Source: Rosistilla ulvae (GTDB taxonomy: Bacteria; Planctomycetota; Planctomycetia; Pirellulales; Pirellulaceae). Taken from it: a stretch of DNA of 64,000 nt. Position 1 is the first letter of the stretch. Each line of letters opens with the position of its first letter. Location of the stretch: NCBI RefSeq assembly GCF_007741475.1, contig NZ_CP036261.1:2046001-2110000 (forward strand). Direction: 5' to 3'. Under the pieces are notes generated by a model. That model was given only the letters and a program-made list of their open reading frames with translations. It searched no databases and had not been told where the DNA came from. Positions 1 to 64,000 of this stretch are shown here, in pieces. Made by a program: the position numbers and the translations under genes.

Positions 1-60
1 GTTGTTAGACCGGACTCTATCGCGTTGCGGCTGATGCCTGACCGTGGTCGTCATCGGGGA

Positions 61-2886
61 TCAAACTTCGTTGGTCGTCGCCATCCAGGCGGCGGAATCG
101 GTGGAATCGATCGGCAGTGCTGGCGATGTCGGTTCGGTTTCGGGAGTGACATCCTCTTCTTGATCGACTTCGAATTCGTAGACGAATCCACCGCGATCAT
201 CCCAGTCGACAACAACGCGTTGCACCGGCTGGCCTTCGACATTGCGAGACAGTAGTTCGGCCGAAAGCTCTGGCAAGATGTTCTGCTCGATCACCTGGTC
301 GACCTTCCGCGCCCCGGTGTCGACCGAAACGCATTGCTTCGCCAGTTGAAGAATCAAGCCGTCGGTGAAGACGAGTTCCGCCTTGTGGTGTTCGCGTGTC
401 CGCTGAACGACCTTGTCCAGCTTCAGCGTGGCGATCCGCTGCAAGACGTCCGTTTCCAATGGGAAATAAGGCAGCACAGTGATCCGACCCAAGAAGGCGG
501 GCTTAAACGTTTTCAATAACTCTTCGTGCAACGCGTCTTTCAATTCGACCAGGCTCGGCTGACGTCCGTCGCTGCACATTTGAGCGATCAAATCGGTGCC
601 GGCGTTGGTCGTCATGATCACGACGCTATTCTTGAAATCGATGTCGCGACCTTGACCGTCTTTCATCTGTCCCTTGTCGAAGACTTGATAGAAGACATCT
701 TGAACGCCGGGATGAGCCTTCTCCAGTTCATCCAACAGGATCACCGAGTAGGGCTTGCGGCGGACCGCTTCGGTCAGCACGCCCCCTTCGCCGTAGCCGA
801 CGTATCCGGGAGGCGACCCCATCAGCAGCGAAACCTTATGCTCTTCCTTGAATTCCGACATGTTGATCGTCGTCAGTTGTTGCGTGCCGCCGTAGAGCGT
901 GTCGGCCAAAGCCAAAGCGGTTTCGGTTTTGCCAACACCCGAAGTTCCCGCCAGCATGAAGACGCCGATCGGTTTGTTCGGGTCGCCTAGGCCGGCTCGC
1001 GAGGTGCGGATGTGACGAGCGATCTCGTCCAATGCGTGTGATTGGCCGACGACCGATTCTTCCAGCCGCTGCTTCAGATTCAGAACCGCCGTCGTTTGAT
1101 CGGTGCTCATTCGGCCCAGCGGGATGCCGGTCCAAGCGGAGATCGTGCTGGCGACCGATTGCGAATCGACGTCGACGTAGATCAGCGGTTCATCACCTTG
1201 AGTGTCGTCCAAGTCGGCTTCCAGCCGCGTCAGTTCCGCTTGCAATTCGGTAAGTGACATCGCAGCCAACGGCGACGTCTCCTCATCCGATTCGTTTTCG
1301 GCAACGCGATCGTCCGGCTTGGCCAAAGTGTCACTTGTCTCGATGTTTTTGCGATGGATCTGGTCTTTGATCTGCAAGATCTCTTGAACCGCAAACTTTT
1401 CTTGATGCCAGCGGGCTTCGAGCGCCGCCAGTGCGGATTCGCTTTGTTCTAGATGAGCATTCATCTCGGTCAATTGATCGCCGTGGTCGGCACCCCAGCT
1501 TTGTTCATCTTGCAACCGATCGCTGCGACGACGCACCCGTTCGCACTGGGCTCGGGCGTCTTCGATCGCGCCGGGCGTGCTGTTTTGGCTGATCGCGATC
1601 CGCGCACATGCGGTGTCCAAAACGCTTACCGCTTTGTCGGGCAACTGGCGACCTGTGATGTAGCGACTGCTCAGAGTGACCGCCGAATCGATCGCATCGT
1701 CCAGAATTCGCACACCGTGATGTTGTTCCAACTTGTTTGCCACGCCACGCAACATCGCCTTGGCCACGTCCAACGATGGCTCTTCGACCTTGACGACTTG
1801 AAAACGCCGCGTCAGCGCCGCGTCTTGCTCAAAATATTTCTTGTACTCCGACCAGGTCGTCGCTGCGATCGTTCGAAGTTCGCCGCGGGCCAACGCTGGT
1901 TTGAGCAGATTGGCTGCATCGCCGCCGCCCGCTTGAGCCCCAGCGCCGATCAGCGTGTGAGCTTCGTCGATCATCAAGATGATCGGCGTCGGACTGGCTT
2001 GGATTTCGTTGAGGATCGATTTCAGGCGATTTTCGAATTCCCCTTTGACTCCGGCGCCAGCTTCCAATTGTCCCAGATCCAACGAGCGGATCGTGATGTT
2101 CTGCAGCGCTTCGGGGACGTCGCCGTTGACAACTTTCAGGGCAAAGCCTTCGACGACGGCGGTTTTGCCGACGCCTGGTTCTCCCGTCAGGATCGGGTTG
2201 TTCTGGCGGCGACGCAGTAGGATATCTGTCATTTGGCGGATCTCAGCGTCGCGTCCGAGCACCGGGTCGATCTTGCCATCGCGAGCCTGTTGCGTGACGT
2301 CGGCGGTATAGCGATCCAAGCTTGGGGTTTTGCTGGGTGCACCGTCCGCATTTGCAGGGCCCGAATCGTTGCCGGATTGCATAAACGATGTCGGCAGCGC
2401 CGCGCGAGCTTCGACGCTTCCCGAGGTCACGACGGGAAGAGCGTCGGTGATCGCATCGGCCGAGATACCTTCGAGTAGTCGCGCCAGAGGTGCTCCGATT
2501 TCGAAGTGCAGCGGGTCGCGAACGATCGCCGCCAACAGGTGACCCGAGCGAACTTGCGGAGCGGCGTATTGAACCGACGCCAGCATCCAAGCCGCTTTGA
2601 TCAATTCGACAGTTGTGTTGCTGAGAGCCGGGGCGCGGCCGTTCCCGGTCCGCATCTTGTCGAGCACGCCTTCGGCGACCGATTGAAAGCGAGCGATATC
2701 GATGTCGAAGTGACGCAGCAGCAGCGGCAAGTCTCCGTCGGATTCGTCCAAAAGTTTCAACAACCAGTGTTCGATCTCGACGTGGAAATGGGTCCGCGAC
2801 AAACACAACCCGGCAGCGGATTCGAGACAGCGGCGAGTGGGATCGTTCAGTTTATTGACAAGCGATTTGAGTTGCAGCGATGCCAT
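61..2886 (-). CDS. tssH: T6SS disaggregase ClpV (TssH)
   Basis: This is a 941-residue Clp/Hsp100 AAA+ ATPase that in T6SS recycles the contracted TssB-TssC sheath in the cytoplasm. The N-terminal Clp_N-like helical domain spans about residues 1-150. The first Walker A is GEPGVGKT at 235-242, followed by Walker B MIDEAH. A coiled-coil middle region covers about 440-560. The second AAA module has AGTSGVGKTE near 640-650 and a LLDELEKAH Walker B. Length fits ClpV (about 850-950), and the C-terminus carries an acidic tail. It is the last visible gene of the minus-strand arm tssL-tssM-tssH, 78 nt after the tssM-like gene. Location beside tssL and tssA-G favours ClpV over housekeeping ClpB. Only 60 nt follow before the window edge. 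Confidence 0.95.
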   Translation of the reverse strand: MASLQLKSLVNKLNDPTRRCLESAAGLCLSRTHFHVEIEHWLLKLLDESDGDLPLLLRHFDIDIARFQSVAEGVLDKMRTGNGRAPALSNTTVELIKAAWMLASVQYAAPQVRSGHLLAAIVRDPLHFEIGAPLARLLEGISADAITDALPVVTSGSVEARAALPTSFMQSGNDSGPANADGAPSKTPSLDRYTADVTQQARDGKIDPVLGRDAEIRQMTDILLRRRQNNPILTGEPGVGKTAVVEGFALKVVNGDVPEALQNITIRSLDLGQLEAGAGVKGEFENRLKSILNEIQASPTPIILMIDEAHTLIGAGAQAGGGDAANLLKPALARGELRTIAATTWSEYKKYFEQDAALTRRFQVVKVEEPSLDVAKAMLRGVANKLEQHHGVRILDDAIDSAVTLSSRYITGRQLPDKAVSVLDTACARIAISQNSTPGAIEDARAQCERVRRRSDRLQDEQSWGADHGDQLTEMNAHLEQSESALAALEARWHQEKFAVQEILQIKDQIHRKNIETSDTLAKPDDRVAENESDEETSPLAAMSLTELQAELTRLEADLDDTQGDEPLIYVDVDSQSVASTISAWTGIPLGRMSTDQTTAVLNLKQRLEESVVGQSHALDEIARHIRTSRAGLGDPNKPIGVFMLAGTSGVGKTETALALADTLYGGTQQLTTINMSEFKEEHKVSLLMGSPPGYVGYGEGGVLTEAVRRKPYSVILLDELEKAHPGVQDVFYQVFDKGQMKDGQGRDIDFKNSVVIMTTNAGTDLIAQMCSDGRQPSLVELKDALHEELLKTFKPAFLGRITVLPYFPLETDVLQRIATLKLDKVVQRTREHHKAELVFTDGLILQLAKQCVSVDTGARKVDQVIEQNILPELSAELLSRNVEGQPVQRVVVDWDDRGGFVYEFEVDQEEDVTPETEPTSPALPIDSTDSAAWMATTNEV

Positions 2887-2964
2887 CGTGGATACCGTCT
2901 CGTGGTAGGAAGGGTGACGTGAATGGGAGTGAATTAATACGGAAAGCCGCTCGGAGGCGAGCGA

Positions 2965-4707
2965 TTAGTTTGTCGCGTGCCAGCCCAACAGATAGGCCAT
3001 CACAACACAGGTGGTGATCGCGACACTGGCGTAGATCGCCGCCGCGGATCGGCGTTGCCAACGGTCGCGTTGGCGACGCTGTGGCAACCATTGAACTTCG
3101 TTTTGAATGTCCAGGATCTGTGGGATCACGCCTTCGGCAAAAGCGTGTTTGGTCGCTCCGGCGGCTCCCGTCGCGGCGACGAAGCAACCGCGAAGGCGTA
3201 CGTTTCCGGCGGTCGCTGCGATCGATCGACGCAGCAGACGCGACATCCCATCGCGGCGTTGCCGCATCGTATCGACAACGCGATGGATGGCGTGGTTTCC
3301 CTGACGCAAGATTCGATCCTGTGCGGCGTCTTGCAGATTGCGAGCCATCAAACGATAGGCCAGCGGCGGGAAGAGTTCGTCGCAGATCCAACGGACCGCT
3401 CGATCAACGCTCGCCGGACCGGCGTCCGGTTCGCTGGCGGGCGGAGCGGGCAGGATCGCGCCCAGACGACGATGACGCTGCGTTTCGGGGAACCGATCCA
3501 ACAACGCCTGACCGCCGTCGCAGAGTTCCAGATCGCAGAAGACAACTTGTGCCGAGACCGACGACTGCGTGGCCGCGGCGATCGTGTTCAAGTCGCGTTC
3601 GATTCGCATCCCGACGTGGTCGGCGGTTTCGATGCAATCGGCGGCATCCAAGGGCAACATCAGAACGACGCCATTGATCGGGCAGAACGGTTGGCGAATA
3701 TCGGCGATCTCGCGACAGAGGCCATCGAGTCTTTCCAAAAGCTCCAACGCTTCGGATTGCTCCAATCGCATCATCGGCAACTTGGCGGTCCGCGGTTGCA
3801 GGATCGTCGCCGACTTGGCAGTCTGCCCGGGTTCATCCGCTGTCAACGTTTCGATCTGGGCGAACGTTTCGTGCATCCGATCGACAGCCATATCGCCCGC
3901 GGAAGCTGTGCGTGGAAGGGTCGCCGTGGCGGTGAGTGTTCCGGTATCCGAAGCTTTCTCAAACGATGGCTCGGTCGCGGCGTGTGCACTGGCGGCAAAA
4001 GCGGGTGATTGCGGGTTGGCGTTTGTTCCGTCGCCTGATTGCCAAACGTGAGCCGGTCCGCGATGGATGCCGGTTCCGCCGTCGCTGCCCATCGTTTCCA
4101 ACAGCTTTTGCCGCGAGGCAGCGGCGCGGCGCGTGAAGTTTCCAGTCAACGAGGCTTCACGACAGCAGACGTAGATCGCGTCGCGGTTGCCACAGACTTG
4201 GATCGGTTGATCGGCTTCCTCGGCACTCGGCAACACGACAAGATCGGTGTGACTGGCGGAGAAAAAGTCGCGGACGCCACCGGCGGGACTGCCGAGAACC
4301 AGATACAGCGGCGTGCGGGAAACATCGATCCCCGCAGCGGTAAAGCGGTGCAAACTCTCTTGCCAGGCGGAATGGATCCCACCGCCCAGAGGCTTTTCGG
4401 CGGGCATCCGCAACGTATAGACGACAAACCAGGCGGACCAAGCGATCGCGTACAACAAACATCCAACCAATGGCAGCCAGGTCAGGCGAACCACGGGCAG
4501 CGACGATCGGACAAGCGTGTCCAACTGCATCGCGTATTGAACGTATCCCAGACCGGCGATGCCCAACAGGGCGGCGATCAGGTGAATCGCCATCACCCCC
4601 CATCGCTGCCAGCGGTCGTTGGCATGACGGAGAGCAACGATCGGTGCAAACGCACAAAGCGCGATCCGCGCGATCTTGCTGAGCGAGGCTTTGAGAAGTG
4701 CGATCAT
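2965..4707 (-). CDS. tssM: TssM/IcmF-like inner membrane protein lacking a periplasmic domain
   Basis: The start is taken at the ATG of 4705-4707, giving 580 residues; the open frame runs further upstream but there it overlaps tssL out of frame and is arginine-rich, so it is a shadow. Two membrane helices lie at about 38-58 and 76-98. A large cytoplasmic region follows, and a last helix at about 556-576 sits four residues from the end. At the usual TssM P-loop position (TPLYLVLG) the sequence reads GSPAGGVRD (139-147), without the GKT/S. A PINGVVLMLPL stretch near 340 matches the conserved TssM PINGV motif. Canonical TssM is about 1100-1200 residues with a long periplasmic half that contacts TssJ; here that half is absent. 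It is 44 nt downstream of tssL. Assignment to the family is by motif and context. Confidence 0.78.
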   Translation of the reverse strand: MIALLKASLSKIARIALCAFAPIVALRHANDRWQRWGVMAIHLIAALLGIAGLGYVQYAMQLDTLVRSSLPVVRLTWLPLVGCLLYAIAWSAWFVVYTLRMPAEKPLGGGIHSAWQESLHRFTAAGIDVSRTPLYLVLGSPAGGVRDFFSASHTDLVVLPSAEEADQPIQVCGNRDAIYVCCREASLTGNFTRRAAASRQKLLETMGSDGGTGIHRGPAHVWQSGDGTNANPQSPAFAASAHAATEPSFEKASDTGTLTATATLPRTASAGDMAVDRMHETFAQIETLTADEPGQTAKSATILQPRTAKLPMMRLEQSEALELLERLDGLCREIADIRQPFCPINGVVLMLPLDAADCIETADHVGMRIERDLNTIAAATQSSVSAQVVFCDLELCDGGQALLDRFPETQRHRRLGAILPAPPASEPDAGPASVDRAVRWICDELFPPLAYRLMARNLQDAAQDRILRQGNHAIHRVVDTMRQRRDGMSRLLRRSIAATAGNVRLRGCFVAATGAAGATKHAFAEGVIPQILDIQNEVQWLPQRRQRDRWQRRSAAAIYASVAITTCVVMAYLLGWHATN

Positions 4708-4751
4708 TATATAGAGATGGGGTGGCGTAGGAATGGAGCGGAGGATTGCGA

Positions 4752-5384
4752 TTACCGGGTCCAAGCCGCGACGGCCAGGTACGACATCAGTGGCAACAGG
4801 ACGACGGCGGCGGTCCAGCCGACATAACCGGCCCGTTGCAACGCCGCGGCGCCGGTCAACGGAGGTGCGTCGGTAGCGGGAGCGAGATCGGCGGCGAAGG
4901 GAAGCTTCAATTCGGGAACGATTCCCAGCCCGAGTCGGGTTTGATGCATCCAGGCGGCAAGTTGTTCGGGATTGTTTCGGTGTTGGCCGGTGAAACCGAG
5001 GCTGACACAGAGATAGAAGACAGCCAAGTCTTCGTTGCGGCCGAGCGTTTCGGCCAGCTGAGCTTGCCGCCAGAACATCCAAGCTCGATCGTTGCTGCCG
5101 AACAGCTCTCCTTCGATCTTATTTTCGTTCCAGATTCGACCGGCGGTGGCATCGTCGGTCATCATTTCATCGATCCAACAGGCCAGCGGATAACCGAGGC
5201 CCAGGTAGTCGCTGCTGGTACTGTGTCCGGCGGCGAGTTCCGCGTTGTGAATCCGCGACAGCAACTCTTTTAGTTCGCTGCGGCCGCTAGGGAAGCGGTC
5301 GGTCTGCCCGGCGGCCAACGCATCGCGCAGCTGCCATGTTAAAGAGAGAACCGGATCGACAAGTTGGGCGGTTTCGGGACGCAT
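4752..5384 (-). CDS. tssL: T6SS membrane-complex protein TssL (DotU)
   Basis: This 210-residue protein is DotU/TssL-like. It begins with an all-helical cytoplasmic hook domain (conserved YPLACWIDEMM at about 64-74, then WNENKIEGELFG and the FYLCVSLGFTG segment at about 122-132) and ends in a single C-terminal membrane helix (about 185-205) with almost no periplasmic tail. There is no OmpA-like peptidoglycan-binding extension. TssL normally binds TssM, and the next gene downstream is the TssM-like protein. It is the first gene of the minus-strand arm and diverges from tssA across a 286-nt intergenic region that must hold the promoters for both arms. Confidence 0.9.
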   Translation of the reverse strand: MRPETAQLVDPVLSLTWQLRDALAAGQTDRFPSGRSELKELLSRIHNAELAAGHSTSSDYLGLGYPLACWIDEMMTDDATAGRIWNENKIEGELFGSNDRAWMFWRQAQLAETLGRNEDLAVFYLCVSLGFTGQHRNNPEQLAAWMHQTRLGLGIVPELKLPFAADLAPATDAPPLTGAAALQRAGYVGWTAAVVLLPLMSYLAVAAWTR

Positions 5385-5670
5385 GATTTTTAGATTTTTG
5401 TCAACGGTTTCAGAAGCGGGTTCCGTGCTTCGAAAGCTAGGTCACGACCGAGGGGAAAGGTGTGAAGTCACAAGGAATTTGCGGCAAAAGTCCAGCATTA
5501 ATCAAAGCGAGCCGGTGCTCACGATTTGCTAGGCATGCGGAAATCCGAACGATTGGGGAAATGCAAATCTTTCTTTTTGCGTCGCTAACTTTTGTGGTCT
5601 AGCTTTCTCCGGACATCGCGGCCAACAGCTGTGACGCCAACACAAAACACACATTCCAAGTGAAGCAGCG
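5385..5670. promoter_or_regulatory. Divergent intergenic region between the two T6SS arms
   Basis: These 286 nt separate the tssL and tssA start codons and presumably contain both promoters. The stretch is more AT-rich than the flanking genes (for example the run around 5560-5595). I looked for a -24/-12 sigma-54 promoter and found no GG/GC pair with correct spacing on either strand. No clear operator dyad was seen. Upstream of tssA an AAGTGA stretch could serve as a weak ribosome binding site. Confidence 0.5.
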
Positions 5671-6750
5671 ATGCAAGTTACATCCCCCGCCACCTTCGAC
5701 ATCGACGCGCTGTTGCAAGCGATCGACGGCGAACGTCCCAGCGGAGACGGACGCGCTTATGCTCGCGGATTGCGAGCCGAGCTGGCCGAACTGCGAAACC
5801 CACCTCGTTCGGCAAACCCCGACGATCAAGATACCGACGGCGGGCCCGACTGCGTCGATTGGATGGCGATCACGATGGTCGCGACCGAAGCGTTGTGCGA
5901 GAAGACCAAAGACCTTCGCATCGCTTGCCATCTGACCGAAGCGGCGATGCAACATTGGGGCATCGCTGGACTTCGCGATGGTCTGATCTTGATGCGACGG
6001 ATGGTCGAACAATTTTGGGACACGTTGGCACCCGAACTGGATCCCGACGATCCCGACGCCCGCTGTTCACCCTTAGAAAATCTGTTGGACGATCCCAATC
6101 GCGGGCCACGGATGCCAAGCGTCTTGCGCGCCCTGCCGATCTTGCACGCGGGCGTTCACAAGTTCAGTCTGATGACCGCGACGCGGCAGAGTGAAGATCT
6201 AACGAGTTCTGAAATCGCCACCGCGATCCGCCAGGTGACAGTGCAAGACGCCTGCCAGTTGTCGGAAGAAGTCGATGGAGCGATCGCCGAACTGGAATCA
6301 TTCCATCAGGTGCTTGTCGATCGGATGGGAGAATACGCCCCGTCGTTTGTCCATCTAGAGGAATCGTTAAACGTCATTCGCCAATGGCTCGACAGCGTCT
6401 TAAAACCACAATTTGAATCGCGCGACATCGTCGATGCCGAGGAGGCTGTCATGCCGCAAGCAAAAACACCCACGACAACCGACACAAGTGATTCGACGGC
6501 AATCGTCGCAACCACGCAGCAACTGCGTGCTCAAACTTACAAACAACTGACCGAAGCGGCTGCCATTCTGCGGCAGATCGAACCGCAAAGCCCGATTCCA
6601 TTTATGGTGCAACGCGCCGCCCGCTTGGGCCAGCTGCCGTTCCCAGAATTGATGGCTCAATTGGTCAACGAAGAATCGACACTGGAGATGTTTCACCGCG
6701 AATTAGGCTTGTCCGCCGGCGGTGATCAGGCGTCAGGGATTGACGATTAG
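5671..6750 (+). CDS. tssA: T6SS cap/baseplate-associated protein TssA
   Basis: This 359-residue protein has an ImpA_N-type domain over about residues 8-130 (DWMAITMVATEAL, LRDGLILMRRMVEQFWDTL and LENLLDD are characteristic) and a short C-terminal region with EPQSPIPFMVQRAARLG, the TssA signature usually written EPxSPVPxLxxRA. TssA proteins organise baseplate docking and sheath polymerisation. It opens the plus-strand arm, 77 nt upstream of tssB. Length suggests a short TssA without the large C-terminal dodecamer-forming extension, but this was not modelled. Confidence 0.92.
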   Translation: MQVTSPATFDIDALLQAIDGERPSGDGRAYARGLRAELAELRNPPRSANPDDQDTDGGPDCVDWMAITMVATEALCEKTKDLRIACHLTEAAMQHWGIAGLRDGLILMRRMVEQFWDTLAPELDPDDPDARCSPLENLLDDPNRGPRMPSVLRALPILHAGVHKFSLMTATRQSEDLTSSEIATAIRQVTVQDACQLSEEVDGAIAELESFHQVLVDRMGEYAPSFVHLEESLNVIRQWLDSVLKPQFESRDIVDAEEAVMPQAKTPTTTDTSDSTAIVATTQQLRAQTYKQLTEAAAILRQIEPQSPIPFMVQRAARLGQLPFPELMAQLVNEESTLEMFHRELGLSAGGDQASGIDD

Positions 6751-6827
6751 AGTTCCGATCCATGTTCGCCACGACGAGGTTTGTGGGGACATTCATTTAA
6801 CCTAGCTTTCTCTATTGGGGGCATTCG

Positions 6828-7337
6828 ATGAGCGATAGTCGACAACACACACTGGACCGCGTCCGCCGACCACGTGTCCAAGTGACCTACGACGTGGACA
6901 CCGGCGGAGCGATGGAATCCAAGGAACTGCCGTTGGTCGTCGGCGTGATGGCCGATCTTTCGGGCCAGCCAGAAGTCGCCAATGCTCCGCTGAAGGAACG
7001 CAAGTTTGTTCCAATCGACCGCGACAACTTCGACGACGTGTTGGCCAAGAGCAACGCTCGCGTCGCAGCTCGCGTCGACAACAAATTGACCGACGACAAC
7101 TCGCAACTGTCGGTTGCTTTGAACTTCCGTTCGCTGGAAGACTTCGAACCCGAACAGGTAGCGCGCCAAGTTCCTGTTCTGCGTGAATTGCTCGACATGC
7201 GAACTCAACTTTCGAACTTGCTGGGCAAGCTCGAAGGCAACGACAAGCTGGAAGAACTGCTGAGCGAAGTGCTGGAAAACAGCGAAGCCGCGAAGAGCTT
7301 GCAAAGTGAACTCGGCAGCGACACGCCCGCTGAGTAG
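6828..7337 (+). CDS. tssB: T6SS sheath small subunit TssB (VipA)
   Basis: This 169-residue protein carries the TssB/VipA signatures. These are PRVQVTYDVDTGG near the N-terminus, ELPLVVGVMADLSG (about 28-41), the FVPIDRDNFDDVL block (about 61-73), and LxDFEPEQVARQVPVLRELLDMRTQL in the C-terminal helices. With TssC it forms the contractile sheath. It has a G-rich sequence (TTGGGGGC) about 10 nt before the ATG as a plausible ribosome binding site and lies 61 nt upstream of tssC. Confidence 0.96.
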   Translation: MSDSRQHTLDRVRRPRVQVTYDVDTGGAMESKELPLVVGVMADLSGQPEVANAPLKERKFVPIDRDNFDDVLAKSNARVAARVDNKLTDDNSQLSVALNFRSLEDFEPEQVARQVPVLRELLDMRTQLSNLLGKLEGNDKLEELLSEVLENSEAAKSLQSELGSDTPAE

Positions 7338-7398
7338 TCCGCATTGATCCGTTATTCACTCAAAAAATACATAACCAACACGTTATCGGAGCAAATCT

Positions 7399-8871
7399 AT
7401 GAGCAGCCTGCAAACTGAATCCGAAGGCGGCGCAGCCGTAGCGGAACTGTCGCTGATGGACCAAATCTTGGACCAAACTCGCGCCTTGGACGACAGCGAA
7501 CGTTCGCGCAACCAAACCTACATCGAACAATTTGTCAGCAAAGTTGTCGACGGCAACGCGACGATCGACAAAGACGTCGTCACCAACATCACCAGCTGGA
7601 TCGCAGAGATCGATCACAAGCTGTCGGTCCAATTGGCCGAAGTCATGCACTGCGACGAATTCCAACAATTGGAAGGGACCTGGCGCGGGCTGAAATACCT
7701 GACACAAAATTCGGAAACCGGCACCGGTCTGAAGATCCGCGTCATGAACGTCAAGAAGGCGGAATTGCAAAAGGATCTCGAAAAGGCGGTTGAATTCGAC
7801 CAAAGCACGATGTTCCGCAAGTGCTACGAAGAAGAATACGGTCAACTGGGCGGCGAGCCTTACGGCATGCTGGTCGGCGATTACCACTTCGGTCGCACCG
7901 CCGACGACGTCAACCTGCTGCGTTTGATCAGCAACGTTGCCGCTGCCGGACACGCACCGTTTGTCGCCGCTGCCGATCCAAACATGTTCAACATGGACAG
8001 CTTCACCGACCTCAGCGGACCTCGCGATCTGGCGAAGATCTTCCAAGGTGCCGACTACGCTCCATGGCGCAGCTTCCGCGACAGCGAAGACAGCCGCTAC
8101 GTCGCACTGACAATGCCAAACGTTCTGGGGCGTCTGCCTTACGGTGGCGACTTCAAGAAGGTCGAATCGTTCGACTTCAACGAACACGTCGACGGCAGCG
8201 ATCACAGCCAATATCTGTGGATGAGCTCCGCCTGGGCTTACGCAACTCGCGTTACCGACGCGTTTGCCAAGCACGGCTGGTTCGCTCAAACCCGCGGCGT
8301 CGAAGGTGGTGGCAAGGTCGAAAACCTGCCCGTCCACACCTTCCCAACCGACGACGGCGACGTGGCAATGAAGTGCCCAACCGAAATCGCGATCACCGAC
8401 CGACGCGAATTCGAACTGTCGAACCTCGGCTTCCTGCCACTGCTGCACGCCAAGAACACCGACTTCGCTGCCTTCTTGGGAGCTCAAAGCTGCCAAAAGC
8501 CAAAGACCTACTTCGAAGAAGACGCCAACGCCAACGCGGAACTGTCGTCGAAGATCAACTACCTGATGTGCGTCAGCCGATTCGCTCACTACTTGAAGGT
8601 CATGGCTCGCGACAAGATCGGTTCGTCGATGGAACGCGCCGAATGCCAAGAGTGGTTGAACGATTGGATCAGCAACTACGTCTGCGATCCAAGCACCGCC
8701 GGCGAAGAGACCAAGGCAGAGCGGCCATTGAGCGAAGCTCGCGTCGAAGTCGCTGAGATCCCTGGCCGTCCAGGTTGGTACGAAGCGATCGCTTACCTGC
8801 GTCCGCACTTCCAAATGGAAACCTTGGGTGCTTCGATGCGTCTTGTCGCTGAAGTTCCTAAGCAAGGCTAA
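7399..8871 (+). CDS. tssC: T6SS sheath large subunit TssC (VipB)
   Basis: This 490-residue protein is TssC/VipB. Recognisable blocks are CDEFQQLEGTWRGLKYL (about 85-101), GEPYGMLVGDYHF, FVAAADPNMFNM, SRYVALTMPNVLGRLPYG and NEHVDGSDHSQYLWMSSAWAYATRV. The C-terminal GRPGWYEAIAYLRPHFQMETL segment is the conserved sheath core. A GGAG eight nt before the ATG is a good ribosome binding site. It follows tssB and is separated from hcp by 127 nt with two hairpins. Codon use is strongly biased (AAC, GAC, AAG, CTG), consistent with high expression. Confidence 0.97.
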   Translation: MSSLQTESEGGAAVAELSLMDQILDQTRALDDSERSRNQTYIEQFVSKVVDGNATIDKDVVTNITSWIAEIDHKLSVQLAEVMHCDEFQQLEGTWRGLKYLTQNSETGTGLKIRVMNVKKAELQKDLEKAVEFDQSTMFRKCYEEEYGQLGGEPYGMLVGDYHFGRTADDVNLLRLISNVAAAGHAPFVAAADPNMFNMDSFTDLSGPRDLAKIFQGADYAPWRSFRDSEDSRYVALTMPNVLGRLPYGGDFKKVESFDFNEHVDGSDHSQYLWMSSAWAYATRVTDAFAKHGWFAQTRGVEGGGKVENLPVHTFPTDDGDVAMKCPTEIAITDRREFELSNLGFLPLLHAKNTDFAAFLGAQSCQKPKTYFEEDANANAELSSKINYLMCVSRFAHYLKVMARDKIGSSMERAECQEWLNDWISNYVCDPSTAGEETKAERPLSEARVEVAEIPGRPGWYEAIAYLRPHFQMETLGASMRLVAEVPKQG

Positions 8872-8891
8872 GGCCTTGATCGATCGCGCGG

Positions 8892-8941
8892 CCCGATTTC
8901 GATCGGGTCGACATGACGCGTCGCAGTCACGCGCTGCGACG
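8892..8941 (+). promoter_or_regulatory. Two tandem hairpins between tssC and hcp
   Basis: CCCGAT (8892-8897) pairs with ATCGGG (8902-8907) around a TTCG loop. CGTCGCAG (8919-8926) pairs with CTGCGACG (8934-8941) around a 7-nt loop. Neither is followed by a T run, so they look more like processing, stability or attenuation structures than full intrinsic terminators. The 50 nt after them are AT-rich and could contain a separate hcp promoter. Confidence 0.55.
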
Positions 8942-8998
8942 TTGATTGCTCAAAAACAAATTCAATTAAAAACATTCCGACATTTAAGGATCTGAATC

Positions 8999-9505
8999 AT
9001 GGCAGTTGACTATTTCTTGAAGATCGATGGCATCAAGGGCGAATCCGAAGACGATAAGCACAAAGACGAAATCGAACTGATCGACTTCGAATGGGCTGAA
9101 CAACAAAGCGGCAGCTTCGGCCAAGGTGGCGGTGGCGGTGCTGGCAAGGTGAAGATGGAAAACTTCAAGTTCCGCACCTACCTGAACTCCGCTTCGCCTG
9201 CGTTGATGCAATCGTGTGCCGAAGGCGCTCACATCAAAGATGCTACTTTCACATGCCGCAAGGCGGGTGGCGGCCAGAAGGAATATTACAAGGTCACGAT
9301 GGAAGACATCATCGTTTCCTCGTGCCACATCAGCGGTGGCAGCGGCGAGATCGAAGAAGGGGCTTGGGTCGAAGGACATCCTGTCGAAGAAGTCACTTTG
9401 AACTTCGCTAAGATCAAGTGGGAATACCACCCACAAAAAGCTGACGGCTCGCTGAACTCGGCGAAGACCGGCGGCTACGACCTGAAGAAGAACAAACGCG
9501 TCTAG
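8999..9505 (+). CDS. hcp: T6SS inner-tube protein Hcp (TssD)
   Basis: This 168-residue protein begins MAVDYFLKIDGIKGESEDDKH, the classic Hcp N-terminus. It continues with an IELIDFEWAEQQ strand, KVKMENFKFRTYLN, and YKVTMEDIIVSSCHISGG, ending in LNFAKIKWEYHPQ. Hcp hexamers stack into the expelled tube. A glycine-rich loop (GQGGGGGAG, about 41-49) sits between strands where Hcp loops vary. An AAGGA eight nt before the ATG is a near-ideal ribosome binding site. The gene is isolated from its operon neighbours by hairpins on both sides, which fits the high abundance expected of Hcp. Confidence 0.96.
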   Translation: MAVDYFLKIDGIKGESEDDKHKDEIELIDFEWAEQQSGSFGQGGGGGAGKVKMENFKFRTYLNSASPALMQSCAEGAHIKDATFTCRKAGGGQKEYYKVTMEDIIVSSCHISGGSGEIEEGAWVEGHPVEEVTLNFAKIKWEYHPQKADGSLNSAKTGGYDLKKNKRV

Positions 9506-9534
9506 CATTCCCGCTTGATGCATTGAGAGGTCAC

Positions 9535-9566
9535 GGCGAGTCGAATCCATTGCGATTCGACTCGCC
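9535..9566 (+). promoter_or_regulatory. Strong 13-bp hairpin downstream of hcp
   Basis: A perfect 13-bp stem (9535-9547 with 9554-9566) with a 6-nt loop begins 30 nt after the hcp stop codon. There is no T tract after it, so full termination is doubtful. A 3' stabiliser or partial attenuator that keeps hcp mRNA above tssE-G mRNA is more plausible. Confidence 0.6.
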
Positions 9567-9682
9567 CACTCCGCCCGCTTCCAACGGCAAGATCTCGATC
9601 GCGATCGACAGACCACCGGTCGCAGGCGCTCTCGGTTGCGGTGAACTTCCATCCCAACCGTTTCACAGCAAGCTTTCCCACC

Positions 9683-10171
9683 ATGCGTTCTACTCTGCCA
9701 ACGAACAAGCTTTCGCTGTTGCCATCGGTCTTCGATCGTTTGGCCGATCTTAGCGACGACGGCTTCAACAGCCAACCGTGGTACGACGTCACCACGCTCA
9801 GCAATGCGGTCCGCCGCGATCTGGAAGATCTCTTAAACACCCAGCAATCGCTGCCCGAACTCGGCCGCGATTTTCCTTTGCTGGCCGAATCGGTCGTCGG
9901 GTTTGGCGTCCCCGATCCATCGACCTTCGCGTTGGACACGCCCAGTGGCCGACGCTGCCTGGCCGCCGCGCTGTTGAACGTGATCAACACCTTCGAACCG
10001 CGGTTGTCCGATGTGCGAATCGAATTGGGAAATGCCAACGGCGAGAAGTTTCGCGAGCTAAAGTTTCGCGTCGTCGCCCGTTTGGCGATTGAAACCTCAC
10101 CACAAATCGTCTTCGAATCGAAGCTACACGTTCCCAGCGGCCAGTTCAGCATCGGTCAGGAAGCAGCATGA
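9683..10171 (+). CDS. tssE: T6SS baseplate protein TssE (gp25-like)
   Basis: This is a GPW/gp25-family baseplate protein of 162 residues from the ATG at 9683; a GTG at 9641 would add 14 residues but has no better ribosome binding site. The N-terminal LLPSVFDRLAD motif is typical of TssE. VRRDLEDLLNTQ (about 45-56), a VVGFGVPDP segment and FEPRLSDVRIELG in the C-terminal half are the gp25 core. TssE nucleates sheath assembly on the baseplate. Its stop overlaps the tssF start (ATGA, 10168-10171), showing translational coupling. Confidence 0.92.
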   Translation: MRSTLPTNKLSLLPSVFDRLADLSDDGFNSQPWYDVTTLSNAVRRDLEDLLNTQQSLPELGRDFPLLAESVVGFGVPDPSTFALDTPSGRRCLAAALLNVINTFEPRLSDVRIELGNANGEKFRELKFRVVARLAIETSPQIVFESKLHVPSGQFSIGQEAA

Positions 10172-12000
10172 CACAGACCCTGTTCCAATATTACGAACGC
10201 GAACTGAACTATCAGACCGAACAATCGCGCGAGTTCGCGGCGCGTTATCCTGCCGCTGCGGGCCGGTTGCGGATGGACGCCTCCGGTACCGCCGATCCGC
10301 ACGTCGAACGTTTGATCCAATCGGTCTCTCTGCTGGGGGCGCGGATCCACAAACGACTGGACGACGATCTGCCCGAAGTCACCGACGCGCTGCTGTCGAT
10401 CTTGTACCCGCACTACCTGCGGCCGATCCCTTCGATGGCCATTGTCTCGCTCGCTGCGGAGCCCGCGAATTTGCCGCCGCAAGGAATCGCTGTCCCTCGC
10501 GGTCTGCCGCTTCGGACGTCTCCCGTCGGCGGCCAGGCGTGCCGCTACACAACCACTCAAGCTACGCAATTGTGGCCTCTGGAAATCCGCAGCGTCGAAA
10601 TGTTGCAACCGCCGTTGGGCGAAGGCCCTGCAGCGCCGCAAGGGACCGCTTCGGCAATTCGGATTCGCGTTCGCAACCTGCACAACAAACCGATCAACAC
10701 GCTTCCTCTGGAGTCGCTGCGATTGCATCTGACCGGCCCCGACGCGATCGTTGCCGGCTTGTACGAAGGCCTGATCCGCGACGCGATCGAAGTCGCATTT
10801 GTCGCTCCCGGAGGCGAAGCGATCCGTGTCCCCGCTGCCGACGCCCTCGCCCCAACCGGGTTCGATCGCGACCAAGCGATGCTCCCCTATCCAGCGCAAT
10901 CCTTCGACGGATATCGCCTGCTGACCGAACTCTTTTCGTTTCCCGAGAAGTTCTCGTTTGTCGACCTCTCCGGTTGGCAAACCGCAGGCCAGCAACTGCA
11001 CTCTCCCGAAGCGGACGTTTGGATTTTCCTGAGCGCTCCGCACGATACGATCTGCGGAGCGGTTCGCACCGACCACATCCAACTTGGCTGCACCCCGGTC
11101 GTGAATCTGTATCCAAAGATCTGTGAACCGATTCAGTTCTCGCGGCAACAACACGAATATCGCGTGGTTCCCGACGCGTCGAAGCGGATGGGTTGTGAAA
11201 TCTATAGCGTCGATCAAGTGATCAGTTCGCGAATCGATGGCGACCGACATTGGCGTCCATTTTTTGATCTCGGTCGTCGCGATGGGCAACCCGCCGCATC
11301 GGGTTATTGGCACGCCGCGCGTCGCGACAGCCAAGCTGCGGGCGATCACGGATCGGAAGTCTATCTGCAACTTGTCGACGAACACTTCGATCCGCACGCA
11401 CCGGCTGCCGAAGTTGTCACCGTGCGAGCGATGTGCACCGACCGCGACGTGCCGACTCTGCTGCGTCAACATGGCGACACGGTCAAGTGGCACGTCGACG
11501 CGGCGATCCCGATCAGTTCGGTTCGATGTTTGAAGCACCCAACCGCGACACTGCGTCCACCGGTGCGACGCCATGCTCATTGGAACTTGATCAGCCATCT
11601 ATCGCTCGGGCATCGCTTTCTGGAAGGGCCCGACGGATTGCAGGCGCTCCGCGAGATCCTGCGTCTGTACGACTTCTCCGATCCCGACTCCTACGACACC
11701 CGTGGCGCTGCGGCGCGACAGATGATCGACGGCGTGATCGATCTCCGCCATCGAACCGTGACACGCCAAGTTGGCCCGCCCGAAGAGGGCTGTTTCGCGC
11801 GGGGATCGCAATTGACATTCATTTTGAACGAAGACAACTTTGAAGTCACCGGTGCCTTTCTGTTTGCATCGGTACTGCAACGCTTCCTGGGCTTGGCCAG
11901 CGGGATCAATTCGTTTGTAGAGACGGTCGTGGAGACGCGTCAACGCGACGGACTGCTGGCCCACTTTCCGCCGCACGATGGCGAGGAGCCACGGCTGTGA
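10168..12000 (+). CDS. tssF: T6SS baseplate protein TssF (VasA)
   Basis: This 610-residue protein has the TssF/VasA pattern. The N-terminus is LFQYYERELNYQTEQSREFAARYPAAAGRL, followed by DPHVERLIQSVSLLGARIHKRLDDDLPEVTDALLSILYPHYLRPIPSMAI (about 32-95). The central TELFSFPEKFSFVDLSGW block and C-terminal RQMIDGVIDLRHR and RGSQLTFILNEDNFE regions are also conserved. TssF forms the baseplate wedge with TssG and TssE. Its final bases overlap the GTG start of tssG. Confidence 0.95.
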   Translation: MTQTLFQYYERELNYQTEQSREFAARYPAAAGRLRMDASGTADPHVERLIQSVSLLGARIHKRLDDDLPEVTDALLSILYPHYLRPIPSMAIVSLAAEPANLPPQGIAVPRGLPLRTSPVGGQACRYTTTQATQLWPLEIRSVEMLQPPLGEGPAAPQGTASAIRIRVRNLHNKPINTLPLESLRLHLTGPDAIVAGLYEGLIRDAIEVAFVAPGGEAIRVPAADALAPTGFDRDQAMLPYPAQSFDGYRLLTELFSFPEKFSFVDLSGWQTAGQQLHSPEADVWIFLSAPHDTICGAVRTDHIQLGCTPVVNLYPKICEPIQFSRQQHEYRVVPDASKRMGCEIYSVDQVISSRIDGDRHWRPFFDLGRRDGQPAASGYWHAARRDSQAAGDHGSEVYLQLVDEHFDPHAPAAEVVTVRAMCTDRDVPTLLRQHGDTVKWHVDAAIPISSVRCLKHPTATLRPPVRRHAHWNLISHLSLGHRFLEGPDGLQALREILRLYDFSDPDSYDTRGAAARQMIDGVIDLRHRTVTRQVGPPEEGCFARGSQLTFILNEDNFEVTGAFLFASVLQRFLGLASGINSFVETVVETRQRDGLLAHFPPHDGEEPRL

Positions 12001-13256
12001 TCGACTCCGTTTCCTATAGCAGCTCGATCGCCGGCGACGCCTCGTTTACGACCGGCGTCGCTGTCGATCCGCCCCATCCTCTGGAACGCTTGCCCGTCGG
12101 TTCGGTCGGACATGAACTGTTCCGGAAACCGTCGAAGTTCGACTTCTTCGAAGCTGTCCTGTTGCTGCAACAACTGGCCGCCAGCGAAGGCGATCAACCG
12201 GCATCGCCGATCGGTCAATTCGCTCAACCGTCGCAGGAATCGCTGCGATTCACCGTCCCACATTCGCAAGCCTTTCCCACCGCGTCGATCGAATCGATCC
12301 GCTGGGACACGCAGCAACAGCGGCCGCAGGTTTGCATCAACTTCATGGGATTGACCGGCCCCAGCGGGACGCTACCGCGATCGTACACCCAGCGATTGCA
12401 ACAGATCGAAGCGACAAGCCGCCACGCCGACCGCCACGCGCTGCGCGATTGGTTGGACAACTTCAATCATCGTATGGTTTCGCTGTTCTTCGACGCGTGG
12501 GCCAAGTACCGGTTCCCCGTCGCGATCCGCCGAAAACAGTTTGAACCGGCGAAACGGAAGCCGTCGCCGACGATCGTTCGCGTCGCTCTCTCCGCAATTG
12601 CGGGCCTGTCGCCTCCCGAACCCGAAACGAAGCCACATCCAGCCGATCGCAAGGATCGCGAGGCTGTAGCACCTACGCACCCACAGGCATCCGACGAAGC
12701 GAAGGCTGATCAAAACGAAAGCCCTCGCGGCGCGGGGACGATCGATCGCGACGAGCTGTTGGGATTGGCGGGACTGTTGTCGCAGCGGCCGATGAACGTC
12801 GCCAATTTGCAGTCGGCACTAAAGCAGGCGTTGGGCGTGCCTGTGCGTGTGAAACAGTTCGACAGCTGTTGGTTGAACCTGGAAACCGAATCGCAATCGC
12901 GGCTAGGCGTTGAAAAATGTAAGCTCGGCTACGACACGATGTTGGGCGAACGGATCTGGTCGCGTCAGCAGAAGGTTCAAATCGAGGTCGGCCCGCTATC
13001 GGCTCGCGACTTCCAACGCTTCCTTCCCCCTTCGGAAAACCATCTCGGCGATGGCTTTCGTCGGCTGGGAGAGATGGTCCGCGTCTGCGTCGGCCCCAGT
13101 TTAGACTTCGATATCCGACCGCTCTTGAAGATCGAAGAACCGCTGGAAACTCAACTGGCCGCAGAAACCTCGCTCACGCGACTGGGCATCGACAGCTGGA
13201 TCGGCACCCCCGACGATACCGCGGTCGCCAACGACGCGATCTTCCCGGGCATCTAG
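11997..13256 (+). CDS. tssG: T6SS baseplate protein TssG (VasB) with a central insertion
   Basis: This 419-residue protein starts at a GTG that overlaps the tssF stop (GTGA). TssG features are FDFFEAVLLLQQL (about 44-56), ESLRFTVPHSQAFPTASIESI, VCINFMGLTGPSGTLPRSYTQ, and LRDWLDNFNHRMVSLFFDAWAKYRFP (about 145-170). The C-terminus contains the VRVKQFDSCWLNL and LGYDTMLGERIWSRQQKVQIEVGPL blocks. Between them, residues about 180-250 form a proline- and charge-rich low-complexity insertion before the LLGLAGLLSQRPMN block. It is the last gene of the plus arm and is convergent with the DUF1552 gene. Confidence 0.93.
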   Translation: MIDSVSYSSSIAGDASFTTGVAVDPPHPLERLPVGSVGHELFRKPSKFDFFEAVLLLQQLAASEGDQPASPIGQFAQPSQESLRFTVPHSQAFPTASIESIRWDTQQQRPQVCINFMGLTGPSGTLPRSYTQRLQQIEATSRHADRHALRDWLDNFNHRMVSLFFDAWAKYRFPVAIRRKQFEPAKRKPSPTIVRVALSAIAGLSPPEPETKPHPADRKDREAVAPTHPQASDEAKADQNESPRGAGTIDRDELLGLAGLLSQRPMNVANLQSALKQALGVPVRVKQFDSCWLNLETESQSRLGVEKCKLGYDTMLGERIWSRQQKVQIEVGPLSARDFQRFLPPSENHLGDGFRRLGEMVRVCVGPSLDFDIRPLLKIEEPLETQLAAETSLTRLGIDSWIGTPDDTAVANDAIFPGI

Positions 13257-13309
13257 CGACACCCGAAAAAGCCTTCATCGGGCCTTGTGCTTTTGGTAAG
13301 GGCTTCGTT

Positions 13310-13336
13310 CCGGTGGCTTACACCCAATGCCACCGG
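13310..13336. terminator. Hairpin between convergent tssG and DUF1552 genes
   Basis: CCGGTGGC (13310-13317) pairs exactly with GCCACCGG (13329-13336) around an 11-nt loop. It lies in the 104-nt convergent gap and may act as a bidirectional terminator, although there is no T run. It may instead be a copy of a dispersed GGTGGC/GCCACC repeat; only a genome search can tell. Confidence 0.4.
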
Positions 13337-13360
13337 TGCCAGAAAATCGTGGCGTTTGAA

Positions 13361-14734
13361 TCAACTGAGTCGATCGATCACGCCGTTGCTGTCGCCGAAC
13401 GATTCGCTTGGCGCACCGGCTTGTTGCAGCATCCAAAGATAGAGATTGCAGAGGGGCGTTTTCTTGGGGTAGACGATGTGTCGCCCGGTTTGAATCCGTC
13501 CGCCGGCGCGGCCGGCCAACAAGATCGGCAGGTCGTCGTGATTATGGCGGTCGCCGTCGGAGATACCGCTGCCATAGACGATAGCCGAATGATCCAACAG
13601 CGTTCCGTCCCCTTCGGGAACCTGTTTCAAACGCTCCAGGAAGTAAGCGAACCGCTGCGCATAGAAGCGATTGATCGTGGCGATCTTCGTCTGCTTCTCT
13701 TCACTCTTTCCGTGGTGCGACAGTTCGTGATGCCCTTCGCGAACCTCCAATTCCGGGTACCCCCGGTTGCTGCCGGCGTTAGTGAACATAAACGAAATCA
13801 CGCGCGTGCTGTCGGTCTGCATCGCCAGAGTCATCATGTCCAACATCAGGTCGGCGTGCTTCTGCATCTCGCGTGGAACGCCCGCGGGACGCGGGTAATC
13901 GGGAACTCCCTCTTCGGTCGCGTCCAGTTTGTCGGTTCCGACGATTCGCCTTTCAATACTGCGAACCGAATAGAGGTATTCATCCAACTTGCGGCGATCC
14001 AATACGCCCAGTTGATCCTTCAGTTGGTTGGCTTCTTGCAACGCGAAATCGAGGACACTCTTGCGGTACTTGTGACGCGTGGCTCGGGCTTCGCGAACCG
14101 CTCCGCCGTCGCCGTGGCCAAACAAGCGGTCGAAGACCTTGGCCGGATCGATCTCTTTGGCGACGGGGGAAGTCGCGTTCCGCCACGACATGTTCGACGA
14201 GTAGGCGCAACTGTAACCGCTGTCGCAGGTTCCCGCTTGGGCACTGTTCTCGAGTCCCAATTCCAGCGAAGCAAATCGAGTCGCCGAACCAATCGCATCG
14301 GCAGCAACTTGATCGACCGAGACGCCGTTTTGGATGTTCGCGCCGTCGGTCTTCTTGGGATGCGCGCCGGTCAAAAATGCGGCGACGCTGCGGGCGTGAT
14401 CGCCACCGCCATCGCCTTGCGCTTCGGCTCCCTTCAGCGCCAGGCCGGTCATCACGTTGAAGTCGGATCGATGGGCTGCCAGTTCTTTCAGCGTCCGCGG
14501 CAACTCATAATCGCTCCCTTCCTTCGAAGGTTTCCAATCCGGCATATGCATCCCGTTGGGAACGTACAGAAACGCCAGCCGCATTGGAATCGCAGTGTTT
14601 GTTGGGGCCGCGGCGGCGGTCAGGCAGCGGGTGGGCGACATCGCGTCCAGCAGCGGCAGCGCGATCGCGGTGCCGAGGCCACGCAGCAGGGTGCGTCGAT
14701 TCAGAGTCGTTGCATGGGTGTTCATCCGTCTCAT
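13361..14734 (-). CDS. DUF1552 protein with twin-arginine leader
   Basis: This roughly 457-residue protein has an N-terminal NRRTLLRGLGTAIALPLLDAM, a twin-arginine-type leader, so it is predicted to be exported folded. The body matches DUF1552: FLYVPNGMHMPDW, a GGGDHARSVAAFLTGAHP block, and C-terminal SAIVYGSGISDGDRHNHDDLPILLAG, which resembles the alkaline-phosphatase/DUF1501 fold. The start is uncertain between GTG 14737, ATG 14734 and ATG 14725. It lies 4 nt after the DUF1592 gene, its usual partner in planctomycetes. Function is unproven; these pairs have been suspected of roles in heme-linked oxidation or polymer use. Confidence 0.88.
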   Translation of the reverse strand: MRRMNTHATTLNRRTLLRGLGTAIALPLLDAMSPTRCLTAAAAPTNTAIPMRLAFLYVPNGMHMPDWKPSKEGSDYELPRTLKELAAHRSDFNVMTGLALKGAEAQGDGGGDHARSVAAFLTGAHPKKTDGANIQNGVSVDQVAADAIGSATRFASLELGLENSAQAGTCDSGYSCAYSSNMSWRNATSPVAKEIDPAKVFDRLFGHGDGGAVREARATRHKYRKSVLDFALQEANQLKDQLGVLDRRKLDEYLYSVRSIERRIVGTDKLDATEEGVPDYPRPAGVPREMQKHADLMLDMMTLAMQTDSTRVISFMFTNAGSNRGYPELEVREGHHELSHHGKSEEKQTKIATINRFYAQRFAYFLERLKQVPEGDGTLLDHSAIVYGSGISDGDRHNHDDLPILLAGRAGGRIQTGRHIVYPKKTPLCNLYLWMLQQAGAPSESFGDSNGVIDRLS

Positions 14735-14738
14735 CACT

Positions 14739-17117
14739 CTATTGCCTCACGCCTTGCTTCTGGAATGGATCGCTTTGCACGATCCCCAAGATCAGTTCGG
14801 TGAATCGATAGTCGTTGGCCGCCAATCGATTCTGAATTTTGTCGACCGCGCACTTGTCGTAATATTCCAGCCCACGACCCAATGCGAAGGTCAGCAGTTT
14901 CTCGGTCACACAGCGAACAAATTGCTCGCGTTGCTGTTCGACCAAGACCTTCCGCAAGTCTTCGACTCCGGTAATCTTGACGCCGCCGGGCAGTTCGCCG
15001 CTGGCATCGACCGGCAGCCCATCCTGCTGCTGTCGCCATTGTCCGATCGCGTCGAAGTTCTCCAACGCAAAGCCCAATGGGTCCATCAATTTGTGACACG
15101 ATGCACAGGCCGGGTTGTCGCGGTGTTGGACCAGTCGCTGGCGCATCGTGCCTGTCAATTCGGAGCGTTCCAGTTCGGGAACGTTCGGCGGCGCCGGAGG
15201 TGGCGGAGTCCCCAAGATGTTGTCCAGAATCCATTTGCCCCGTTTGACGGGCGAGGTCCGTGTTGGATTGCTGGTGACGGTCAAGATGCTCGCTTGAGTC
15301 AGCAGGCCACCGCGAACTCCATCTTCGAAGCGAACGAACTGAAATTCATCGCCACTGATTCCTGGCACGCCGTAGAACTTGGCAAGCCGTTCATTCAGAT
15401 AGGTAAATCGGCCATCGAGTAGTTCGGTGATCGGGCGATCGTACCGCATCACCGCGGCGAAAAAGGTGAGCGTTTCGCGACGCAACAAGCCGCGGATCTC
15501 GTCGTCGAACTCGGGGAATTGACTCTGATCGGGATTCGATTTGCTGAGGTTCCGCAGCTGCAACCACTGACTGGCAAAGTTGTCGACCATCAAAACCGAG
15601 CGGGGATCCTTGAGCATCCGACGCACTTGACCAGCCAACACTTCCGGATCGTGCAGCGAATCGTTCCAAGCAAGCTTGAACAATTCATCGTCGGGCATGC
15701 TGGACCACAGGAAATAGGAGAGCCTCGCCGCCAATTCAAACGCGTTGACGGGCGGATAGACTCCGTTGGCATCGGGTTGTCGCGGCTGTTCGAACTTGTA
15801 TAGGAAATGCGGCGAGACGAGGACCGCTTGGAACGCGACTTGGATGCTCTCATCAAACGTTCCGCCATCGTTGCGGACTTCGGCCGCCAACATCCCTAAG
15901 CGACGAATTTCATCGTTCGTCGCGGGCCGCCGGAACGCGCGGCTGGCGAATCGTTGGATGACTTCGGCCGCGGCCGACTCGGGTGTCCTGTCGCGACTGG
16001 GGGTGACAAAGATCAACTTGTGGTGTGTCGGGGGAAGATCGCCGACGACTTTGGAGTTGTCGACCTCCGATTGACCGCTCAACATCACATGGGCGATCGC
16101 AGCGTTGCGGTCTTCGCCTTTCTTGCCATCGGCGGCAGGCTTGTAATAGTCGTTGGTGAAGGTAAACGAGATCTTGTGTTTCCCCTTCGACAACTTCAGC
16201 TTGACGGAGTAGTCGGTCGGGTCGGACGCGGGAACATTGACGATTCGTTGCAGCTTGCCGTCGACCTTGACCTCGATCTTCACCGGCTCGTCGCCCGCTT
16301 GATCGCCATAGGCGGTTAAGCGGAGCTCGAATTGACCGGCGAAGGGAATCTGTTCCTGAAGATGAACCTCCCCGTAGGAATTCAACCTCACGCTACCGTT
16401 GCGTTTTCCGTACTTGTCCGCGTCGCCGAGGCTTTCACCATTGCGTTGGACACGGAACAATTGCGCTCCCGGAGCGGTCTTGATCGCTTGGCCCATGATC
16501 TCTTCAGCCGCCTGCAGATACTTTTCAAGCAGCAGCGGTGGCAGCGACAAGACGTCGCCGATGTTGTCGAATCCGTAACCGACGTCGTCGCCGGGAAAGT
16601 TTGCCGCGGGGGTGTAGTCGATGCCCGTCAGTTCTCGAATCGTGTTGCGGTATTCGCTGCTGTTAAGACGCCGCAGCGTGATCTTGCCAGGATTGACGTT
16701 GGGACCACAGTCGATCGAATTGGCGACCTCATCGATCAGATGGATCATCGCGGCCCGATCCTCTGCAGGCATTTCGGGCGAGTCCGACGGCGGCATGACT
16801 TCGGCTTGCACCTGCCGCAGGGCTCGCATCCAAGTTTCGCGATCCTGTCGCATCGCCAGCGCCGACGCGGGAGTCTCCAACGCAACACCTCCTTCGGCTG
16901 AAGAGGCATCGTGGCAATCCAAGCAGTACGTTTTCAGGAGCGGTTGCAGATCCGATTTCAGAATCTTATCGAGATCGGCGGCGCTACAGGTCGTCGCGAA
17001 AACGGAGACCAGCAGGCTTGGGATCAGCCAACGAATATGCGCTTGCACCGATCGGGAACGGCTTGCGATCCGATGATGTTCCGCGTCGACTGAAGAGAAG
17101 AGAGAAGAGTCGTTCAC
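14739..17117 (-). CDS. Planctomycete cytochrome c / DUF1587-1592-1588-1585 protein
   Basis: A GTG at 17115-17117 gives 792 residues with a Sec-type signal (WLIPSLLVSVFATTCSA, about 30-46). A TTG at 17207 would add 30 unlikely residues. Domain order is as follows: a PSCyt heme motif CLDCH (65-69), DUF1587 with RLNSSEYRNTIRELTGIDY, a carbohydrate-binding-like beta module (about 225-335, VDGKLQRIVNVPA), DUF1595/DUF1592 with AARLSYFLWSSMPDDEL, DUF1588 with GGLLTQASILTVTSNPTRTSPVKRG, and DUF1585 with a second CASCH motif. It is a predicted periplasmic diheme-type protein. It is directly followed by the DUF1552 gene. The enzymatic reaction is unknown. Confidence 0.9.
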   Translation of the reverse strand: MNDSSLFSSVDAEHHRIASRSRSVQAHIRWLIPSLLVSVFATTCSAADLDKILKSDLQPLLKTYCLDCHDASSAEGGVALETPASALAMRQDRETWMRALRQVQAEVMPPSDSPEMPAEDRAAMIHLIDEVANSIDCGPNVNPGKITLRRLNSSEYRNTIRELTGIDYTPAANFPGDDVGYGFDNIGDVLSLPPLLLEKYLQAAEEIMGQAIKTAPGAQLFRVQRNGESLGDADKYGKRNGSVRLNSYGEVHLQEQIPFAGQFELRLTAYGDQAGDEPVKIEVKVDGKLQRIVNVPASDPTDYSVKLKLSKGKHKISFTFTNDYYKPAADGKKGEDRNAAIAHVMLSGQSEVDNSKVVGDLPPTHHKLIFVTPSRDRTPESAAAEVIQRFASRAFRRPATNDEIRRLGMLAAEVRNDGGTFDESIQVAFQAVLVSPHFLYKFEQPRQPDANGVYPPVNAFELAARLSYFLWSSMPDDELFKLAWNDSLHDPEVLAGQVRRMLKDPRSVLMVDNFASQWLQLRNLSKSNPDQSQFPEFDDEIRGLLRRETLTFFAAVMRYDRPITELLDGRFTYLNERLAKFYGVPGISGDEFQFVRFEDGVRGGLLTQASILTVTSNPTRTSPVKRGKWILDNILGTPPPPAPPNVPELERSELTGTMRQRLVQHRDNPACASCHKLMDPLGFALENFDAIGQWRQQQDGLPVDASGELPGGVKITGVEDLRKVLVEQQREQFVRCVTEKLLTFALGRGLEYYDKCAVDKIQNRLAANDYRFTELILGIVQSDPFQKQGVRQ

Positions 17118-17229
17118 GTTAGCTGAAGGTTCCAATTTTCGAGATGCCGGTTGCCAGGTCTTCCCCGCCCGCCAGACGACGGCGCGGGGAGAATTCTGAT
17201 GATTCAACAGGCATCGATTTTAATCGCGG

Positions 17230-18564
17230 TTAGACCAGTTTGGTCTTACCTGGAATGGCGTATTCGCCAGCCGGACGTTTTCCGTCCCAAGTCAGATCTT
17301 TCGGGAACAGGTCCAGCTTCGATTCTTTGCTGACAAAGTCCCAACTGACCAATTGCCCGGTGTAAGCGGCCATACGGCCCATCACGGCGGTCAACGAACT
17401 CTCGGCGGTCTGCTTGAGTTCGACGATCGGTTGGTTGTTGCGGACCGAATCGATCAGATCCTTGTGCTCTTGCTTATAAGCGTCTGCGATGCTGCCCTTC
17501 ATCGACCACAGTTCCTTGCCACTGCGATCGACGATCCGCGAACCGGTGCTGCCGGCACCGATGTGGCAATTCGCTTCGGTACCGTAGATCACGTTGCTGT
17601 TGTCACCGCGGGTGCCAGGGACCTGGCGGCACATGAACGACAGATTGCGATCGCCGGGATACATGTAATCGATTTCCATGTTGTCCCACATCTCGCTGTC
17701 GTCGGGACGCGTGAAGCGGCCGCCGGAACCGTAAGCCGAGACGGGAGCGGAGCCCATGACCCAGTTCATCGTGTCGATGTTGTGAACGGCTTGTTCGGTG
17801 ATCTGATCGCCCGAAAGCCAGATGAAGTGCATCCAGTTGTTCAGTTGGTACTCGGTGTCGCTCATCCCTTCGGTGCGGTTCTTGTACCAGATACCAGTCG
17901 AGCAATAGCGGCTGGTTGCACTAATGATATCGCCGATCATTCCGCTGCGGATCTTGTCGACAGCACCAACGTAGTTGACTTGGCGACGATACTGCGTGCC
18001 GGTAACGATCGACGTGCCGTTCTTTTCAGCCAATTCGTGGGCCTGCAGGCAGATCTGGTATCCGGCCGGATCGACGCACGAAGGCTTTTCAGCGAAGACA
18101 TGCTTGCCCGCTTGGACCGCTTCGAGAATGTGATAGGGACGAAAGGCTGGGGAGGTCGTCAACAGCACGACGTCGACGTCGGGGTCTTCCAAGACCTTCT
18201 TGTAGCTGTCCAGTCCGGCGTACATTTTCTCGTCGGCTAGATCGATCTTTTCGGGATGGCGGCGGGTGAGCGTCGCTTTCAGGCGTTCGTTTTTGTCGGC
18301 GTACAGATCGGCAGCAGCGATCAATTTGATTCCTTCGTTAATCGATAGCGAATCGTTGATCGCGCCCGATCCACGCCCACCACAGCCGACGATGCCAAGA
18401 TTGACGGTTTGCTTTTTCGTTGCTTCTTCCGAATGGACCATCGAAGGAACCGTCATCGCGGCGGCGGTCGATGCCGCAGCGGTCGCGCGTAGAAAATTGC
18501 GACGATCTGGGGTGGAAGTTTTTTGCCGATCGTCGTTGCGATTCGATGAAACTGCGTTTGGCAT
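17230..18564 (-). CDS. Gfo/Idh/MocA-family oxidoreductase, TAT-exported
   Basis: This 444-residue protein has a twin-arginine leader (DRRNFLRATAAASTAAAMTVP, about 20-40) and then a Rossmann dinucleotide-binding motif VNLGIVGCGGRGSG. The Lys-containing VFAEKPSC signature (about 165-172) of the Gfo/Idh/MocA family follows. The C-terminal alpha/beta substrate domain contains NWMHFIWLSGDQITEQAVHNID. Such exported oxidoreductases are expanded in planctomycetes and probably act on sugars or sugar derivatives with a tightly bound cofactor, but the substrate is not predictable here. It lies upstream of the DUF1592/DUF1552 genes on the same strand and may be co-transcribed. Two perfect palindromes lie 100-165 nt before its start. 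Confidence 0.9.
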   Translation of the reverse strand: MPNAVSSNRNDDRQKTSTPDRRNFLRATAAASTAAAMTVPSMVHSEEATKKQTVNLGIVGCGGRGSGAINDSLSINEGIKLIAAADLYADKNERLKATLTRRHPEKIDLADEKMYAGLDSYKKVLEDPDVDVVLLTTSPAFRPYHILEAVQAGKHVFAEKPSCVDPAGYQICLQAHELAEKNGTSIVTGTQYRRQVNYVGAVDKIRSGMIGDIISATSRYCSTGIWYKNRTEGMSDTEYQLNNWMHFIWLSGDQITEQAVHNIDTMNWVMGSAPVSAYGSGGRFTRPDDSEMWDNMEIDYMYPGDRNLSFMCRQVPGTRGDNSNVIYGTEANCHIGAGSTGSRIVDRSGKELWSMKGSIADAYKQEHKDLIDSVRNNQPIVELKQTAESSLTAVMGRMAAYTGQLVSWDFVSKESKLDLFPKDLTWDGKRPAGEYAIPGKTKLV

Positions 18565-18666
18565 TGCTCTTTACTGTACTTAAAAGGTGGGAAAACGGGC
18601 GGATTGAAGGCTTCAGTATAACCGCAAAAGAACGCTTCAACCATCGTTTACAGCATCCAAATGTTC

Positions 18667-18730
18667 AGCGGTTCGAACCGCTACCGAGATCCGCGGGTCC
18701 TCTGTTTAACTATATGTCACGTTAACGTGA
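18667..18730. promoter_or_regulatory. Two perfect palindromes upstream of the Gfo/Idh/MocA gene
   Basis: AGCGGTTCGAACCGCT (18667-18682) is a 16-bp perfect palindrome and TCACGTTAACGTGA (18717-18730) a 14-bp perfect palindrome. They lie 103 and 153 nt upstream of the oxidoreductase start on the minus strand, in otherwise AT-richer DNA. The first has the CG-centred form seen in LacI/GalR-type operators. They are candidate operators for the oxidoreductase (and perhaps DUF1592/DUF1552) transcript. Confidence 0.45.
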
Positions 18731-18731
18731 A

Positions 18732-18763
18732 ATGCCCTCCCGCAGCAAACTACGGAAGGGCAT
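18732..18763 (-). terminator. Probable terminator hairpin after the DUF3467 gene
   Basis: ATGCCCT (18732-18738) pairs with AGGGCAT (18757-18763), extended by CCG/CGG past one mismatch. The loop is about 10 nt. On the minus strand it lies 37 nt downstream of the DUF3467 stop codon and is followed by TTTCACG, a weak U tract. It separates DUF3467 from the next transcript. Confidence 0.5.
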
Positions 18764-18799
18764 GATTGGATCAGGTAGGTTCTTGGGGAGACCTGCTGC

Positions 18800-19186
18800 C
18801 TATTTATTTTCGCCTTGCTTTTGCTGCGTTGGGCGAACTCGCTTGTTGATATCGGTTTCCAATACGCCGAAGACGGCTTCGTGGCGGGCAACCGACATCT
18901 GCAATGCAGCCAACAGACGCTTTGCCGTGAAGAAGTTCACGATGATGCGTTGGTTGACGTTGATTGGGTCCTTGGGGACACCGATCGGTTGTGGGTTGAG
19001 GCCGAAATCGATGATCAGCTCTTCAGGCGATCCGGTTACGCGACAGAAGTTCGCATAACACGCTTGAGCGTGATCGTCGTTGACCTGAACTTGTACGGGT
19101 TGTGCTTGCGATTGAGCTGCTGGGGCTGCGGGTGCAGCAGCCGCTTGGGGCGCTTGCGCTTCGGGCGTTTCCGCGTCTTTGGTCAT
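18800..19186 (-). CDS. DUF3467 domain protein
   Basis: This 128-residue protein has an alanine/proline/glutamine-rich N-terminal 30 residues. A DUF3467 domain follows, recognisable by CYANFCRVTGSPEELIIDFGLN (split across about 43-64) and INVNQRIIVNFFTAKRLLAALQMSVARHE (about 75-103). The family is small, cytoplasmic and of unknown function. It appears to be a single-gene transcript with a hairpin downstream and a 402-nt leader region upstream. Confidence 0.88.
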   Translation of the reverse strand: MTKDAETPEAQAPQAAAAPAAPAAQSQAQPVQVQVNDDHAQACYANFCRVTGSPEELIIDFGLNPQPIGVPKDPINVNQRIIVNFFTAKRLLAALQMSVARHEAVFGVLETDINKRVRPTQQKQGENK

Positions 19187-19588
19187 TCTATCTTCTCCAA
19201 TAGGATGTCATTTTCCACCGTATGCGCGGCGGGCTGGCCGCACGCACCCACGATCACAAAACTTAAGGTTTGTTGCCACATTCTCTTAAATTCAACCAAC
19301 TATCTTGCGGCAACAAGAGATAGTTGTTGTTTCGTTAGATCGACCAGTGGGAAGTCAAGTTCCAGTGAATACCCCTTGGGCGGTCATTTATCCTACAGTT
19401 GTTACGGGAAATGCCAGGTTGTTAACGATCGTCTCGACAACTCGATCGACCGACAATCATCCTCCGACGGATGCGATCTGATCGATGGCGATACCTTCGC
19501 AGGCCAGACAAAATGTAGTGGCGATCGTGGATCGTTCCAACGTTCCTGAAAGGTATTCACCGCCGGATCGTTTCAACTGGTGCAACCC
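19187..19588. other. Intergenic region, no gene recognised
   Basis: These 402 nt lie between the stop of the M50-HlyD gene and the start of the DUF3467 gene, both on the minus strand. They should contain the end of the first transcript and the promoter of the second. A 9-bp inverted repeat (19297-19305 with 19318-19326, CAACTATCT/AGATAGTTG) is the only clear dyad. I see no convincing coding sequence: the open frame across it is antisense to DUF3467. Confidence 0.5.
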
Positions 19589-21826
19589 TTAAAAATCAAA
19601 CTGGAAGGTCTTGTTTAAGAACCGATAAAAACGCCAACCGAGCGACTTAGGTGCTGCGTTGATCTTGGCGGTGCCGCGATATCCAACCCGCATTCCTTGG
19701 GAGCCTTCGGTCAACGGAACCCGCGCTTGATAGGAGGCGTTGATCGGTCGCATGTTCCCGGTTTCGGGATCGATTTGAGTGTCCAGATCGCCGCCCGATT
19801 GGCTCGACAAACTGGCCGGTGAATACTTCATTTCGGTTCGCGAAATTTGATCGATTTGGCCGGATAAAACCTGCAATCGCCGGGCGTCGGCCTTCAGTTC
19901 AACGCCATCACCCTCTTTGATCAATTGGATGTCTCCTTGATCGACGACCAGGACCGCTTCGATATGGCGTGGATCACCGATCAAGCAGATCAGACTTTCC
20001 TGTGTCATCAAGGCACCGATGTTTTCGGGTTCCAAGGGAGACCCCGACCATTCGGGCAGTCGACCATCCTGCGGGTCTTCGTCGGGCTTGTCGGGCGGTG
20101 GAATGATCACTCCGGAGATCGGCGCTTTGATCTCCAGTTGATCGATTTCATCCTCCGCCTTGCGACGCAATTCGGCGACCGAATCGAGCATCTTTTTCTG
20201 CGTGGTCGCCTGTCCGCTGAGCGATGAATCGTAGCGTTTCAGCCGTGACAAACTGGCCAACCGGACCCCCGCGGTACGCTCTTCGCCTTCCAGTTCGGAC
20301 AGCTTCAGCTCCAATTGCGAATTTGTTAGGACCGCCAGGGTATCCCCTTGTTCCACCGTGTCGCCCGGTTTGACCAACACGCGTTCGATCTGACCTGGTG
20401 TACCGGCATAAACCGATCGTGGGTCGGCGGGGCGGACTTCGAATGCACAATTAATGTGATACGGCAATGGCACGAAACAGAATGCCGCGATCGCGGCAGC
20501 GGCGACAGCAACGGTTGCGGCCAAACGAGAGCGTTTCACTTTTTGCATTCTCCCAGGAGTGCGAATGAATTTGATCGATTCCCAGATCGGTTTGGCAATC
20601 AAGCCACCAAAGCCAATGATTGCGAACAAGCGACCGAGGATCCGCAAACCGTACGGCTCGAGCACTTGGTTCAAGAACATTACGATTCCGATCACCACGA
20701 CCCAGCGATAGATCACCGATGCAACGGTGAACATGCCAAACAGGAACCGGTTCCGTTGCGGTAGAAACGGATTCTCCTGAAGTTCCAAACCGAGGCAGGT
20801 TTCTTGAAACCAACGCTTCAAGGTTTCGGTGCTCTTTTGGCGTAGGTTGGGAATCTCCAACCAATCCATCAGGATGTAATAGCCATCGAACCGCAGCAGC
20901 GGGTTGGCGTTGAAGACGACTGTGCTGACCGAACAGATAAACATCGTCGCCAGGAAGGTGAAATTGAGCAGGCCTGGTTCGCTGAACCACCACAACCACG
21001 TGGCGAAGGAGGCGAGAATCAATTCGACATACATTCCGCCAGCCCCAATCCAGACTCGCTTCCATTTATTGGGAAGCATCCAGGAATCGGAGACGTTGCA
21101 ATACAGGCAGGGTGTAAAGACCAGCAGCATGAATCCTAGTTCATGGCATTCGCCACCAAACCGCTTACAGGAGAGGCCGTGGCCAAATTCGTGGCAGATC
21201 TTGACGATCGCCATCAACAATCCCATGTAGAGCCAGTTTTCGGCGGCAAAAAATTCTTGGAACGTCGGCAGTTTCGACCGGAACAACTCAAAGTTCATCC
21301 CGACCAGAACCAGCGTGATCAATCCAAAGCCGACGAAAAAGATCAGTGCTGGAACGGTAAACACCCATCCTAAAACGGGGTTCATTCGACGCAGAATCCC
21401 CTCGGGGTCGATCCCCCGAAACCGAATCGCAAAGATGTTCGCTAGTTTCCCCAGCAGTTCCTTCTTCTTCTTTTCGCTGCCACGTTTCCGCAATTGGCCA
21501 CCTTGGCCGGGCGAATTGGAGATCACCAATCCGCTGCGGTGCAGCATGCCGAGAAACTGTTGGAGGTCGCCAAAGGTGATTTTCTGTGGGGCAAATTCCT
21601 GTTCAAACCCATCTTTGATCTGCTGCAGACTGACGTGCCCATCGAGCATCTGCAGGATGAAATACTCCTCGTCGTGGAACCGGTAATACTGCAGCCCCAC
21701 AGGTTCCTTGACGACCCAATAACTGGTCCCCTGATACATGTGACGGCTGCTCGTCAAATCAGGACGCTTCCGAACCGAAAGCGGTCGTGATGAGCTGCTG
21801 ATGAGGCTGTCGGCGAGCGTTGTCAT
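19589..21826 (-). CDS. PqqD-like / M50 site-2-protease / HlyD fusion protein
   Basis: This 745-residue protein fuses three modules. Residues about 30-105 form a PqqD-like winged-helix domain (RFHDEEYFILQMLDGHVSLQQI). Residues about 150-430 are a multi-helix M50-type metalloprotease core with zinc motif HEFGH (212-216) and NANPLLRFDGYY, the usual second metal-site region. Residues about 440-745 are a HlyD/biotinyl-lipoyl membrane-fusion domain (GTPGQIERVLVKPGDTVEQGD, ITFAP-like KAPISGVI) ending in an aromatic tail. It is the last gene of a three-gene minus-strand set, 84 nt after a HlyD gene. Known M50-MFP fusions occur in peptide maturation and export loci; the substrate here is unknown. It could also act purely as a scaffold. 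Confidence 0.85.
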   Translation of the reverse strand: MTTLADSLISSSSRPLSVRKRPDLTSSRHMYQGTSYWVVKEPVGLQYYRFHDEEYFILQMLDGHVSLQQIKDGFEQEFAPQKITFGDLQQFLGMLHRSGLVISNSPGQGGQLRKRGSEKKKKELLGKLANIFAIRFRGIDPEGILRRMNPVLGWVFTVPALIFFVGFGLITLVLVGMNFELFRSKLPTFQEFFAAENWLYMGLLMAIVKICHEFGHGLSCKRFGGECHELGFMLLVFTPCLYCNVSDSWMLPNKWKRVWIGAGGMYVELILASFATWLWWFSEPGLLNFTFLATMFICSVSTVVFNANPLLRFDGYYILMDWLEIPNLRQKSTETLKRWFQETCLGLELQENPFLPQRNRFLFGMFTVASVIYRWVVVIGIVMFLNQVLEPYGLRILGRLFAIIGFGGLIAKPIWESIKFIRTPGRMQKVKRSRLAATVAVAAAAIAAFCFVPLPYHINCAFEVRPADPRSVYAGTPGQIERVLVKPGDTVEQGDTLAVLTNSQLELKLSELEGEERTAGVRLASLSRLKRYDSSLSGQATTQKKMLDSVAELRRKAEDEIDQLEIKAPISGVIIPPPDKPDEDPQDGRLPEWSGSPLEPENIGALMTQESLICLIGDPRHIEAVLVVDQGDIQLIKEGDGVELKADARRLQVLSGQIDQISRTEMKYSPASLSSQSGGDLDTQIDPETGNMRPINASYQARVPLTEGSQGMRVGYRGTAKINAAPKSLGWRFYRFLNKTFQFDF

Positions 21827-21910
21827 CGAATCTCAATCTTACGTGAGCCGACGGAGCGAAGGTCGGCGGAATGGGGTGTTGGGCATCCGAGCAACAAACG
21901 TGGGTAACAA

Positions 21911-22840
21911 TTAGTTCAGGTTCTGGCCTGCAACGGGCAAGAGCTGCATTTCGGCGGGCATCCCGGGGCTGACGAGATAACGGCCCCCTTCGACTTTGTT
22001 GACGATCTTTGCCCAAACACGGTAGGTGTTATCGCTTTCCAGGATCGGACTGACGTATTCCAGTCGACTTTGGAAGTCGACATAGCGATTTCCGCCAACG
22101 TGAACGCGAATCGAAACGGGAGCACCGATCACGATGCGTTCCGGAGCGTCGAGCCCTGCGACATCCCCTTCGACCTTGATTTCGTCGATTCGCACGACGC
22201 GGACGATCGGAGTGCCCGCCTGAACCCATTCACCATCTTTGCCATAACGCTTGGCGATGATCCCGTCGAACGTTGCCGCGATTTCGCGTCGCTTGATCTC
22301 ATGTTCGGCCAATTGGCGTTCCGCGGTTTTGGCAGCAAACGTCGCCTCGGCCACCTGTTGTTCGTTTCTCGCCATTTCGATCGCTAGTTTCGATCGTTCG
22401 GCTTCGAGGACTTCACGTCGCATGTCCCAGTAGGGCATCGCTTGTTTCTTGTGCAGTTCTTCCGCTGACTTCGCTTCAGCCCATTCGTATTCCATCGATT
22501 TTTCGGCGGCGCGAATGTTGACGTCGTTTTCGGCTTGCAACCGGGCCTGTTCCTCTTCGGCCTGCTTTAGCACCAGGTTCAGCTTGGCTTGTTCGGGATC
22601 GATCATCGCGATCACCTGGCCGGCCTTGACCATCTTTCCCTCTTCGACGATGCCGTTGTCGAGGAATAGGATGCCATCGGCGCCGGCGGAGATGCGATTG
22701 TCATCGATCGCTTCGACCAAGCTGTCGCGAACGGGGATCGGTTCGGACGCCGATTGCGCCCAGCCGAGGTTGTTCGACGCGCCCAGCGAAACAGCCAGGG
22801 CGGCGATGGCGAAGGAGTTGTACTTGGAGAAGGGATTCAT
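21911..22840 (-). CDS. HlyD-family membrane-fusion protein (periplasmic adaptor)
   Basis: From the ATG at 22840 this is a 309-residue protein; a GTG at 22849 is an alternative, but GGTGA sits five nt before the ATG. A Sec signal (FAIAALAVSLGASNNLGWA) precedes a lipoyl-like half (GADGILFLDNGIVEEGKMVKAGQVIAMID, about 52-80). A long alpha-helical hairpin follows (about 85-185, EEEQARLQAENDVNIRAAEK...), then the second lipoyl half ATFDGIIAKRYGKDGEWVQAG and a beta-barrel domain. It is a free periplasmic adaptor, middle gene of the set, and no pump gene accompanies it. Confidence 0.88.
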   Translation of the reverse strand: MNPFSKYNSFAIAALAVSLGASNNLGWAQSASEPIPVRDSLVEAIDDNRISAGADGILFLDNGIVEEGKMVKAGQVIAMIDPEQAKLNLVLKQAEEEQARLQAENDVNIRAAEKSMEYEWAEAKSAEELHKKQAMPYWDMRREVLEAERSKLAIEMARNEQQVAEATFAAKTAERQLAEHEIKRREIAATFDGIIAKRYGKDGEWVQAGTPIVRVVRIDEIKVEGDVAGLDAPERIVIGAPVSIRVHVGGNRYVDFQSRLEYVSPILESDNTYRVWAKIVNKVEGGRYLVSPGMPAEMQLLPVAGQNLN

Positions 22841-22968
22841 TCGATTCACCGTAGCAGTTCAGATAAGTGGGCGATTGACGATCGCTGCGGGCCGATTGTC
22901 GATCGCGAATTCAGGGGTGGAACGGAGTCACATGGAAGCGGAGTGTTGAAAACGATTCGCTCGTGAGA

Positions 22969-25023
22969 TCAAAACCATTTAAAGAGGATGGTTTGCAACC
23001 ATTCGTAGGCACCATGGAACCAGACGAAACCGGCGGCACGTCGGCCGCAATAAACGTCGGCGGTCACCTTGGCACCGGGACGCGGTTGCAGTGTGGTCAG
23101 ATCGATCGGTTCGGCTCGCAGGGTGACCACGTTTCCTTCTTCTTTATCGGGTTCGGCCCGCAATTCCCGCGACGTCAGCAACGCTTTCATCTCGTGGTCC
23201 GGATCGGTCGCCAAGATGAAGGTGACCGGCAGCGGTTCGCCATCGGCGGCTACCACCGCGCGATCCAAGTGGTCCATCTTCTTCTCGGGCATCTTTAATT
23301 TCAGATGCATCGGTTTGGATAGATCGGCGACCGTCAACAGCACTTGGCCGGTGACGACGGGGCGTGAGCGGAGAGTCTTTTCGACGTCCCAGGTAACGAT
23401 CTGGCCATCGATCGGAGCGGTGATCGTCAGTTGTGCCAAGCGTTCGTCGAGCAGTTGTTGTTTCCGCAGCAAGCTGTCCAGTTCGGTTCGCTTCTCCGCC
23501 TCTTCTCCCTTCAGGCGGGTCTCTTCCTGTTCTTCCCCCGTGCGTGAATTGCGGACGTCATCGAGTTCGTAACGAATGCGGGTCAGCGAGGCTTGGGCGG
23601 TCCGAATGCGTCCCATCGTGTCCGCATAATCCTCCTCGACTTGGCGATTTCGCAGCTTGACCAACAGCTGCCCCTTGGTGACGTTCATGCCATGCACCGC
23701 GGCGACCTCGATGATCTCGCCATCGATTGGCGCGAAGACCTCTTGCCGCACTGTCGGTTGCAGCGTTCCAGGGCAATCGAGCGTGAAGTCCAAGGGGACG
23801 AAGATCATCCCCAGAATTGCAGCGGTTAGAAGCGCCACGACGGCAATTGTTTTGGGAAGAGTTCGCGCCTTGATGATCCATGCCGCTTTGCCCAACGTTC
23901 GCCAGACAGGCATCAGGAACAAATTGTTGTGCTGCATCGAATTGGCGATCGCGCGGGTGCCATGTTCGTAGACCAGATTGACCCGGCTGCGAAAAACTTC
24001 ATCGGGCAGATTGCTCTCGATCTGTTCGACGATCAACGCGCCGATCACGTCGCCCCGGTGGGCATTGTCGCGTTCGATCTCACCCACGTTTTTGTTCAAA
24101 GCGTCGTCGTTGCCGCGACTTGGTTCGCGCAGCGGGAGCACGGCGATATGTCGTCCGTACGATTGATCGACATAATCCTCGACAGCTTCTTCGATCTGTG
24201 GGGGCAGGTCTTCGGTCGACCCATCGTGCCATAGCGGTTCGCCGGCAGCCACAACGCGAGTTGCCAGATTGTTCAACGAAGAGACGATGTTGGAACGGTT
24301 TTCGATCGTGTCCTGCCCGCTGATCGCCAGCACCTTGCATTTGCGACCACGCATGATCGCAACGCTGACGCGATCGCACCCGATCATCCGACGTCCTTCG
24401 TTGGCGATCACATAGGCTGTCTCTTTCAGGTCCAACGATTCATGGGCCGCCCGCGCAAAACCATCGGCTTGATGCCACAGCACTTGGCGATCGGAGAACA
24501 GACGCAGCTGTTGCCCCTTCAGCCAATCGCCAGCGAGTTCGGACATCTGTCCCAAAAATCGCAGGTAACCCTTTTGTGTTTCGGGGGGGGAATCGGGACG
24601 CTGAAAGACTTCGATCAAGCCTTCGACTTGGTGCTCGCTGCGCAGCGGAGATAGGACCAATAAAAAGCGGGTCGGATTGCCTTCGGCATCGCCATCGGTG
24701 GTTCCCGAATAGGGCGGAACCAACAATTGCTGCCCTGCGCCGGCTACGCGTCGCAACAAGCGGTTGTGCTTGTTCGCGTCGTCGGAGTCCTCTTCCAGCA
24801 GCGTCTGGCTGGTGTTGATTTGATACTCCAGCTTCAATTGGCGGTCCTCGTCGAACAACCAAATGGCGCCCCCCACTGCGGCCAGCGCGGAGATCACGCG
24901 CTGAAGCAATTGAGGGTAATACTCCTCGGCCGGAGCTCCGCTTTTGGACAGCGCCGCGATCTCGTTGACCAAGCCGCGAATCTGATTTTTGGTTTGTTCA
25001 ACCGTTTCTTGATTGACAGCCAT
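22969..25023 (-). CDS. Double-GAF sensor fused to a HlyD membrane-fusion domain
   Basis: This 684-residue protein has two GAF-like domains (about 35-170 with AAVGGAIWLFDEDRQLKLEY, and about 195-375 with AYVIANEGRRMIGCDRVSVAIMRG). One membrane helix follows (about 415-437, TIAVVALLTAAILGMIFVP), then a HlyD module with VFAPIDGEIIEVAAVHGMNVTKGQ. A coiled-coil hairpin (about 490-570, EEQEETRLKGEEAEKRTEL) and ITAPIDGQIVTWDVEKTL complete it. GAF domains normally bind small molecules or mediate dimerisation, so this is an adaptor with a cytoplasmic sensing part. It is the first gene of the minus-strand set. Its aromatic C-terminus resembles that of the M50-HlyD protein. Confidence 0.86.
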   Translation of the reverse strand: MAVNQETVEQTKNQIRGLVNEIAALSKSGAPAEEYYPQLLQRVISALAAVGGAIWLFDEDRQLKLEYQINTSQTLLEEDSDDANKHNRLLRRVAGAGQQLLVPPYSGTTDGDAEGNPTRFLLVLSPLRSEHQVEGLIEVFQRPDSPPETQKGYLRFLGQMSELAGDWLKGQQLRLFSDRQVLWHQADGFARAAHESLDLKETAYVIANEGRRMIGCDRVSVAIMRGRKCKVLAISGQDTIENRSNIVSSLNNLATRVVAAGEPLWHDGSTEDLPPQIEEAVEDYVDQSYGRHIAVLPLREPSRGNDDALNKNVGEIERDNAHRGDVIGALIVEQIESNLPDEVFRSRVNLVYEHGTRAIANSMQHNNLFLMPVWRTLGKAAWIIKARTLPKTIAVVALLTAAILGMIFVPLDFTLDCPGTLQPTVRQEVFAPIDGEIIEVAAVHGMNVTKGQLLVKLRNRQVEEDYADTMGRIRTAQASLTRIRYELDDVRNSRTGEEQEETRLKGEEAEKRTELDSLLRKQQLLDERLAQLTITAPIDGQIVTWDVEKTLRSRPVVTGQVLLTVADLSKPMHLKLKMPEKKMDHLDRAVVAADGEPLPVTFILATDPDHEMKALLTSRELRAEPDKEEGNVVTLRAEPIDLTTLQPRPGAKVTADVYCGRRAAGFVWFHGAYEWLQTILFKWF

Positions 25024-25586
25024 ATTCTGCTGTGTTCCGGAACGAGGAAGAGAGTCTATTTCAAACTTTCACCGACCCTAGCGAGCTGAGTGCTTGCTTC
25101 AGACAACTTCACCCTATCGCAAACTTGTTGGATCTCCACCGCCAAACGTTGGGCATGTAGATTTCTTAAATCTTCGATGCGGAAATTGTCGAATGTTAGG
25201 ATTCTTGCCGGGTGTTGCTTTAGTGCAACGCTGGGATCTTCGACCCCAAAGCTGCCTGAAGAGTTCCCCAGCTAGAATAACCTATCGGCAGCAGCTTATA
25301 CTAAATGTATAAGCAGTCTGTTGGATTGCAACCGTTTTGCCGAAATTGCGGGGAACCAAGCGACGTCGATTTCCGTCTGATTCGCACGGTTCGATCGGCC
25401 TTCCCTCGTCTGGATGGTCTCGGGATTTCAGGCGTTATGTCCGTTGTGACCGTGTCGGTTTATCAAGGTTTTTCGCAATTCATCTGCCGCCGGTCGGCGA
25501 GTTGTCGAGTTTGCCAGCGCCGTCAATCAAAGTGTGCGTCACCAGTTCGGACAAACATCGCTTTACGGATCGCTTGGACGTAGTGC
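25024..25586. promoter_or_regulatory. Divergent intergenic region between the GAF-HlyD set and the GAF gene
   Basis: These 563 nt separate two divergent start codons and must contain promoters for both. GCTTATAC (25294-25301) and GTATAAGC (25307-25314) form a 21-bp dyad with a 5-nt AT centre, a good operator candidate. A 10-bp palindrome GTTCCGGAAC lies at 25034-25043, just before the GAF-HlyD start. An open frame at 25305-25583 (92 codons, several CxxC pairs) ends just before the GAF gene, but I could not support it as a gene. Confidence 0.5.
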
Positions 25587-26474
25587 ATGAACGAAGCAAC
25601 ACTCGTAGAAGCTTTCCGCGGGATCCCGCGGCGCGATTCGGTTCGCGTGGGAGTTCAAGTAGGCAAGCTGCGCAAGGTTTGCCTGGGGGACCAGGCGTTG
25701 GAAGCCTTTTTTCCCGAGTCGCTAGACATTTTGTTGCGATTGTTCAACGCGTCGGCTGGAGCATTTTGGTTTCGCCCGTTTAACGCCGCTACGTTGTTCC
25801 CCGTCTCTCGCGTCGGGTTTGAACAGTTGGCGCTGTCGAACTCCTGTCTGTCGGATTGTGAGCAGATGGTTCGCGGTGCCTGGCAATCGCTGGGGCCGCA
25901 GGTCCGTCCGATCGATCGGCCGTTTGTGTCTTTGATCGGTCCGATTCGCGATGGATCGACCGCGATCGGGGCGTTGCAGTTGGTTGCGGAGTGCGGGGAC
26001 GAGGATCCGCAACAGCCAAACGTCGCTTATGCGAAGGCCCTGTCGGCCGCTCTGTCGTTGATCCAACCAGCGATCCGGCGTCGCATGCAAGTTGGTGAGA
26101 CGTCGATTCGCGAAGCGACCGACCGTTTGGCTCAGCTAGCGGATCAATTGACCGGGCTGCAGCGATCGATGCGGCATGCGATCGATCAGACCCTGGGGCA
26201 GTTGCGCGGTGCTTCGTTTGGATCGTTGACGGCCAATCAGCGATTTACTCGTGTGATCCAAGACCTGCTCGAAACGCACGGGCTCCGCGTGGTTTGTCCG
26301 GAGTGTGGTGCCGCAGCGATTCTCCGCTGTTCCAAGAATCCTCGCGCTCGCGATGGAGTGTTTGTCTTCGACCATAGCCTGGCAGGCCGACGGACGTTTC
26401 ACGGTGGATACACCACGCTGCCGGTGCTTCAGGTTGTCAGTAAACCGCCGCGGCGCGGTAAAGCGATACGTTGA
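25587..26474 (+). CDS. GAF-like domain protein with C-terminal cysteine/basic domain
   Basis: This 295-residue soluble protein has a GAF-like region (about 45-155: LLRLFNASAGAFWFRPFNAATLFPV, FVSLIGPIRDGSTAIGALQLVAE) similar in pattern to the first GAF domain of the divergent GAF-HlyD protein. A helical linker (about 160-220) follows. A C-terminal domain has VVCPECGAAAILRCSKNPRARDG and a GGYTTLPVLQVVSKPPRRGK tail. One CxxC plus one further Cys suggests a small metal site or structural motif. No catalytic residues are recognised. It diverges from the membrane-fusion set and may be its regulator or cytoplasmic partner. Confidence 0.7.
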   Translation: MNEATLVEAFRGIPRRDSVRVGVQVGKLRKVCLGDQALEAFFPESLDILLRLFNASAGAFWFRPFNAATLFPVSRVGFEQLALSNSCLSDCEQMVRGAWQSLGPQVRPIDRPFVSLIGPIRDGSTAIGALQLVAECGDEDPQQPNVAYAKALSAALSLIQPAIRRRMQVGETSIREATDRLAQLADQLTGLQRSMRHAIDQTLGQLRGASFGSLTANQRFTRVIQDLLETHGLRVVCPECGAAAILRCSKNPRARDGVFVFDHSLAGRRTFHGGYTTLPVLQVVSKPPRRGKAIR

Positions 26475-26485
26475 TCGGCTTTGGT

Positions 26486-27328
26486 CTACGCGGAACTGAG
26501 GCCCGAGCGAACGTCGTCGGAGCCGGGGCCTCCGTTGAACGAGTCTGAATCGTTCGCCCAGACACACATTTCAAAACAGTCGGCCGCGCCGACCATCGTT
26601 GCAAAGGCAACGTCGGCGGCGTCGCGACCGGTGCCGATGCGAACGAATCCGCCAACGGGTGCCATCCGCGTGGCATCGAACAGAAACCAACGGCCATCCA
26701 AATACGCCTCGAAGAATCCGTGGAAGTCGGGTGGTTGGAGGTGGACGGCATAGCCGGCGACGTACCTTGCGGGAATCCCCATCGCGCGGCAAAGGCTGAT
26801 CGCAACGTGGGCGTAATCGCGGCAAACTCCAGTCCGCTGCAGCAGGACGTCGCAAGCCGTCGTCGTTGGTCCGGTGCTTCCGGGTGTGTAGGTCAGATAG
26901 TCGAAGGTCCAGTTACAGATCGCCGTGACGCGCGAGTAGCCGGGCAACAGCGAACCGAACTCTTCCATCGCAAATCGATTCAGTTTGTCCGACTCGCAGT
27001 AGCGACTCGGGTTCAAAAAAATTAACACCTCCGGCGGCAGGCTGCTGTAACTCGATTCGTTCACGTTGTTTGAATCGACTGCCGCGGATTGTAATTCGAC
27101 CTCCGCCTGATACCCGATTTTCAGCTGTCCCGGTTGGCCGATCAGGCGAAACAGCCGGTTTCCGTGGGGGCCAATTTGGCACTGTTCCAGCTGTTGGAAT
27201 GGGGTGACGTCGATCTGTTCGTTGCGGATCTGTTGGTAGTCGTTCATCGCCGCCGAGATGTTCAACAGAAAGCTGGTCGGGGTGAAAATGTTGTATTGCA
27301 GCTGGCAGCCCACAAAAATAATGCTCAT
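26486..27328 (-). CDS. Transglutaminase-like cysteine protease family protein
   Basis: This 280-residue protein has the transglutaminase/protease-like catalytic triad: Cys169 in TGVCRDYAH, His203 in DFHGFFEAYL and Asp218 in FDATR. The N-terminal region (IFVGCQLQYNIFTPTSFLLN) is the beta-rich domain found before such cores in bacterial homologues (often beside DUF403/circularly-permuted ATP-grasp genes, absent here). No signal peptide is evident, so a cytoplasmic site is likely. It is convergent with the GAF gene, with an 11-nt gap. A proteolytic or amide-bond role is plausible, but the substrate is unknown. Confidence 0.88.
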   Translation of the reverse strand: MSIIFVGCQLQYNIFTPTSFLLNISAAMNDYQQIRNEQIDVTPFQQLEQCQIGPHGNRLFRLIGQPGQLKIGYQAEVELQSAAVDSNNVNESSYSSLPPEVLIFLNPSRYCESDKLNRFAMEEFGSLLPGYSRVTAICNWTFDYLTYTPGSTGPTTTACDVLLQRTGVCRDYAHVAISLCRAMGIPARYVAGYAVHLQPPDFHGFFEAYLDGRWFLFDATRMAPVGGFVRIGTGRDAADVAFATMVGAADCFEMCVWANDSDSFNGGPGSDDVRSGLSSA

Positions 27329-27732
27329 TGAATTCGCTTTGTTCTACGATTCGAGGTCAAGCGGGCGCGGATACGGATGTCCGCGGTGCAGCGGTGTTTG
27401 GGGGCACCCCCATGTCATTGTGCCCCTGCGCTACCGTGGGGGCAATGATTGGGGCGATGGAATCTGCAAACGCAAACCTTGCTGGGCCCGGTGATTTCCG
27501 TTGCGGTCGCAAGGGGAATAGGGTGTCCAGCGATCATCATCCTAGCAAATCGGTGCGGAACAAATGCCGCATAGCAAACCGTGCGATTGTTGGATGGTGC
27601 CGGTGCAAAGAGAATCCCATGCAGGTCGTTGCGGCAAGGGAAGCTGTAGAGAGAAGGGCGCAACGTAAAACGCCCAGCGAAGCCGCTGGGCGTTTCGATT
27701 GTTGTTGTCGCAAGCCGCGCGGGCTGCGGAGG
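27329..27732. other. Intergenic region with terminator, no gene recognised
   Basis: These 404 nt lie between the stop of rplI and the start of the transglutaminase gene, both on the minus strand. They hold a strong terminator at 27668-27695 and, further on, an imperfect GC-rich inverted repeat (CATTG-TGCCCC at 27416-27426 facing GGGGGCAATG ending at 27447). Nothing coding is convincing. Confidence 0.5.
27668..27695 (-). terminator. Intrinsic terminator after rplI
   Basis: A perfect 12-bp stem (27668-27679 with 27684-27695, AAACGCCCAGCG/CGCTGGGCGTTT) with a 4-nt loop lies 38 nt after the rplI stop. On the minus strand it ends in a short T run, as expected for a rho-independent terminator. The symmetric A/T flanks would allow it to work in both directions. 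Confidence 0.85.
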
Positions 27733-28260
27733 CTATTCGCCAGCAGTCACGGTTGGAACAACCCAGACCTTCAAGTCGACTTCGACTTCCGAGTGCAGGT
27801 GAACCTTAACTGTGTAGAGGCCCAATTCTTTGAGTGGACCTTGGAGGCGAATTTGGTCATCCGCCAACGTGAACCCAACTTCCTTGAGAGCTTCGACGAT
27901 CTCGTGCTGCCCGACGCTGCCGTACAAGTGACCTTCGTCGTTCGCGTTGGCTTCGATCGTGATCGATTGGGTGGCGATCTGATCGGCGTATTGGCGCAGT
28001 TCGCTCAGCTTCTCCAATTCCAGTTGGTGCAGCTTCTCGCGATGCTTTTCGACCATTCGCTTGTGGTGATCGGTTGCGATCGTCGCCATACCTTGGGGCA
28101 GCAGATAGTTCATCGCGTATCCGCGACGGACCTCGACGATGTCACCCTGTCGGCCCAAGTGCTCGACGTTGTGGATCAGCAACAGGCGGATGCCGCCGTT
28201 TTCGCCCTTAGGGAGACGCTTGTGGGCACGGTGCAGTTTTTTCTCTGTGGTTCTTGGCAT
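27733..28260 (-). CDS. rplI: 50S ribosomal protein L9
   Basis: This 175-residue protein has the L9 signature IRLLLIHNVEHLGRQGDIVEVRRGYAMNYLLPQGMA (split around 24-59), the connecting helix rich in Lys/Glu, and the C-terminal rRNA-binding domain (GHLYGSVGQHEIVEAL). An extra basic N-terminal stretch of about 23 residues precedes the usual start, so the protein is longer than the common 148-150. It is the last gene of the rplY-pth-rpsF-ssb-rplI series and is followed by a strong terminator. Confidence 0.96.
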   Translation of the reverse strand: MPRTTEKKLHRAHKRLPKGENGGIRLLLIHNVEHLGRQGDIVEVRRGYAMNYLLPQGMATIATDHHKRMVEKHREKLHQLELEKLSELRQYADQIATQSITIEANANDEGHLYGSVGQHEIVEALKEVGFTLADDQIRLQGPLKELGLYTVKVHLHSEVEVDLKVWVVPTVTAGE

Positions 28261-28362
28261 TTCAAGTGCTTTCGCAGTGAATCAATCTATGTGAATGAGG
28301 AATCCAAGTTCGCTCCTCGAACCTGGGCAGTTTTGTCAAACAAGGCTTCCGCCAGTGGTTCG

Positions 28363-28845
28363 TTAGAACGGGATGTTGGGATCGCTGAAATCGTCTCCGC
28401 CGGACCTTTCGGCGCCGGCCGGGTTGCTGGGGGCAGCAGAATGGTGCGATGGCTCTTGGAAGGCGTGTTCTTCGCCGCCGACATCGCGATGGCTGCCACC
28501 GCCTCCGCCCGACCCACCACCGGAACCGAGCATTTGCATCCGGTCGCAGACCACTCGCAACTTGCTCCGTTTCTGTCCTTCGGTTTCCCAGGTATCGAGT
28601 TTTAATCGACCTTCGACCAGCACGGGAGATCCCTTGCTCAGATACTCGCTAGCAACTTCTGCCGTGCGTCCCCAGAGAGTCACATCGACGAATGTGGTTT
28701 CATCAACCCATTCGCCCGTTTGTGACTTGCGTCGGTCATTAACAGCAAGTCCGATATCGGTAACGGCGGTACCACCTTGGGTGTAACGCAGTTCGACGTC
28801 CCGCGTCATATTGCCTAGCAGTATCACACGATTGTAGCTTGCCAT
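28363..28845 (-). CDS. ssb: Single-stranded DNA-binding protein
   Basis: This 160-residue protein has an N-terminal OB fold ([61 protein letters not shown]; about 5-108). A glycine-rich flexible linker ([11 protein letters not shown], about 112-123) and the conserved acidic tip FSDPNIPF follow. The tip recruits replication and repair partners. It lies between rpsF and rplI, the common bacterial arrangement, except that rpsR is missing from the 102-nt gap to rplI. Confidence 0.97.
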
Positions 28846-28880
28846 GATTGGTCTCGCATTCCGGCTCGAATAAGCTTGGC

Positions 28881-29285
28881 TTAAGTTGCCGCGACTTCGG
28901 TAGCTTCAACGGGTGTCGATTCGTCGTCGCCAGCATCACCGGTGATCGATTCGCCGCGAGCGTGAGCAACCATCGGTTCGACCAGACGCTTGTCCAGTTT
29001 CAGCGACATGTGGCGGATGATCGATTCGCTCAATTGGCAAGCGCGGTTCAATTCGGTCAGCTTGGTTCCTTCCATTTCGAAGTAAGCCAACCAATAGGTT
29101 CCCTTGAAGTGACCTTCGATCGGGTAGGCGAGCTTTTGCTCTGCCCACAAACGGCTGACAAGAACCTTGCCACCAACCTCTTCGATCATTGTAGCGACGG
29201 CTTTGCCGACACCATTTGGATCGCGAGCGTAATGGTTGCTGTCAAGAATGAACAATGTTTCGTAAGTGCTGATGTGGGTGACCAC
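28881..29285 (-). CDS. rpsF: 30S ribosomal protein S6
   Basis: A GTG at 29283-29285 is preferred because AGGAG lies seven nt before it; a TTG one codon earlier is possible. The 134-residue protein has the S6 pattern [10 protein letters not shown] near the N-terminus and [23 protein letters not shown] (split about 50-72), [14 protein letters not shown], and an acidic C-terminal tail of about 20 residues. It binds 16S rRNA with S18. It is followed by ssb after 35 nt. Confidence 0.96.
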
Positions 29286-29326
29286 CAAGTTTCTCCTAGG
29301 ATCTAGCGATATGCGTGTGAGGTTTT

Positions 29327-29905
29327 TTATTGATTGTCGAGTTCAGTGCCGTTGTAGGCATTCATGCAAAAGGCAACGTCTTGGCTGACAAAATCGTGTG
29401 CGGCTTGGGCGGCGCGGTCGGTTGTCCGTTCCACGTCGACCTGTTCGTCGGGGCGAAACTTGCTGAGCACGTAATCGGGGACGTTCCAGCCTGCTGGCGG
29501 CGGGCTGATGCCGATTCGCAAACGCGGCACCTGGTCGGTGCCGAGCAAGCGGATGATGTCAGCCAGCCCTTTCTGGCCACCGCTGGAACCTTTTGCTCTG
29601 ACTCGCAGTTTACCTAGAGCCAAATTAAAGTCATCGCAAATGACCAACACATCGGAGGGATCTATTTTGTAAAAGCCAACCGCTTTGCGGACACTGGTTC
29701 CGCTGGCGTTCATGTAAGTGCTCGGGCACAACACAATCGCCTTGGTACCAGCGATTTGACCTTCCGCCAGTTCGCCATCAAATCGATTCTTCGTATCCGA
29801 AGCACCGACGAGTTGGGCGAACTTGGCAGCTGCCATGAACCCGATGTTGTGCCTTGTTTGGGCATACCGGATACCGGGGTTTCCCAGTCCGACGATCAAC
29901 TTCAT
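29327..29905 (-). CDS. pth: Peptidyl-tRNA hydrolase
   Basis: This 192-residue enzyme releases tRNA from stalled peptidyl-tRNA. Family motifs are all visible: VGLGNPGIRYAQTRHNIGFM (about 5-24) with catalytic His at 20, PSTYMNASG (about 61-69), and DDFNLALGKLRVRAKGSSGGQKGL (split about 91-114). Length is standard. It lies 24 nt downstream of rplY and 38 nt upstream of rpsF, the frequent ctc-pth arrangement. Confidence 0.97.
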   Translation of the reverse strand: MKLIVGLGNPGIRYAQTRHNIGFMAAAKFAQLVGASDTKNRFDGELAEGQIAGTKAIVLCPSTYMNASGTSVRKAVGFYKIDPSDVLVICDDFNLALGKLRVRAKGSSGGQKGLADIIRLLGTDQVPRLRIGISPPPAGWNVPDYVLSKFRPDEQVDVERTTDRAAQAAHDFVSQDVAFCMNAYNGTELDNQ

Positions 29906-29929
29906 GGCAATTTTGACAAATCCTACTCG

Positions 29930-30550
29930 TTATTCGTCTTCTTCTTTCTTCGCACCAATGACTTCTGGTTCCGTGGAGGCTTCTCCCTCTTCGGAATCGC
30001 TCGCCTTCTCGGCCGTAGGTGCGTTCATTTGAACGATCACCGTCGTTGCATCGGTAACCAATTCTGCCCCTTCGGGCAACTCGATGTCCGCTGCCGTTTT
30101 CGACTGGCCGACATCGAGATCGTTAATGTTCAGTTCGACAAATTCAGGAATCTTGACGGCGGGGACGTTGATTTCCACCGAGTGCAAGATTTCATTCAAC
30201 GCGCCGTGATGATTCAAGCCGATGGCAACGCCATGCAACTTGATCGGTACGGTCAGCGAAACTTTTTCGGTCAAAGAGACTCGCAAAAGGTCCATGTGCA
30301 GGACTTCGATCCCCAATGGATCCCATTGCACATCTTTAACCAATACATGGTCGTTGGCCGCTCCGGCCAATTGGACATGCTTGCTGTGATGGCGAAGCAG
30401 CAATTCGACATCTTTGCGAGGCACTGCGAGGTGCTGGTTCTCGCCACCGTGGCCGTACACGACGGCGGGGATGCGGCCGGCATCACGCAGTTTGCGTGTC
30501 GCCGCGGTTCCCATGTTCTCGCGAATCTCAACGTTCAATACGTCGGACAT
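29930..30550 (-). CDS. rplY: 50S ribosomal protein L25 (CTC form)
   Basis: This 206-residue protein is the long L25/CTC type: an N-terminal 5S rRNA-binding domain (REXXG-like TAATRKLRDAGRIPAVVYGHG, about 14-34) and a C-terminal beta domain (VSLTVPIKLHGVAIGLNHHGALNEILHSVEINVPA). The tail of about 35 residues is acidic and ends EEDE. It is the first gene of the minus-strand translation series, with pth downstream. Confidence 0.95.
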   Translation of the reverse strand: MSDVLNVEIRENMGTAATRKLRDAGRIPAVVYGHGGENQHLAVPRKDVELLLRHHSKHVQLAGAANDHVLVKDVQWDPLGIEVLHMDLLRVSLTEKVSLTVPIKLHGVAIGLNHHGALNEILHSVEINVPAVKIPEFVELNINDLDVGQSKTAADIELPEGAELVTDATTVIVQMNAPTAEKASDSEEGEASTEPEVIGAKKEEDE

Positions 30551-30826
30551 TGACTTTTCCTAATGCTATCCCTGTGATTTGGCTCGACATATCGCTAGCG
30601 TCTGCGGGCAGAAACCTGCACTGCGACGGCTTTGATGTGATTTAGAATCGGCCAGTATTGCGTCTTTCCTGATTATTGCAAGCCCAACCGTTGATCTTTA
30701 GCTATCCAGAACGGGGAATGTGGCTTGCCGATTCGTATTGTGGCCGTTAAACATGATTCGGAATTACCCAGACAAATATTATCAATCGATCCAGAACGGG
30801 CGATTGCGAAAAATTTAGGATCTTTG

Positions 30827-31159
30827 ATGGCGAAAAAGCGAGCGCAACCCTTTGAATACGTCGAACCGATCGGTCCGCGTGTGTTGGTCCGCAAGGATGA
30901 ACCCAAACGCGAAACCAAAGGTGGTATCGCTCTTCCCGACGCAGCCGAAATTCCAACGATCACGGGGCGGATTGTTACGATCAGCGCAATGGTCGAACAA
31001 GACGATGAGATGCCGCTGAGGCAATACGACAAGATTCTGTTCCATCCCAAGGATGCGATCCCGGTCGATTTTGAGTCGGACAACCAGTTGTTCGTCGTTC
31101 CGGTCGAGGATGTCGTCGCGGTCTTTCGTCGCAAAGACCCCGATCAGGACGTCGGTTGA
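30827..31159 (+). CDS. GroES-like co-chaperonin (Cpn10 family)
   Basis: The ATG at 30827 gives 110 residues beginning MAKKRAQPFEYVEPIGPRVLVRKDE. The frame is open further upstream, but that part does not resemble the family. GPRVLVRKDEPKRETKGGIALPDAAE matches the GroES N-terminus and mobile loop (GGIALP is the GGI-V/L motif). GRIVTIS and DKILFHPKDAIPV match the rest of the fold. No groEL is adjacent. No CIRCE element was found, but a 12-bp direct repeat ATCCAGAACGGG occurs at 30704-30715 and 30789-30800 upstream. It may be a diverged GroES partnering a GroEL elsewhere. Confidence 0.82.
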   Translation: MAKKRAQPFEYVEPIGPRVLVRKDEPKRETKGGIALPDAAEIPTITGRIVTISAMVEQDDEMPLRQYDKILFHPKDAIPVDFESDNQLFVVPVEDVVAVFRRKDPDQDVG

Positions 31160-31260
31160 GCCGGGAATTGCTGATTCGACGCTGTTGTGGCGTCGTTGCA
31201 GCGATTTTCGCCCGCCGACGGCGCAATGACTCTTTTTCGGTTGGGGCGTGCGTCGATCGT

Positions 31261-31761
31261 TTATTGCCGTGGGCCGCCGCCGACGGCGATCCATTGGTGA
31301 ACGATTTCCTCAACCTCCGATCCGTCGAGCGTCTCGTGAGCTAGCAAGTTGTCGACCACCGTCGCCAACGCCGCCCAGCAGTCGTCTTGGGCGAGGATTC
31401 GATAGGCTCGAGCGGTGATTTGCTCCAGATACGCCAAGCGTTTGCGTAGATCGGGGAACCGCGGGGCCGCCGCTTCCCACGCCAGTTCCCAGTCGGATGT
31501 CCATTCGGCGATCAATCCGGGATGATACGGGTCGCCCGTGTGGATCATCTCTGCGGCTGGTCCGGCTAAGGCGACCATCGCAAGTTTTTCGGAGAGCTCG
31601 CGTGAATCGAACCGCTCCATCGGCCACTGGATCTGAATGTCAGCGTGCCGTTGCGGGCCATCATCCCAGTCGGGATCGATCGTGACGCTAAGGATCCTCG
31701 CTCCGGCGATCATCGCCATCAACGCGTGCCCGGCTTCGTGGTAGGCGGAGACTTCACTCAT
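31261..31761 (-). CDS. Stand-alone FtsH-peptidase (M41)-like domain protein
   Basis: The ATG at 31761 gives 166 residues starting MSEVSAYHEAGHALMAMIAG. HEAGH (8-12) is the zinc motif of FtsH/M41 proteases. VALAGPAAEMI and TSDWELAWEAA align by eye with FtsH LAGRAAEE and SNDLxxAT, the latter supplying the third zinc ligand (Asp). No AAA+ domain or membrane helix is present, so this is an isolated peptidase-like domain. It starts 17 nt after the stop of the ECF sigma gene and is probably co-transcribed. Regulated proteolysis or a structural role are both possible. Confidence 0.8.
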   Translation of the reverse strand: MSEVSAYHEAGHALMAMIAGARILSVTIDPDWDDGPQRHADIQIQWPMERFDSRELSEKLAMVALAGPAAEMIHTGDPYHPGLIAEWTSDWELAWEAAAPRFPDLRKRLAYLEQITARAYRILAQDDCWAALATVVDNLLAHETLDGSEVEEIVHQWIAVGGGPRQ

Positions 31762-31777
31762 GGGCCGCAGTTTGCAC

Positions 31778-32344
31778 TTATTCGCAGGCCATGGCAACAC
31801 GCAGTTTTTCGATCGCCCGCATGTAAAGCTTGCTCGACGCTTTTTCGGAAAGCTCGAGATACGAACTCACCTGTTTGTTGCTGAACGCCTGGAAATGACG
31901 CAGTTCGATCACCAAGCGATAGCGATAGGGGAGTCGGCTGAGGGCCCCGCCGAGCCGGCTGTTGGCTTCTTTTTTGGCAAAACACTGGCTCGGTGTCGAT
32001 TGGTCGCTTCCCACGCCCTGTAAGGCAGCGGCATCGTGTTCGCGCCGCGCATCCCGCTTCTTTGCCAACAGATGATGATGGTTGGTTTCAAACGCTTTCA
32101 TCTTGGCTAGATAGAACAGCCACTGTCGGACCGGCATCGGTTGTTCGTTGAGATAGCGTTCGACGCGCTTGCTGGCATCGATAAACGTGCTTTGCACGAT
32201 ATCCGAAGCGTCGACCCGGCGGCGAATGCGGACATCCAGATGCCTTTCGATCATCTGTTTGATCTCGGGCCTCAGCTCACTGAACATCCGTACGATCGCG
32301 ATCGTTTCGCGTTCTAACGTTCGATCCGAAAATAGCGGTTTCAT
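31778..32344 (-). CDS. ECF-type RNA polymerase sigma factor
   Basis: The start at ATG 32344 gives 188 residues; a longer frame to 32413 adds an unlikely N-terminus. Region 2 includes IKQMIERHLDVRIRRRVDASDIVQSTFIDASKRVERYL. Region 4 includes LSRLPYRYRLVIELRHFQAFSNKQVSSYLELSEKASSKLYMRAIEKL. DASDIVQSTF is typical of the planctomycete sigma-70-like ECF group, which often lacks an adjacent anti-sigma factor. The gene diverges from the exopolysaccharide cluster and may control it; that is inference from position only. Confidence 0.9.
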   Translation of the reverse strand: MKPLFSDRTLERETIAIVRMFSELRPEIKQMIERHLDVRIRRRVDASDIVQSTFIDASKRVERYLNEQPMPVRQWLFYLAKMKAFETNHHHLLAKKRDARREHDAAALQGVGSDQSTPSQCFAKKEANSRLGGALSRLPYRYRLVIELRHFQAFSNKQVSSYLELSEKASSKLYMRAIEKLRVAMACE

Positions 32345-32432
32345 CGAATGTCCTTGTGGCTTGTCGAAGAAGAAAAATTCTAAAAATGAATGGCGACAAA
32401 GTTCCCCGTTCAACGGACTAACCTTATATCCA

Positions 32433-32461
32433 GCTTGAACAGGCGTACCGTATGTTCAAGC
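32433..32461. promoter_or_regulatory. 29-bp dyad operator candidate before the exopolysaccharide cluster
   Basis: GCTTGAACA (32433-32441) and TGTTCAAGC (32453-32461) are perfect 9-bp inverted arms with an 11-nt spacer. They lie 41 nt upstream of the sugar transferase start and 89 nt upstream of the divergent ECF sigma start. A second short inverted repeat (GGCTCA 32469-32474, TGAGCC 32487-32492) follows close to the start codon and could affect translation. Confidence 0.5.
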
Positions 32462-32501
32462 GAATTCCGGCTCAGCCGAAAATTTTTGAGCCATCGAAGC
32501 A

Positions 32502-33260
32502 ATGTTTGCCCCACAAGAATCAATGCGAAGTGAAGAGAGCTGTCTGTTGGAACAACCTCTGCAAACGGCGGAAGGCACGCTGACGCGGCGAAATCGTCGC
32601 GGCGGATCGTTTGCCGGCAGTCGAATTGCGGAGTCGATTCCGTTGCCCGAATGCCTCGGTACGCCATGGTGGAAACGCGGTTGCGATATCGTTGGGGCTT
32701 CGCTTTTGCTCTGCCTTTTGCTCCCTTTTCTCGTCGCCATTGCATGCTACATCCGGATCGTCTCGAAGGGACCCGCCCTCTTTTTTCAACGCCGCGTCGG
32801 TGAGGGGGGCAAACATTTCAACATCATCAAATTCCGCACGATGGATGTTCGCCCCGAAGCGACAGCCGAACACCGAGTCTACGTGGAACGGCTGACCTCG
32901 CAAGACGCTCCGATCGAAAAGCCTGATCATACGAACAGGATCATTCCCGGAGGCAACTTCCTGCGACGTAATTCGATCGACGAATTCCCCCAGTTATTGA
33001 ACGTCCTGATGGGGACGATGAGCTTGGTCGGCCCGCGCCCCGACCTGCTGGAAATCGAAGACTACCAACCCTGGCAACTGCGACGATTCGAAGTCCTGCC
33101 GGGGATGACGGGGCTTTGGCAGGTGAGCGGAAAAAACCGGCTGACGTTCCGTGAGATGATTCAATTGGACATCCAATACGTCGAAGCGCGTTCGTTTGCG
33201 TTGGATCTGCGAATCCTCTTAAAGACCTTTTCGGTCGTCGTCCAGCAGGACAACGATTGA
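32502..33260 (+). CDS. Undecaprenyl-phosphate sugar phosphotransferase (initiating transferase)
   Basis: This 252-residue protein is a short bacterial sugar transferase of the monotopic PglC/WbaP-C-terminal type. A membrane segment lies at about 66-86 (CDIVGASLLLCLLLPFLVAIACY). The signature blocks are FFQRRVGEGGKHFNIIKFRTM, RRNSIDEFPQLLNVLMGTMSLVGPRPDLL (about 146-174) and PGMTGLWQVSG. It transfers the first sugar-1-phosphate to the lipid carrier at the inner membrane. It is the first gene of the Wzx/Wzy-type cluster, with a dyad upstream. The N-terminal 50 residues are charged and of unknown role. Confidence 0.93.
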   Translation: MFAPQESMRSEESCLLEQPLQTAEGTLTRRNRRGGSFAGSRIAESIPLPECLGTPWWKRGCDIVGASLLLCLLLPFLVAIACYIRIVSKGPALFFQRRVGEGGKHFNIIKFRTMDVRPEATAEHRVYVERLTSQDAPIEKPDHTNRIIPGGNFLRRNSIDEFPQLLNVLMGTMSLVGPRPDLLEIEDYQPWQLRRFEVLPGMTGLWQVSGKNRLTFREMIQLDIQYVEARSFALDLRILLKTFSVVVQQDND

Positions 33261-33332
33261 TCTAGGGCTGCCCGCGTGTGTGCGCCCACTGTTTGACTGC
33301 CTGAACTGAATAAACACCAAGAGCTTACTTCT

Positions 33333-34367
33333 ATGATTCGTGTTGGTATCGTTGGCCTCGGCTATTGGGGGCCAAATCTGGTCCGTTGTTTCTCGGACAT
33401 CGAAGGGGCCAAAGTGACGGCCGTCTGCGACCAAAGTCGCGACAACTTGTGCCGCATCACCGATCACTTCCGCGGCGTCACCCCGTTTGAGAGCTTCCAA
33501 GAGATGCTCGATCGCGATGTGATCGATGCCGTCGTGATCGCGACCCCCACGGCAACTCACTTTCGATTGGCCAGCGACGCCCTCAAGCACGGCTTGCACG
33601 TATTTGTCGAGAAGCCGTTGGCGAAGACCTCCGAAGAGTGTCGCAAGTTGATCGATCTGGCTGAACAACACAACCGCACGCTGTTTGTTGGGCATGTCTT
33701 CCTGCACAGCGCCCCGGTCATGAAGCTCCGCGAAATCATCGCCTCTGGCGAACTGGGGAACATCAATTACATCAGCAGCCGCCGGTTGAACCTGGGCCCC
33801 GTCCGCACCGACGTCAGCGCCCTGTACGACCTCGCGCCGCACGATATTTCGATGATGCTGTACCTGTTGGATCAGCAACCCGAAACCGTCACCTGCAGCG
33901 GATTCGATCGGCTCAACCCGGGGATTCACGACGTTTGCAATGTCTCGATGAAGTTCGCTGGCAATCGAATGGGAATGATCCACGTCAGCTGGTTGGACCC
34001 GCGCAAGGAGCGTGTCTTGACTGTCGTTGGCGACAAAAAGATGGCGATCTACGACGACCTGGAACAGGAGAAGATCAAGATCTTCGATAAGGGAATCGAT
34101 GCGCCGCCGCCGGCCAGTGGTGACTTCGCCGATTTCCAGATGTCCTACCGCTACGGCGGCAGTTACAGCCCGTTTGTTCAAGAACGCGAACCGCTGAAAG
34201 CCGAGTGCGCCGATTTCATTCGTTGCATCGTCGACGACGCGGTGCCACTGACCGATGGCGTCAACGGCTTGCAAGTCGTCGAGGTTCTCGAAGCGGCTCA
34301 CCATTCGTTGCATCAGGGGGGCCAACCGGTCGATCTGGTCGCTGCCCGCTCGCTTGCGACTTCTTAA
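33333..34367 (+). CDS. Gfo/Idh/MocA sugar-nucleotide dehydrogenase, WlbA-like
   Basis: This 344-residue cytoplasmic oxidoreductase has a Rossmann motif GIVGLGYWGPN (5-15), the VFVEKPLAKT signature (90-99) and a DLAPHD motif (166-171). The last is typical of WlbA/WbpB-type UDP-GlcNAcA 3-dehydrogenases. It is immediately followed by a hexapeptide acyltransferase and a PLP aminotransferase, the order seen in pathways to 3-acetamido uronic sugars. The 3-keto product would be the substrate of the aminotransferase. Substrate identity is inferred from context. Confidence 0.82.
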   Translation: MIRVGIVGLGYWGPNLVRCFSDIEGAKVTAVCDQSRDNLCRITDHFRGVTPFESFQEMLDRDVIDAVVIATPTATHFRLASDALKHGLHVFVEKPLAKTSEECRKLIDLAEQHNRTLFVGHVFLHSAPVMKLREIIASGELGNINYISSRRLNLGPVRTDVSALYDLAPHDISMMLYLLDQQPETVTCSGFDRLNPGIHDVCNVSMKFAGNRMGMIHVSWLDPRKERVLTVVGDKKMAIYDDLEQEKIKIFDKGIDAPPPASGDFADFQMSYRYGGSYSPFVQEREPLKAECADFIRCIVDDAVPLTDGVNGLQVVEVLEAAHHSLHQGGQPVDLVAARSLATS

Positions 34368-34422
34368 TCGACGATCTTGGTGTTGTATCGACTCCTCCTA
34401 ACTTCATCGGAAAAGTGATCTC

Positions 34423-35001
34423 ATGCACCACGCCACTGCAATCGTTGAAACCGACACCATCGGCCCTGAAACCAATGTTTGGGCCTATGCCCATGTGATG
34501 CCCGGCGCTATCGTCGGAAACCGAGTTAACATCGGTGATCATGCGTTCGTCGAAGGGGGCGCGGTTATTGGTGACAACGTCACGCTTAAGAACAGCGTTT
34601 GTGTCTGGGAAGGGATCACAATCGAAGACGATTGTTTTATCGGCCCAGCGGTCACGTTCACCAACGATCGCAACCCTCGCTCGCCACGCATGGACGCCGC
34701 CGCCGCGCGTTACGCCCAAGGGAAGTCGTGGTTGGTCAAGACCGTTGTCCGCCGCGGTTGTTCGATTGGCGCGGCGTCGACGATTTGCCCCGGATTGGAC
34801 CTGGGAACCTTTGCGATGATCGCCGCTGGCAGCGTGGTCACTCGCGATGTTCCCGCGTTTGCGTTGGTGATGGGATCGCCCGCCCGACGCGTCGCCGATG
34901 TCTGCAGTTGCGGTCAGCGCTTGCCTGGCAAGTTCGACGATTGCGATTGCGAAGCCTGTGGCGAAACGGCAACCCAACGCGTCCAACGCGGCTTCAAATA
35001 G
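34423..35001 (+). CDS. Hexapeptide-repeat N-acyltransferase, WlbB/WbpD-like
   Basis: This 192-residue protein is a left-handed beta-helix acyltransferase. Hexad repeats run from TIGPETNVWAYAHVMPGAIVGNRVNIGDHAFVEGG (split about 12-47) through VRRGCSIGAASTICPGLDLG to a MIAAGSVVTRDVPAFALVMGSPAR cap. It probably acetylates the 3-amino group made by the next enzyme. The C-terminal tail VCSCGQRL...CDCEACG has spaced cysteines that look like a zinc ribbon, an extra compared with the simplest family members. It lies 55 nt after the dehydrogenase. Confidence 0.85.
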   Translation: MHHATAIVETDTIGPETNVWAYAHVMPGAIVGNRVNIGDHAFVEGGAVIGDNVTLKNSVCVWEGITIEDDCFIGPAVTFTNDRNPRSPRMDAAAARYAQGKSWLVKTVVRRGCSIGAASTICPGLDLGTFAMIAAGSVVTRDVPAFALVMGSPARRVADVCSCGQRLPGKFDDCDCEACGETATQRVQRGFK

Positions 35002-35072
35002 TACCGACAGTTGGCTGGTCCAAACCAACAGCAACCAAATCCATTCCTCGTCTCCAAGATGCACACAACAAC

Positions 35073-36206
35073 ATGATCCGCCAACTCGATACCGATCTCG
35101 AAATCAGCTCGATCCCGCTCGTCGATCTGGCCACCCAATCGCGTCAGATCAAAGAAGACGTTTTGCGGCGGATGTCCGACGTGATCGATTCGGCTCGCTA
35201 CATTCTCGGACAAGAGGTCCAGGAGTTCGAAGAGCAATTCGCCGCCTATTGCGGTGTCGATCATTGCGTCGGTTTGGCTAATGGAACCGATGCCCTGCAC
35301 ATGGCGCTGCGAGCTCTCGACGTCGGCGAAGGTGACGAAGTCATCACCGCCGGCAATTCGTTTGCCGCGACAGCGTTTGCCATCGCCTACTCCGGCGCTC
35401 AAGCGGTTTTTGTCGACATCGATCCGGTCGACTTCAACATCGATCCCAATCGGATCGAAGCCGCGATCACGCCGCGGACCAAAGCGATCATCCCCGTCCA
35501 TTTGTACGGCCAGCCGGCGCAGATGGCTGCGATTCGCGAGATCGCCGACCGGCATGGCTTAAAAATCATCGAAGACGCCGCCCAGGCGCATGGTGCCGAG
35601 AGCAACGGTCAACGCTGCGGATCGTTTGGCGACATCGGATGTTTCAGTTTTTATCCCGGCAAAAATCTGGGAGCCTTCGGCGACGCGGGGGCGGCGGTCA
35701 CCAACGACCCCGAGTTGGCAGAGCGTCTGCGGTTGCTGCGAAACTACGGCCAAAAGGTCAAGAATCGCCACGATTGCTTGGGTTACAACTGCCGCATGGA
35801 CACGTTGCAGGCCTGCGTGTTGCTGTCGAAAATGCAGCATATCGAGGACTGGACCAACAGCCGCCGGCAGGTTGCGGCTTGGTACGGCGAAGCCCTTGCT
35901 AGCACCGATCTGCAGTTGCCGGTCGAGCGCGACGACGCTCGGCACGTCTACCATCTGTACGTCGTTCGGCATCCGCAACGCGACGCGATCATCGAGTCGT
36001 TGGCGGCGAAGAAGATCTTCTGCGGAGTCCACTATCCGCATCCGCTGGCGACTGCGACGCCGTTCCAGGATGCCAAATCGTTCCCGGAAGGTTTGCCTGT
36101 TTGCACAAGTGCGGCCTCCGCGATTTTGTCGTTGCCGATGTATCCGGAGATGACACAACAGCATGTGGCGGTGGTCGCCAAGGCTTTGGTTGAGTTTGGG
36201 TGCTAA
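35073..36206 (+). CDS. DegT/DnrJ/EryC1-family sugar aminotransferase, WlbC-like
   Basis: The ATG at 35073 gives 377 residues; upstream open frame overlaps the acyltransferase gene and is a shadow. Conserved blocks are GTDALHMALRALDVGEGDEVI (about 71-91), EDAAQAHGA (167-175) and FYPGKNLGAFGDAG with PLP Lys197. LRNYGQ and a C-terminal GVHYPHPLATATPF block also fit. It would transaminate a 3-keto (or 4-keto) sugar nucleotide. With the preceding two genes it makes a WlbA-B-C type set. Confidence 0.9.
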   Translation: MIRQLDTDLEISSIPLVDLATQSRQIKEDVLRRMSDVIDSARYILGQEVQEFEEQFAAYCGVDHCVGLANGTDALHMALRALDVGEGDEVITAGNSFAATAFAIAYSGAQAVFVDIDPVDFNIDPNRIEAAITPRTKAIIPVHLYGQPAQMAAIREIADRHGLKIIEDAAQAHGAESNGQRCGSFGDIGCFSFYPGKNLGAFGDAGAAVTNDPELAERLRLLRNYGQKVKNRHDCLGYNCRMDTLQACVLLSKMQHIEDWTNSRRQVAAWYGEALASTDLQLPVERDDARHVYHLYVVRHPQRDAIIESLAAKKIFCGVHYPHPLATATPFQDAKSFPEGLPVCTSAASAILSLPMYPEMTQQHVAVVAKALVEFGC

Positions 36207-36221
36207 ACCGGGGACCAACGA

Positions 36222-38585
36222 ATGACTTCAAAGAACCAACGTAACCTGAGCCACGATCCGGCTGTCTTTTTCTCGCACCGCGCGTCGGGAATCGATCAAT
36301 CGACAGTGATCATGGCGCGTGCCAGCCACGATTCGATCACCGAATCGGCGGCCCATCATGGCGATGGCCGTCACGCCGCCAGTCTGCGTTCGTGTTTGGA
36401 GTTGCCGTTTGTCTACAAGCGATTGATCATCGGTTGCCTTGCGGTTGCGATCCTCTTGGGCTGGGCAGCGCTGCTTGTCTGGCCGCGGAAGTATGAATCC
36501 GAAGCCAAGTTGATGTTACGGGTCGGCCGCGAGAGCGTTTCGCTGGACCCGACGGCAACGACCAGCCAGACGCTGATGTTGCAGAAGACGCAAGAGGAAG
36601 AAGTCGTTTCAGCGCTGGAAATGTTGGGCAGCCGTCAGATCGCCGAAGGCGTGGTCGATGAGCTCGGCGAGTCTTCGATCCTCAATGGCAGCCTGCCCAG
36701 CGAAGGCGGCGAGCCGGCCGGTCTAACCGTTGTCGATCGCGTCAAAGGTTTGGTGAGTGGTGCGATCGATCTGGTCGCGACGACGTCCGGTCTTCGCGAC
36801 GAAATCTCCAACCACGAAGTTGCGGTTCGCCGCGTCCAAGGGGCCGTCGAAATCAAGGCTCAAAAGAAGTCGAACGTGATCTCGGTGCAAGCCTCTGCCA
36901 AGACGCCCGAGATGGCTCAAGCATTGGTTCAACAAACCTGCGATACCTATCTGAAACAACATCTACTGAATTCGCAAACCGCCGGATCGCATGACTTCTT
37001 CGTGCAACAAGTCGATGCCGCGGAAGCTCATTTGAATGCGTTGACCGATCGCAAATCGGACTACATGAAAAAGCGTGGCATCGTTTCGGTTGAAGCGAAC
37101 CGTGCGTTGTTGCAAGAACAATTGGCGACCTGCGAACGCGAGCTGCTGATGGCCACTGGTTCGCTGGAACAGGTGAACGCCGAAATGGCCGATCTTCGCC
37201 GCAAGATCGCTGACACCGACGAAGAGATCATCGCCGAACGTAAGGAAGGTTCCGATAGCACCTGGAGCGGCATGCGTCAGCAGGTCTACGAACTGGAACT
37301 GCAAGAGAAAAGCCTGGCGGCCAAATACACGCCGCAGCATCGGCGGTTGATCGAAACTCGCGAACAATTGGACGGGGCGCGGATGATCATGGCGAAGCTG
37401 CGCAGCGAACGAGTCGACCACAGCATGACTCCCAACCCGATGAAGCGTCGTATGGAAGACGATCTGCAGCGGTCGCAAACTCAGGTCGTCGGATTGCAGA
37501 GCGTCGTGCTGGAGAAAGAACGCCAGCGGGTCCAGTTGGCGCAACAGGTTCGCGAACTGCACGACTGGGAAATCGAACTGACACAAATGGATCGCGACAT
37601 CGAATCCTCCGCCGCCAGCCTGAAGAAGCTGGTCGAAAAACTGGAGGAGGCTCGCGTGATCGAAGAACTGCGCAACCAACAGATCTCCAACGTGAGCGTC
37701 TTTCAGCCGGCGACGTTTGTCGAACGTCCCGCCAGCCCCAACAAACGGATCCTCGCCGCGGGCTTTGTGATGTTGGGATTGTGCAGCGGGGTGGGACTGG
37801 CGTTCCTGCGTGAAATCGGCAGCGACACGATGCGGACCGCCGAACATGTCGAATCGAGCTTGCGATATCCCGTGCTGACAAAAATCCCGCACCAACCGCG
37901 ATTGGAACTGGGCAATTCGATCCGCCGACTCGACGATGCAGGCGATATCCGCACGCGTTGTCGATCGATCATCGGGGACCTGATGCTCTCGCGTGCGCAA
38001 CCGATTGGTGAGCCGCCGCGAGGTCGATCGCTGGGCGTGATCGGGATCGAGCCAGGTTGTGGAGCGAGCACGTTGGCCGCGGCGTTGGCGATGGTCAGCA
38101 GCGACGACTGCGGACTGAAAACAATATTGATCGATGCCGATGGACGAACCCGTTCGGTTTCGAAGGCCTTCGGTTTGCAGAACGCTCCCGGGCTGTTGGA
38201 GCTCTCTGCGGGGGACGCCGCCGTCGAACAGTGCGTCCAGCAACTGTCCGACAGCAAGCTGGCGCTGTTGCCTTACGCATCGCCGTCGGCAAACGCATCG
38301 GACGCGGATTCCGTCGATCGCCACGATCCGCGACAGACGATCGAAGCGTTCCAACAAGCCAACGATCTTGTGATCATCGACTTCCCGCCAGCGTCGCTCC
38401 CCGACCAAGCCTTGTCGCTCGCCCAGACGTTGGATTACGTCGTGGTCGTGGTCGAATCGGAAAAGACCAAAGTTGCCCAAGCCCAGCGGTTCTTGAATCG
38501 CTTTGCCGGTAGCGATACCGAAGTGATTGGTATCGTTCTCAACAAGACGCGGAACTATGCTCCGGCGATGTTCTCGGGCGCGTAA
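36222..38585 (+). CDS. Wzz/Wzc-like polysaccharide co-polymerase with degenerate kinase P-loop
   Basis: This 787-residue protein has two membrane helices (about 68-88 and 507-528) flanking a Wzz-type domain with long coiled coils (about 260-480). A cytoplasmic BY-kinase/ParA-like domain follows. The P-loop position reads EPGCGASTLA (about 610), where bacterial tyrosine kinases have G-K-S/T: the Lys is replaced by Ala. Walker A-prime ILIDADGR and Walker B LVIIDFPPA are retained. There is no C-terminal tyrosine cluster. It likely sets chain length, but ATP hydrolysis and autophosphorylation are doubtful. Confidence 0.87.
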   Translation: MTSKNQRNLSHDPAVFFSHRASGIDQSTVIMARASHDSITESAAHHGDGRHAASLRSCLELPFVYKRLIIGCLAVAILLGWAALLVWPRKYESEAKLMLRVGRESVSLDPTATTSQTLMLQKTQEEEVVSALEMLGSRQIAEGVVDELGESSILNGSLPSEGGEPAGLTVVDRVKGLVSGAIDLVATTSGLRDEISNHEVAVRRVQGAVEIKAQKKSNVISVQASAKTPEMAQALVQQTCDTYLKQHLLNSQTAGSHDFFVQQVDAAEAHLNALTDRKSDYMKKRGIVSVEANRALLQEQLATCERELLMATGSLEQVNAEMADLRRKIADTDEEIIAERKEGSDSTWSGMRQQVYELELQEKSLAAKYTPQHRRLIETREQLDGARMIMAKLRSERVDHSMTPNPMKRRMEDDLQRSQTQVVGLQSVVLEKERQRVQLAQQVRELHDWEIELTQMDRDIESSAASLKKLVEKLEEARVIEELRNQQISNVSVFQPATFVERPASPNKRILAAGFVMLGLCSGVGLAFLREIGSDTMRTAEHVESSLRYPVLTKIPHQPRLELGNSIRRLDDAGDIRTRCRSIIGDLMLSRAQPIGEPPRGRSLGVIGIEPGCGASTLAAALAMVSSDDCGLKTILIDADGRTRSVSKAFGLQNAPGLLELSAGDAAVEQCVQQLSDSKLALLPYASPSANASDADSVDRHDPRQTIEAFQQANDLVIIDFPPASLPDQALSLAQTLDYVVVVVESEKTKVAQAQRFLNRFAGSDTEVIGIVLNKTRNYAPAMFSGA

Positions 38586-38658
38586 CCCTATCTGCGATGA
38601 AGTCGATTCGGGCTTCCGCCAAACTTATCAACCGACGCTTCGGCGGATCTAGCGATTC

Positions 38659-39969
38659 ATGTCTCTTGCACTCAACTCATCCGCAACCGCACGGCGACCA
38701 TCGTTCGACCGCTTGCTGATGTTTTGGGTTCCCGTGATCGTGCTGGCGGTGCTGGTGATCCGCAACGATGCTCGCATGGCGTACGCTCAATCGGCCAACG
38801 GTGCCGCGGTCGAAGCGGCTGATCTGGCGGAAAACGCCGGCACCGGAACACGCGAACGCCAGTTGTTGTTCCTCGCCTTGGGAGCGACCGGCGGGATGTT
38901 GTTGTGGCGCGATCAAAGGACCAACCGACGGCCGATCTATTGGCCGATCATGCTGCTGTTGGGGCTGTTGTTCGCCTACGGTTGCTGTTCGGTCGTCTGG
39001 TCCGATTCGCCCTTCTTAACCGTCAAACGGATGATCGTGTTGGGCTGTCTTGCGCTCGGCGCGGTTGGAATCGGCAAGGTCTGGAGCACCCGCGATTTCT
39101 GTCTGGCTCTGATCGGTTGGACGCTGTTGTTTGTCGTGCTCAGCGTCGCCGCCGAACTCGCCAACGGCGTCTTCTTGCGAGGCGGAGACTACCGATTTTC
39201 AGGAGTCTTTCATCCGAACAAACAGGTCTTCTTCTGTGCGTTTCTGTTCCTGTGCAGTTCATGCATGTATCAAAGCGAACGGAAGCGGGTCTATCTGGCG
39301 ATCGCGATCTTCGCTCTGATCGCGGTCATATTAACGAAGTCGCGAACCGGTACCGCCGCCTGCCTGTTGGCGGGAGCTTGGTTGTGGTGGAGCTATCTGC
39401 CGCGGAACTGGATCGTCAACCTGGCTGTCGCCGGATCGATCTTGTTCAGCATCGGACTGATCGGGCTCGGGGCGAGTGGCGAAGAGGTCTCGTTGCTTTC
39501 GGCGGCGCGGATGGGACGCGAGGATGAACTCTCCGATCCGACCAAGTTGACAGGCCGATTGCCGATTTGGACCGAGACCCTTTCCGCCTTCATCAACCAG
39601 CCGTTGTTAGGCTTTGGATACGGCGCGTTTTGGTCGCCTGAGCGGATTCGATATTTCGAATCGCAGAACGGTTGGGCGTTCAGCCATGCCCATTCGATCT
39701 ACATCGAATCGGCAGTCAATTGGGGACTGTTGGGCGTCTTTATCATGCTGATGATCGTTGTCGCCACGGTGCGACGCGCGAAATACCTGCTGCGAACCCA
39801 CGAACGGATGGCCGGTCGTTGGATGATCGCGCTTTTGATCCTCGCCGCGATCGCGGGGCTCGCCGAATCGGCGTTTGTCGCCGACGGATTTGAAGCGATC
39901 GTGTTGTGTGCCAGTATTGGATTGGTCGCCTGCCATGGTCCAGTTCCTCCCGCCAGGGGAATGCGATGA
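38659..39969 (+). CDS. O-antigen polymerase/ligase family protein (Wzy-like)
   Basis: This 436-residue polytopic membrane protein has about ten helices and the Wzy_C/O-antigen ligase pattern. ILTKSRTGTAACLLAGAWL (about 220-238) is the conserved core helix. A periplasmic loop has LTGRLPIWTETLSAFINQPLLGFGYGAFW and HAHSIYIESAVNWGLLG (about 290-355). In this cluster it probably polymerises lipid-linked repeat units. Its final bases (ATGCGATGA) overlap the flippase start. Confidence 0.87.
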   Translation: MSLALNSSATARRPSFDRLLMFWVPVIVLAVLVIRNDARMAYAQSANGAAVEAADLAENAGTGTRERQLLFLALGATGGMLLWRDQRTNRRPIYWPIMLLLGLLFAYGCCSVVWSDSPFLTVKRMIVLGCLALGAVGIGKVWSTRDFCLALIGWTLLFVVLSVAAELANGVFLRGGDYRFSGVFHPNKQVFFCAFLFLCSSCMYQSERKRVYLAIAIFALIAVILTKSRTGTAACLLAGAWLWWSYLPRNWIVNLAVAGSILFSIGLIGLGASGEEVSLLSAARMGREDELSDPTKLTGRLPIWTETLSAFINQPLLGFGYGAFWSPERIRYFESQNGWAFSHAHSIYIESAVNWGLLGVFIMLMIVVATVRRAKYLLRTHERMAGRWMIALLILAAIAGLAESAFVADGFEAIVLCASIGLVACHGPVPPARGMR

Positions 39970-41432
39970 CAACGATGGGCAAGATCCGCCGCAATGCGGT
40001 CGCAATTTTCACGGGCGATCTGGTCAACAAGGCGAGCACGTTTGCTGTCTATGCGATGCTGTCGCGGTACACCAGTCTCGAGTCCTTCGGGCTGCTGCAG
40101 TTCGGCTTGCTGGTCCTGTATACCTTTAATGTCTTCGCCGCCGCGGGGCTGCCAACTCTGCTGACCCGCCGCGTCGCGCGGCACGCCAATCGGTCGCGGC
40201 ATCTGCTGTACCATGGCTACGCCGGCGCCCTGGCCTCTTCGCTTCTGGCGATGCTGGGAATGATCCTGTTTGCCTTTGTGATGCGGTACGACGCCGAGAT
40301 GCGGTGGGTGCTGTGTCTGCTGTCGATCGCGATCGTTCCCTATGCGTTGACCTTGGTCGCCGAAGCGGTGATCCGCGGCCGCGAGCGGATGCATTTGATC
40401 GCCCTGGCGAATCTGCCCGGCAACGCTTTGCTAGTCGGCGGCGCGTTTGCGGTGCTGTCGCAGGGCTACAGCATCTATTGGTTGGCCGCCGTGGTGATCA
40501 CCGCTCGAACCGCGACGTTTCTGCTGACACATGCGATGGCGTCGTACTGCTGTCAGCATTCGCTGGCGGTCCCTGGCGTCGGGTTCCGCGTCGGCATGAA
40601 ACAACTGAAACACTCGCTTGTCTTTTTCGGCAACGACGGCGTCAACGCGATCTGGTCGGCGCTGGACCAAGTGATGCTGTCGAAGTTTGCCAGCGAGCGA
40701 GAGATCGGTCTGCTCGGTTCTTCGTATCAAATCCTGCAACCGATTCTGATGGTCTACCGTGCCGTTGGGACCAGTGCGTTCCCGACCTTGTGCTACACCG
40801 CGTCGCGCGATGCGATTGCCGAGATGGTTCAGTCGCTGATCGGGTTGCTGTGGCGATTGAGTACGCCGGCGGCGATCGGGCTGTTCCTGTTGGCCGACGA
40901 AATCCTCGTGTTTGCGTACGGCAATGAAGAGTTCCGCGCCGCCGCGGTCGTGATCCGAATCCTTGTCTTCACGCTCTTCCTGGATCCGGTGACTCCGTTG
41001 TTGGGTCACGCGTTGTGGGCGACTAAAAACGAGGCAGTGGTGCTGCGGATCGTGTTGGTCAACCTGATGGCGAACGTTGTCGTCGGATGCCTGTTGATCA
41101 GCCAATTTGGTTTGATCGGAGCCGCGGTGACTTACGTGAGCATCAATTTCTTCAACGTTTTACAACACAAATACTACTTCCGTCGCGAGATCGCTCCATT
41201 GGCCTTGGGCCGAGAATGGCTGCGTGGTCTCCCCGCGACCCTCTGCCTGTTGGCGGTCGTTGCCTGTTTTGTGCAATGGGATGCGGTGCGTGCTGGACAG
41301 CACCACTGGATCAGCCTCGGGCAGGCAATCATCGCGCTGACTCTGGGAATGATCGTCTACGTGCCGCTTGCCTTTCCCGGGCTGTGTTCGCACGGCGTTC
41401 GCATGGTGACTGGAAAATTGGAAAAGGCATAA
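39966..41432 (+). CDS. Lipid-linked oligosaccharide flippase (Wzx-like)
   Basis: The ATG at 39966 overlaps the previous stop (ATGA) and gives 488 residues; upstream extension would overlap the polymerase. The protein has about 12-14 hydrophobic helices. RRNAVAIFTGDLVNKASTFAVYAMLSRY and FGLLQFGLLVLYTF form the N-terminal polysaccharide-biosynthesis-protein (MOP superfamily) signature. It would move undecaprenyl-PP-linked units across the inner membrane to the polymerase. It is followed after 1 nt by a glycosyltransferase gene. Confidence 0.9.
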   Translation: MTTMGKIRRNAVAIFTGDLVNKASTFAVYAMLSRYTSLESFGLLQFGLLVLYTFNVFAAAGLPTLLTRRVARHANRSRHLLYHGYAGALASSLLAMLGMILFAFVMRYDAEMRWVLCLLSIAIVPYALTLVAEAVIRGRERMHLIALANLPGNALLVGGAFAVLSQGYSIYWLAAVVITARTATFLLTHAMASYCCQHSLAVPGVGFRVGMKQLKHSLVFFGNDGVNAIWSALDQVMLSKFASEREIGLLGSSYQILQPILMVYRAVGTSAFPTLCYTASRDAIAEMVQSLIGLLWRLSTPAAIGLFLLADEILVFAYGNEEFRAAAVVIRILVFTLFLDPVTPLLGHALWATKNEAVVLRIVLVNLMANVVVGCLLISQFGLIGAAVTYVSINFFNVLQHKYYFRREIAPLALGREWLRGLPATLCLLAVVACFVQWDAVRAGQHHWISLGQAIIALTLGMIVYVPLAFPGLCSHGVRMVTGKLEKA

Positions 41433-41433
41433 G

Positions 41434-42597
41434 ATGCGAATCGCTTGGATATCATACGGGTTCGAAGAGCTGTGCGTGCAGAACGTCAATGCGCTCGCCG
41501 AAGAGCACGAGGTGCTGTTGGTGATGCCGCACCCGCAGCCAGGGGAAACGCAATACGCGATCTCCGACCGTGTGCAGCACTTCGGTTTTGACGAGCCACG
41601 GTTGCGTCAGCCGCTGCGGCAGCTGAGCTGTGTCGCGGCGATCCGTCGCCAGATCGATGCCTTCAAACCGGACGTGGTCCATTTCCAACAGGGACACATG
41701 TGGTTCAACACTGCCTTGCGATCGCTGAAACGCTATCCGTTGGTGGCGACGATCCACGACCCGCGGCACCACGCCGGCGACATGTCGTCGCGGAAGACGC
41801 CGCAGTGGGTGATGGATTACGGATTTCGCAAAGCCGATCATGTGATCGTGCATGGGGAGGCGTTGGCCGCTCAAGTGCAGCAGTTATTCGGTTTCGCCAG
41901 CGATCGCGTGCACGTCGTCGCTCATGTCGCGATGGGCCAAGTTGAAGGCGCGACCGACGTCGCCGAAGAGCCTCACAATGTGTTGTTCTTCGGGAGGATC
42001 TGGGACTACAAGGGCTTGGAATATCTGATTGCGGCCGAGCCGATGATCGCCGCAGAAGTCCCCGATGCGAAGATCGTAATCGCGGGGCGAGGCGACGATT
42101 TTTCGCGGTACCAGAAACTGATCGGTGATTCGCCGCGGTTCGAGATCCACAACCGATGGATCAGCGATCAGCAGCGGGCTGAATTTTTTCAACGCGCCGC
42201 CATCGTGGTTCTCCCTTATACCGAAGCGACGCAAAGTGGAGTCGTCCCGGTCGCGCAGATGTATGCCAAACCGGTCGTCGCCACGCGCGTTGGCGCGTTG
42301 GCCGAATGCGTGCTCGATCGGCAGACCGGTTTGCTCGTCCCGCCACGCGATCCGCAAGCCTTGGCGGCGGCGATCATTCAACTGTTAAAAGACCCTGCCC
42401 AACGGCGGGCCTTGGGAGATGCTGGATTCGATCGCTTGCAAGCCGAAGCCTCGCCCGCGGTTGTCGCGCGGCAGACGGTTGCGGTTTATGAGCAAGCGAT
42501 CGTCGATCGGCAGCGCGGATCCAAACCTTCGCCGGCGCAAGCGTCCGCAGCGCAGCCAACGCAAACTTTAGGGAGCCCCAGTCATGTCAACCAATAG
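41434..42597 (+). CDS. Glycosyltransferase, GT-B fold (GT4-like)
   Basis: This 387-residue protein has a GT-B pattern. An N-terminal acceptor domain contains KPDVVHFQQGHMWFNTAL. The C-terminal donor domain contains NVLFFGRIWDYKGLEYLIAA (about 180-200), AKIVIAGRGDD, and the E-x7-E-type LPYTEATQSGVVPVAQMYAKPVVATRVGALAE block (about 260-292). The last 25 residues are Ala/Pro/Ser-rich. Its end overlaps the start of the next glycosyltransferase by 14 nt. Confidence 0.88.
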   Translation: MRIAWISYGFEELCVQNVNALAEEHEVLLVMPHPQPGETQYAISDRVQHFGFDEPRLRQPLRQLSCVAAIRRQIDAFKPDVVHFQQGHMWFNTALRSLKRYPLVATIHDPRHHAGDMSSRKTPQWVMDYGFRKADHVIVHGEALAAQVQQLFGFASDRVHVVAHVAMGQVEGATDVAEEPHNVLFFGRIWDYKGLEYLIAAEPMIAAEVPDAKIVIAGRGDDFSRYQKLIGDSPRFEIHNRWISDQQRAEFFQRAAIVVLPYTEATQSGVVPVAQMYAKPVVATRVGALAECVLDRQTGLLVPPRDPQALAAAIIQLLKDPAQRRALGDAGFDRLQAEASPAVVARQTVAVYEQAIVDRQRGSKPSPAQASAAQPTQTLGSPSHVNQ

Positions 42598-43798
42598 TGC
42601 GATGCATCTGGGAGTCGTGGCGTCGGTCAAACACGGCTTCGAACACTTCGTCCATCGCGAGCTTTCGTTTTTCGAGAGCCGCGGCGCGAAGATCAGCGTC
42701 TATCCGACGAAGTTCCAAGCCGGATTGTACGGACCACGCCCGACCTGGAACGTCTATCGATGGGGGCTGATCTCGCTGATGTTTGCGAATCTGGGCACGC
42801 TGCTATCGCGGCCGGCCAGCTACCTGCGACTGCTTGCCGAAGCGATCCGTCATCGCGCTGTCGTCGACTTTGTCCTAGCGGTCTATTTCGCTGGCAAGAT
42901 GCGCGACGTCGATCTGATCTACGCCACTTTCGGCGACCGCAAGTTGTTCATCGCCTACTTCTGCAAACAACTGCTCAACAAGCCGCTGATCTGCACGATC
43001 CACGCCTACGAGATCTACGAGAATCCAAACCCGGCGATGTTCGCTCGCGCGGTTGCCGCGTGCGACCAGATCACGACGGTGACCAATTACAACCGCGAGC
43101 AGCTGAAGTCGCGATACGGCATCGATCCACAGCGGATCGAGGTCGTGCGACTCTCGATCGATCTGCAGACCTACCGACCGGAGCGGAAGTTTGTCGTCTT
43201 GATCGTCGGCTACTTCGCTCAGAAAAAAGGGCACCGCATCCTGTTGGAAGCGCTTCGCAAAATCGACAACTCCGAATTCGAACTCTGGGTCGTCGGCACC
43301 GGTCGCGATTCGGCCGACTCGGTCGACGTCAAAGCCCTCGCCGCGGAGATGGGACTGGAATCGCAGGTCGCGTTTTTCAACGGCCTCTCGGGGACCGCAC
43401 TGCGGGCTGTCTACCACGCTTGCGACGTCTTCTGCCTGCCCAGTCATCACGACGACCACGGCGGGGCGGAAGGTTTTCCGACGGTGATCATCGAAGCGAT
43501 GGCGTGCGGGAAACCGGTGATCAGCACGCGGCACGTCGAGATTCCGGCGATCGTCGAACAGATCCTGGTCGACGAAAAAGATGTCGATGGCCTGGCGGAC
43601 GCCTTATTGCAAACGTATCGTTCCGCAGAGCTGCGAGAACAGATGGGAGAACGAAATCGTGAACTTGCTGCGGAACATTTCTCGCATTCGAATGTTAAAA
43701 GAACCGAAGCGATGATGCGCGCCGCCTGCGGTCTGCCGCCGCTGGTCGAACCGGAAGCGAGTCCGGTCGAGATGCAACATGAGTCATTGACAACGTGA
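42584..43798 (+). CDS. Glycosyltransferase, GT4-like
   Basis: This 404-residue GT-B enzyme has a C-terminal donor-binding domain with FVVLIVGYFAQKKGHRILLEALRKI. Its E-x7-E motif lies in GAEGFPTVIIEAMACGKPVISTRHVEIPAIVE (about 300-325). The N-terminal domain contains DLIYATFGDRKLFIAYFCKQLL and ICTIHAYEIYE. It overlaps both neighbours, consistent with a tightly coupled operon. Donor and acceptor cannot be deduced. Confidence 0.9.
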   Translation: MSTNSAMHLGVVASVKHGFEHFVHRELSFFESRGAKISVYPTKFQAGLYGPRPTWNVYRWGLISLMFANLGTLLSRPASYLRLLAEAIRHRAVVDFVLAVYFAGKMRDVDLIYATFGDRKLFIAYFCKQLLNKPLICTIHAYEIYENPNPAMFARAVAACDQITTVTNYNREQLKSRYGIDPQRIEVVRLSIDLQTYRPERKFVVLIVGYFAQKKGHRILLEALRKIDNSEFELWVVGTGRDSADSVDVKALAAEMGLESQVAFFNGLSGTALRAVYHACDVFCLPSHHDDHGGAEGFPTVIIEAMACGKPVISTRHVEIPAIVEQILVDEKDVDGLADALLQTYRSAELREQMGERNRELAAEHFSHSNVKRTEAMMRAACGLPPLVEPEASPVEMQHESLTT

Positions 43799-45054
43799 AT
43801 AGCCCGATGAAATCCAAGCCCTACCGGATCTTGATGCTGCTCGAAAACGAGAGCGTTCCGGACGACTGCCGCGTGCTGCTGGAAGCCGAAGCGCTGATCG
43901 ATGCCGGATATGCGGTGACGATCATCTGCCCAACAGGTGGGGTGACGAAGAAGGTCGACCGCATCGGAGAGATCCGCGTCTACCGGTATCCCCAAATGTG
44001 GGAGATCGGGGGCGTGCTGGGGTATCTTTTGGAGTACGGTTACAGCCTGGTCGCCGCTTTTGTCCTTTCATGGTTTGTCCTGCTGAGGCATGGTTTCGAC
44101 GCAGTCCATGTGCACACACCCCCCGATCTAATGGGGTTGGTCGCGATCTTTTTTAAGTTGTTGGGAAAGCGGTTTGTCTTCGATCATCACGATCTGTCGC
44201 CGGAGCTGTATCTGGCGCAGAAACCGGGGCGCAGCGAGGGGACCGTTTATCGGGCGTTGCGATTTTTTGAGCGACTGTCGTGTCGCAAAGCCGATCGTTT
44301 GATCGCCACCAACGATACGCAGCGCTCGATACAAATCGACCGCTGCGGAGCCGATCCCGAGGACTGTTACATCGTTCGCAACGGCCCCAACGCCTTGTTT
44401 TTGAGCGACGTTCAACCGCTCGAATCGATCCGCACGCCGGGCTGTCTCACGATTGGATATGTCGGCGTGATCGGAGTCCAAGATGGCGTCGATTTTATGG
44501 TTCGGGCGTTGCACGAAGTGAAGACGAAGCACGGCCGCGACGACTTTCGCGGCGTGATCGTTGGCAGCGGACCGGCGATCGCCGACCTCAAGCGTCTGGC
44601 CGCCAAGCTCGATCTGGCGGACAAGATCCTGTTCACGGGAATGATTCCGTTTGCCACCGTCCCGTCGCACATCGCCGCGTTTGACATCTGCCTGACTCCC
44701 GATCCCAGCAACGCCTACAACGACAGTTGCACGACGATCAAGACGATGGAATACATGGCGCTGCGAAAGCCGACAGTCTGTTTCCGCACACGCGAGAATC
44801 AAATCACCGCCGGCGACGCGGCGGTCTACGCTGACAACAACGACATCCCCGCGTATGCCGATGCGATCGTGCAATTGATGGACGACCCGGCGCTTCGCAA
44901 ATCGATGGGCCAAACCGCTCGGCAACGGATCGACAACGGTCTGACCTGGCAACATCAAGCTGTTCGCCTGATCGAACTCTACGACAACCTGTTCGATGTC
45001 GTTCGCGAACCGAGTGGCTGTGATCCTGCGGCTGCCGTCGCAAGTTTGCCTTAA
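43795..45054 (+). CDS. Glycosyltransferase, GT4-like, last gene of the exopolysaccharide cluster
   Basis: A GTG at 43795 overlaps the previous stop (GTGA) and gives 419 residues. The N-terminal Rossmann half has RILMLLENESVPDDCRV and FDHHDLSPELYLAQ, a pattern common in WfdR/WlbE-like transferases. The C-terminal half has LTIGYVGVIGVQDGVDFMVRAL and YNDSCTTIKTMEYMALRKPTVCF (about 304-326). A membrane-associated helix may lie near 82-100 (YSLVAAFVLSWFVLL). It is convergent with yacG across 37 nt. Confidence 0.88.
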   Translation: MNSPMKSKPYRILMLLENESVPDDCRVLLEAEALIDAGYAVTIICPTGGVTKKVDRIGEIRVYRYPQMWEIGGVLGYLLEYGYSLVAAFVLSWFVLLRHGFDAVHVHTPPDLMGLVAIFFKLLGKRFVFDHHDLSPELYLAQKPGRSEGTVYRALRFFERLSCRKADRLIATNDTQRSIQIDRCGADPEDCYIVRNGPNALFLSDVQPLESIRTPGCLTIGYVGVIGVQDGVDFMVRALHEVKTKHGRDDFRGVIVGSGPAIADLKRLAAKLDLADKILFTGMIPFATVPSHIAAFDICLTPDPSNAYNDSCTTIKTMEYMALRKPTVCFRTRENQITAGDAAVYADNNDIPAYADAIVQLMDDPALRKSMGQTARQRIDNGLTWQHQAVRLIELYDNLFDVVREPSGCDPAAAVASLP

Positions 45055-45091
45055 ACCAACGGTTGTCGCCGATTGGCTGTGCCGTGGACAA

Positions 45092-45289
45092 TCACTCTTC
45101 GTTGCGATATTCCACTGGCACGTCGCCGGGATCGCCTTCGTGAGGCAAGCCGTGCTCTTCATCCAACCAGCGGCCAAGGTCGACCAATTGGCAGCGTTCG
45201 CAGCAGAACGGCGGCGTTTCGGTTTCGTCCATCACAAACCGAGTTTGGCAGGTGGGACAGCTGACCCATTGGGGCGTTTCAGGTGTCAT
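45092..45289 (-). CDS. yacG: DNA gyrase inhibitor YacG-like zinc protein
   Basis: The ATG at 45287-45289 gives 65 residues: VSCPTCQTRF, then PPFCCERCQLVDLGRWLDEEHGLP. The four-cysteine CxxC...CxxxC arrangement and the RCQLVDLGRWLDEE helix match YacG, a zinc-ribbon protein that inhibits DNA gyrase. The start overlaps the upstream stop (ATGA), so it is translationally coupled to the secreted protein gene before it. Confidence 0.9.
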   Translation of the reverse strand: MTPETPQWVSCPTCQTRFVMDETETPPFCCERCQLVDLGRWLDEEHGLPHEGDPGDVPVEYRNEE

Positions 45290-45990
45290 TGCGGGAATCC
45301 TCCAAGCGCGTGCAGCAGGGACTGGATGTCTTCGTGAACGCGCGACGTCGCCCGAACGACCATCACGCGGTGCATGCCATAATAATGAACGGCTCCCGGC
45401 CCACCTTGAGCGCTCCAAAAATCGGGAGATACCGTCCGCGTGATCAGTTCGATCAACAGAAATCCATTATCGGGACCGGGAGCAAATCCGCCACCGGGCA
45501 GACGCGTTTGCTGGCCGTCTGCCGAACCTTCGCCGGGCGAATTCACCGCGGAAGACGGCAGCTCTTCCGGTGTCAGACGCTTCCCCGCCGCAGCCCGCTC
45601 GTCCAGCAGCCGCTCCAACTGCTGCAGTTGCTGATCGAAACCGGCCGGTTTTTCGATCCCATTCCTTTTTAGAGCAACTTGAATATCGTAGCGCACGTCC
45701 AACAGTCGCCGGCGGGCCCGCGTCGCCAGCCCTTGCAGGACTTCGCTGGTCGGATAGCGTTCGTCGCTCCGCATCGCCGCACACATTTCGCACAGCTGGA
45801 TCACCGCCGCCGAATGCGCCGCCGTCTCGCGAGTTGTCGCTTCGCGTTTGAGCGCACTGCGCAACTCGAGCGTCCATTTCGACAGGTTCGGCCCCGCATT
45901 GGGATCCTCGCCGGCAGAGGCTATCGACGCCCAGGCCGCCACGACAATTGCAATCGCAGCGTTGCATCGACGCGATTTTACGGTAATCAT
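45286..45990 (-). CDS. Secreted protein of unknown function
   Basis: The ATG at 45990 gives 234 residues with a Sec signal (NAAIAIVVAAWASIASAGED, cleavage near 27). The mature part is mostly helical (LRSALKREATTRETAAHSAAVIQLCEMCAAM, then LLDVRYDIQVALKRNGI). The C-terminal stretch HYYGMHRVMVVRATSRVHEDIQSLLHALGG resembles the short beta-alpha domain of secretin-associated repeats common in planctomycetes. No enzyme motif is recognised. It is coupled to yacG by an ATGA overlap. Confidence 0.75.
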   Translation of the reverse strand: MITVKSRRCNAAIAIVVAAWASIASAGEDPNAGPNLSKWTLELRSALKREATTRETAAHSAAVIQLCEMCAAMRSDERYPTSEVLQGLATRARRRLLDVRYDIQVALKRNGIEKPAGFDQQLQQLERLLDERAAAGKRLTPEELPSSAVNSPGEGSADGQQTRLPGGGFAPGPDNGFLLIELITRTVSPDFWSAQGGPGAVHYYGMHRVMVVRATSRVHEDIQSLLHALGGFPQ

Positions 45991-46154
45991 AGTTCCAATC
46001 CTTTCCTCGATGCCCCTTTCCATCCTATCGGATCCAGCCCGTCCTGGGACGTTGTCGCCATTGTTTGCCAGTGGCCGCCTCGAACTTTTTTGCTCCCGTT
46101 CCAAACGCTTCCCAGTCAAACATTAAGACTACCCGCGGAGTCTCTTCCTCTCCG

Positions 46155-46631
46155 ATGCACAACCATCAACTATGTCGAATGTCGATCCACTCGCTGGACG
46201 ACACCGATCGTCTGGGGCGAATGCTCGCCCAGCGGTTGCCCGACCGCGCCACGATCGGCTTGGTCGGGACCTTGGGTGCCGGCAAAACGCGTTTAGTGCA
46301 GAGCGTCGCCGCGGCGATCGGCGTCCCCGAGGGAACGGCGACCAGCCCGACGTTTACGCTGATCCAGCCCTACCACGCGGCGAACCGGCGGCTCTACCAC
46401 GTCGACGCCTACCGAGTGAACGATCTCGACGAGTTTCTGGAACTGGGGATCGAAGAGTTGATGGAGGAACCGGGAGCTTGGGTCTTCGTCGAATGGGGCG
46501 ATCGCGTGGCCGATGTTTTTCCAGACGAGACGCTGTGGTTGCGGATCGAAGTCGCCAGCCCGACGCAGCGCGAGGTGACCTTCTTCGGCGATCCCGCGGT
46601 TTGGGAGTCGCTGTTTTCGAACAGCCTTTAA
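46155..46631 (+). CDS. tsaE: tRNA threonylcarbamoyladenosine biosynthesis ATPase TsaE
   Basis: The ATG at 46155 gives 158 residues. The Walker A GTLGAGKTRLVQ (about 40-51), the TSPTFTLIQPY motif, LYHVDAYRV and LGIEELMEEPGAWVFVEWGDR are diagnostic of TsaE (YjeE). With TsaB and TsaD it makes the t6A37 modification of tRNAs reading ANN codons. No other tsa genes are nearby. It is convergent with the PQQ-propeller gene. Confidence 0.95.
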   Translation: MHNHQLCRMSIHSLDDTDRLGRMLAQRLPDRATIGLVGTLGAGKTRLVQSVAAAIGVPEGTATSPTFTLIQPYHAANRRLYHVDAYRVNDLDEFLELGIEELMEEPGAWVFVEWGDRVADVFPDETLWLRIEVASPTQREVTFFGDPAVWESLFSNSL

Positions 46632-46661
46632 CGCCTCAAAGCTTCGCGGCGAGAGTCGCTT

Positions 46662-47927
46662 CTATTTCATACCGACACAGACGACGCTGCCGCTGGCGCT
46701 GCGACAGTAGATCGAACCATTGGCCAGCACCGGCACCGTCCAACACTTGCCCTGGAGCACCTTCAGTTCGGTCAGCGGTTCAAAACCTGTGGTCGATGCA
46801 CTGCCGAGCAACAATTGCCCCTCGGTCGTTAGCACGATCAAGTGTTCGCGCGTCGCAGTGATCGCTCCGGGGCGAATCGAATCGTCGGCCCAGTGGACTT
46901 CGCCACTGGCCCAGTCGATGCATTTGAGCGTTGGCTCCGCCTCCAGATCGCCGTCGACACCATACAACGCGTCGCAGATCCGGACACAGCCATTCATCTG
47001 ATTTTGCATCAGTTTGTGTTTCCAGACGATCTCTGGATCGTCGTCGGTCAATCGCAGCAGCGCACATCCGCGGTTGTAGCCCGAACAGAGGAAGCTGTGC
47101 CCGTCGTGAACGATCGGATCGGCCGCGTTGCAACCAAAGCTGGTCAGCCACCGCTGTTGCCAGATCGCTTCTCCAGTCGCCACATCGACGGCCGAAAAGC
47201 TGCGTCCCGAAGGGAACATCGCCAGAGTCTTGCCCTGCCAGTCGAAAATCACGGGCGAAGCGTAACCCGCCTCTTTGTCCCCCGATTGCCAAACCAATTT
47301 GCCGTCGGCGAGGTCGACCGCGACACCTGCTTCGCCGACGGTCAGCAGCAACCGATCGCCAAACACTTGCGGCGAGCCTCCGAAACCCCAGCCGGGGATT
47401 CGGATATTCGTAGCGTCGACGATCTGCTTCTGCCAGACGACTTTGCCGGTCGCCAAGTCCAAGCAGAAAAGATCTCCCTGACGCGCCAAAACGTAGACTC
47501 TCCCTTCGTGGACGGTCGGCGTCGACGTGGGGCCTCCTTCGAAGTCGCGATCATCCAAAGGTGCATCATAAGAATACCGCCAGTTCAACTCTCCCGACTC
47601 GGCGTCGAAGCAGAATAGCGTGTCGACCGATTCGGAATTGCCGATCGTCAAAGCGTTGCCATCGGCGACGACGAAGGACGAGAACCCCGTCCCCACCTCG
47701 CCGCGCCAACGCACTTGCAGCCCGTCAGCAACTAGCTTTTCCGCGGGCAACGATTCGTGGGAAACGCCGTCGCGGTGAGGCCCTCGCCAGGCCAGCCAAT
47801 CATCTGCTGCGGCGTCGACCAGACAGAACGGCACCCACAGCAGCGATGCCAGCAACAAGCGAGGGACACGTCGACCGCCGGCCAGGAAACCGGAGCGTTG
47901 GTTAGTTTTAGAAAAGCAAATTTTCAT
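46662..47927 (-). CDS. Secreted PQQ-like beta-propeller protein
   Basis: The ATG at 47927 gives 421 residues with a Sec signal (LLLASLLWVPFCLVDAAAD). The mature part has repeated PQQ-propeller blades: DAESGELNWRYSYD, DLATGKVVWQKQIVD, DLADGKLVWQSGDKE, DVATGEAIWQQRWL and DWASGEVHWADD. It resembles BamB-type or PQQ-binding-like WD proteins abundant in planctomycetes. No PQQ-dehydrogenase catalytic residues are evident, so a binding or scaffold role in the periplasm is more likely. Confidence 0.88.
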   Translation of the reverse strand: MKICFSKTNQRSGFLAGGRRVPRLLLASLLWVPFCLVDAAADDWLAWRGPHRDGVSHESLPAEKLVADGLQVRWRGEVGTGFSSFVVADGNALTIGNSESVDTLFCFDAESGELNWRYSYDAPLDDRDFEGGPTSTPTVHEGRVYVLARQGDLFCLDLATGKVVWQKQIVDATNIRIPGWGFGGSPQVFGDRLLLTVGEAGVAVDLADGKLVWQSGDKEAGYASPVIFDWQGKTLAMFPSGRSFSAVDVATGEAIWQQRWLTSFGCNAADPIVHDGHSFLCSGYNRGCALLRLTDDDPEIVWKHKLMQNQMNGCVRICDALYGVDGDLEAEPTLKCIDWASGEVHWADDSIRPGAITATREHLIVLTTEGQLLLGSASTTGFEPLTELKVLQGKCWTVPVLANGSIYCRSASGSVVCVGMK

Positions 47928-48117
47928 CGATGGCGTTGGGAAGGCTGCGAGAATCGGAGGGGCCAAAATTTTCAGTCGGAGGGCTGTGAAGATCGTCAGA
48001 CCATGATAATCGCTGCCGCTAGCCCGACTGCCCGAGAATCGGATATCGATTAGAATGGTTGGCGGCTGCCCCCGCGGTGGCGATTCATTTCAGCATATCA
48101 GAACAGGTTGATTTTTT

Positions 48118-49260
48118 GTGACTATTCAACGCAATCCAACCCGCCGCGTGCAAATCGGCAGCGTCGTTGTGGGCGACGGCAACCGGATCGCTGTTCAAAG
48201 CATGACGGCCACGAAAACGCAGAACGTCGAAGCGACGGCCGCTCAGGCAAACGCATTGCACGCCGCGGGAGCGGATGTTGTGCGAATCGCCGTCGATAGC
48301 GAAAAAGATGTCGCCGCGCTGGCGGAGATCCGCAAGCTAACCAAAGCGAATTTGGCCGTCGACCTGCAGGAGAACTTCCGCCTGGCCGAACTCGTCGCCC
48401 CCCATGTCGACAAGATCCGCTACAACCCTGGGCATCTCTACCACCACCAAAAGGACAGGCCTTGGCAGGAGAAGGTGGAGTTCATCATCAATCAGGCCAA
48501 ACGCCACGATTGTGCGATTCGGATCGGTGTCAATTGTGGCAGCGTCGACCCGGAGAAGGCGAACAAATACGATCCCGAGGATTCGATCACGCCGATGCTC
48601 GAGAGCGCTTGGGAGCACTGCGAATTCGTAGATTCGTTGGGCTTCGATCGCTACGTCGTTTCGCTCAAGGACAGCGATCCCGATAAGGTCGTCGAGGTGA
48701 ACCGGCGGTTTGCGGAAAAACGCCCCGACGTGCCGCTGCATCTGGGAGTGACCGAAGCGGGCATGCCCCCCGACGGAATCATCAAGACGCGGATCGCGTT
48801 TGAACAATTGATCGGCCACGGGATTGGCGACACCGTTCGCGTTTCGTTGACAGTTCCCAACGATCGCAAGCATGAAGAGATCGAAGCGGGCCGCGGAATC
48901 GTCGACGACATCGCGTCGGGACGCGTTCGCAGCGTCGTCGTTTTCGATCGCAATTCGTTGAACATCATCAGCTGTCCCAGCTGCTCGCGAGTCGAAAACG
49001 AAGCATTCGTCGATCTAGCCGCTAAGGTCAAAGAGATGACGGCGTACGCCAAAGAACACGCGATCACGATCGCCGTGATGGGCTGCCGCGTAAACGGGCC
49101 GGGCGAGACCGACGACGCCGACTTGGGACTTTGGTGCGGTCCGAATCACGTCAATCTGAAACGGGGCCCCGAAGCTTTGGGAGCTTACAAATACGATGAA
49201 ATCCTGCCGGTATTGAAGCAGGAACTCGACCAATTAATTGCGGCAAACCACGCCGGTTGA
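48118..49260 (+). CDS. ispG: 4-hydroxy-3-methylbut-2-en-1-yl diphosphate synthase
   Basis: This 380-residue enzyme of the MEP isoprenoid pathway starts at GTG 48118. The N-terminal TIM barrel has [26 protein letters not shown] and [10 protein letters not shown]. The C-terminal [4Fe-4S] domain has [12 protein letters not shown] (two Cys) and [15 protein letters not shown] (third Cys plus Glu). All three cysteine ligands are present, and length matches the short bacterial form. It appears to be monocistronic. Confidence 0.96.
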
Positions 49261-49326
49261 GACTATAATCGGGCTCTTTCAAATTCCTTGCCTCATTGAA
49301 CCCCAGCTGCCCTCGGAGTCTTTCAC

Positions 49327-49998
49327 GTGATCCTCAGTCCTCGCCGAATCGTTGCCCTGGCCATTCTCTTTGTCGTCGCCGGAATTAGCGCCGCCGAAGC
49401 GCAGCAAAAAGAGAGTCGCTGGGAGAAGACGATCGCTGGATTCGAAGCGGCCGACGCCAAAAATCCGCCACAACCCGGCGGGATCGTCTTCACCGGCAGC
49501 TCCAGCGTGCGGATGTGGGACTTGAAGAAAAGCTTCCCCGACCTGCAGCTGGTGAACCGCGGCTTTGGTGGTTCGGAGATCGCCGATTCGACTGAATTCG
49601 CTCCCCGATTCCTGATCCCTCACAAGCCGCGACAGATCGTTTTGTACGCTGGTGACAACGATATCGCCAAAGGGAAAGACGCCGCGGCGGTGATCGAAGA
49701 TTTCCAACAATTCGTCAACACGATTTCGGCGGCGTTGCCGGAGACGAAGATCGCTTTTTTGGCGATCAAACCGAGCATCAGCCGCTGGAAGTTATGGCCG
49801 ACGATGAAGGCGGCCAACGAGGGGATCGCGGCGATCTGCGAGGCCAATCCGAAGCTGGATTTCATTGACATTTCGCCCGACATGTTCGGCGACGATGGGA
49901 AGCCCGATCCCGCGTTGTTCGCCAAGGATGGACTGCACATGACTCCGGCGGGATACGAGCGCTGGACCGCTAGAGTCCGAAAAACACTTGGCTGGTAA
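49327..49998 (+). CDS. Secreted SGNH/GDSL-family hydrolase
   Basis: This 223-residue protein has a Sec signal (VALAILFVVAGISAAEA, about 8-24). Block I is FTGSSSVRMW (nucleophile Ser in GSSS rather than GDS), block II NRGFGGSEIADS, block III YAGDNDIAKG and block V DGLHMTPAGYERW with the catalytic Asp/His. It is a probable periplasmic esterase/acetylesterase acting on polysaccharide or lipid esters. A start at 49327 (GTG) fits the signal peptide. Confidence 0.9.
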   Translation: MILSPRRIVALAILFVVAGISAAEAQQKESRWEKTIAGFEAADAKNPPQPGGIVFTGSSSVRMWDLKKSFPDLQLVNRGFGGSEIADSTEFAPRFLIPHKPRQIVLYAGDNDIAKGKDAAAVIEDFQQFVNTISAALPETKIAFLAIKPSISRWKLWPTMKAANEGIAAICEANPKLDFIDISPDMFGDDGKPDPALFAKDGLHMTPAGYERWTARVRKTLGW

Positions 49999-50366
49999 GC
50001 GATTCTACGCTTTACTGCTGCAGGGCCTCTTCGGCGATTGCGCTCGGCAGCACCACCACCCTCCCCGTCCGGTTTCTCCATTGGGGGCCGCCCTCGCCGG
50101 CGCGATCCGATGCGACCGGGAACTGCCGCCGCAATCCTCGGTCCGCCCGCCTCCCAGGTGTCCGACGACAAGGTTTCACTCACTGGAACAACCATCGTTG
50201 GCGAAGTGGAATTTGCCGCGATGCGGTCGAAGAAGCTGATCTCGCTGGTTCCCGCGAGGCTTCGATTTTCCTAGCCTGATTGTGCGGTTGCCGATCGGCT
50301 TGAAGAGGTTCCCACGCGACCCAGCAACACGTTAACGACATCCAAACAGGAAGAGCAGAATCAGGT
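49999..50366. other. Intergenic region, nothing recognised
   Basis: These 368 nt between the SGNH hydrolase and the acidic protein gene hold no convincing coding sequence on either strand; short open frames here are arginine/proline-rich shadows. A GGAAGAG about 17 nt before the next ATG may be its ribosome binding site. No hairpin terminator stands out. Confidence 0.45.
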
Positions 50367-51473
50367 ATGGAAAACGCGATCCCGACCAACCAGGACATCG
50401 AAACAAGCAGCACCGATACGTCTGCCGAAGCGAATACCACCGATCAGGTGAGTGCAACGGCGACCGAAGTGGTTTCCAGCGACACCGCAAGCGATTCGAG
50501 CAGCGACAACGTGAGCTCAAACGAAGTTGCAGCCTCCAGCGAAATGGAAGTCTCCAGCGATGATGATTCCAACGTTGCCGTTGTCACGATGAACGAATCG
50601 GATGCGAGCGATGAAGATGTCACCGAGGCAGCTTCGGATGCCGCGGAGGATGATCAGGCGGGGGAACCGGACGTCATCGCGATCTCCAGTTTCGAAGAAC
50701 TCGATTCGGCGAGCGAACCGTTTGTGGGGCGTTGGCAAAACCTGATCAGCACGACCAACTGGGAAAAGGGACGGATCATCCATGAATGGCGTGAGGCGTT
50801 GATCGAATCGGACGCTCCCGCGACTGAATACTCCGACGAAGCGTGGGCGAAGCGCGTCGGCGGCGTTACCAGCCCGCACGTCGGTCGACTGCGACGCGTT
50901 CACGAGACCTTCGGTTCGTCGTACGAAACCTATCCCGGTCTGTACTGGAGCCACTTCCTGGCGGCTCTCGATTGGGATGACGCTCCGATGTGGCTCGAAG
51001 GGGCGATGCGGAGCGGTTGGTCCGTTTCGGGGATGCGTGAACAGCGTTGGCAATCGATGGGAGCTGTCGACCAGGACCGCCCGCAAGCCGCTGACATCGT
51101 CACAGCCGACCCCGATGAAGATGTCGTTCTACCGGCTCAAGGTGGCAGTAACACAAAGTTCGATGACGAATCGGGAGATATCGCGGCCGGACCGGCTCCC
51201 GAAGGTCCCGACTTTGGCGACGAGGACGAACAGGATCTGGGCGGCAAGCCGCTGCCGACCGCTGATTTCGAAAAGGGCGAAGACGTCGAAGCCGCTCCCG
51301 TCGCTCAGCCGTTTGCCGGCCTGCCCGAACTGCCGCCAGACATGTCCGAAGCGCTTGAGATGTTCAAGTTGGCGATCCTGCGTCACAAGGCGGCTCAGTG
51401 GGGCGACGTCTCGCAGGAGACGGTGCTGAAGGTGATCAGCGGCTTGCAAGCTCTGGCGACAAACGAAGTCTAG
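50367..51473 (+). CDS. Acidic protein with conserved helical core, unknown function
   Basis: This 368-residue protein has a Ser/Thr/Glu/Asp-rich N-terminal 105 residues of low complexity and a folded-looking core (about 115-235). The core contains WQNLISTTNWEKGRIIHEWREALIES, YSDEAWAKRVGGVTSPHVGRLRRVHETFG and YWSHFLAALDWDDAPMWLEGAMRSGWSVSGMREQRW. A second acidic linker and a C-terminal helix (about 325-365) follow. The core's helical spacing resembles DNA-binding or replication-adaptor domains with an embedded helix-turn-helix, but I cannot name a family. Cytoplasmic, no signal peptide. Confidence 0.75.
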   Translation: MENAIPTNQDIETSSTDTSAEANTTDQVSATATEVVSSDTASDSSSDNVSSNEVAASSEMEVSSDDDSNVAVVTMNESDASDEDVTEAASDAAEDDQAGEPDVIAISSFEELDSASEPFVGRWQNLISTTNWEKGRIIHEWREALIESDAPATEYSDEAWAKRVGGVTSPHVGRLRRVHETFGSSYETYPGLYWSHFLAALDWDDAPMWLEGAMRSGWSVSGMREQRWQSMGAVDQDRPQAADIVTADPDEDVVLPAQGGSNTKFDDESGDIAAGPAPEGPDFGDEDEQDLGGKPLPTADFEKGEDVEAAPVAQPFAGLPELPPDMSEALEMFKLAILRHKAAQWGDVSQETVLKVISGLQALATNEV

Positions 51474-51503
51474 TCGCCGCTGCGACAAAGCGATCGAAAC
51501 CTT

Positions 51504-51558
51504 GGGCAGACCACCGCGTCTGCCCATTGAAAAAGGCAAGGCAGACGACGCGTCTGCC
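51504..51558. repeat. Two tandem GGCAGAC/GTCTGCC hairpin repeats
   Basis: GGGCAGAC (51504-51511) pairs with GTCTGCCC (51518-51525), and GGCAGACG (51540-51547) pairs with CGTCTGCC (51551-51558). The two units share the same core and lie 15 nt apart. A third partial copy (GCGTCTGCC) ends right at the start codon of the next gene, near 51634-51643. They look like a dispersed short palindromic repeat and may also terminate the preceding transcript. Confidence 0.55.
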
Positions 51559-51643
51559 ACGGTTCCATGCGAGCATGTTTCGGCAGAACACGCTACACTA
51601 GACGCTTCTTTTCGGATCGATCCACGCGTCGCTAGCGTCTGCC

Positions 51644-51964
51644 ATGTCCAACACATCATCGGAACCAACCGCATCGTCAGAGCGAGCGATGCCGCAGTGG
51701 TCGCTACGTTTTCTGATGCTGCTGGTCACGCTGTCCGCGATGTTGATGTGGGTCTTTCGGGCCGCGATCATCGAAAACGTTTTCTGGGCTCAATGTGTCG
51801 CGGTGGTCTTGGCGACGGCGATCGGTTGTTTTGCGATGTACGCGTTGGCCTTTGCTCTGGCGTCACTGTTCGCGTCGATGACCGGATCGATCTTGCAGCC
51901 GACGCGTTCGCGATTCCATCCCCCTGCGGTTGATCAACGCGATGCAGCGGAGGAGCCACAGTGA
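51644..51964 (+). CDS. Small membrane protein, first gene of an ABC operon
   Basis: This 106-residue protein has a Ser/Thr-rich N-terminus, two predicted membrane segments (about 22-41 and 45-75) and a polar C-terminal tail. No family is recognised. Its stop overlaps the GTG start of the next gene (GTGA, 51961-51964), so it is coupled to the large membrane protein and ABC transporter that follow. It may be an accessory subunit. Confidence 0.65.
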   Translation: MSNTSSEPTASSERAMPQWSLRFLMLLVTLSAMLMWVFRAAIIENVFWAQCVAVVLATAIGCFAMYALAFALASLFASMTGSILQPTRSRFHPPAVDQRDAAEEPQ

Positions 51965-54174
51965 TTCGCAGCGTCTGCTTCGGTTGGATTCTTCTGGCGA
52001 CAGCGTTTGCCAGCAACAGCCTCTCTTTCGGCCAGGATGACGCGGGATTGGTCCACGTGGGAAGGCTGGCGCCGGGGACGCGACAGAACGGTTTTGCGAT
52101 GTCGATCGCAACGCCCAAACTGGCTGCCAACGGATATCAACCGCTGCACCTGCGTTTTAGTCCGAAGACACCAACGTTTCCCGCCGATCGAACCTTTGAT
52201 GTCGTCTTATCGCCGCGCGGCAACGAGACAACGCAACTCGATTTCGATTTCCATGTCCGCTGCACCGTTCCGCAGAATTCGACGGTCGAGCGGTTTGTCG
52301 TTTACGTTCCTTATTATGTTCCCTGGAGTCAGTTGACTGTCGAACTGTCCGAATCGGGACAGCGGATCGAGCAGGGACGTAAAACGTTTTCAATCGAGAG
52401 TTTGGAAACACGTTACGCCGAACAGCACACGTCGGTTGGCATTCTGCATCCTTCCAGCAACGCGACAGCCGCAACCGATGCAGCGGCGGCGACTCGATAT
52501 CCCGACGTTCGATCGTTGGTCACGCTGCTTGGCGAAGGCCCGCTCGATGAAGCGACCGGAAAGGAAAGCCTTAGCGACAAGGAGTTGCGAGAACTTGCGA
52601 CAAAGGTCCAGTCGGCTTGGGTGCAGTTCCGCGCGATCGACAGCGATCCTCAGACGATGTACCGTTCTTGGTTGGGGTATTCGCAGTTGGATGTGATCAT
52701 CGTCCAGGCGGCGACGCTCCAGGACGTCGCTCGTCATGCAGAGCGTTTCAAACCGTTGACCGATTGGATCGCCGCCGGCGGAAGTCTATGGATCTACGAC
52801 GCCAAAGGCTTTGAATTCCCCAGCGACAGCGTGACCTTAAAACCTGTCGCCGCGGGGCGAGTTCCTGACCTGGTAGCGGTCAGGCGGACGCTGGATCTGA
52901 ATGCGGCTAACGATACGACCCCATTAGAGATGGAACATTGGGGCGAAGTGACAAAACAGTCTCAGAATTGGGAATGGCAGCAGCTTGAGGTGGAGCTGTC
53001 GCAGCGGAAAGATGTCTTCGATGCGATGCAGAAGAAGAAGCATCCCGCCGCGGCGATTCAATCGCCAACCGAACTGAGCGCGTTGTTGAGGACGACGCGG
53101 TTTGGTTTGGGGACGATCACCGCGATCGACGATCTCTATCCGTTTCCCGGTTCGTTCCAGTTGTGGCAGACGGTTCGCGATCTCTACGGTCCCAAACAAC
53201 TTGTTTGGACGCAGCGAAACGGAATCGATGTGCGTCGTGGCGACGATCATTACTGGAAGTGGTTGATCGAAGCGGTGGGCGGGCCGCCGGTGAAGTTGTT
53301 CTTCGCTCTGAACACCCTGTTTGTGATCGTGATTGGGCCGGTTGGTTACCTGTTTTTCCGCAGACACGCTCGGCTGCACTTGCTCCTCTTTTTCGCTCCC
53401 GCTCTGGCGTTGTTGCTAACGCTGGGATTGTTTGCTTACGCCTTGCTGGCCGACGGTTGGCAGACGCGTGTCCGTGCACGGCAACTTACTTGGCAGGATG
53501 CCGATGCCGGCTATCGAGTTTCGCAAAACCGGCAGACCTATTTTTCATCGTTTGGTCGCGCCGATGGGATTGAGTTACCGGAGCAGACGGCGGTGTTCCC
53601 GATCCGCAACACCGCGGTGCAGAGTCGCTATCGCCCGGCCAACAATCAAAGGTCGCGGCGCTCGATCTACGCATCGGATCCCGATTACCGCTACACCGGA
53701 CAGTTCTTGCCGGCGCGGACTCAGGTGCAATACATGACGCTGCAACCGCAAGCGGCTCCGCCGATGATCGGCTTCGATCGGTCGGACGATTCGTTGACCG
53801 TCCGCAACGATTCCCCGCATCCGCTGTCGTGCGTAATCGCCGCCGATACGAAGGGGCAGTTATGGGTTGCACGCGACGTTCCTGCGGGCGAATCGGCGGC
53901 GATGAATCGGTCGCAAACCGCCTCGCCCAGCACTTTGATCGACGTCGCCCCATTGCTTATCGATTCGCCGGTCCCCGTTCTGAATAACGATGGCTACACC
54001 AATCATTCGACCAATGCAGAGTTGACGCTGTTGGAGCGGCAGTTGAATCAATGGCTTGGTTCGCTGCCCAACAATCATTTTATGGCGACGACGCAGTTGC
54101 AGAGTGATACGTTGGGCGTCAGCGACGCTCGCACCGAGGGAAGCGTGCACGTGATCATGGGAGAGCTGCCATGA
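51961..54174 (+). CDS. Large periplasmic/membrane partner protein of an ABC transporter
   Basis: A GTG start gives 737 residues. A Sec signal or anchor (FGWILLATAFASNSLSFG) precedes a beta-rich region, then an alpha/beta part with DVIIVQAATLQDVARHAERFKPLTDWIAAGGSLWIYDAKG (about 238-277). That pattern recalls GldG/DUF4350-type glutamine-amidotransferase-like folds. Two membrane helices follow (about 443-465 and 474-500), then a beta-rich C-terminal domain. No catalytic triad is identifiable. It overlaps both the preceding small protein and the following ATPase gene, so it probably forms one complex with them. Confidence 0.75.
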   Translation: MIRSVCFGWILLATAFASNSLSFGQDDAGLVHVGRLAPGTRQNGFAMSIATPKLAANGYQPLHLRFSPKTPTFPADRTFDVVLSPRGNETTQLDFDFHVRCTVPQNSTVERFVVYVPYYVPWSQLTVELSESGQRIEQGRKTFSIESLETRYAEQHTSVGILHPSSNATAATDAAAATRYPDVRSLVTLLGEGPLDEATGKESLSDKELRELATKVQSAWVQFRAIDSDPQTMYRSWLGYSQLDVIIVQAATLQDVARHAERFKPLTDWIAAGGSLWIYDAKGFEFPSDSVTLKPVAAGRVPDLVAVRRTLDLNAANDTTPLEMEHWGEVTKQSQNWEWQQLEVELSQRKDVFDAMQKKKHPAAAIQSPTELSALLRTTRFGLGTITAIDDLYPFPGSFQLWQTVRDLYGPKQLVWTQRNGIDVRRGDDHYWKWLIEAVGGPPVKLFFALNTLFVIVIGPVGYLFFRRHARLHLLLFFAPALALLLTLGLFAYALLADGWQTRVRARQLTWQDADAGYRVSQNRQTYFSSFGRADGIELPEQTAVFPIRNTAVQSRYRPANNQRSRRSIYASDPDYRYTGQFLPARTQVQYMTLQPQAAPPMIGFDRSDDSLTVRNDSPHPLSCVIAADTKGQLWVARDVPAGESAAMNRSQTASPSTLIDVAPLLIDSPVPVLNNDGYTNHSTNAELTLLERQLNQWLGSLPNNHFMATTQLQSDTLGVSDARTEGSVHVIMGELP

Positions 54175-55121
54175 ACGCCGGTTACGACGGTCCGATGATC
54201 GAGGTCCGCGACCTCTGTCGCAGCTTTGGCGATACGCAAGCTGTCGACCACGTTTCGTTTGAAGTCCCTCGTGGCAGCGTGTTCGGCTATATCGGTCCCA
54301 ATGGAGCCGGCAAGACGACCAGCATGCGAATCCTCGCGACGCTCGAACTGCCCACCTCCGGCGATGCCTTGGTCGAAGGGCTTTCCAGCGTGAATGATCC
54401 TGATCGCGTGCGCGGTCGGTTGGGATTTATGCCCGACAGCTTCGGCACCTACGGCGACACCAACTGCATCGAATACCTCGACTTCTTCGCGCGATCTTAT
54501 GGGCTGGTCGGTCGCGATCGAACGCGGCGGCTGCGGTGGGTGATGGAGTTCACCGGGCTGCGTCCCCTGGCGACCAAGCCGATGCGCGGGCTCAGCAAGG
54601 GGATGCGGCAGCGGCTGTGTCTGGGCCGTGCGTTGATTCACGACCCCGCGGTGTTGGTATTGGACGAACCGGCGGCGGGGCTGGATCCGCGAGCCCGAAT
54701 CGAACTACGGCAGATCATTCGCGCATTGGCGGCCGATGGCAAGACGATCCTGATCAGCAGCCATATCCTGACCGAACTGGCGGAGATGTGCGACCGAATC
54801 GGGATCATCGAGCGAGGCAAGTTGTTGGCGACCGGAAGCGTTGATGACATTCGCCGCACGCTGCAACCGACGCGTGAGCTTTTGGTTCGCGTGGCATCCG
54901 ACGACGCCTGGGCTCTCGAGTTGCTGCGCTCCGATTCTCGGGCAACCAACGTTCGCGTGGTTGATGGAGCGATTCGGTTTTCGATCGCAGGAGACGAGGT
55001 GGATCAGGTGGCGATTTTGCATGCGATGTGCGACGCGCGGATCGAAGTTTTGGAATACACGCCGCAGCATAACTCCCTCGAAGACGTGTTCCTTCAAGTG
55101 ACCAAGGGGCAGGTGCAATGA
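54171..55121 (+). CDS. ABC transporter ATP-binding protein
   Basis: This 316-residue ATPase has Walker A GPNGAGKTTS (about 42-51), signature LSKGMRQRLCLGRAL (about 142-156), Walker B VLVLDEPAAGLDP and the H-loop SSHILTE. The C-terminal 80 residues form the extra domain typical of NatA/CcmA-type exporters. It is coupled by ATGA overlaps to the upstream large protein (54171-54174) and downstream permease (55118-55121). Direction is probably export or extraction, as in gliding/ABC-2 systems. Confidence 0.95.
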   Translation: MNAGYDGPMIEVRDLCRSFGDTQAVDHVSFEVPRGSVFGYIGPNGAGKTTSMRILATLELPTSGDALVEGLSSVNDPDRVRGRLGFMPDSFGTYGDTNCIEYLDFFARSYGLVGRDRTRRLRWVMEFTGLRPLATKPMRGLSKGMRQRLCLGRALIHDPAVLVLDEPAAGLDPRARIELRQIIRALAADGKTILISSHILTELAEMCDRIGIIERGKLLATGSVDDIRRTLQPTRELLVRVASDDAWALELLRSDSRATNVRVVDGAIRFSIAGDEVDQVAILHAMCDARIEVLEYTPQHNSLEDVFLQVTKGQVQ

Positions 55122-56728
55122 ACGACCCGATCGTCGCTGAATTAGTCGCTGCGGACCTTCCGACGCCCGAACCGGTCGAATCCGATGACGCTTACCATCG
55201 CTACGTTTGTGATACCGATCGCACCGGGTTTTGGGGGACGATCGATCGTTGGAGCGATCGCGCGGCGCGGTGGCTGAATCCAATCTTGATCAAAGAAGCT
55301 CGGCAGTCGCTGAAGAGTCGTCAGTTCAGCGGAACGTTTTTCTTGCTGCTGATCGCCTCGCTTTTTTGGATGACCGTTGGCGTCGTCACGCTCGCCCCGG
55401 ATATCTACTACGTTCCGTCGGGTGTCTACATGATGACCGGATACTATTTCCTGTTAGCCGTGCCGATGCTGGCGATGGTCCCGTTGGCTGCTCATCGTTC
55501 GCTGTCGTCGGAGTTGGATGAAGGAACGTTTGAGATGCTGGCGATCACGAAGCTTTCGGCGCTGCGGATCGTGACGGGGAAACTGGGGAGTGCGCTACTG
55601 CAAATGCTTGTCTATTTTGCGGTGCTGGTCCCCTGCTTTGCATTCTGTTACCTGTTGCGCGGCGTCGATCTGCCGATGATCGCGACAACGATCGTGGTGG
55701 TCTTTACCGTTTCGTTCTTATTGACGACCTGGGGACTGTTGTTGTCGACCATCGCGCAAACGCGGGCGACTCAGATGCTGACGATGCTGATGCTGTTGGT
55801 GGCGATCTTCTTTGCAGAGATCTTTTCGGCGATCTTTGTCTTGAGCGCTGTCTATACCCAGGAATTGATCTGGGATCTCGAAGCGTTGTTGTTCACGGGG
55901 CTGTTTGGGCTGGTCGCGGTTTCGTGCATGGTCTTGTTTGTCAAAGCGGCGGCGTCGCGGATCGCTCCGGTCACGGAAAACCGTTCGACACCGCTGCGTT
56001 GGATCATGTTTGTGCAACAATTGATCTGGATCGGCAGCATCGCCACGTTTGCGCTTTGGTCCAGCGACGACGACGTGCTGATGTTCGGCTGTCTGATGTT
56101 GGGTGGCTATTGGCTGCTGATGGGAACGTTGATGTTGGGCGAGTCGGTCGATTTGAGTCCCCGAGTTCTTCGCACGCTCCCCGAAACGACGTTGGGGCGG
56201 ATGTTTCTGTTGTGGATGATTCCCGGCCCCGGCACCGGTTACATGTTCGCTTTGACAACCTCGGCGACGGGGATTCTGGCGCTTGGGATGTGCAGTCTGA
56301 TTGTTGGCGGATCGATTCAGCCGTTTGTGTTTGCGATGTTGATGATCGGATACCTGTTGATGTATCTGTCAGCCGTCCGGTTGATCGTGCTGGTCGTTGC
56401 GCGGCGATTTGGAAGTTCGATGGGACTGGCGCTCGCCGCAATGTGTAGCTTGTTGGTGCTGGGAATCGTCGTCCCGTCGGTCTTCATGGCGATCGTTACC
56501 GGTGCGCCGTCATCGTTTTATGGCGTCCAGGAAACAACCAATTGGATGTGGACGATCTACCGCGTTTTCGACGATCAGAAATTGGATGAAGCTGTCGTGG
56601 CCGCGACTTTGGTTTTGGGAGGCTCGCTGGCGATGATCAATCTGTTCCTGTTGTTCCGCGAGTTTTCCTTCCGCCACGTCGCGACACCGACACGCGTGAC
56701 CGAAGACGAAGCCTCGACAGCGATTTAG
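55118..56728 (+). CDS. ABC-2-type transporter permease
   Basis: This 536-residue polytopic protein has about 12 membrane helices and the conserved start WLNPILIKEARQSLKSRQFSGTFFLLL (about 49-75) common in planctomycete ABC-2 permeases. LDEGTFEMLAITKLSALRIVTGKLGSALLQ (about 131-160) is the coupling-helix region. It is the fourth gene of the coupled operon. The substrate is unknown. A C-terminal cytoplasmic tail ends the protein. Confidence 0.88.
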   Translation: MNDPIVAELVAADLPTPEPVESDDAYHRYVCDTDRTGFWGTIDRWSDRAARWLNPILIKEARQSLKSRQFSGTFFLLLIASLFWMTVGVVTLAPDIYYVPSGVYMMTGYYFLLAVPMLAMVPLAAHRSLSSELDEGTFEMLAITKLSALRIVTGKLGSALLQMLVYFAVLVPCFAFCYLLRGVDLPMIATTIVVVFTVSFLLTTWGLLLSTIAQTRATQMLTMLMLLVAIFFAEIFSAIFVLSAVYTQELIWDLEALLFTGLFGLVAVSCMVLFVKAAASRIAPVTENRSTPLRWIMFVQQLIWIGSIATFALWSSDDDVLMFGCLMLGGYWLLMGTLMLGESVDLSPRVLRTLPETTLGRMFLLWMIPGPGTGYMFALTTSATGILALGMCSLIVGGSIQPFVFAMLMIGYLLMYLSAVRLIVLVVARRFGSSMGLALAAMCSLLVLGIVVPSVFMAIVTGAPSSFYGVQETTNWMWTIYRVFDDQKLDEAVVAATLVLGGSLAMINLFLLFREFSFRHVATPTRVTEDEASTAI

Positions 56729-56782
56729 ACGGTGGGTGAGACTTTCGGAAATTATTAGACAAATCTTCTTCGCTGGCGCATC

Positions 56783-57358
56783 ATGCATGGCAGCATGAGT
56801 GACATCGACCCTATTTCCGAGCAAGTTCGCGAGTGTGCTGACCGGATCGCTGAAAGCGGTGCCGCTGCGCTCTCGGGGCTCTACGACTTGACTTCCGGGA
56901 GGTTGGTTCGGTTTGCCGCAACGATCACTCGCAACCAACATGATGCCGAAGACGCGGTGCAGTCGGCGCTTGTCAAAGTAGCCGACAATCCGCGGACGCT
57001 TCGGGGCGCCGAACGTCCGTGGCCCTATCTGCTGCAGATGGTTCGCAACGAGTCGTTGCTGATCTTGCGACGCAAAAAACGCTGGCGGTTCGCAACGGGG
57101 ATCCTCGATCTGTTGACACGTTGTCCGGTCGATGAACTGGAACAGGAGGAAACGTACCGGATGGTTTGGACGGCGATGCGGCGGTTGCCACCGAAACAAA
57201 GCGAAGTCGTTGCTCTGAAAATTTGGGAGAACTTTACTTTTGCACAGATCGGCGAGGTCTTGATGATCTCGCCGGCGACCGCAGCAAGTCGATACCGCTA
57301 TGGAATCGCCAAGCTGGAGATCGAGTTGCGGGGTGACGAAGTGGAGGAGCGGCGATGA
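56783..57358 (+). CDS. ECF sigma factor
   Basis: This 191-residue protein (or 187 from the ATG at 56795) has sigma region 2, LTSGRLVRFAATITRNQHDAEDAVQSALVKVADNP. Region 4 is LPPKQSEVVALKIWENFTFAQIGEVLMISPATAASRYRYGIAKLE. It is coupled to the next small membrane-protein gene by an ATGA overlap, so that protein is a candidate anti-sigma factor. It follows the ABC operon after 54 nt and could autoregulate or control it. Confidence 0.92.
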   Translation: MHGSMSDIDPISEQVRECADRIAESGAAALSGLYDLTSGRLVRFAATITRNQHDAEDAVQSALVKVADNPRTLRGAERPWPYLLQMVRNESLLILRRKKRWRFATGILDLLTRCPVDELEQEETYRMVWTAMRRLPPKQSEVVALKIWENFTFAQIGEVLMISPATAASRYRYGIAKLEIELRGDEVEERR

Positions 57359-57750
57359 GAGGCGATCACGATTTTTGCGACGCCGATCAAGGCGATCCGA
57401 CCGCGATCGAAGCGATCATCCGTTCTGCCGGCGACTACGTCGTCGTTTCGGACGATCTCCGCCCTCGCACGATCGAAGCGGCGCTCGATCGGCAGGGGCT
57501 GGCCGCGACGCGCCGCCGCGTCCGCTGGTTTGCGTTGGGGGCAGCGTTGTTTTTGGCGGTGTCGATCCCTTGGATCCGTTCGTACGATGGCGGCGGTCTG
57601 CATTCGGTCTCCCCCACCACGGCAGAGATTCATCAAGCCGCGTTGCGGTACGCAGCGGAAGCCAACATCTCACCCGATTGGGCGTTGCAAAAAGTGCTCG
57701 ACGACCTCCGCCGTTCGCAAGCCGAATGGCTGGGGCAATCGATGCGTTAA
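57355..57750 (+). CDS. Small single-pass membrane protein, candidate anti-sigma factor
   Basis: This 131-residue protein has a cytoplasmic N-terminal 60 residues, one membrane helix (about 60-78, WFALGAALFLAVSIPWI) and a short periplasmic helical tail (HQAALRYAAEANISPDWALQKVLDDLRRSQAEWL). Topology and overlap with the ECF sigma gene fit an anti-sigma factor, but there is no zinc-binding HxxxCxxC motif, so the assignment rests on context. Confidence 0.7.
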   Translation: MRGDHDFCDADQGDPTAIEAIIRSAGDYVVVSDDLRPRTIEAALDRQGLAATRRRVRWFALGAALFLAVSIPWIRSYDGGGLHSVSPTTAEIHQAALRYAAEANISPDWALQKVLDDLRRSQAEWLGQSMR

Positions 57751-58027
57751 CCTCCGCGCCAACGTCTCGTGGTTGCTAGCGGGCCATCGCTGGCTCGGGC
57801 TGTTCTGTCTTGCGGGTTTCGGGGAATGCGGGCACGCTCAGGCTGGATTTTGCAGCGGGAGGGCGGCTTGCCCGGCGGGCTGAGTCGGTGGAAAGCGAGG
57901 CTTAAAAAAAAGCGATCTGGACGCGGACGCTTTGAATTGATGAAAATCTGCCTCGGTTGAGAGTCTGCGGAGATGTAGGGCGATCGGAAACATCTCGCTG
58001 CGGGAATCCCGAGGAGAGATATAACCG

Positions 58028-58552
58028 ATGGCGAAAGAAAAAAGTGGAATGTGGGCCGAGTTGCGCGATGGATGCGCGGCGGTTCGAGAGGTCGCCATCG
58101 TAGGTGCGATCGTGCTGTTGTTGGTCGCGCCGACTTCGTTTCACAGCATCTTGGAACGGGCTGGGATCTCGTCGGTTGCGGGGCTTGAATTCGACGTCGA
58201 TGCGATCGAAGAGGCGAATCAACAGACCTCCGACGCCGCGTCGGAAGTCGACTACGTCAAAGAACAATTAGCGGTGCTGCAGCAACAGATCAGCGAACAA
58301 GCAGCGCGCAGCCAATCTCCGGCGATGCATGGCTTGGCTCGCACTGTCAACGGACTCGAACAACGTCTTGACCATGCCAAAACGTCGTTGGGGCAAGCGG
58401 CCGTTGGGGTTCACGATTCGGTTCCCGCAAGGCATCGCGGGATGCTGACGCCTCCGGATGAACTGTTTAAGAGAAGCAGCCCCGAAGAGAAGACCAGTCA
58501 ATTGCCGCAAGCGTTGCCTCAGCTGGTGACGCCGGCATCACAAACGCGCTAG
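58028..58552 (+). CDS. Single-pass membrane protein with coiled coil, unknown function
   Basis: This 174-residue protein has a short cytoplasmic N-terminus and one membrane helix (about 21-40, VREVAIVGAIVLLLVAP). A coiled-coil region (about 57-125, with AVLQQQISEQAARSQS and TVNGLEQRLDHAKTSL) and a Pro/Ser-rich tail follow. No family is recognised. A GGAG about 10 nt before the ATG supports the start. It stands alone after a 277-nt gap that contains no gene. Confidence 0.6.
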   Translation: MAKEKSGMWAELRDGCAAVREVAIVGAIVLLLVAPTSFHSILERAGISSVAGLEFDVDAIEEANQQTSDAASEVDYVKEQLAVLQQQISEQAARSQSPAMHGLARTVNGLEQRLDHAKTSLGQAAVGVHDSVPARHRGMLTPPDELFKRSSPEEKTSQLPQALPQLVTPASQTR

Positions 58553-58608
58553 CCCTCTCCTGGCCGTTCGGAACTTGGTCGTTGAAACCCATCGCGTTCG
58601 CATCGCCG

Positions 58609-59484
58609 TCAGGGACGCACGTTCAACCGCGGGTTGCGGCTGCGAATCAGTTCGCTTTCATACGCTCTTCGCACCGCAACTTGTCGGGCGGGGGAGTCCT
58701 TCGGAAACGCGTGCCATTCGATCGACAGTCCCTCACCGGATGTCTGCTCGATGTAGGCGGCTAAGCTGCGGCGGTCGGAATCGTTGAGATGCTGCGTCAA
58801 CCGAACGCGCAGGTTCACCGCTTCGCCGATGTAGATGTATCCGGTTTGGTCTCGGAATAGATAGACGCCCGGCAGTGTCGGTACAAGTTTCAGGTTCGAT
58901 CGAACTTCGGGCAACGGTTTGACGACCACCTGTTTGTCCCAGTCGGCGACGCGCAGGACAAGCTCCGGTTTCAGCCGCCGTGACTTTCGTAATTGGAAAG
59001 CGGCTTTGCGGATGTCGTATAACGAAACGTCGGGATCGACGATTAGGGCTGCGGCATCAAACGCCTTCCGCAGCGTCGGATCCGCGATCATCGTATCGGT
59101 CGCGACGTCGAACTTCTCCATGATCGTTCGAGCCGCGATCTCGGCGATTGGCAGCACTCGGTCATCAGCCGGCTTGCCACGACGCGTCGCTTTGACCGTT
59201 AATTTGCCCGCTTTGCGTAGCTTCAACAACATCAGATTGCAATCTGCCTCGTCGGCATCTGGGCTGCGAGCACGAACCGCAGCCAAAAATCGCTCGCGTC
59301 GGATGTCGTCCAAAAGCACTTCGTCGCTGCTCCAGCCGTTGCTCGTCTTAGCAAACGCTTCGACGACGATCGTCGGGAGTTCGGTTGGCGTCTGAGCAGT
59401 GACGATGCTGGGCAAAGAGAACAGCAATAGCATCGCAGGCAGTTGTCGCACGGCGGCTTCTCCGGTCATGGGACTCGGCGGCAA
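58609..59484 (-). CDS. GIY-YIG domain protein with an apparent signal peptide
   Basis: This 291-residue protein has an N-terminal hydrophobic leader (LPAMLLLFSLPSIVTAQ, about 15-31) that looks like a Sec signal. A middle region (about 35-195) follows. A C-terminal GIY-YIG domain (about 202-290) has GVYLF (206-210), YIYIGEAVNLRVRL (216-229, with the catalytic-type Arg) and YESELIRSRNPRLN (275-288, catalytic Glu). GIY-YIG enzymes cut DNA and are normally cytoplasmic, so export is unusual. A start at 59469 (ATG, MTGEAAV) is also possible. Confidence 0.82.
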   Translation of the reverse strand: MPPSPMTGEAAVRQLPAMLLLFSLPSIVTAQTPTELPTIVVEAFAKTSNGWSSDEVLLDDIRRERFLAAVRARSPDADEADCNLMLLKLRKAGKLTVKATRRGKPADDRVLPIAEIAARTIMEKFDVATDTMIADPTLRKAFDAAALIVDPDVSLYDIRKAAFQLRKSRRLKPELVLRVADWDKQVVVKPLPEVRSNLKLVPTLPGVYLFRDQTGYIYIGEAVNLRVRLTQHLNDSDRRSLAAYIEQTSGEGLSIEWHAFPKDSPARQVAVRRAYESELIRSRNPRLNVRP

Positions 59485-59729
59485 ACCAACCGGTCGGTGG
59501 CTCGCTGCCGAGGTACTACATGTTCGTCTTGGGACTACCTATATATCGCGTCATCGACCACCAACAATCGGGAAGCATTAAAGGAAATCTTGGCGGCGAT
59601 GCTTTGGGGGAAGGCCAATACAGAAGTAATCCGAAGGAAAGCCGGGGCGACTGGCCGCTGTCCTAAATTTGTGCTTCTTAGCGAAATTGCCCTGCTATCA
59701 GTCCGCTTACACGCGGCCGCGTAAGAGAC

Positions 59730-60812
59730 TCAGTTGTTGTCGCCCATGAACATGTCCCCCAGTCCGCCCAGTAAAGAGCCTTCGCCCTTGTTGGTGCTGC
59801 CAACGCCGGGAGCGCACGCGATCACGCGCCCCGCCAATCGCGAGAAGGGCAACGACTGCATCCAGACCGGCCCGGGACCGGTTAACGTCGCCAGGAACAG
59901 CCCCTCACCACCGAAGATCGTGTTCTTGATGCCGCCAACCATCTGGACGTCGTAGCGAACGCTGGGGCCAATTCCCATCAGGCAACCGGTATCCATCCGC
60001 AATTGTTCGTTGGGCTTCAGGACGCGGTGGAGCATCGTGCCGCCGGCGTGAGCAATCGCGATCCCGTCGCCACGCAAGCGTTGCATGATGAAGCCCTCGC
60101 CGCCGAACAGCCCGACGCCAATCTTCTTCTGAAACGCGATGTCGACTTTGATCCCCTTGGCTCCGCACAGGAACGCATCTTTTTGCAAGATGATCTCACC
60201 TCCCAATTCATCCAAATGCAGCGGTAGCATCCGGCCGGGATAAGGCGAACCGAACGCGACCTTCGCACGGCCAGCACCCTGGTGAGTGAAGGTCGTCATG
60301 AACAGCGATTCGCCCGTCAACGCCCGCTTCCCGGCGCTCATCGCTTTCGCCCAGAAACCGCCGCCCGATTGTGACGGATCGCCAAAGACGGTTTGCATTT
60401 CGATCCCCTGATCCATGTACATCATCGCGCCGGCTTCCGCGATCACCGTCTCCCCAGGATCGAGTGTGATCTCGACGTACTGCGATTCGGTGCCAAAGAT
60501 TTCGTAGTCGATCTCGTCGGCGTAGACCGGGCTGCTGGTTCCCGCATACGAAGTCGACGTGTGCGCCCCGTTAGGCATCCCCGACGCGCTGCCACCTTGT
60601 TGCGATGGCAGCGGCGGAACCGAGAGCGATCCTGTCGCGGGCGGTTGAGTTTCAAACGGGACGTCGATGATCTCGGCGCTTATCAAATCTTCATCTTCGG
60701 GAATCGCAAACGACCCGCCGCAGGCTTTGCATCGGATGGTGCGGCCGGCGAGGTTCGCTGGTGCGGTGTATTGTTTGCCACATTGCGGGCAGCTAACGTT
60801 CAGGTTGCTCAT
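59730..60812 (-). CDS. AIM24/TIGR00266-family protein with N-terminal zinc ribbon
   Basis: The ATG at 60812 gives 360 residues. Residues 1-35 form an MJ0042-like zinc ribbon ([10 protein letters not shown]...[10 protein letters not shown]). After a Pro/Ser-rich linker, the C-terminal 220 residues are an AIM24 beta-helix: [48 protein letters not shown] and [15 protein letters not shown]. Bacterial members are of unknown function. It is divergently oriented to the D-2-hydroxyacid dehydrogenase. Confidence 0.9.
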
Positions 60813-60985
60813 TGGTGGGCTCCTTGCACTGAGGGAAACGGGGAAAGCGAAAGTCGCAACGCAGGATATCGTCACATTTTCGTCGCGATGGTATGATCTG
60901 TCCGCAGTTTACAACGCGTCAAGCGGTCGGACAGCCGGCCTGGCTCAGGTCATCTAAAAGCTCTCGGAAAACAGGAACGTCTCTC

Positions 60986-61960
60986 GTGCGCATCGTATTG
61001 TGTTACCCCGTCGAACCGCATCATATCGCACAGATTCAAGCCGCTGCTCCCGATTTCGAAGTCGTCGACGCCGGGCAGGAACGGATCGATGAACTGCTGC
61101 CGACCGCCGACATCTTCATCGGACACGCGAAAGTCCCTGTCGATTGGGATCGCGTGCTGAAGGCGAATCGATTGCGTTGGATTCAGTCGTCGGCGGCGGG
61201 GCTGGATCATTGCTTGGTCCCGGGAGTGATCGATTCGGATATCGTGGTCAGCAGCGCCAGCGGCTTGTTCGCGCCCCAAGTTGCCGAACAGACGATGACA
61301 TTACTGTTGGATTTGATCCGCAGCCAAGGCCGTTTCAACCGAGCCAATTCGCGTCACGAATTCATTCGTCTGCCGACCGACGATCTTCGTCAGAAAAAGG
61401 TCGGAATTGTCGGCCTCGGCGGAAACGGTCGCCGAATCGCGAAGGTCCTGAAACCGTTTGATGTCTCGATCGTGGCGACCGACTATTTTTCGTTTGATCC
61501 GCCTGCGGAAGTCGAACGCTTGTTACCAGCCGATGCGGTCGACGAGATGCTGGCCGAAGTCGACATCGCGATCCTGGCGCTGCCATTAAACGCGCAGACC
61601 CGCGGGATGTTCGACGCCGATCGGTTCGCCAAAATGCGTCCGGGCAGCTACTTCATCAACGTCGCTCGCGGCCAAGTTGTCGTCGAATCCGCTCTGGTCG
61701 ATGCCTTGGACAGTGGTCACTTGCGCGGTGCGGGCGTCGACGTGACCGAAGTCGAACCGCTGCCCGACGAGAGTCCGCTATGGGATCGCGAGAATGTGAT
61801 CATCACACCACACGTCGGCGCTCAAAGCCGCTGGCGCGTCGACGACACTACCGTGATGGTTTGCGAAAACCTACGCCGCTTCCAAGCCGGCGAGTCGATC
61901 TACAACACCGTCGACAAACAGCTCGGATTCCCCAGCCCCGAAGTCGTCTGGCACGGATAA
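60986..61960 (+). CDS. D-2-hydroxyacid dehydrogenase (NAD(P)-dependent)
   Basis: A GTG at 60986 with GGAACG upstream gives 324 residues. Features are LRWIQSSAAGLDH (substrate domain), VGIVGLGGNGRRIAKVLKPFD (Rossmann), FINVARGQVVVESALVDAL with catalytic-type Arg, and ENVIITPHVGAQSRWR with the catalytic His. It resembles glyoxylate/hydroxypyruvate-type or phosphoglycerate-type reductases. The exact substrate is not predictable. Confidence 0.92.
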   Translation: MRIVLCYPVEPHHIAQIQAAAPDFEVVDAGQERIDELLPTADIFIGHAKVPVDWDRVLKANRLRWIQSSAAGLDHCLVPGVIDSDIVVSSASGLFAPQVAEQTMTLLLDLIRSQGRFNRANSRHEFIRLPTDDLRQKKVGIVGLGGNGRRIAKVLKPFDVSIVATDYFSFDPPAEVERLLPADAVDEMLAEVDIAILALPLNAQTRGMFDADRFAKMRPGSYFINVARGQVVVESALVDALDSGHLRGAGVDVTEVEPLPDESPLWDRENVIITPHVGAQSRWRVDDTTVMVCENLRRFQAGESIYNTVDKQLGFPSPEVVWHG

Positions 61961-61973
61961 GCCAATCCAAAAT

Positions 61974-62188
61974 CGTTTAACCGCGCCGGCAACGCCCCGC
62001 GCGTCCATCGCCGTTCCAACGCGCGGCCCGTTGGGCACGCGGTTAAACGAAGCAGCGTGCTGGCGCTATCCTTTAGCCGCGCCGGCAACGCCCCACGTGC
62101 TGGAGTCGAGGCTTCAGCCGACTGCCGCAATGATTCGTCCGAGTGCCCGGTACAACAAGGATCGATCGGCTGAAGCCTCGACTCCAGC
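61974..62188. repeat. Cluster of inverted and direct repeats
   Basis: CGTTTAACCGCG (61974-61985) and CGCGGTTAAACG (62038-62049) form a 12-bp inverted repeat. A 23-nt direct repeat (61976-61998 and 62072-62094, one mismatch) shares the core CCGCGCCGGCAACGCCCC. A perfect 23-bp inverted repeat (62099-62121 with 62166-62188) has a 44-nt spacer. The whole fills the gap after the D-2-hydroxyacid dehydrogenase and looks like nested dispersed repeat units. The rest of the gap to 62323 holds only the CBS gene's leader, with AGGAG about 10 nt before its ATG. Confidence 0.7.
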
Positions 62189-62323
62189 GTTTGGTCCTGC
62201 CTTCTTGCGATTTATATCACAAGCAAACCTCGTCAAACACGCTCTTTTTTGTTTGACCGGGCCTCTGCAACTTCGCTACGTTCGTGGTTGGGGTTTCTTT
62301 TCTTCGCAGAGGAGTTTGACGCT

Positions 62324-63253
62324 ATGTTTCTCGTGCCCAAAACGACTTGTGCCGCAGATGTGATGCAAACTCGGCTGACCACGGTTGGCCCCGCGGTTCA
62401 CTTTTCCAATGCCGTCGCGATGTTGGTTCGCCGTGCTGTGTCGGGACTTCCCATCGTTGAAGCCGACGGAACCTATTTAGGTATGTTCTCGGAGAAGTGT
62501 TGTCTGCGAATCGTTCAAGACTGTCCTGCGCTGCGCGATACCGTGGGAACGCCGCCGTTGCTCGCCAGCGATGCCATGGCGACTCGTTTGCTGTTGCTGC
62601 ACGAAGAGGATGACGTCTTCGATGGCATCGAACAATTGTTATCGCACCGCGTCTCGGGAGCTCCCGTCTTAAACCGCAACGAACAGTTTATCGGGATCTT
62701 CTCGGAAAAGACGAGCGTTAGCGTGCTGATTCAGTCGGTCTTCGAAAACTTGCCTTCGACGCAGATCGGTCCGTTTGTCAATCGCGACCGCGGTCGGATC
62801 GTCGAGGAAACGACGCCGTTGTCAAAGATCGTCGAGACATTTGTGAAGACCGATTTCCGACGTCTGCCGGTGCTGCGTGGAGGGCATGTCGTCGGTCAAG
62901 TGTCGCGCCGCGATGTGATCAAACATCCAAAGATCAATCGTTGGATCGGTCACTTGTCGGACCATCCCCATCCCAATCGGGCGCGCGATGTCGATTACAA
63001 CGTTCTCGCGTTCGCTGACACGACAGCCAATACGATCGGCCCGGACCTGGACTTGTTGTCGATCTTGGGGCTGTTTCTGAGCACGCCCTACCGGCGGTTG
63101 CCGGTCTTGGAGAATGGACGCCTGGTCGGCCAGATCAGCCGTCGCGACGTGCTGCAGAAAGTGATCGATGAAACGAAACAGGTACCCGCCGAACCGCATG
63201 GCACTTCGCTTTACCTGAGCGCACTGGGAGGGGAGTTTCCCAGCTTTGGATAG
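62324..63253 (+). CDS. Protein with four CBS domains
   Basis: The ATG at 62324, about 10 nt after AGGAG, gives 309 residues. Four CBS-type repeats are visible. They are ADVMQTRLTTVGPAV...GLPIVEADGTYLGMFSEK, DAMATRLLLLHEEDD...GAPVLNRNEQFIGIFSEK, FVNRDRGRIVEETTPL...RRLPVLRGGHVVGQVSRRD, and NVLAFADTTANTIGP...RRLPVLENGRLVGQISRRD. Paired CBS domains usually bind adenosine nucleotides. No enzyme domain is fused. It may be a free regulatory protein; the partner is unknown. Confidence 0.9.
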   Translation: MFLVPKTTCAADVMQTRLTTVGPAVHFSNAVAMLVRRAVSGLPIVEADGTYLGMFSEKCCLRIVQDCPALRDTVGTPPLLASDAMATRLLLLHEEDDVFDGIEQLLSHRVSGAPVLNRNEQFIGIFSEKTSVSVLIQSVFENLPSTQIGPFVNRDRGRIVEETTPLSKIVETFVKTDFRRLPVLRGGHVVGQVSRRDVIKHPKINRWIGHLSDHPHPNRARDVDYNVLAFADTTANTIGPDLDLLSILGLFLSTPYRRLPVLENGRLVGQISRRDVLQKVIDETKQVPAEPHGTSLYLSALGGEFPSFG

Positions 63254-63274
63254 CCGCGAACCGGGCAGTTTCGA

Positions 63275-64000
63275 TCAGCCGTGAAGATTCGTATAAGCCA
63301 GATCAAACGTGTCAGCGACGGCTAGGTTCGTGACCGCCCCGCCGAGGATGTTTGCGGCATGGCGGATCGGTTCGATTTCACGAACCGCCGCCTCGGTCCC
63401 CTTATCAGCCAACGCGAGAACCCATGGCAGCGTTGCATTGCACAACGCGAAGGTGCTCGTTCGCCCGACGGCTCCCGGCATGTTGGAGACACAGTAGTGG
63501 ACGACTTCGTCGACGATAAACGTCGGTTCTTTATGCGTCGTTGGTCGACTGGTTTCCACGCAGCCGCCCTGATCGACGGCGACGTCGATGATCACGCTGC
63601 CCGGTTTCATAATCCGCAGGTCTTCGGCGTGAACCAAGTGAGGCGCTTTCGCGCCGGGAATCAATACCGCTCCGATCACCAGATCGGCTCTTTTCAGCTG
63701 CTCATGAATCGTATGCCGATCGCTGAACAACACGTTCACATTGGCTGGCATCACGTCGTCGAGATATCGCAAGCGCTCCAAGTTGACATCCAAGATCGCC
63801 ACGTCGGCTTGGAAACCAGCCGCGATCCGTGCCGCATTAGCTCCAACGATTCCGCCGCCCAAGACGGTGATGTGCGCCGGAGCAACTCCGGGAACGCCCC
63901 CCAACAAAATGCCTCGCCCCATCTGTGGCTTCTCCAAATACTTCGCTCCCTCCTGAACGCTCATTCGACCCGCCACCTCGCTCATCGGTGTCAGCAGGGA
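63275..64000 (-). CDS. ald: Alanine dehydrogenase, 3' part (cut by window edge)
   Basis: The reading frame runs off the right edge; 242 codons are visible, about the C-terminal two thirds of a roughly 370-residue enzyme. LLTPMSEVAGRMSVQEGAKYLEKP is the conserved ald hinge. ITVLGGGIVGANAARIAAGFQADVAILD is the NAD-binding motif. PGSVIIDVAVDQGGCVETS and the SNMPGAVGRTSTFALCNATLPW block confirm alanine dehydrogenase. It interconverts alanine and pyruvate + ammonia. The first internal ATG (63985) is not the start. Confidence 0.95.
   Translation of the reverse strand, partial: SLLTPMSEVAGRMSVQEGAKYLEKPQMGRGILLGGVPGVAPAHITVLGGGIVGANAARIAAGFQADVAILDVNLERLRYLDDVMPANVNVLFSDRHTIHEQLKRADLVIGAVLIPGAKAPHLVHAEDLRIMKPGSVIIDVAVDQGGCVETSRPTTHKEPTFIVDEVVHYCVSNMPGAVGRTSTFALCNATLPWVLALADKGTEAAVREIEPIRHAANILGGAVTNLAVADTFDLAYTNLHG

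Follow-up and report, generated by a model that had tools for sequence, protein, structure and literature searches.

A conserved protease and adaptor gene trio in Rosistilla ulvae as a candidate core of an exporter for giant LEPR-XLL proteins

Introduction

Three genes for membrane-fusion proteins stand in a row in the genome of the planctomycete Rosistilla ulvae, and an earlier note on this DNA saw neither a pump nor an outer-membrane factor beside them. This raises the question of what the three adaptors serve. We addressed it in the window, the whole 64-kb stretch of DNA analysed, and in orthologous, paralogous and plasmid-borne loci.

The gene set itself is not new. It was reported by Kamneva, Poudel and Ward (2015; PMC4452313), who found it next to short SecA-like ATPases in several phyla, among them Planctomycetes and Proteobacteria. 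According to that paper, Methylobacterium extorquens AM1 has it as the operon META1p2399-2402. The part of that paper drawn on here calls the role of the secondary SecA_DEAD / HlyD / Peptidase_M50 / GAF locus 'completely unknown'; some such loci have OEP genes, and partners are sometimes encoded elsewhere, unlinked. By a text search, the terms DUF3467, LEPR, giant and PqqD are absent from its main text. The proviso of the earlier note, that a characterised system with the same genes might already be on record, is thus partly borne out: the locus was published in 2015 but is uncharacterised in that text. What is new is the candidate cargo, the giant LEPR-XLL proteins. We propose, with a probability of roughly two in three, that the window encodes the central inner-membrane and periplasmic parts of a dedicated, SecA-assisted and TolC-coupled exporter for giant proteins with an N-terminal LEPR-XLL tag.

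Results

Gene content and conservation of the locus

The three adaptor genes lie in a row on the minus strand, as the earlier note had claimed, and their domains are matched in Pfam. The first (19589..21826) encodes a 745-aa protein that joins a PqqD-like part, an M50 intramembrane metalloprotease and an HlyD adaptor, as read from Pfam (Peptidase_M50 E=4e-8, HlyD_3 E=7e-7), NCBIfam and a predicted structure; a hydropathy scan finds five strong hydrophobic segments in it. The second (21911..22849) is a free HlyD/RND-type adaptor of 312 aa (HlyD_3 E=9e-14) whose N-terminus, judged by eye, resembles a signal peptide. The third (22969..25023) encodes a 684-aa GAF-GAF-TM-HlyD adaptor (Pfam GAF E=1e-6, HlyD_3 E=2e-8, and GAF_3 E=4e-4, under its own cut-off) with a single strong hydrophobic segment at 393-411 in the hydropathy scan. 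Aromatic-rich tails end the M50 protein and the GAF adaptor and are lacking from the free adaptor, in agreement with the note's claim of such tails on two of the three.

The trio is well conserved in relatives, a point that the note had asked to see checked. At least 59 of 60 genomes from the genus, family and order, the R. ulvae genome included, have a strong M50 match (E<=1e-100), and the trio lies on one strand in identical order in 52 of the 60 orthologous loci fetched; because of these two counts we regard the arrangement as beyond chance. Of 61 loci, the window and the 60 orthologous ones, 54 have the free HlyD adaptor cluster and 54 the GAF adaptor cluster. The zinc-binding residues, whose loss in most homologues the note had named as speaking against its reading, are kept: H212, E213, H216 and D314, the HExxH motif and the downstream zinc Asp, are invariant in 40 of 40 aligned orthologues.

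Two further genes flank the trio. A DUF3467 gene (18800..19186, minus strand; 128 aa, Pfam E=1e-24), missed by the earlier note, recurs in 25 of the 61 loci and in other planctomycetes sits upstream of the GAF adaptor; its product is probably a member of the system. A Foldseek search with its model (mean pLDDT 78.6) for likeness to a SecB-like chaperone gave no match at E<=0.001. The divergent gene (25587..26474, plus strand) has a C-terminal CPECG...C motif, invariant in 6/6 aligned sequences including the window copy. It has no Pfam GAF match and no significant BLASTP match; profile-profile alignment with the GAF adaptors (hhalign; 169 columns, 98.5% probability, E=3e-15) supports the N-terminal GAF-like region that had been read in it. 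With its cluster in 10 of the 61 loci, it is a candidate lineage-specific accessory.

SecA-like and TolC-like partners

Profile searches returned no SecA, OEP/TolC or RND match within the 64-kb window, and the sole ABC ATPase match lies about 29 kb from the trio, at about 54246-54674. The view that the locus has no pump and no outer-membrane factor therefore stands for SecA, OEP/TolC and RND at the window; it fails for the system, because many relatives have genes for short SecA-like ATPases and TolC-like genes beside them. In 12 of the 61 loci the gene immediately upstream of the GAF adaptor is a short SecA-like one. Proximity was counted among 150 M50, 90 short-SecA and 150 LEPR-XLL listed matches, with distance taken between lower match ends and with full-length SecA frames (>1000 aa) and one 663-aa contig-edge match left out. 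On this count, 30 of the 90 listed short-SecA matches lie within 8 kb of a listed M50 match, where at most 0.7 are expected.

The R. ulvae genome itself gives a similar picture. It has nine M50 copies, five of them with a TolC-like gene at most 8 kb away. An M50 gene stands no more than 8 kb from three of its five short SecA genes (0.10 expected) and from five of its 19 OEP genes, counted after merging individual OEP matches (0.36 expected). The parts are scattered: the trio core is at 2.066 Mb and the closest SecA-like gene, the best-matching homologue of the one that stands upstream in relatives, is about 1.05 Mb distant at 3.12 Mb, accompanied by a BBP7 barrel gene; TolC-like and LEPR-XLL genes are located away from both.

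The note had reasoned that an ordinary ABC locus always co-located in relatives would speak against its reading. An ABC ATPase ORF cluster, identified by eye, is found in 5 of the 61 loci. In the R. ulvae genome the M50 copy at L023, one of nine, has an ABC ATPase match directly after it. We considered an ABC pump as a general feature and rejected it; ABC matches occur at two fetched M50 loci of this genome, L023 and L028, and are not read as general because the genome holds 73 such matches.

An unlikely alternative is the Type I-like exporter suggested in 2015 (PMC4452313), in which a SecA-like motor works with the M50 protein, possibly as the membrane pore, on unspecified cargo. It draws on the same gene set and is consistent with the Walker A motif G-x-GKT in 9/9, and DExD in 6/9, of the short SecA-like proteins inspected, and the several membrane segments of the M50 part would suit a pore. 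However, the zinc ligands and catalytic Glu, invariant in all 40 orthologues, would be needless for a mere pore, which SecYEG could equally supply. The proposal of LEPR-XLL cargo is compatible with this published reading.

Giant LEPR-XLL proteins beside relatives of the system

LEPR-XLL (NF012209, LEPR-8K) is a domain model of 24 positions and marks the tag on the proposed cargo. We took 14 of 77 matching plasmid records, picked for variety and not at random, and scanned the loci by BLASTP with the module proteins beside the PLSDB annotation, since the PLSDB gene tables are incomplete. These relatives are alpha-, beta- and gammaproteobacterial. Thirteen of the 14 loci have a very large frame, or a gene annotated as a giant, next to them; the record boundary truncates the fourteenth. 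A SecA-like gene is present at eight, a DUF3467 gene beside the giant gene at six, and a TolC-like gene at seven, of which that at L220 was counted from the annotation and is absent from the BLASTP scan. At the other six loci (Thalassospira, Azospirillum, Indioceanicola, Variovorax, Burkholderia and E. coli) there is no SecA-like gene within the fetched stretch. The N-termini of the giants were read for 10 of the 13 loci; all ten are basic and then carry a LEPR-XLL-like motif, L/F/M/I-E-x-R-x-hydrophobic-hydrophobic, within about 60 N-terminal residues.

The same tag is linked to the system in planctomycetes. Motif-bearing ORFs of at least 300 aa make up 6/49 in the 12 SecA-bearing planctomycete loci versus 1/199 at the other loci (P=3e-4, like the P value below without correction for shared ancestry); the pattern was widened after two of the six positives were known, and a narrower pattern leaves four. 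At three of the 12 loci (L074, L082 and L085) the giant is truncated at the end of the fetched stretch, so the motif could not show, and at two (L083 and L092) no motif-bearing neighbour was seen though the stretch continues. Fifteen of the 150 listed NF012209 matches are found 10 kb or less from a listed M50 or short-SecA match, where at most 1.9 are expected; the other 135 are more than 10 kb from any listed system gene, and thus most LEPR-XLL genes, among the matches listed, are not near machine genes.

Across the phylum, M50 occurs in 21 of 23 LEPR-positive versus 22 of 125 LEPR-negative planctomycete genomes (Fisher P=1e-11; LEPR-XLL at E<=0.05, M50 at E<=1e-30); the phylum-level family count takes 73 families, the highest label seen. 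One of the 22 genomes that have M50 but no LEPR-XLL match at E<=0.05 is G019, which is negative because its motif variant scores below the threshold. Two LEPR-positive genomes have no M50 match at E<=1e-30, and one of these, G153, itself falls short of the family cut-off. In R. ulvae, LEPR-XLL is above the cut-off at three places, and a LEPR-XLL frame of 9,529 codons starts beside the paralogue locus L021; a pattern search found no LEPR-XLL-like ORF of at least 250 aa within the 64-kb window. The presence of giant proteins with a common N-terminal tag beside relatives of the trio suggests that they may be the cargo of this machine, and the link lends support to the leader-dependent export that the earlier note had put forward.

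Relationship of the M50 protein to leader proteases

The NCBIfam models for the daptide (NF041824) and YydH/LiaK (NF058609) metalloproteases match 40/40 M50 orthologues at E<=0.001; judged by these profiles, every one of them has an M50 part akin to the leader proteases of RiPP systems. The window protein scores 169.2 bits against the first model (cut-off 300) and 54 bits against the second (cut-off 225); the regions are homologous, with both scores below the curated cut-offs. For the PqqD-like domain that the note had seen there is a match below the Pfam cut-off (E=0.011, 16.5 bits versus 23.4), and just 9 of 40 orthologues have a PqqD match at E<=0.01. In the predicted model of the M50 protein (mean pLDDT 83.7) residues 25-103 form three strands and then three helices. 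PqqD-like RiPP recognition elements have a winged-helix topology of three strands followed by three helices. The best 50 of 386 Foldseek matches to the model are adaptors.

These likenesses would also fit a RiPP-like system acting on small peptides with a leader, which it would mature and export. We think this improbable: the daptide score is far below its cut-off, no RiPP-enzyme cluster was seen by eye among the ORF clusters common to at least five loci, and it is giant genes that adjoin the plasmid relatives. Unlike the daptide and YydH/LiaK proteases, the window M50 shares its chain with an HlyD adaptor and is linked to giant proteins. A small-peptide cargo was set aside as a candidate, with no such cluster among ORFs of at least 70 aa at the 61 loci.

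M50 family members elsewhere cut membrane-bound regulators, and with GAF domains present the locus might be a site-2-protease signalling system, in which these domains sense a ligand and the M50 domain cuts such a regulator. This is very improbable, since no regulator cluster was seen by eye among neighbours common to at least five loci, and the adaptors and the SecA-like and TolC-like neighbours would be left unexplained. It is equally hard to credit that the three are stray adaptors for standard RND or ABC pumps whose genes lie elsewhere: the genome has many RND and ABC genes, and the adaptor part of the M50 protein model matches MacA, ZneB, EmrA and MexA, but the conserved fusion to M50 and GAF domains, the trio order in 52/60 loci and the linkage to SecA-like and LEPR-XLL genes argue against it.

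Discussion

We favour a dedicated exporter for giant LEPR-XLL proteins. In such a machine the PqqD-like domain, or DUF3467, would bind the basic LEPR-XLL leader of the unfolded cargo, and the short SecA-like ATPase would drive the cargo across the inner membrane. Within or at this membrane the leader would be removed by the M50 domain, and the three adaptors, in a presumed stoichiometry, would bridge the periplasm to a TolC-like channel in the outer membrane, with the GAF domains tuning export through putative sensing. The window copy may serve LEPR-XLL cargoes in trans.

The locus resembles that of 2015 in the part of PMC4452313 drawn on here, where M50/HlyD, HlyD and GAF/HlyD genes stand together. 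There, however, a SecA_DEAD gene is adjacent, whereas the window copy has no adjacent SecA-like or OEP gene and has the divergent GAF-like/CPECG gene as a feature of its own. Type I secretion systems share the HlyD-type adaptors, the TolC-like channel found in relatives, and a very large repetitive candidate cargo. They have an ABC transporter and a C-terminal secretion signal on the cargo, whereas no ABC transporter is recurrent here, and our candidate signal is N-terminal and accompanied by extra M50, GAF, DUF3467 and SecA-like parts. The wider claim is that of a separate, widely spread secretion system for giant LEPR-XLL proteins, with PqqD-like leader reading, a short SecA motor in place of the ABC transporter and TolC exit, which would occur in planctomycetes and on plasmids of alpha-, beta- and gammaproteobacteria, in SecA-bearing and SecA-less versions. 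We hold the chances of this to be evenly balanced.

We found no exporter for LEPR-XLL proteins, some of which exceed 10,000 residues, in the literature, a blank that carries little weight, nor one in the part of PMC10868602 consulted. Our proposal thus joins a secretion-like locus of 2015 without known cargo to proteins without a found exporter, and through this link both the cargo and the exporter question become testable by single gene deletions. It also points to RiPP-type leader recognition having been put to use in exporting huge surface proteins and, if true, would account for how some of the longest bacterial proteins are exported.

Gene content and conservation

The 7.48-Mb complete genome of Rosistilla ulvae contains the window, and its near relatives among named records are planctomycetes. 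Four minus-strand genes follow one another in leftward order, namely an adaptor with two GAF domains, a membrane helix and an HlyD domain (22969-25023), a free HlyD adaptor (21911-22849), a PqqD-like/M50/HlyD fusion (19589-21826) and a DUF3467 gene (18800-19186), the last of which was absent from the earlier note. The trio is present as that note described it, as is the oppositely oriented gene with a GAF-like region (25587-26474), whose N-terminal domain shares ancestry with the adaptor's first GAF region according to hhalign (98.5%, E=3e-15) and whose CPECG...C motif is identical across all six sequences aligned. A transglutaminase-like gene lies directly past it (26486-27328, minus strand); among 60 orthologous loci, only the two from the same genus have a counterpart.

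Of 60 genomes sampled from the genus, family and order, 59 have a strong M50 match (E<=1e-100); among the matches listed, the sole exception is G023, which also has no LEPR-XLL match there. Short SecA-like genes occur in 57 of these relatives, G023, G045 and G046 having none among the matches listed. Gene order and shared orientation of the trio are conserved in 52 of the 60 orthologous loci; the other eight, some on short contigs, hold the M50 gene with the GAF adaptor only (two) or the M50 gene only (six). Clustering of the ORFs of these loci plus the window (n=61) placed the free adaptor and the GAF adaptor in 54 loci each and DUF3467 in 25. A short SecA-like gene is present in 12 loci, a BBP7-type protein and the divergent GAF-like gene in 10 apiece, and an ORF judged by eye to be ABC-like in 5; Pfam was checked for one trio-adjacent SecA-like gene with its BBP7 neighbor and for one further BBP7. 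In relatives the SecA-like gene immediately precedes the GAF adaptor, in the same orientation.

Kamneva, Poudel and Ward (2015; PMC4452313) describe a conserved locus in which a secondary SecA_DEAD protein accompanies M50/HlyD, HlyD and GAF/HlyD proteins and at times OEP, with partners that may be encoded elsewhere in the genome, and propose Type I-like secretion with SecA as the ATPase. They term its broader role completely unknown. The window's gene set thus belongs to a published, uncharacterized kind and is not new.

Paralogues and partners in the same genome

The genome holds nine M50 copies, including that of the window. Within 8 kb, five of them have a TolC-like gene (expected 0.36) and three have a short SecA-like neighbor (expected 0.10). 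By match ranking, the SecA-like gene closest to those adjoining the trio in relatives is located at 3.12 Mb, where it and a BBP7 gene (Pfam E=5e-81) point away from each other, the arrangement seen in relatives. This pairing of a short SecA-like gene with a divergent BBP7 barrel gene, which neighbors the trio in relatives, is the one present in locus L036 (7457-11174). Motif patterns identified Walker A in all nine short SecA-like proteins inspected and DExD in six.

Other loci of this genome vary. A fifth short SecA-like gene (L037, 8507-10264; 585 aa) has no recognized module partner among its neighbors; in L029 (6760-10216 and 10279-12870) a GAF adaptor is preceded by a shorter ORF without an M50 gene, and a divergent ORF carries an OEP match; in L023 an ABC ATPase match (12710-13603) immediately follows a paralogous M50 gene.

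Association with giant LEPR-XLL proteins

In planctomycete loci, ORFs of at least 300 aa that bear the LEPR-XLL-like motif number 6 among the 49 from SecA-bearing loci (n=12) versus 1 among the 199 from the other loci (P=3e-4); the pattern was broadened once two of the six positives were known, the narrower one giving four. Fifteen of 150 listed NF012209 (LEPR-XLL) matches (E<=0.05, 60 relatives) are no more than 10 kb away from one of the listed M50 or short SecA matches, against at most 1.9 expected. Across 148 genomes of the phylum, M50 (E<=1e-30) occurs in 43 and LEPR-XLL in 23; 21 genomes have both, 2 have LEPR-XLL alone, 22 have M50 alone and 103 have neither (Fisher P=1e-11; this and the preceding P value overstate independence, as the genomes are related); each of the 12 families with a LEPR-XLL match has at least one genome with M50. 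LEPR-XLL frames are often long, and in this genome one of 9,529 codons starts beside the paralogue locus L021, which has OEP, adaptor, GAF adaptor and M50 genes.

A plasmid protein search with one paralogue matched 77 records, of which 14 were fetched. In 13 of them the module borders on a very large gene: ten of these genes are annotated in full (9.9 to 48.7 kb), and the other three are seen as frames exceeding 2,500 codons that run off the edge of the stretch or record. The remaining locus starts at the record start. Each of the ten giant N-termini inspected opens with a basic segment and shows a LEPR-XLL-like motif in its first 60 or so residues, that of Alisedimentitalea lying upstream of the annotated start and that of Burkholderia being found by eye after the search pattern missed it. 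Several alphaproteobacteria share the order giant, DUF3467, GAF-type adaptor, PqqD/M50, SecA-like, adaptor, TolC, some without certain parts. Overall, SecA-like genes occur in 8 of 14 loci (one split into two ORFs), DUF3467 in 6 and TolC-like genes in 7. The Azospirillum, Indioceanicola, Variovorax, Burkholderia and E. coli loci have the giant, TolC, adaptors and M50, with SecA-like and DUF3467 genes not found within the stretch; that of Thalassospira has DUF3467, with no SecA-like gene found in its stretch. The SecA-less E. coli module (L232, NZ_CP081687.1) comprises a giant Ig-like gene, TolC, two adaptors and PqqD/M50; its M50 gene occurs in 24 of 5,426 complete genomes, and 21 of 25 places are plasmids. 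In Variovorax (L233, CP063167.1), type II secretion genes directly follow a 48.7-kb tandem-95 giant gene and its module.

Proposed function

PqqD-type domains have three strands, then three helices. The PqqD match of the M50 fusion is weak by sequence (E=0.011), and its predicted model has three strands and three helices in this region. The zinc-binding residues, whose loss in homologues the earlier note had raised, are retained together with the catalytic Glu: H212, E213, H216 and D314 are kept in 40 of 40 aligned orthologues. The RiPP-maturation protease models NF041824 and NF058609 match all 40, the window protein scoring under the cut-off for both. From these matches, the PqqD-like/M50 part is a homologue of RiPP-maturation proteases.

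Taken together, the simplest account of these sequence data is that the module would be an exporter for LEPR-XLL giants. The chief weakness of this argument is that most LEPR-XLL genes do not adjoin any system gene, a distance that fits one machine serving many cargoes. Because the M50 part is homologous to RiPP-maturation proteases and the giants bear a short, conserved, leader-like tag, the data suggest that this tag may be recognized and cut by the PqqD-like/M50 part; they likewise suggest that the adaptors and TolC-like proteins would form a conduit through the envelope.
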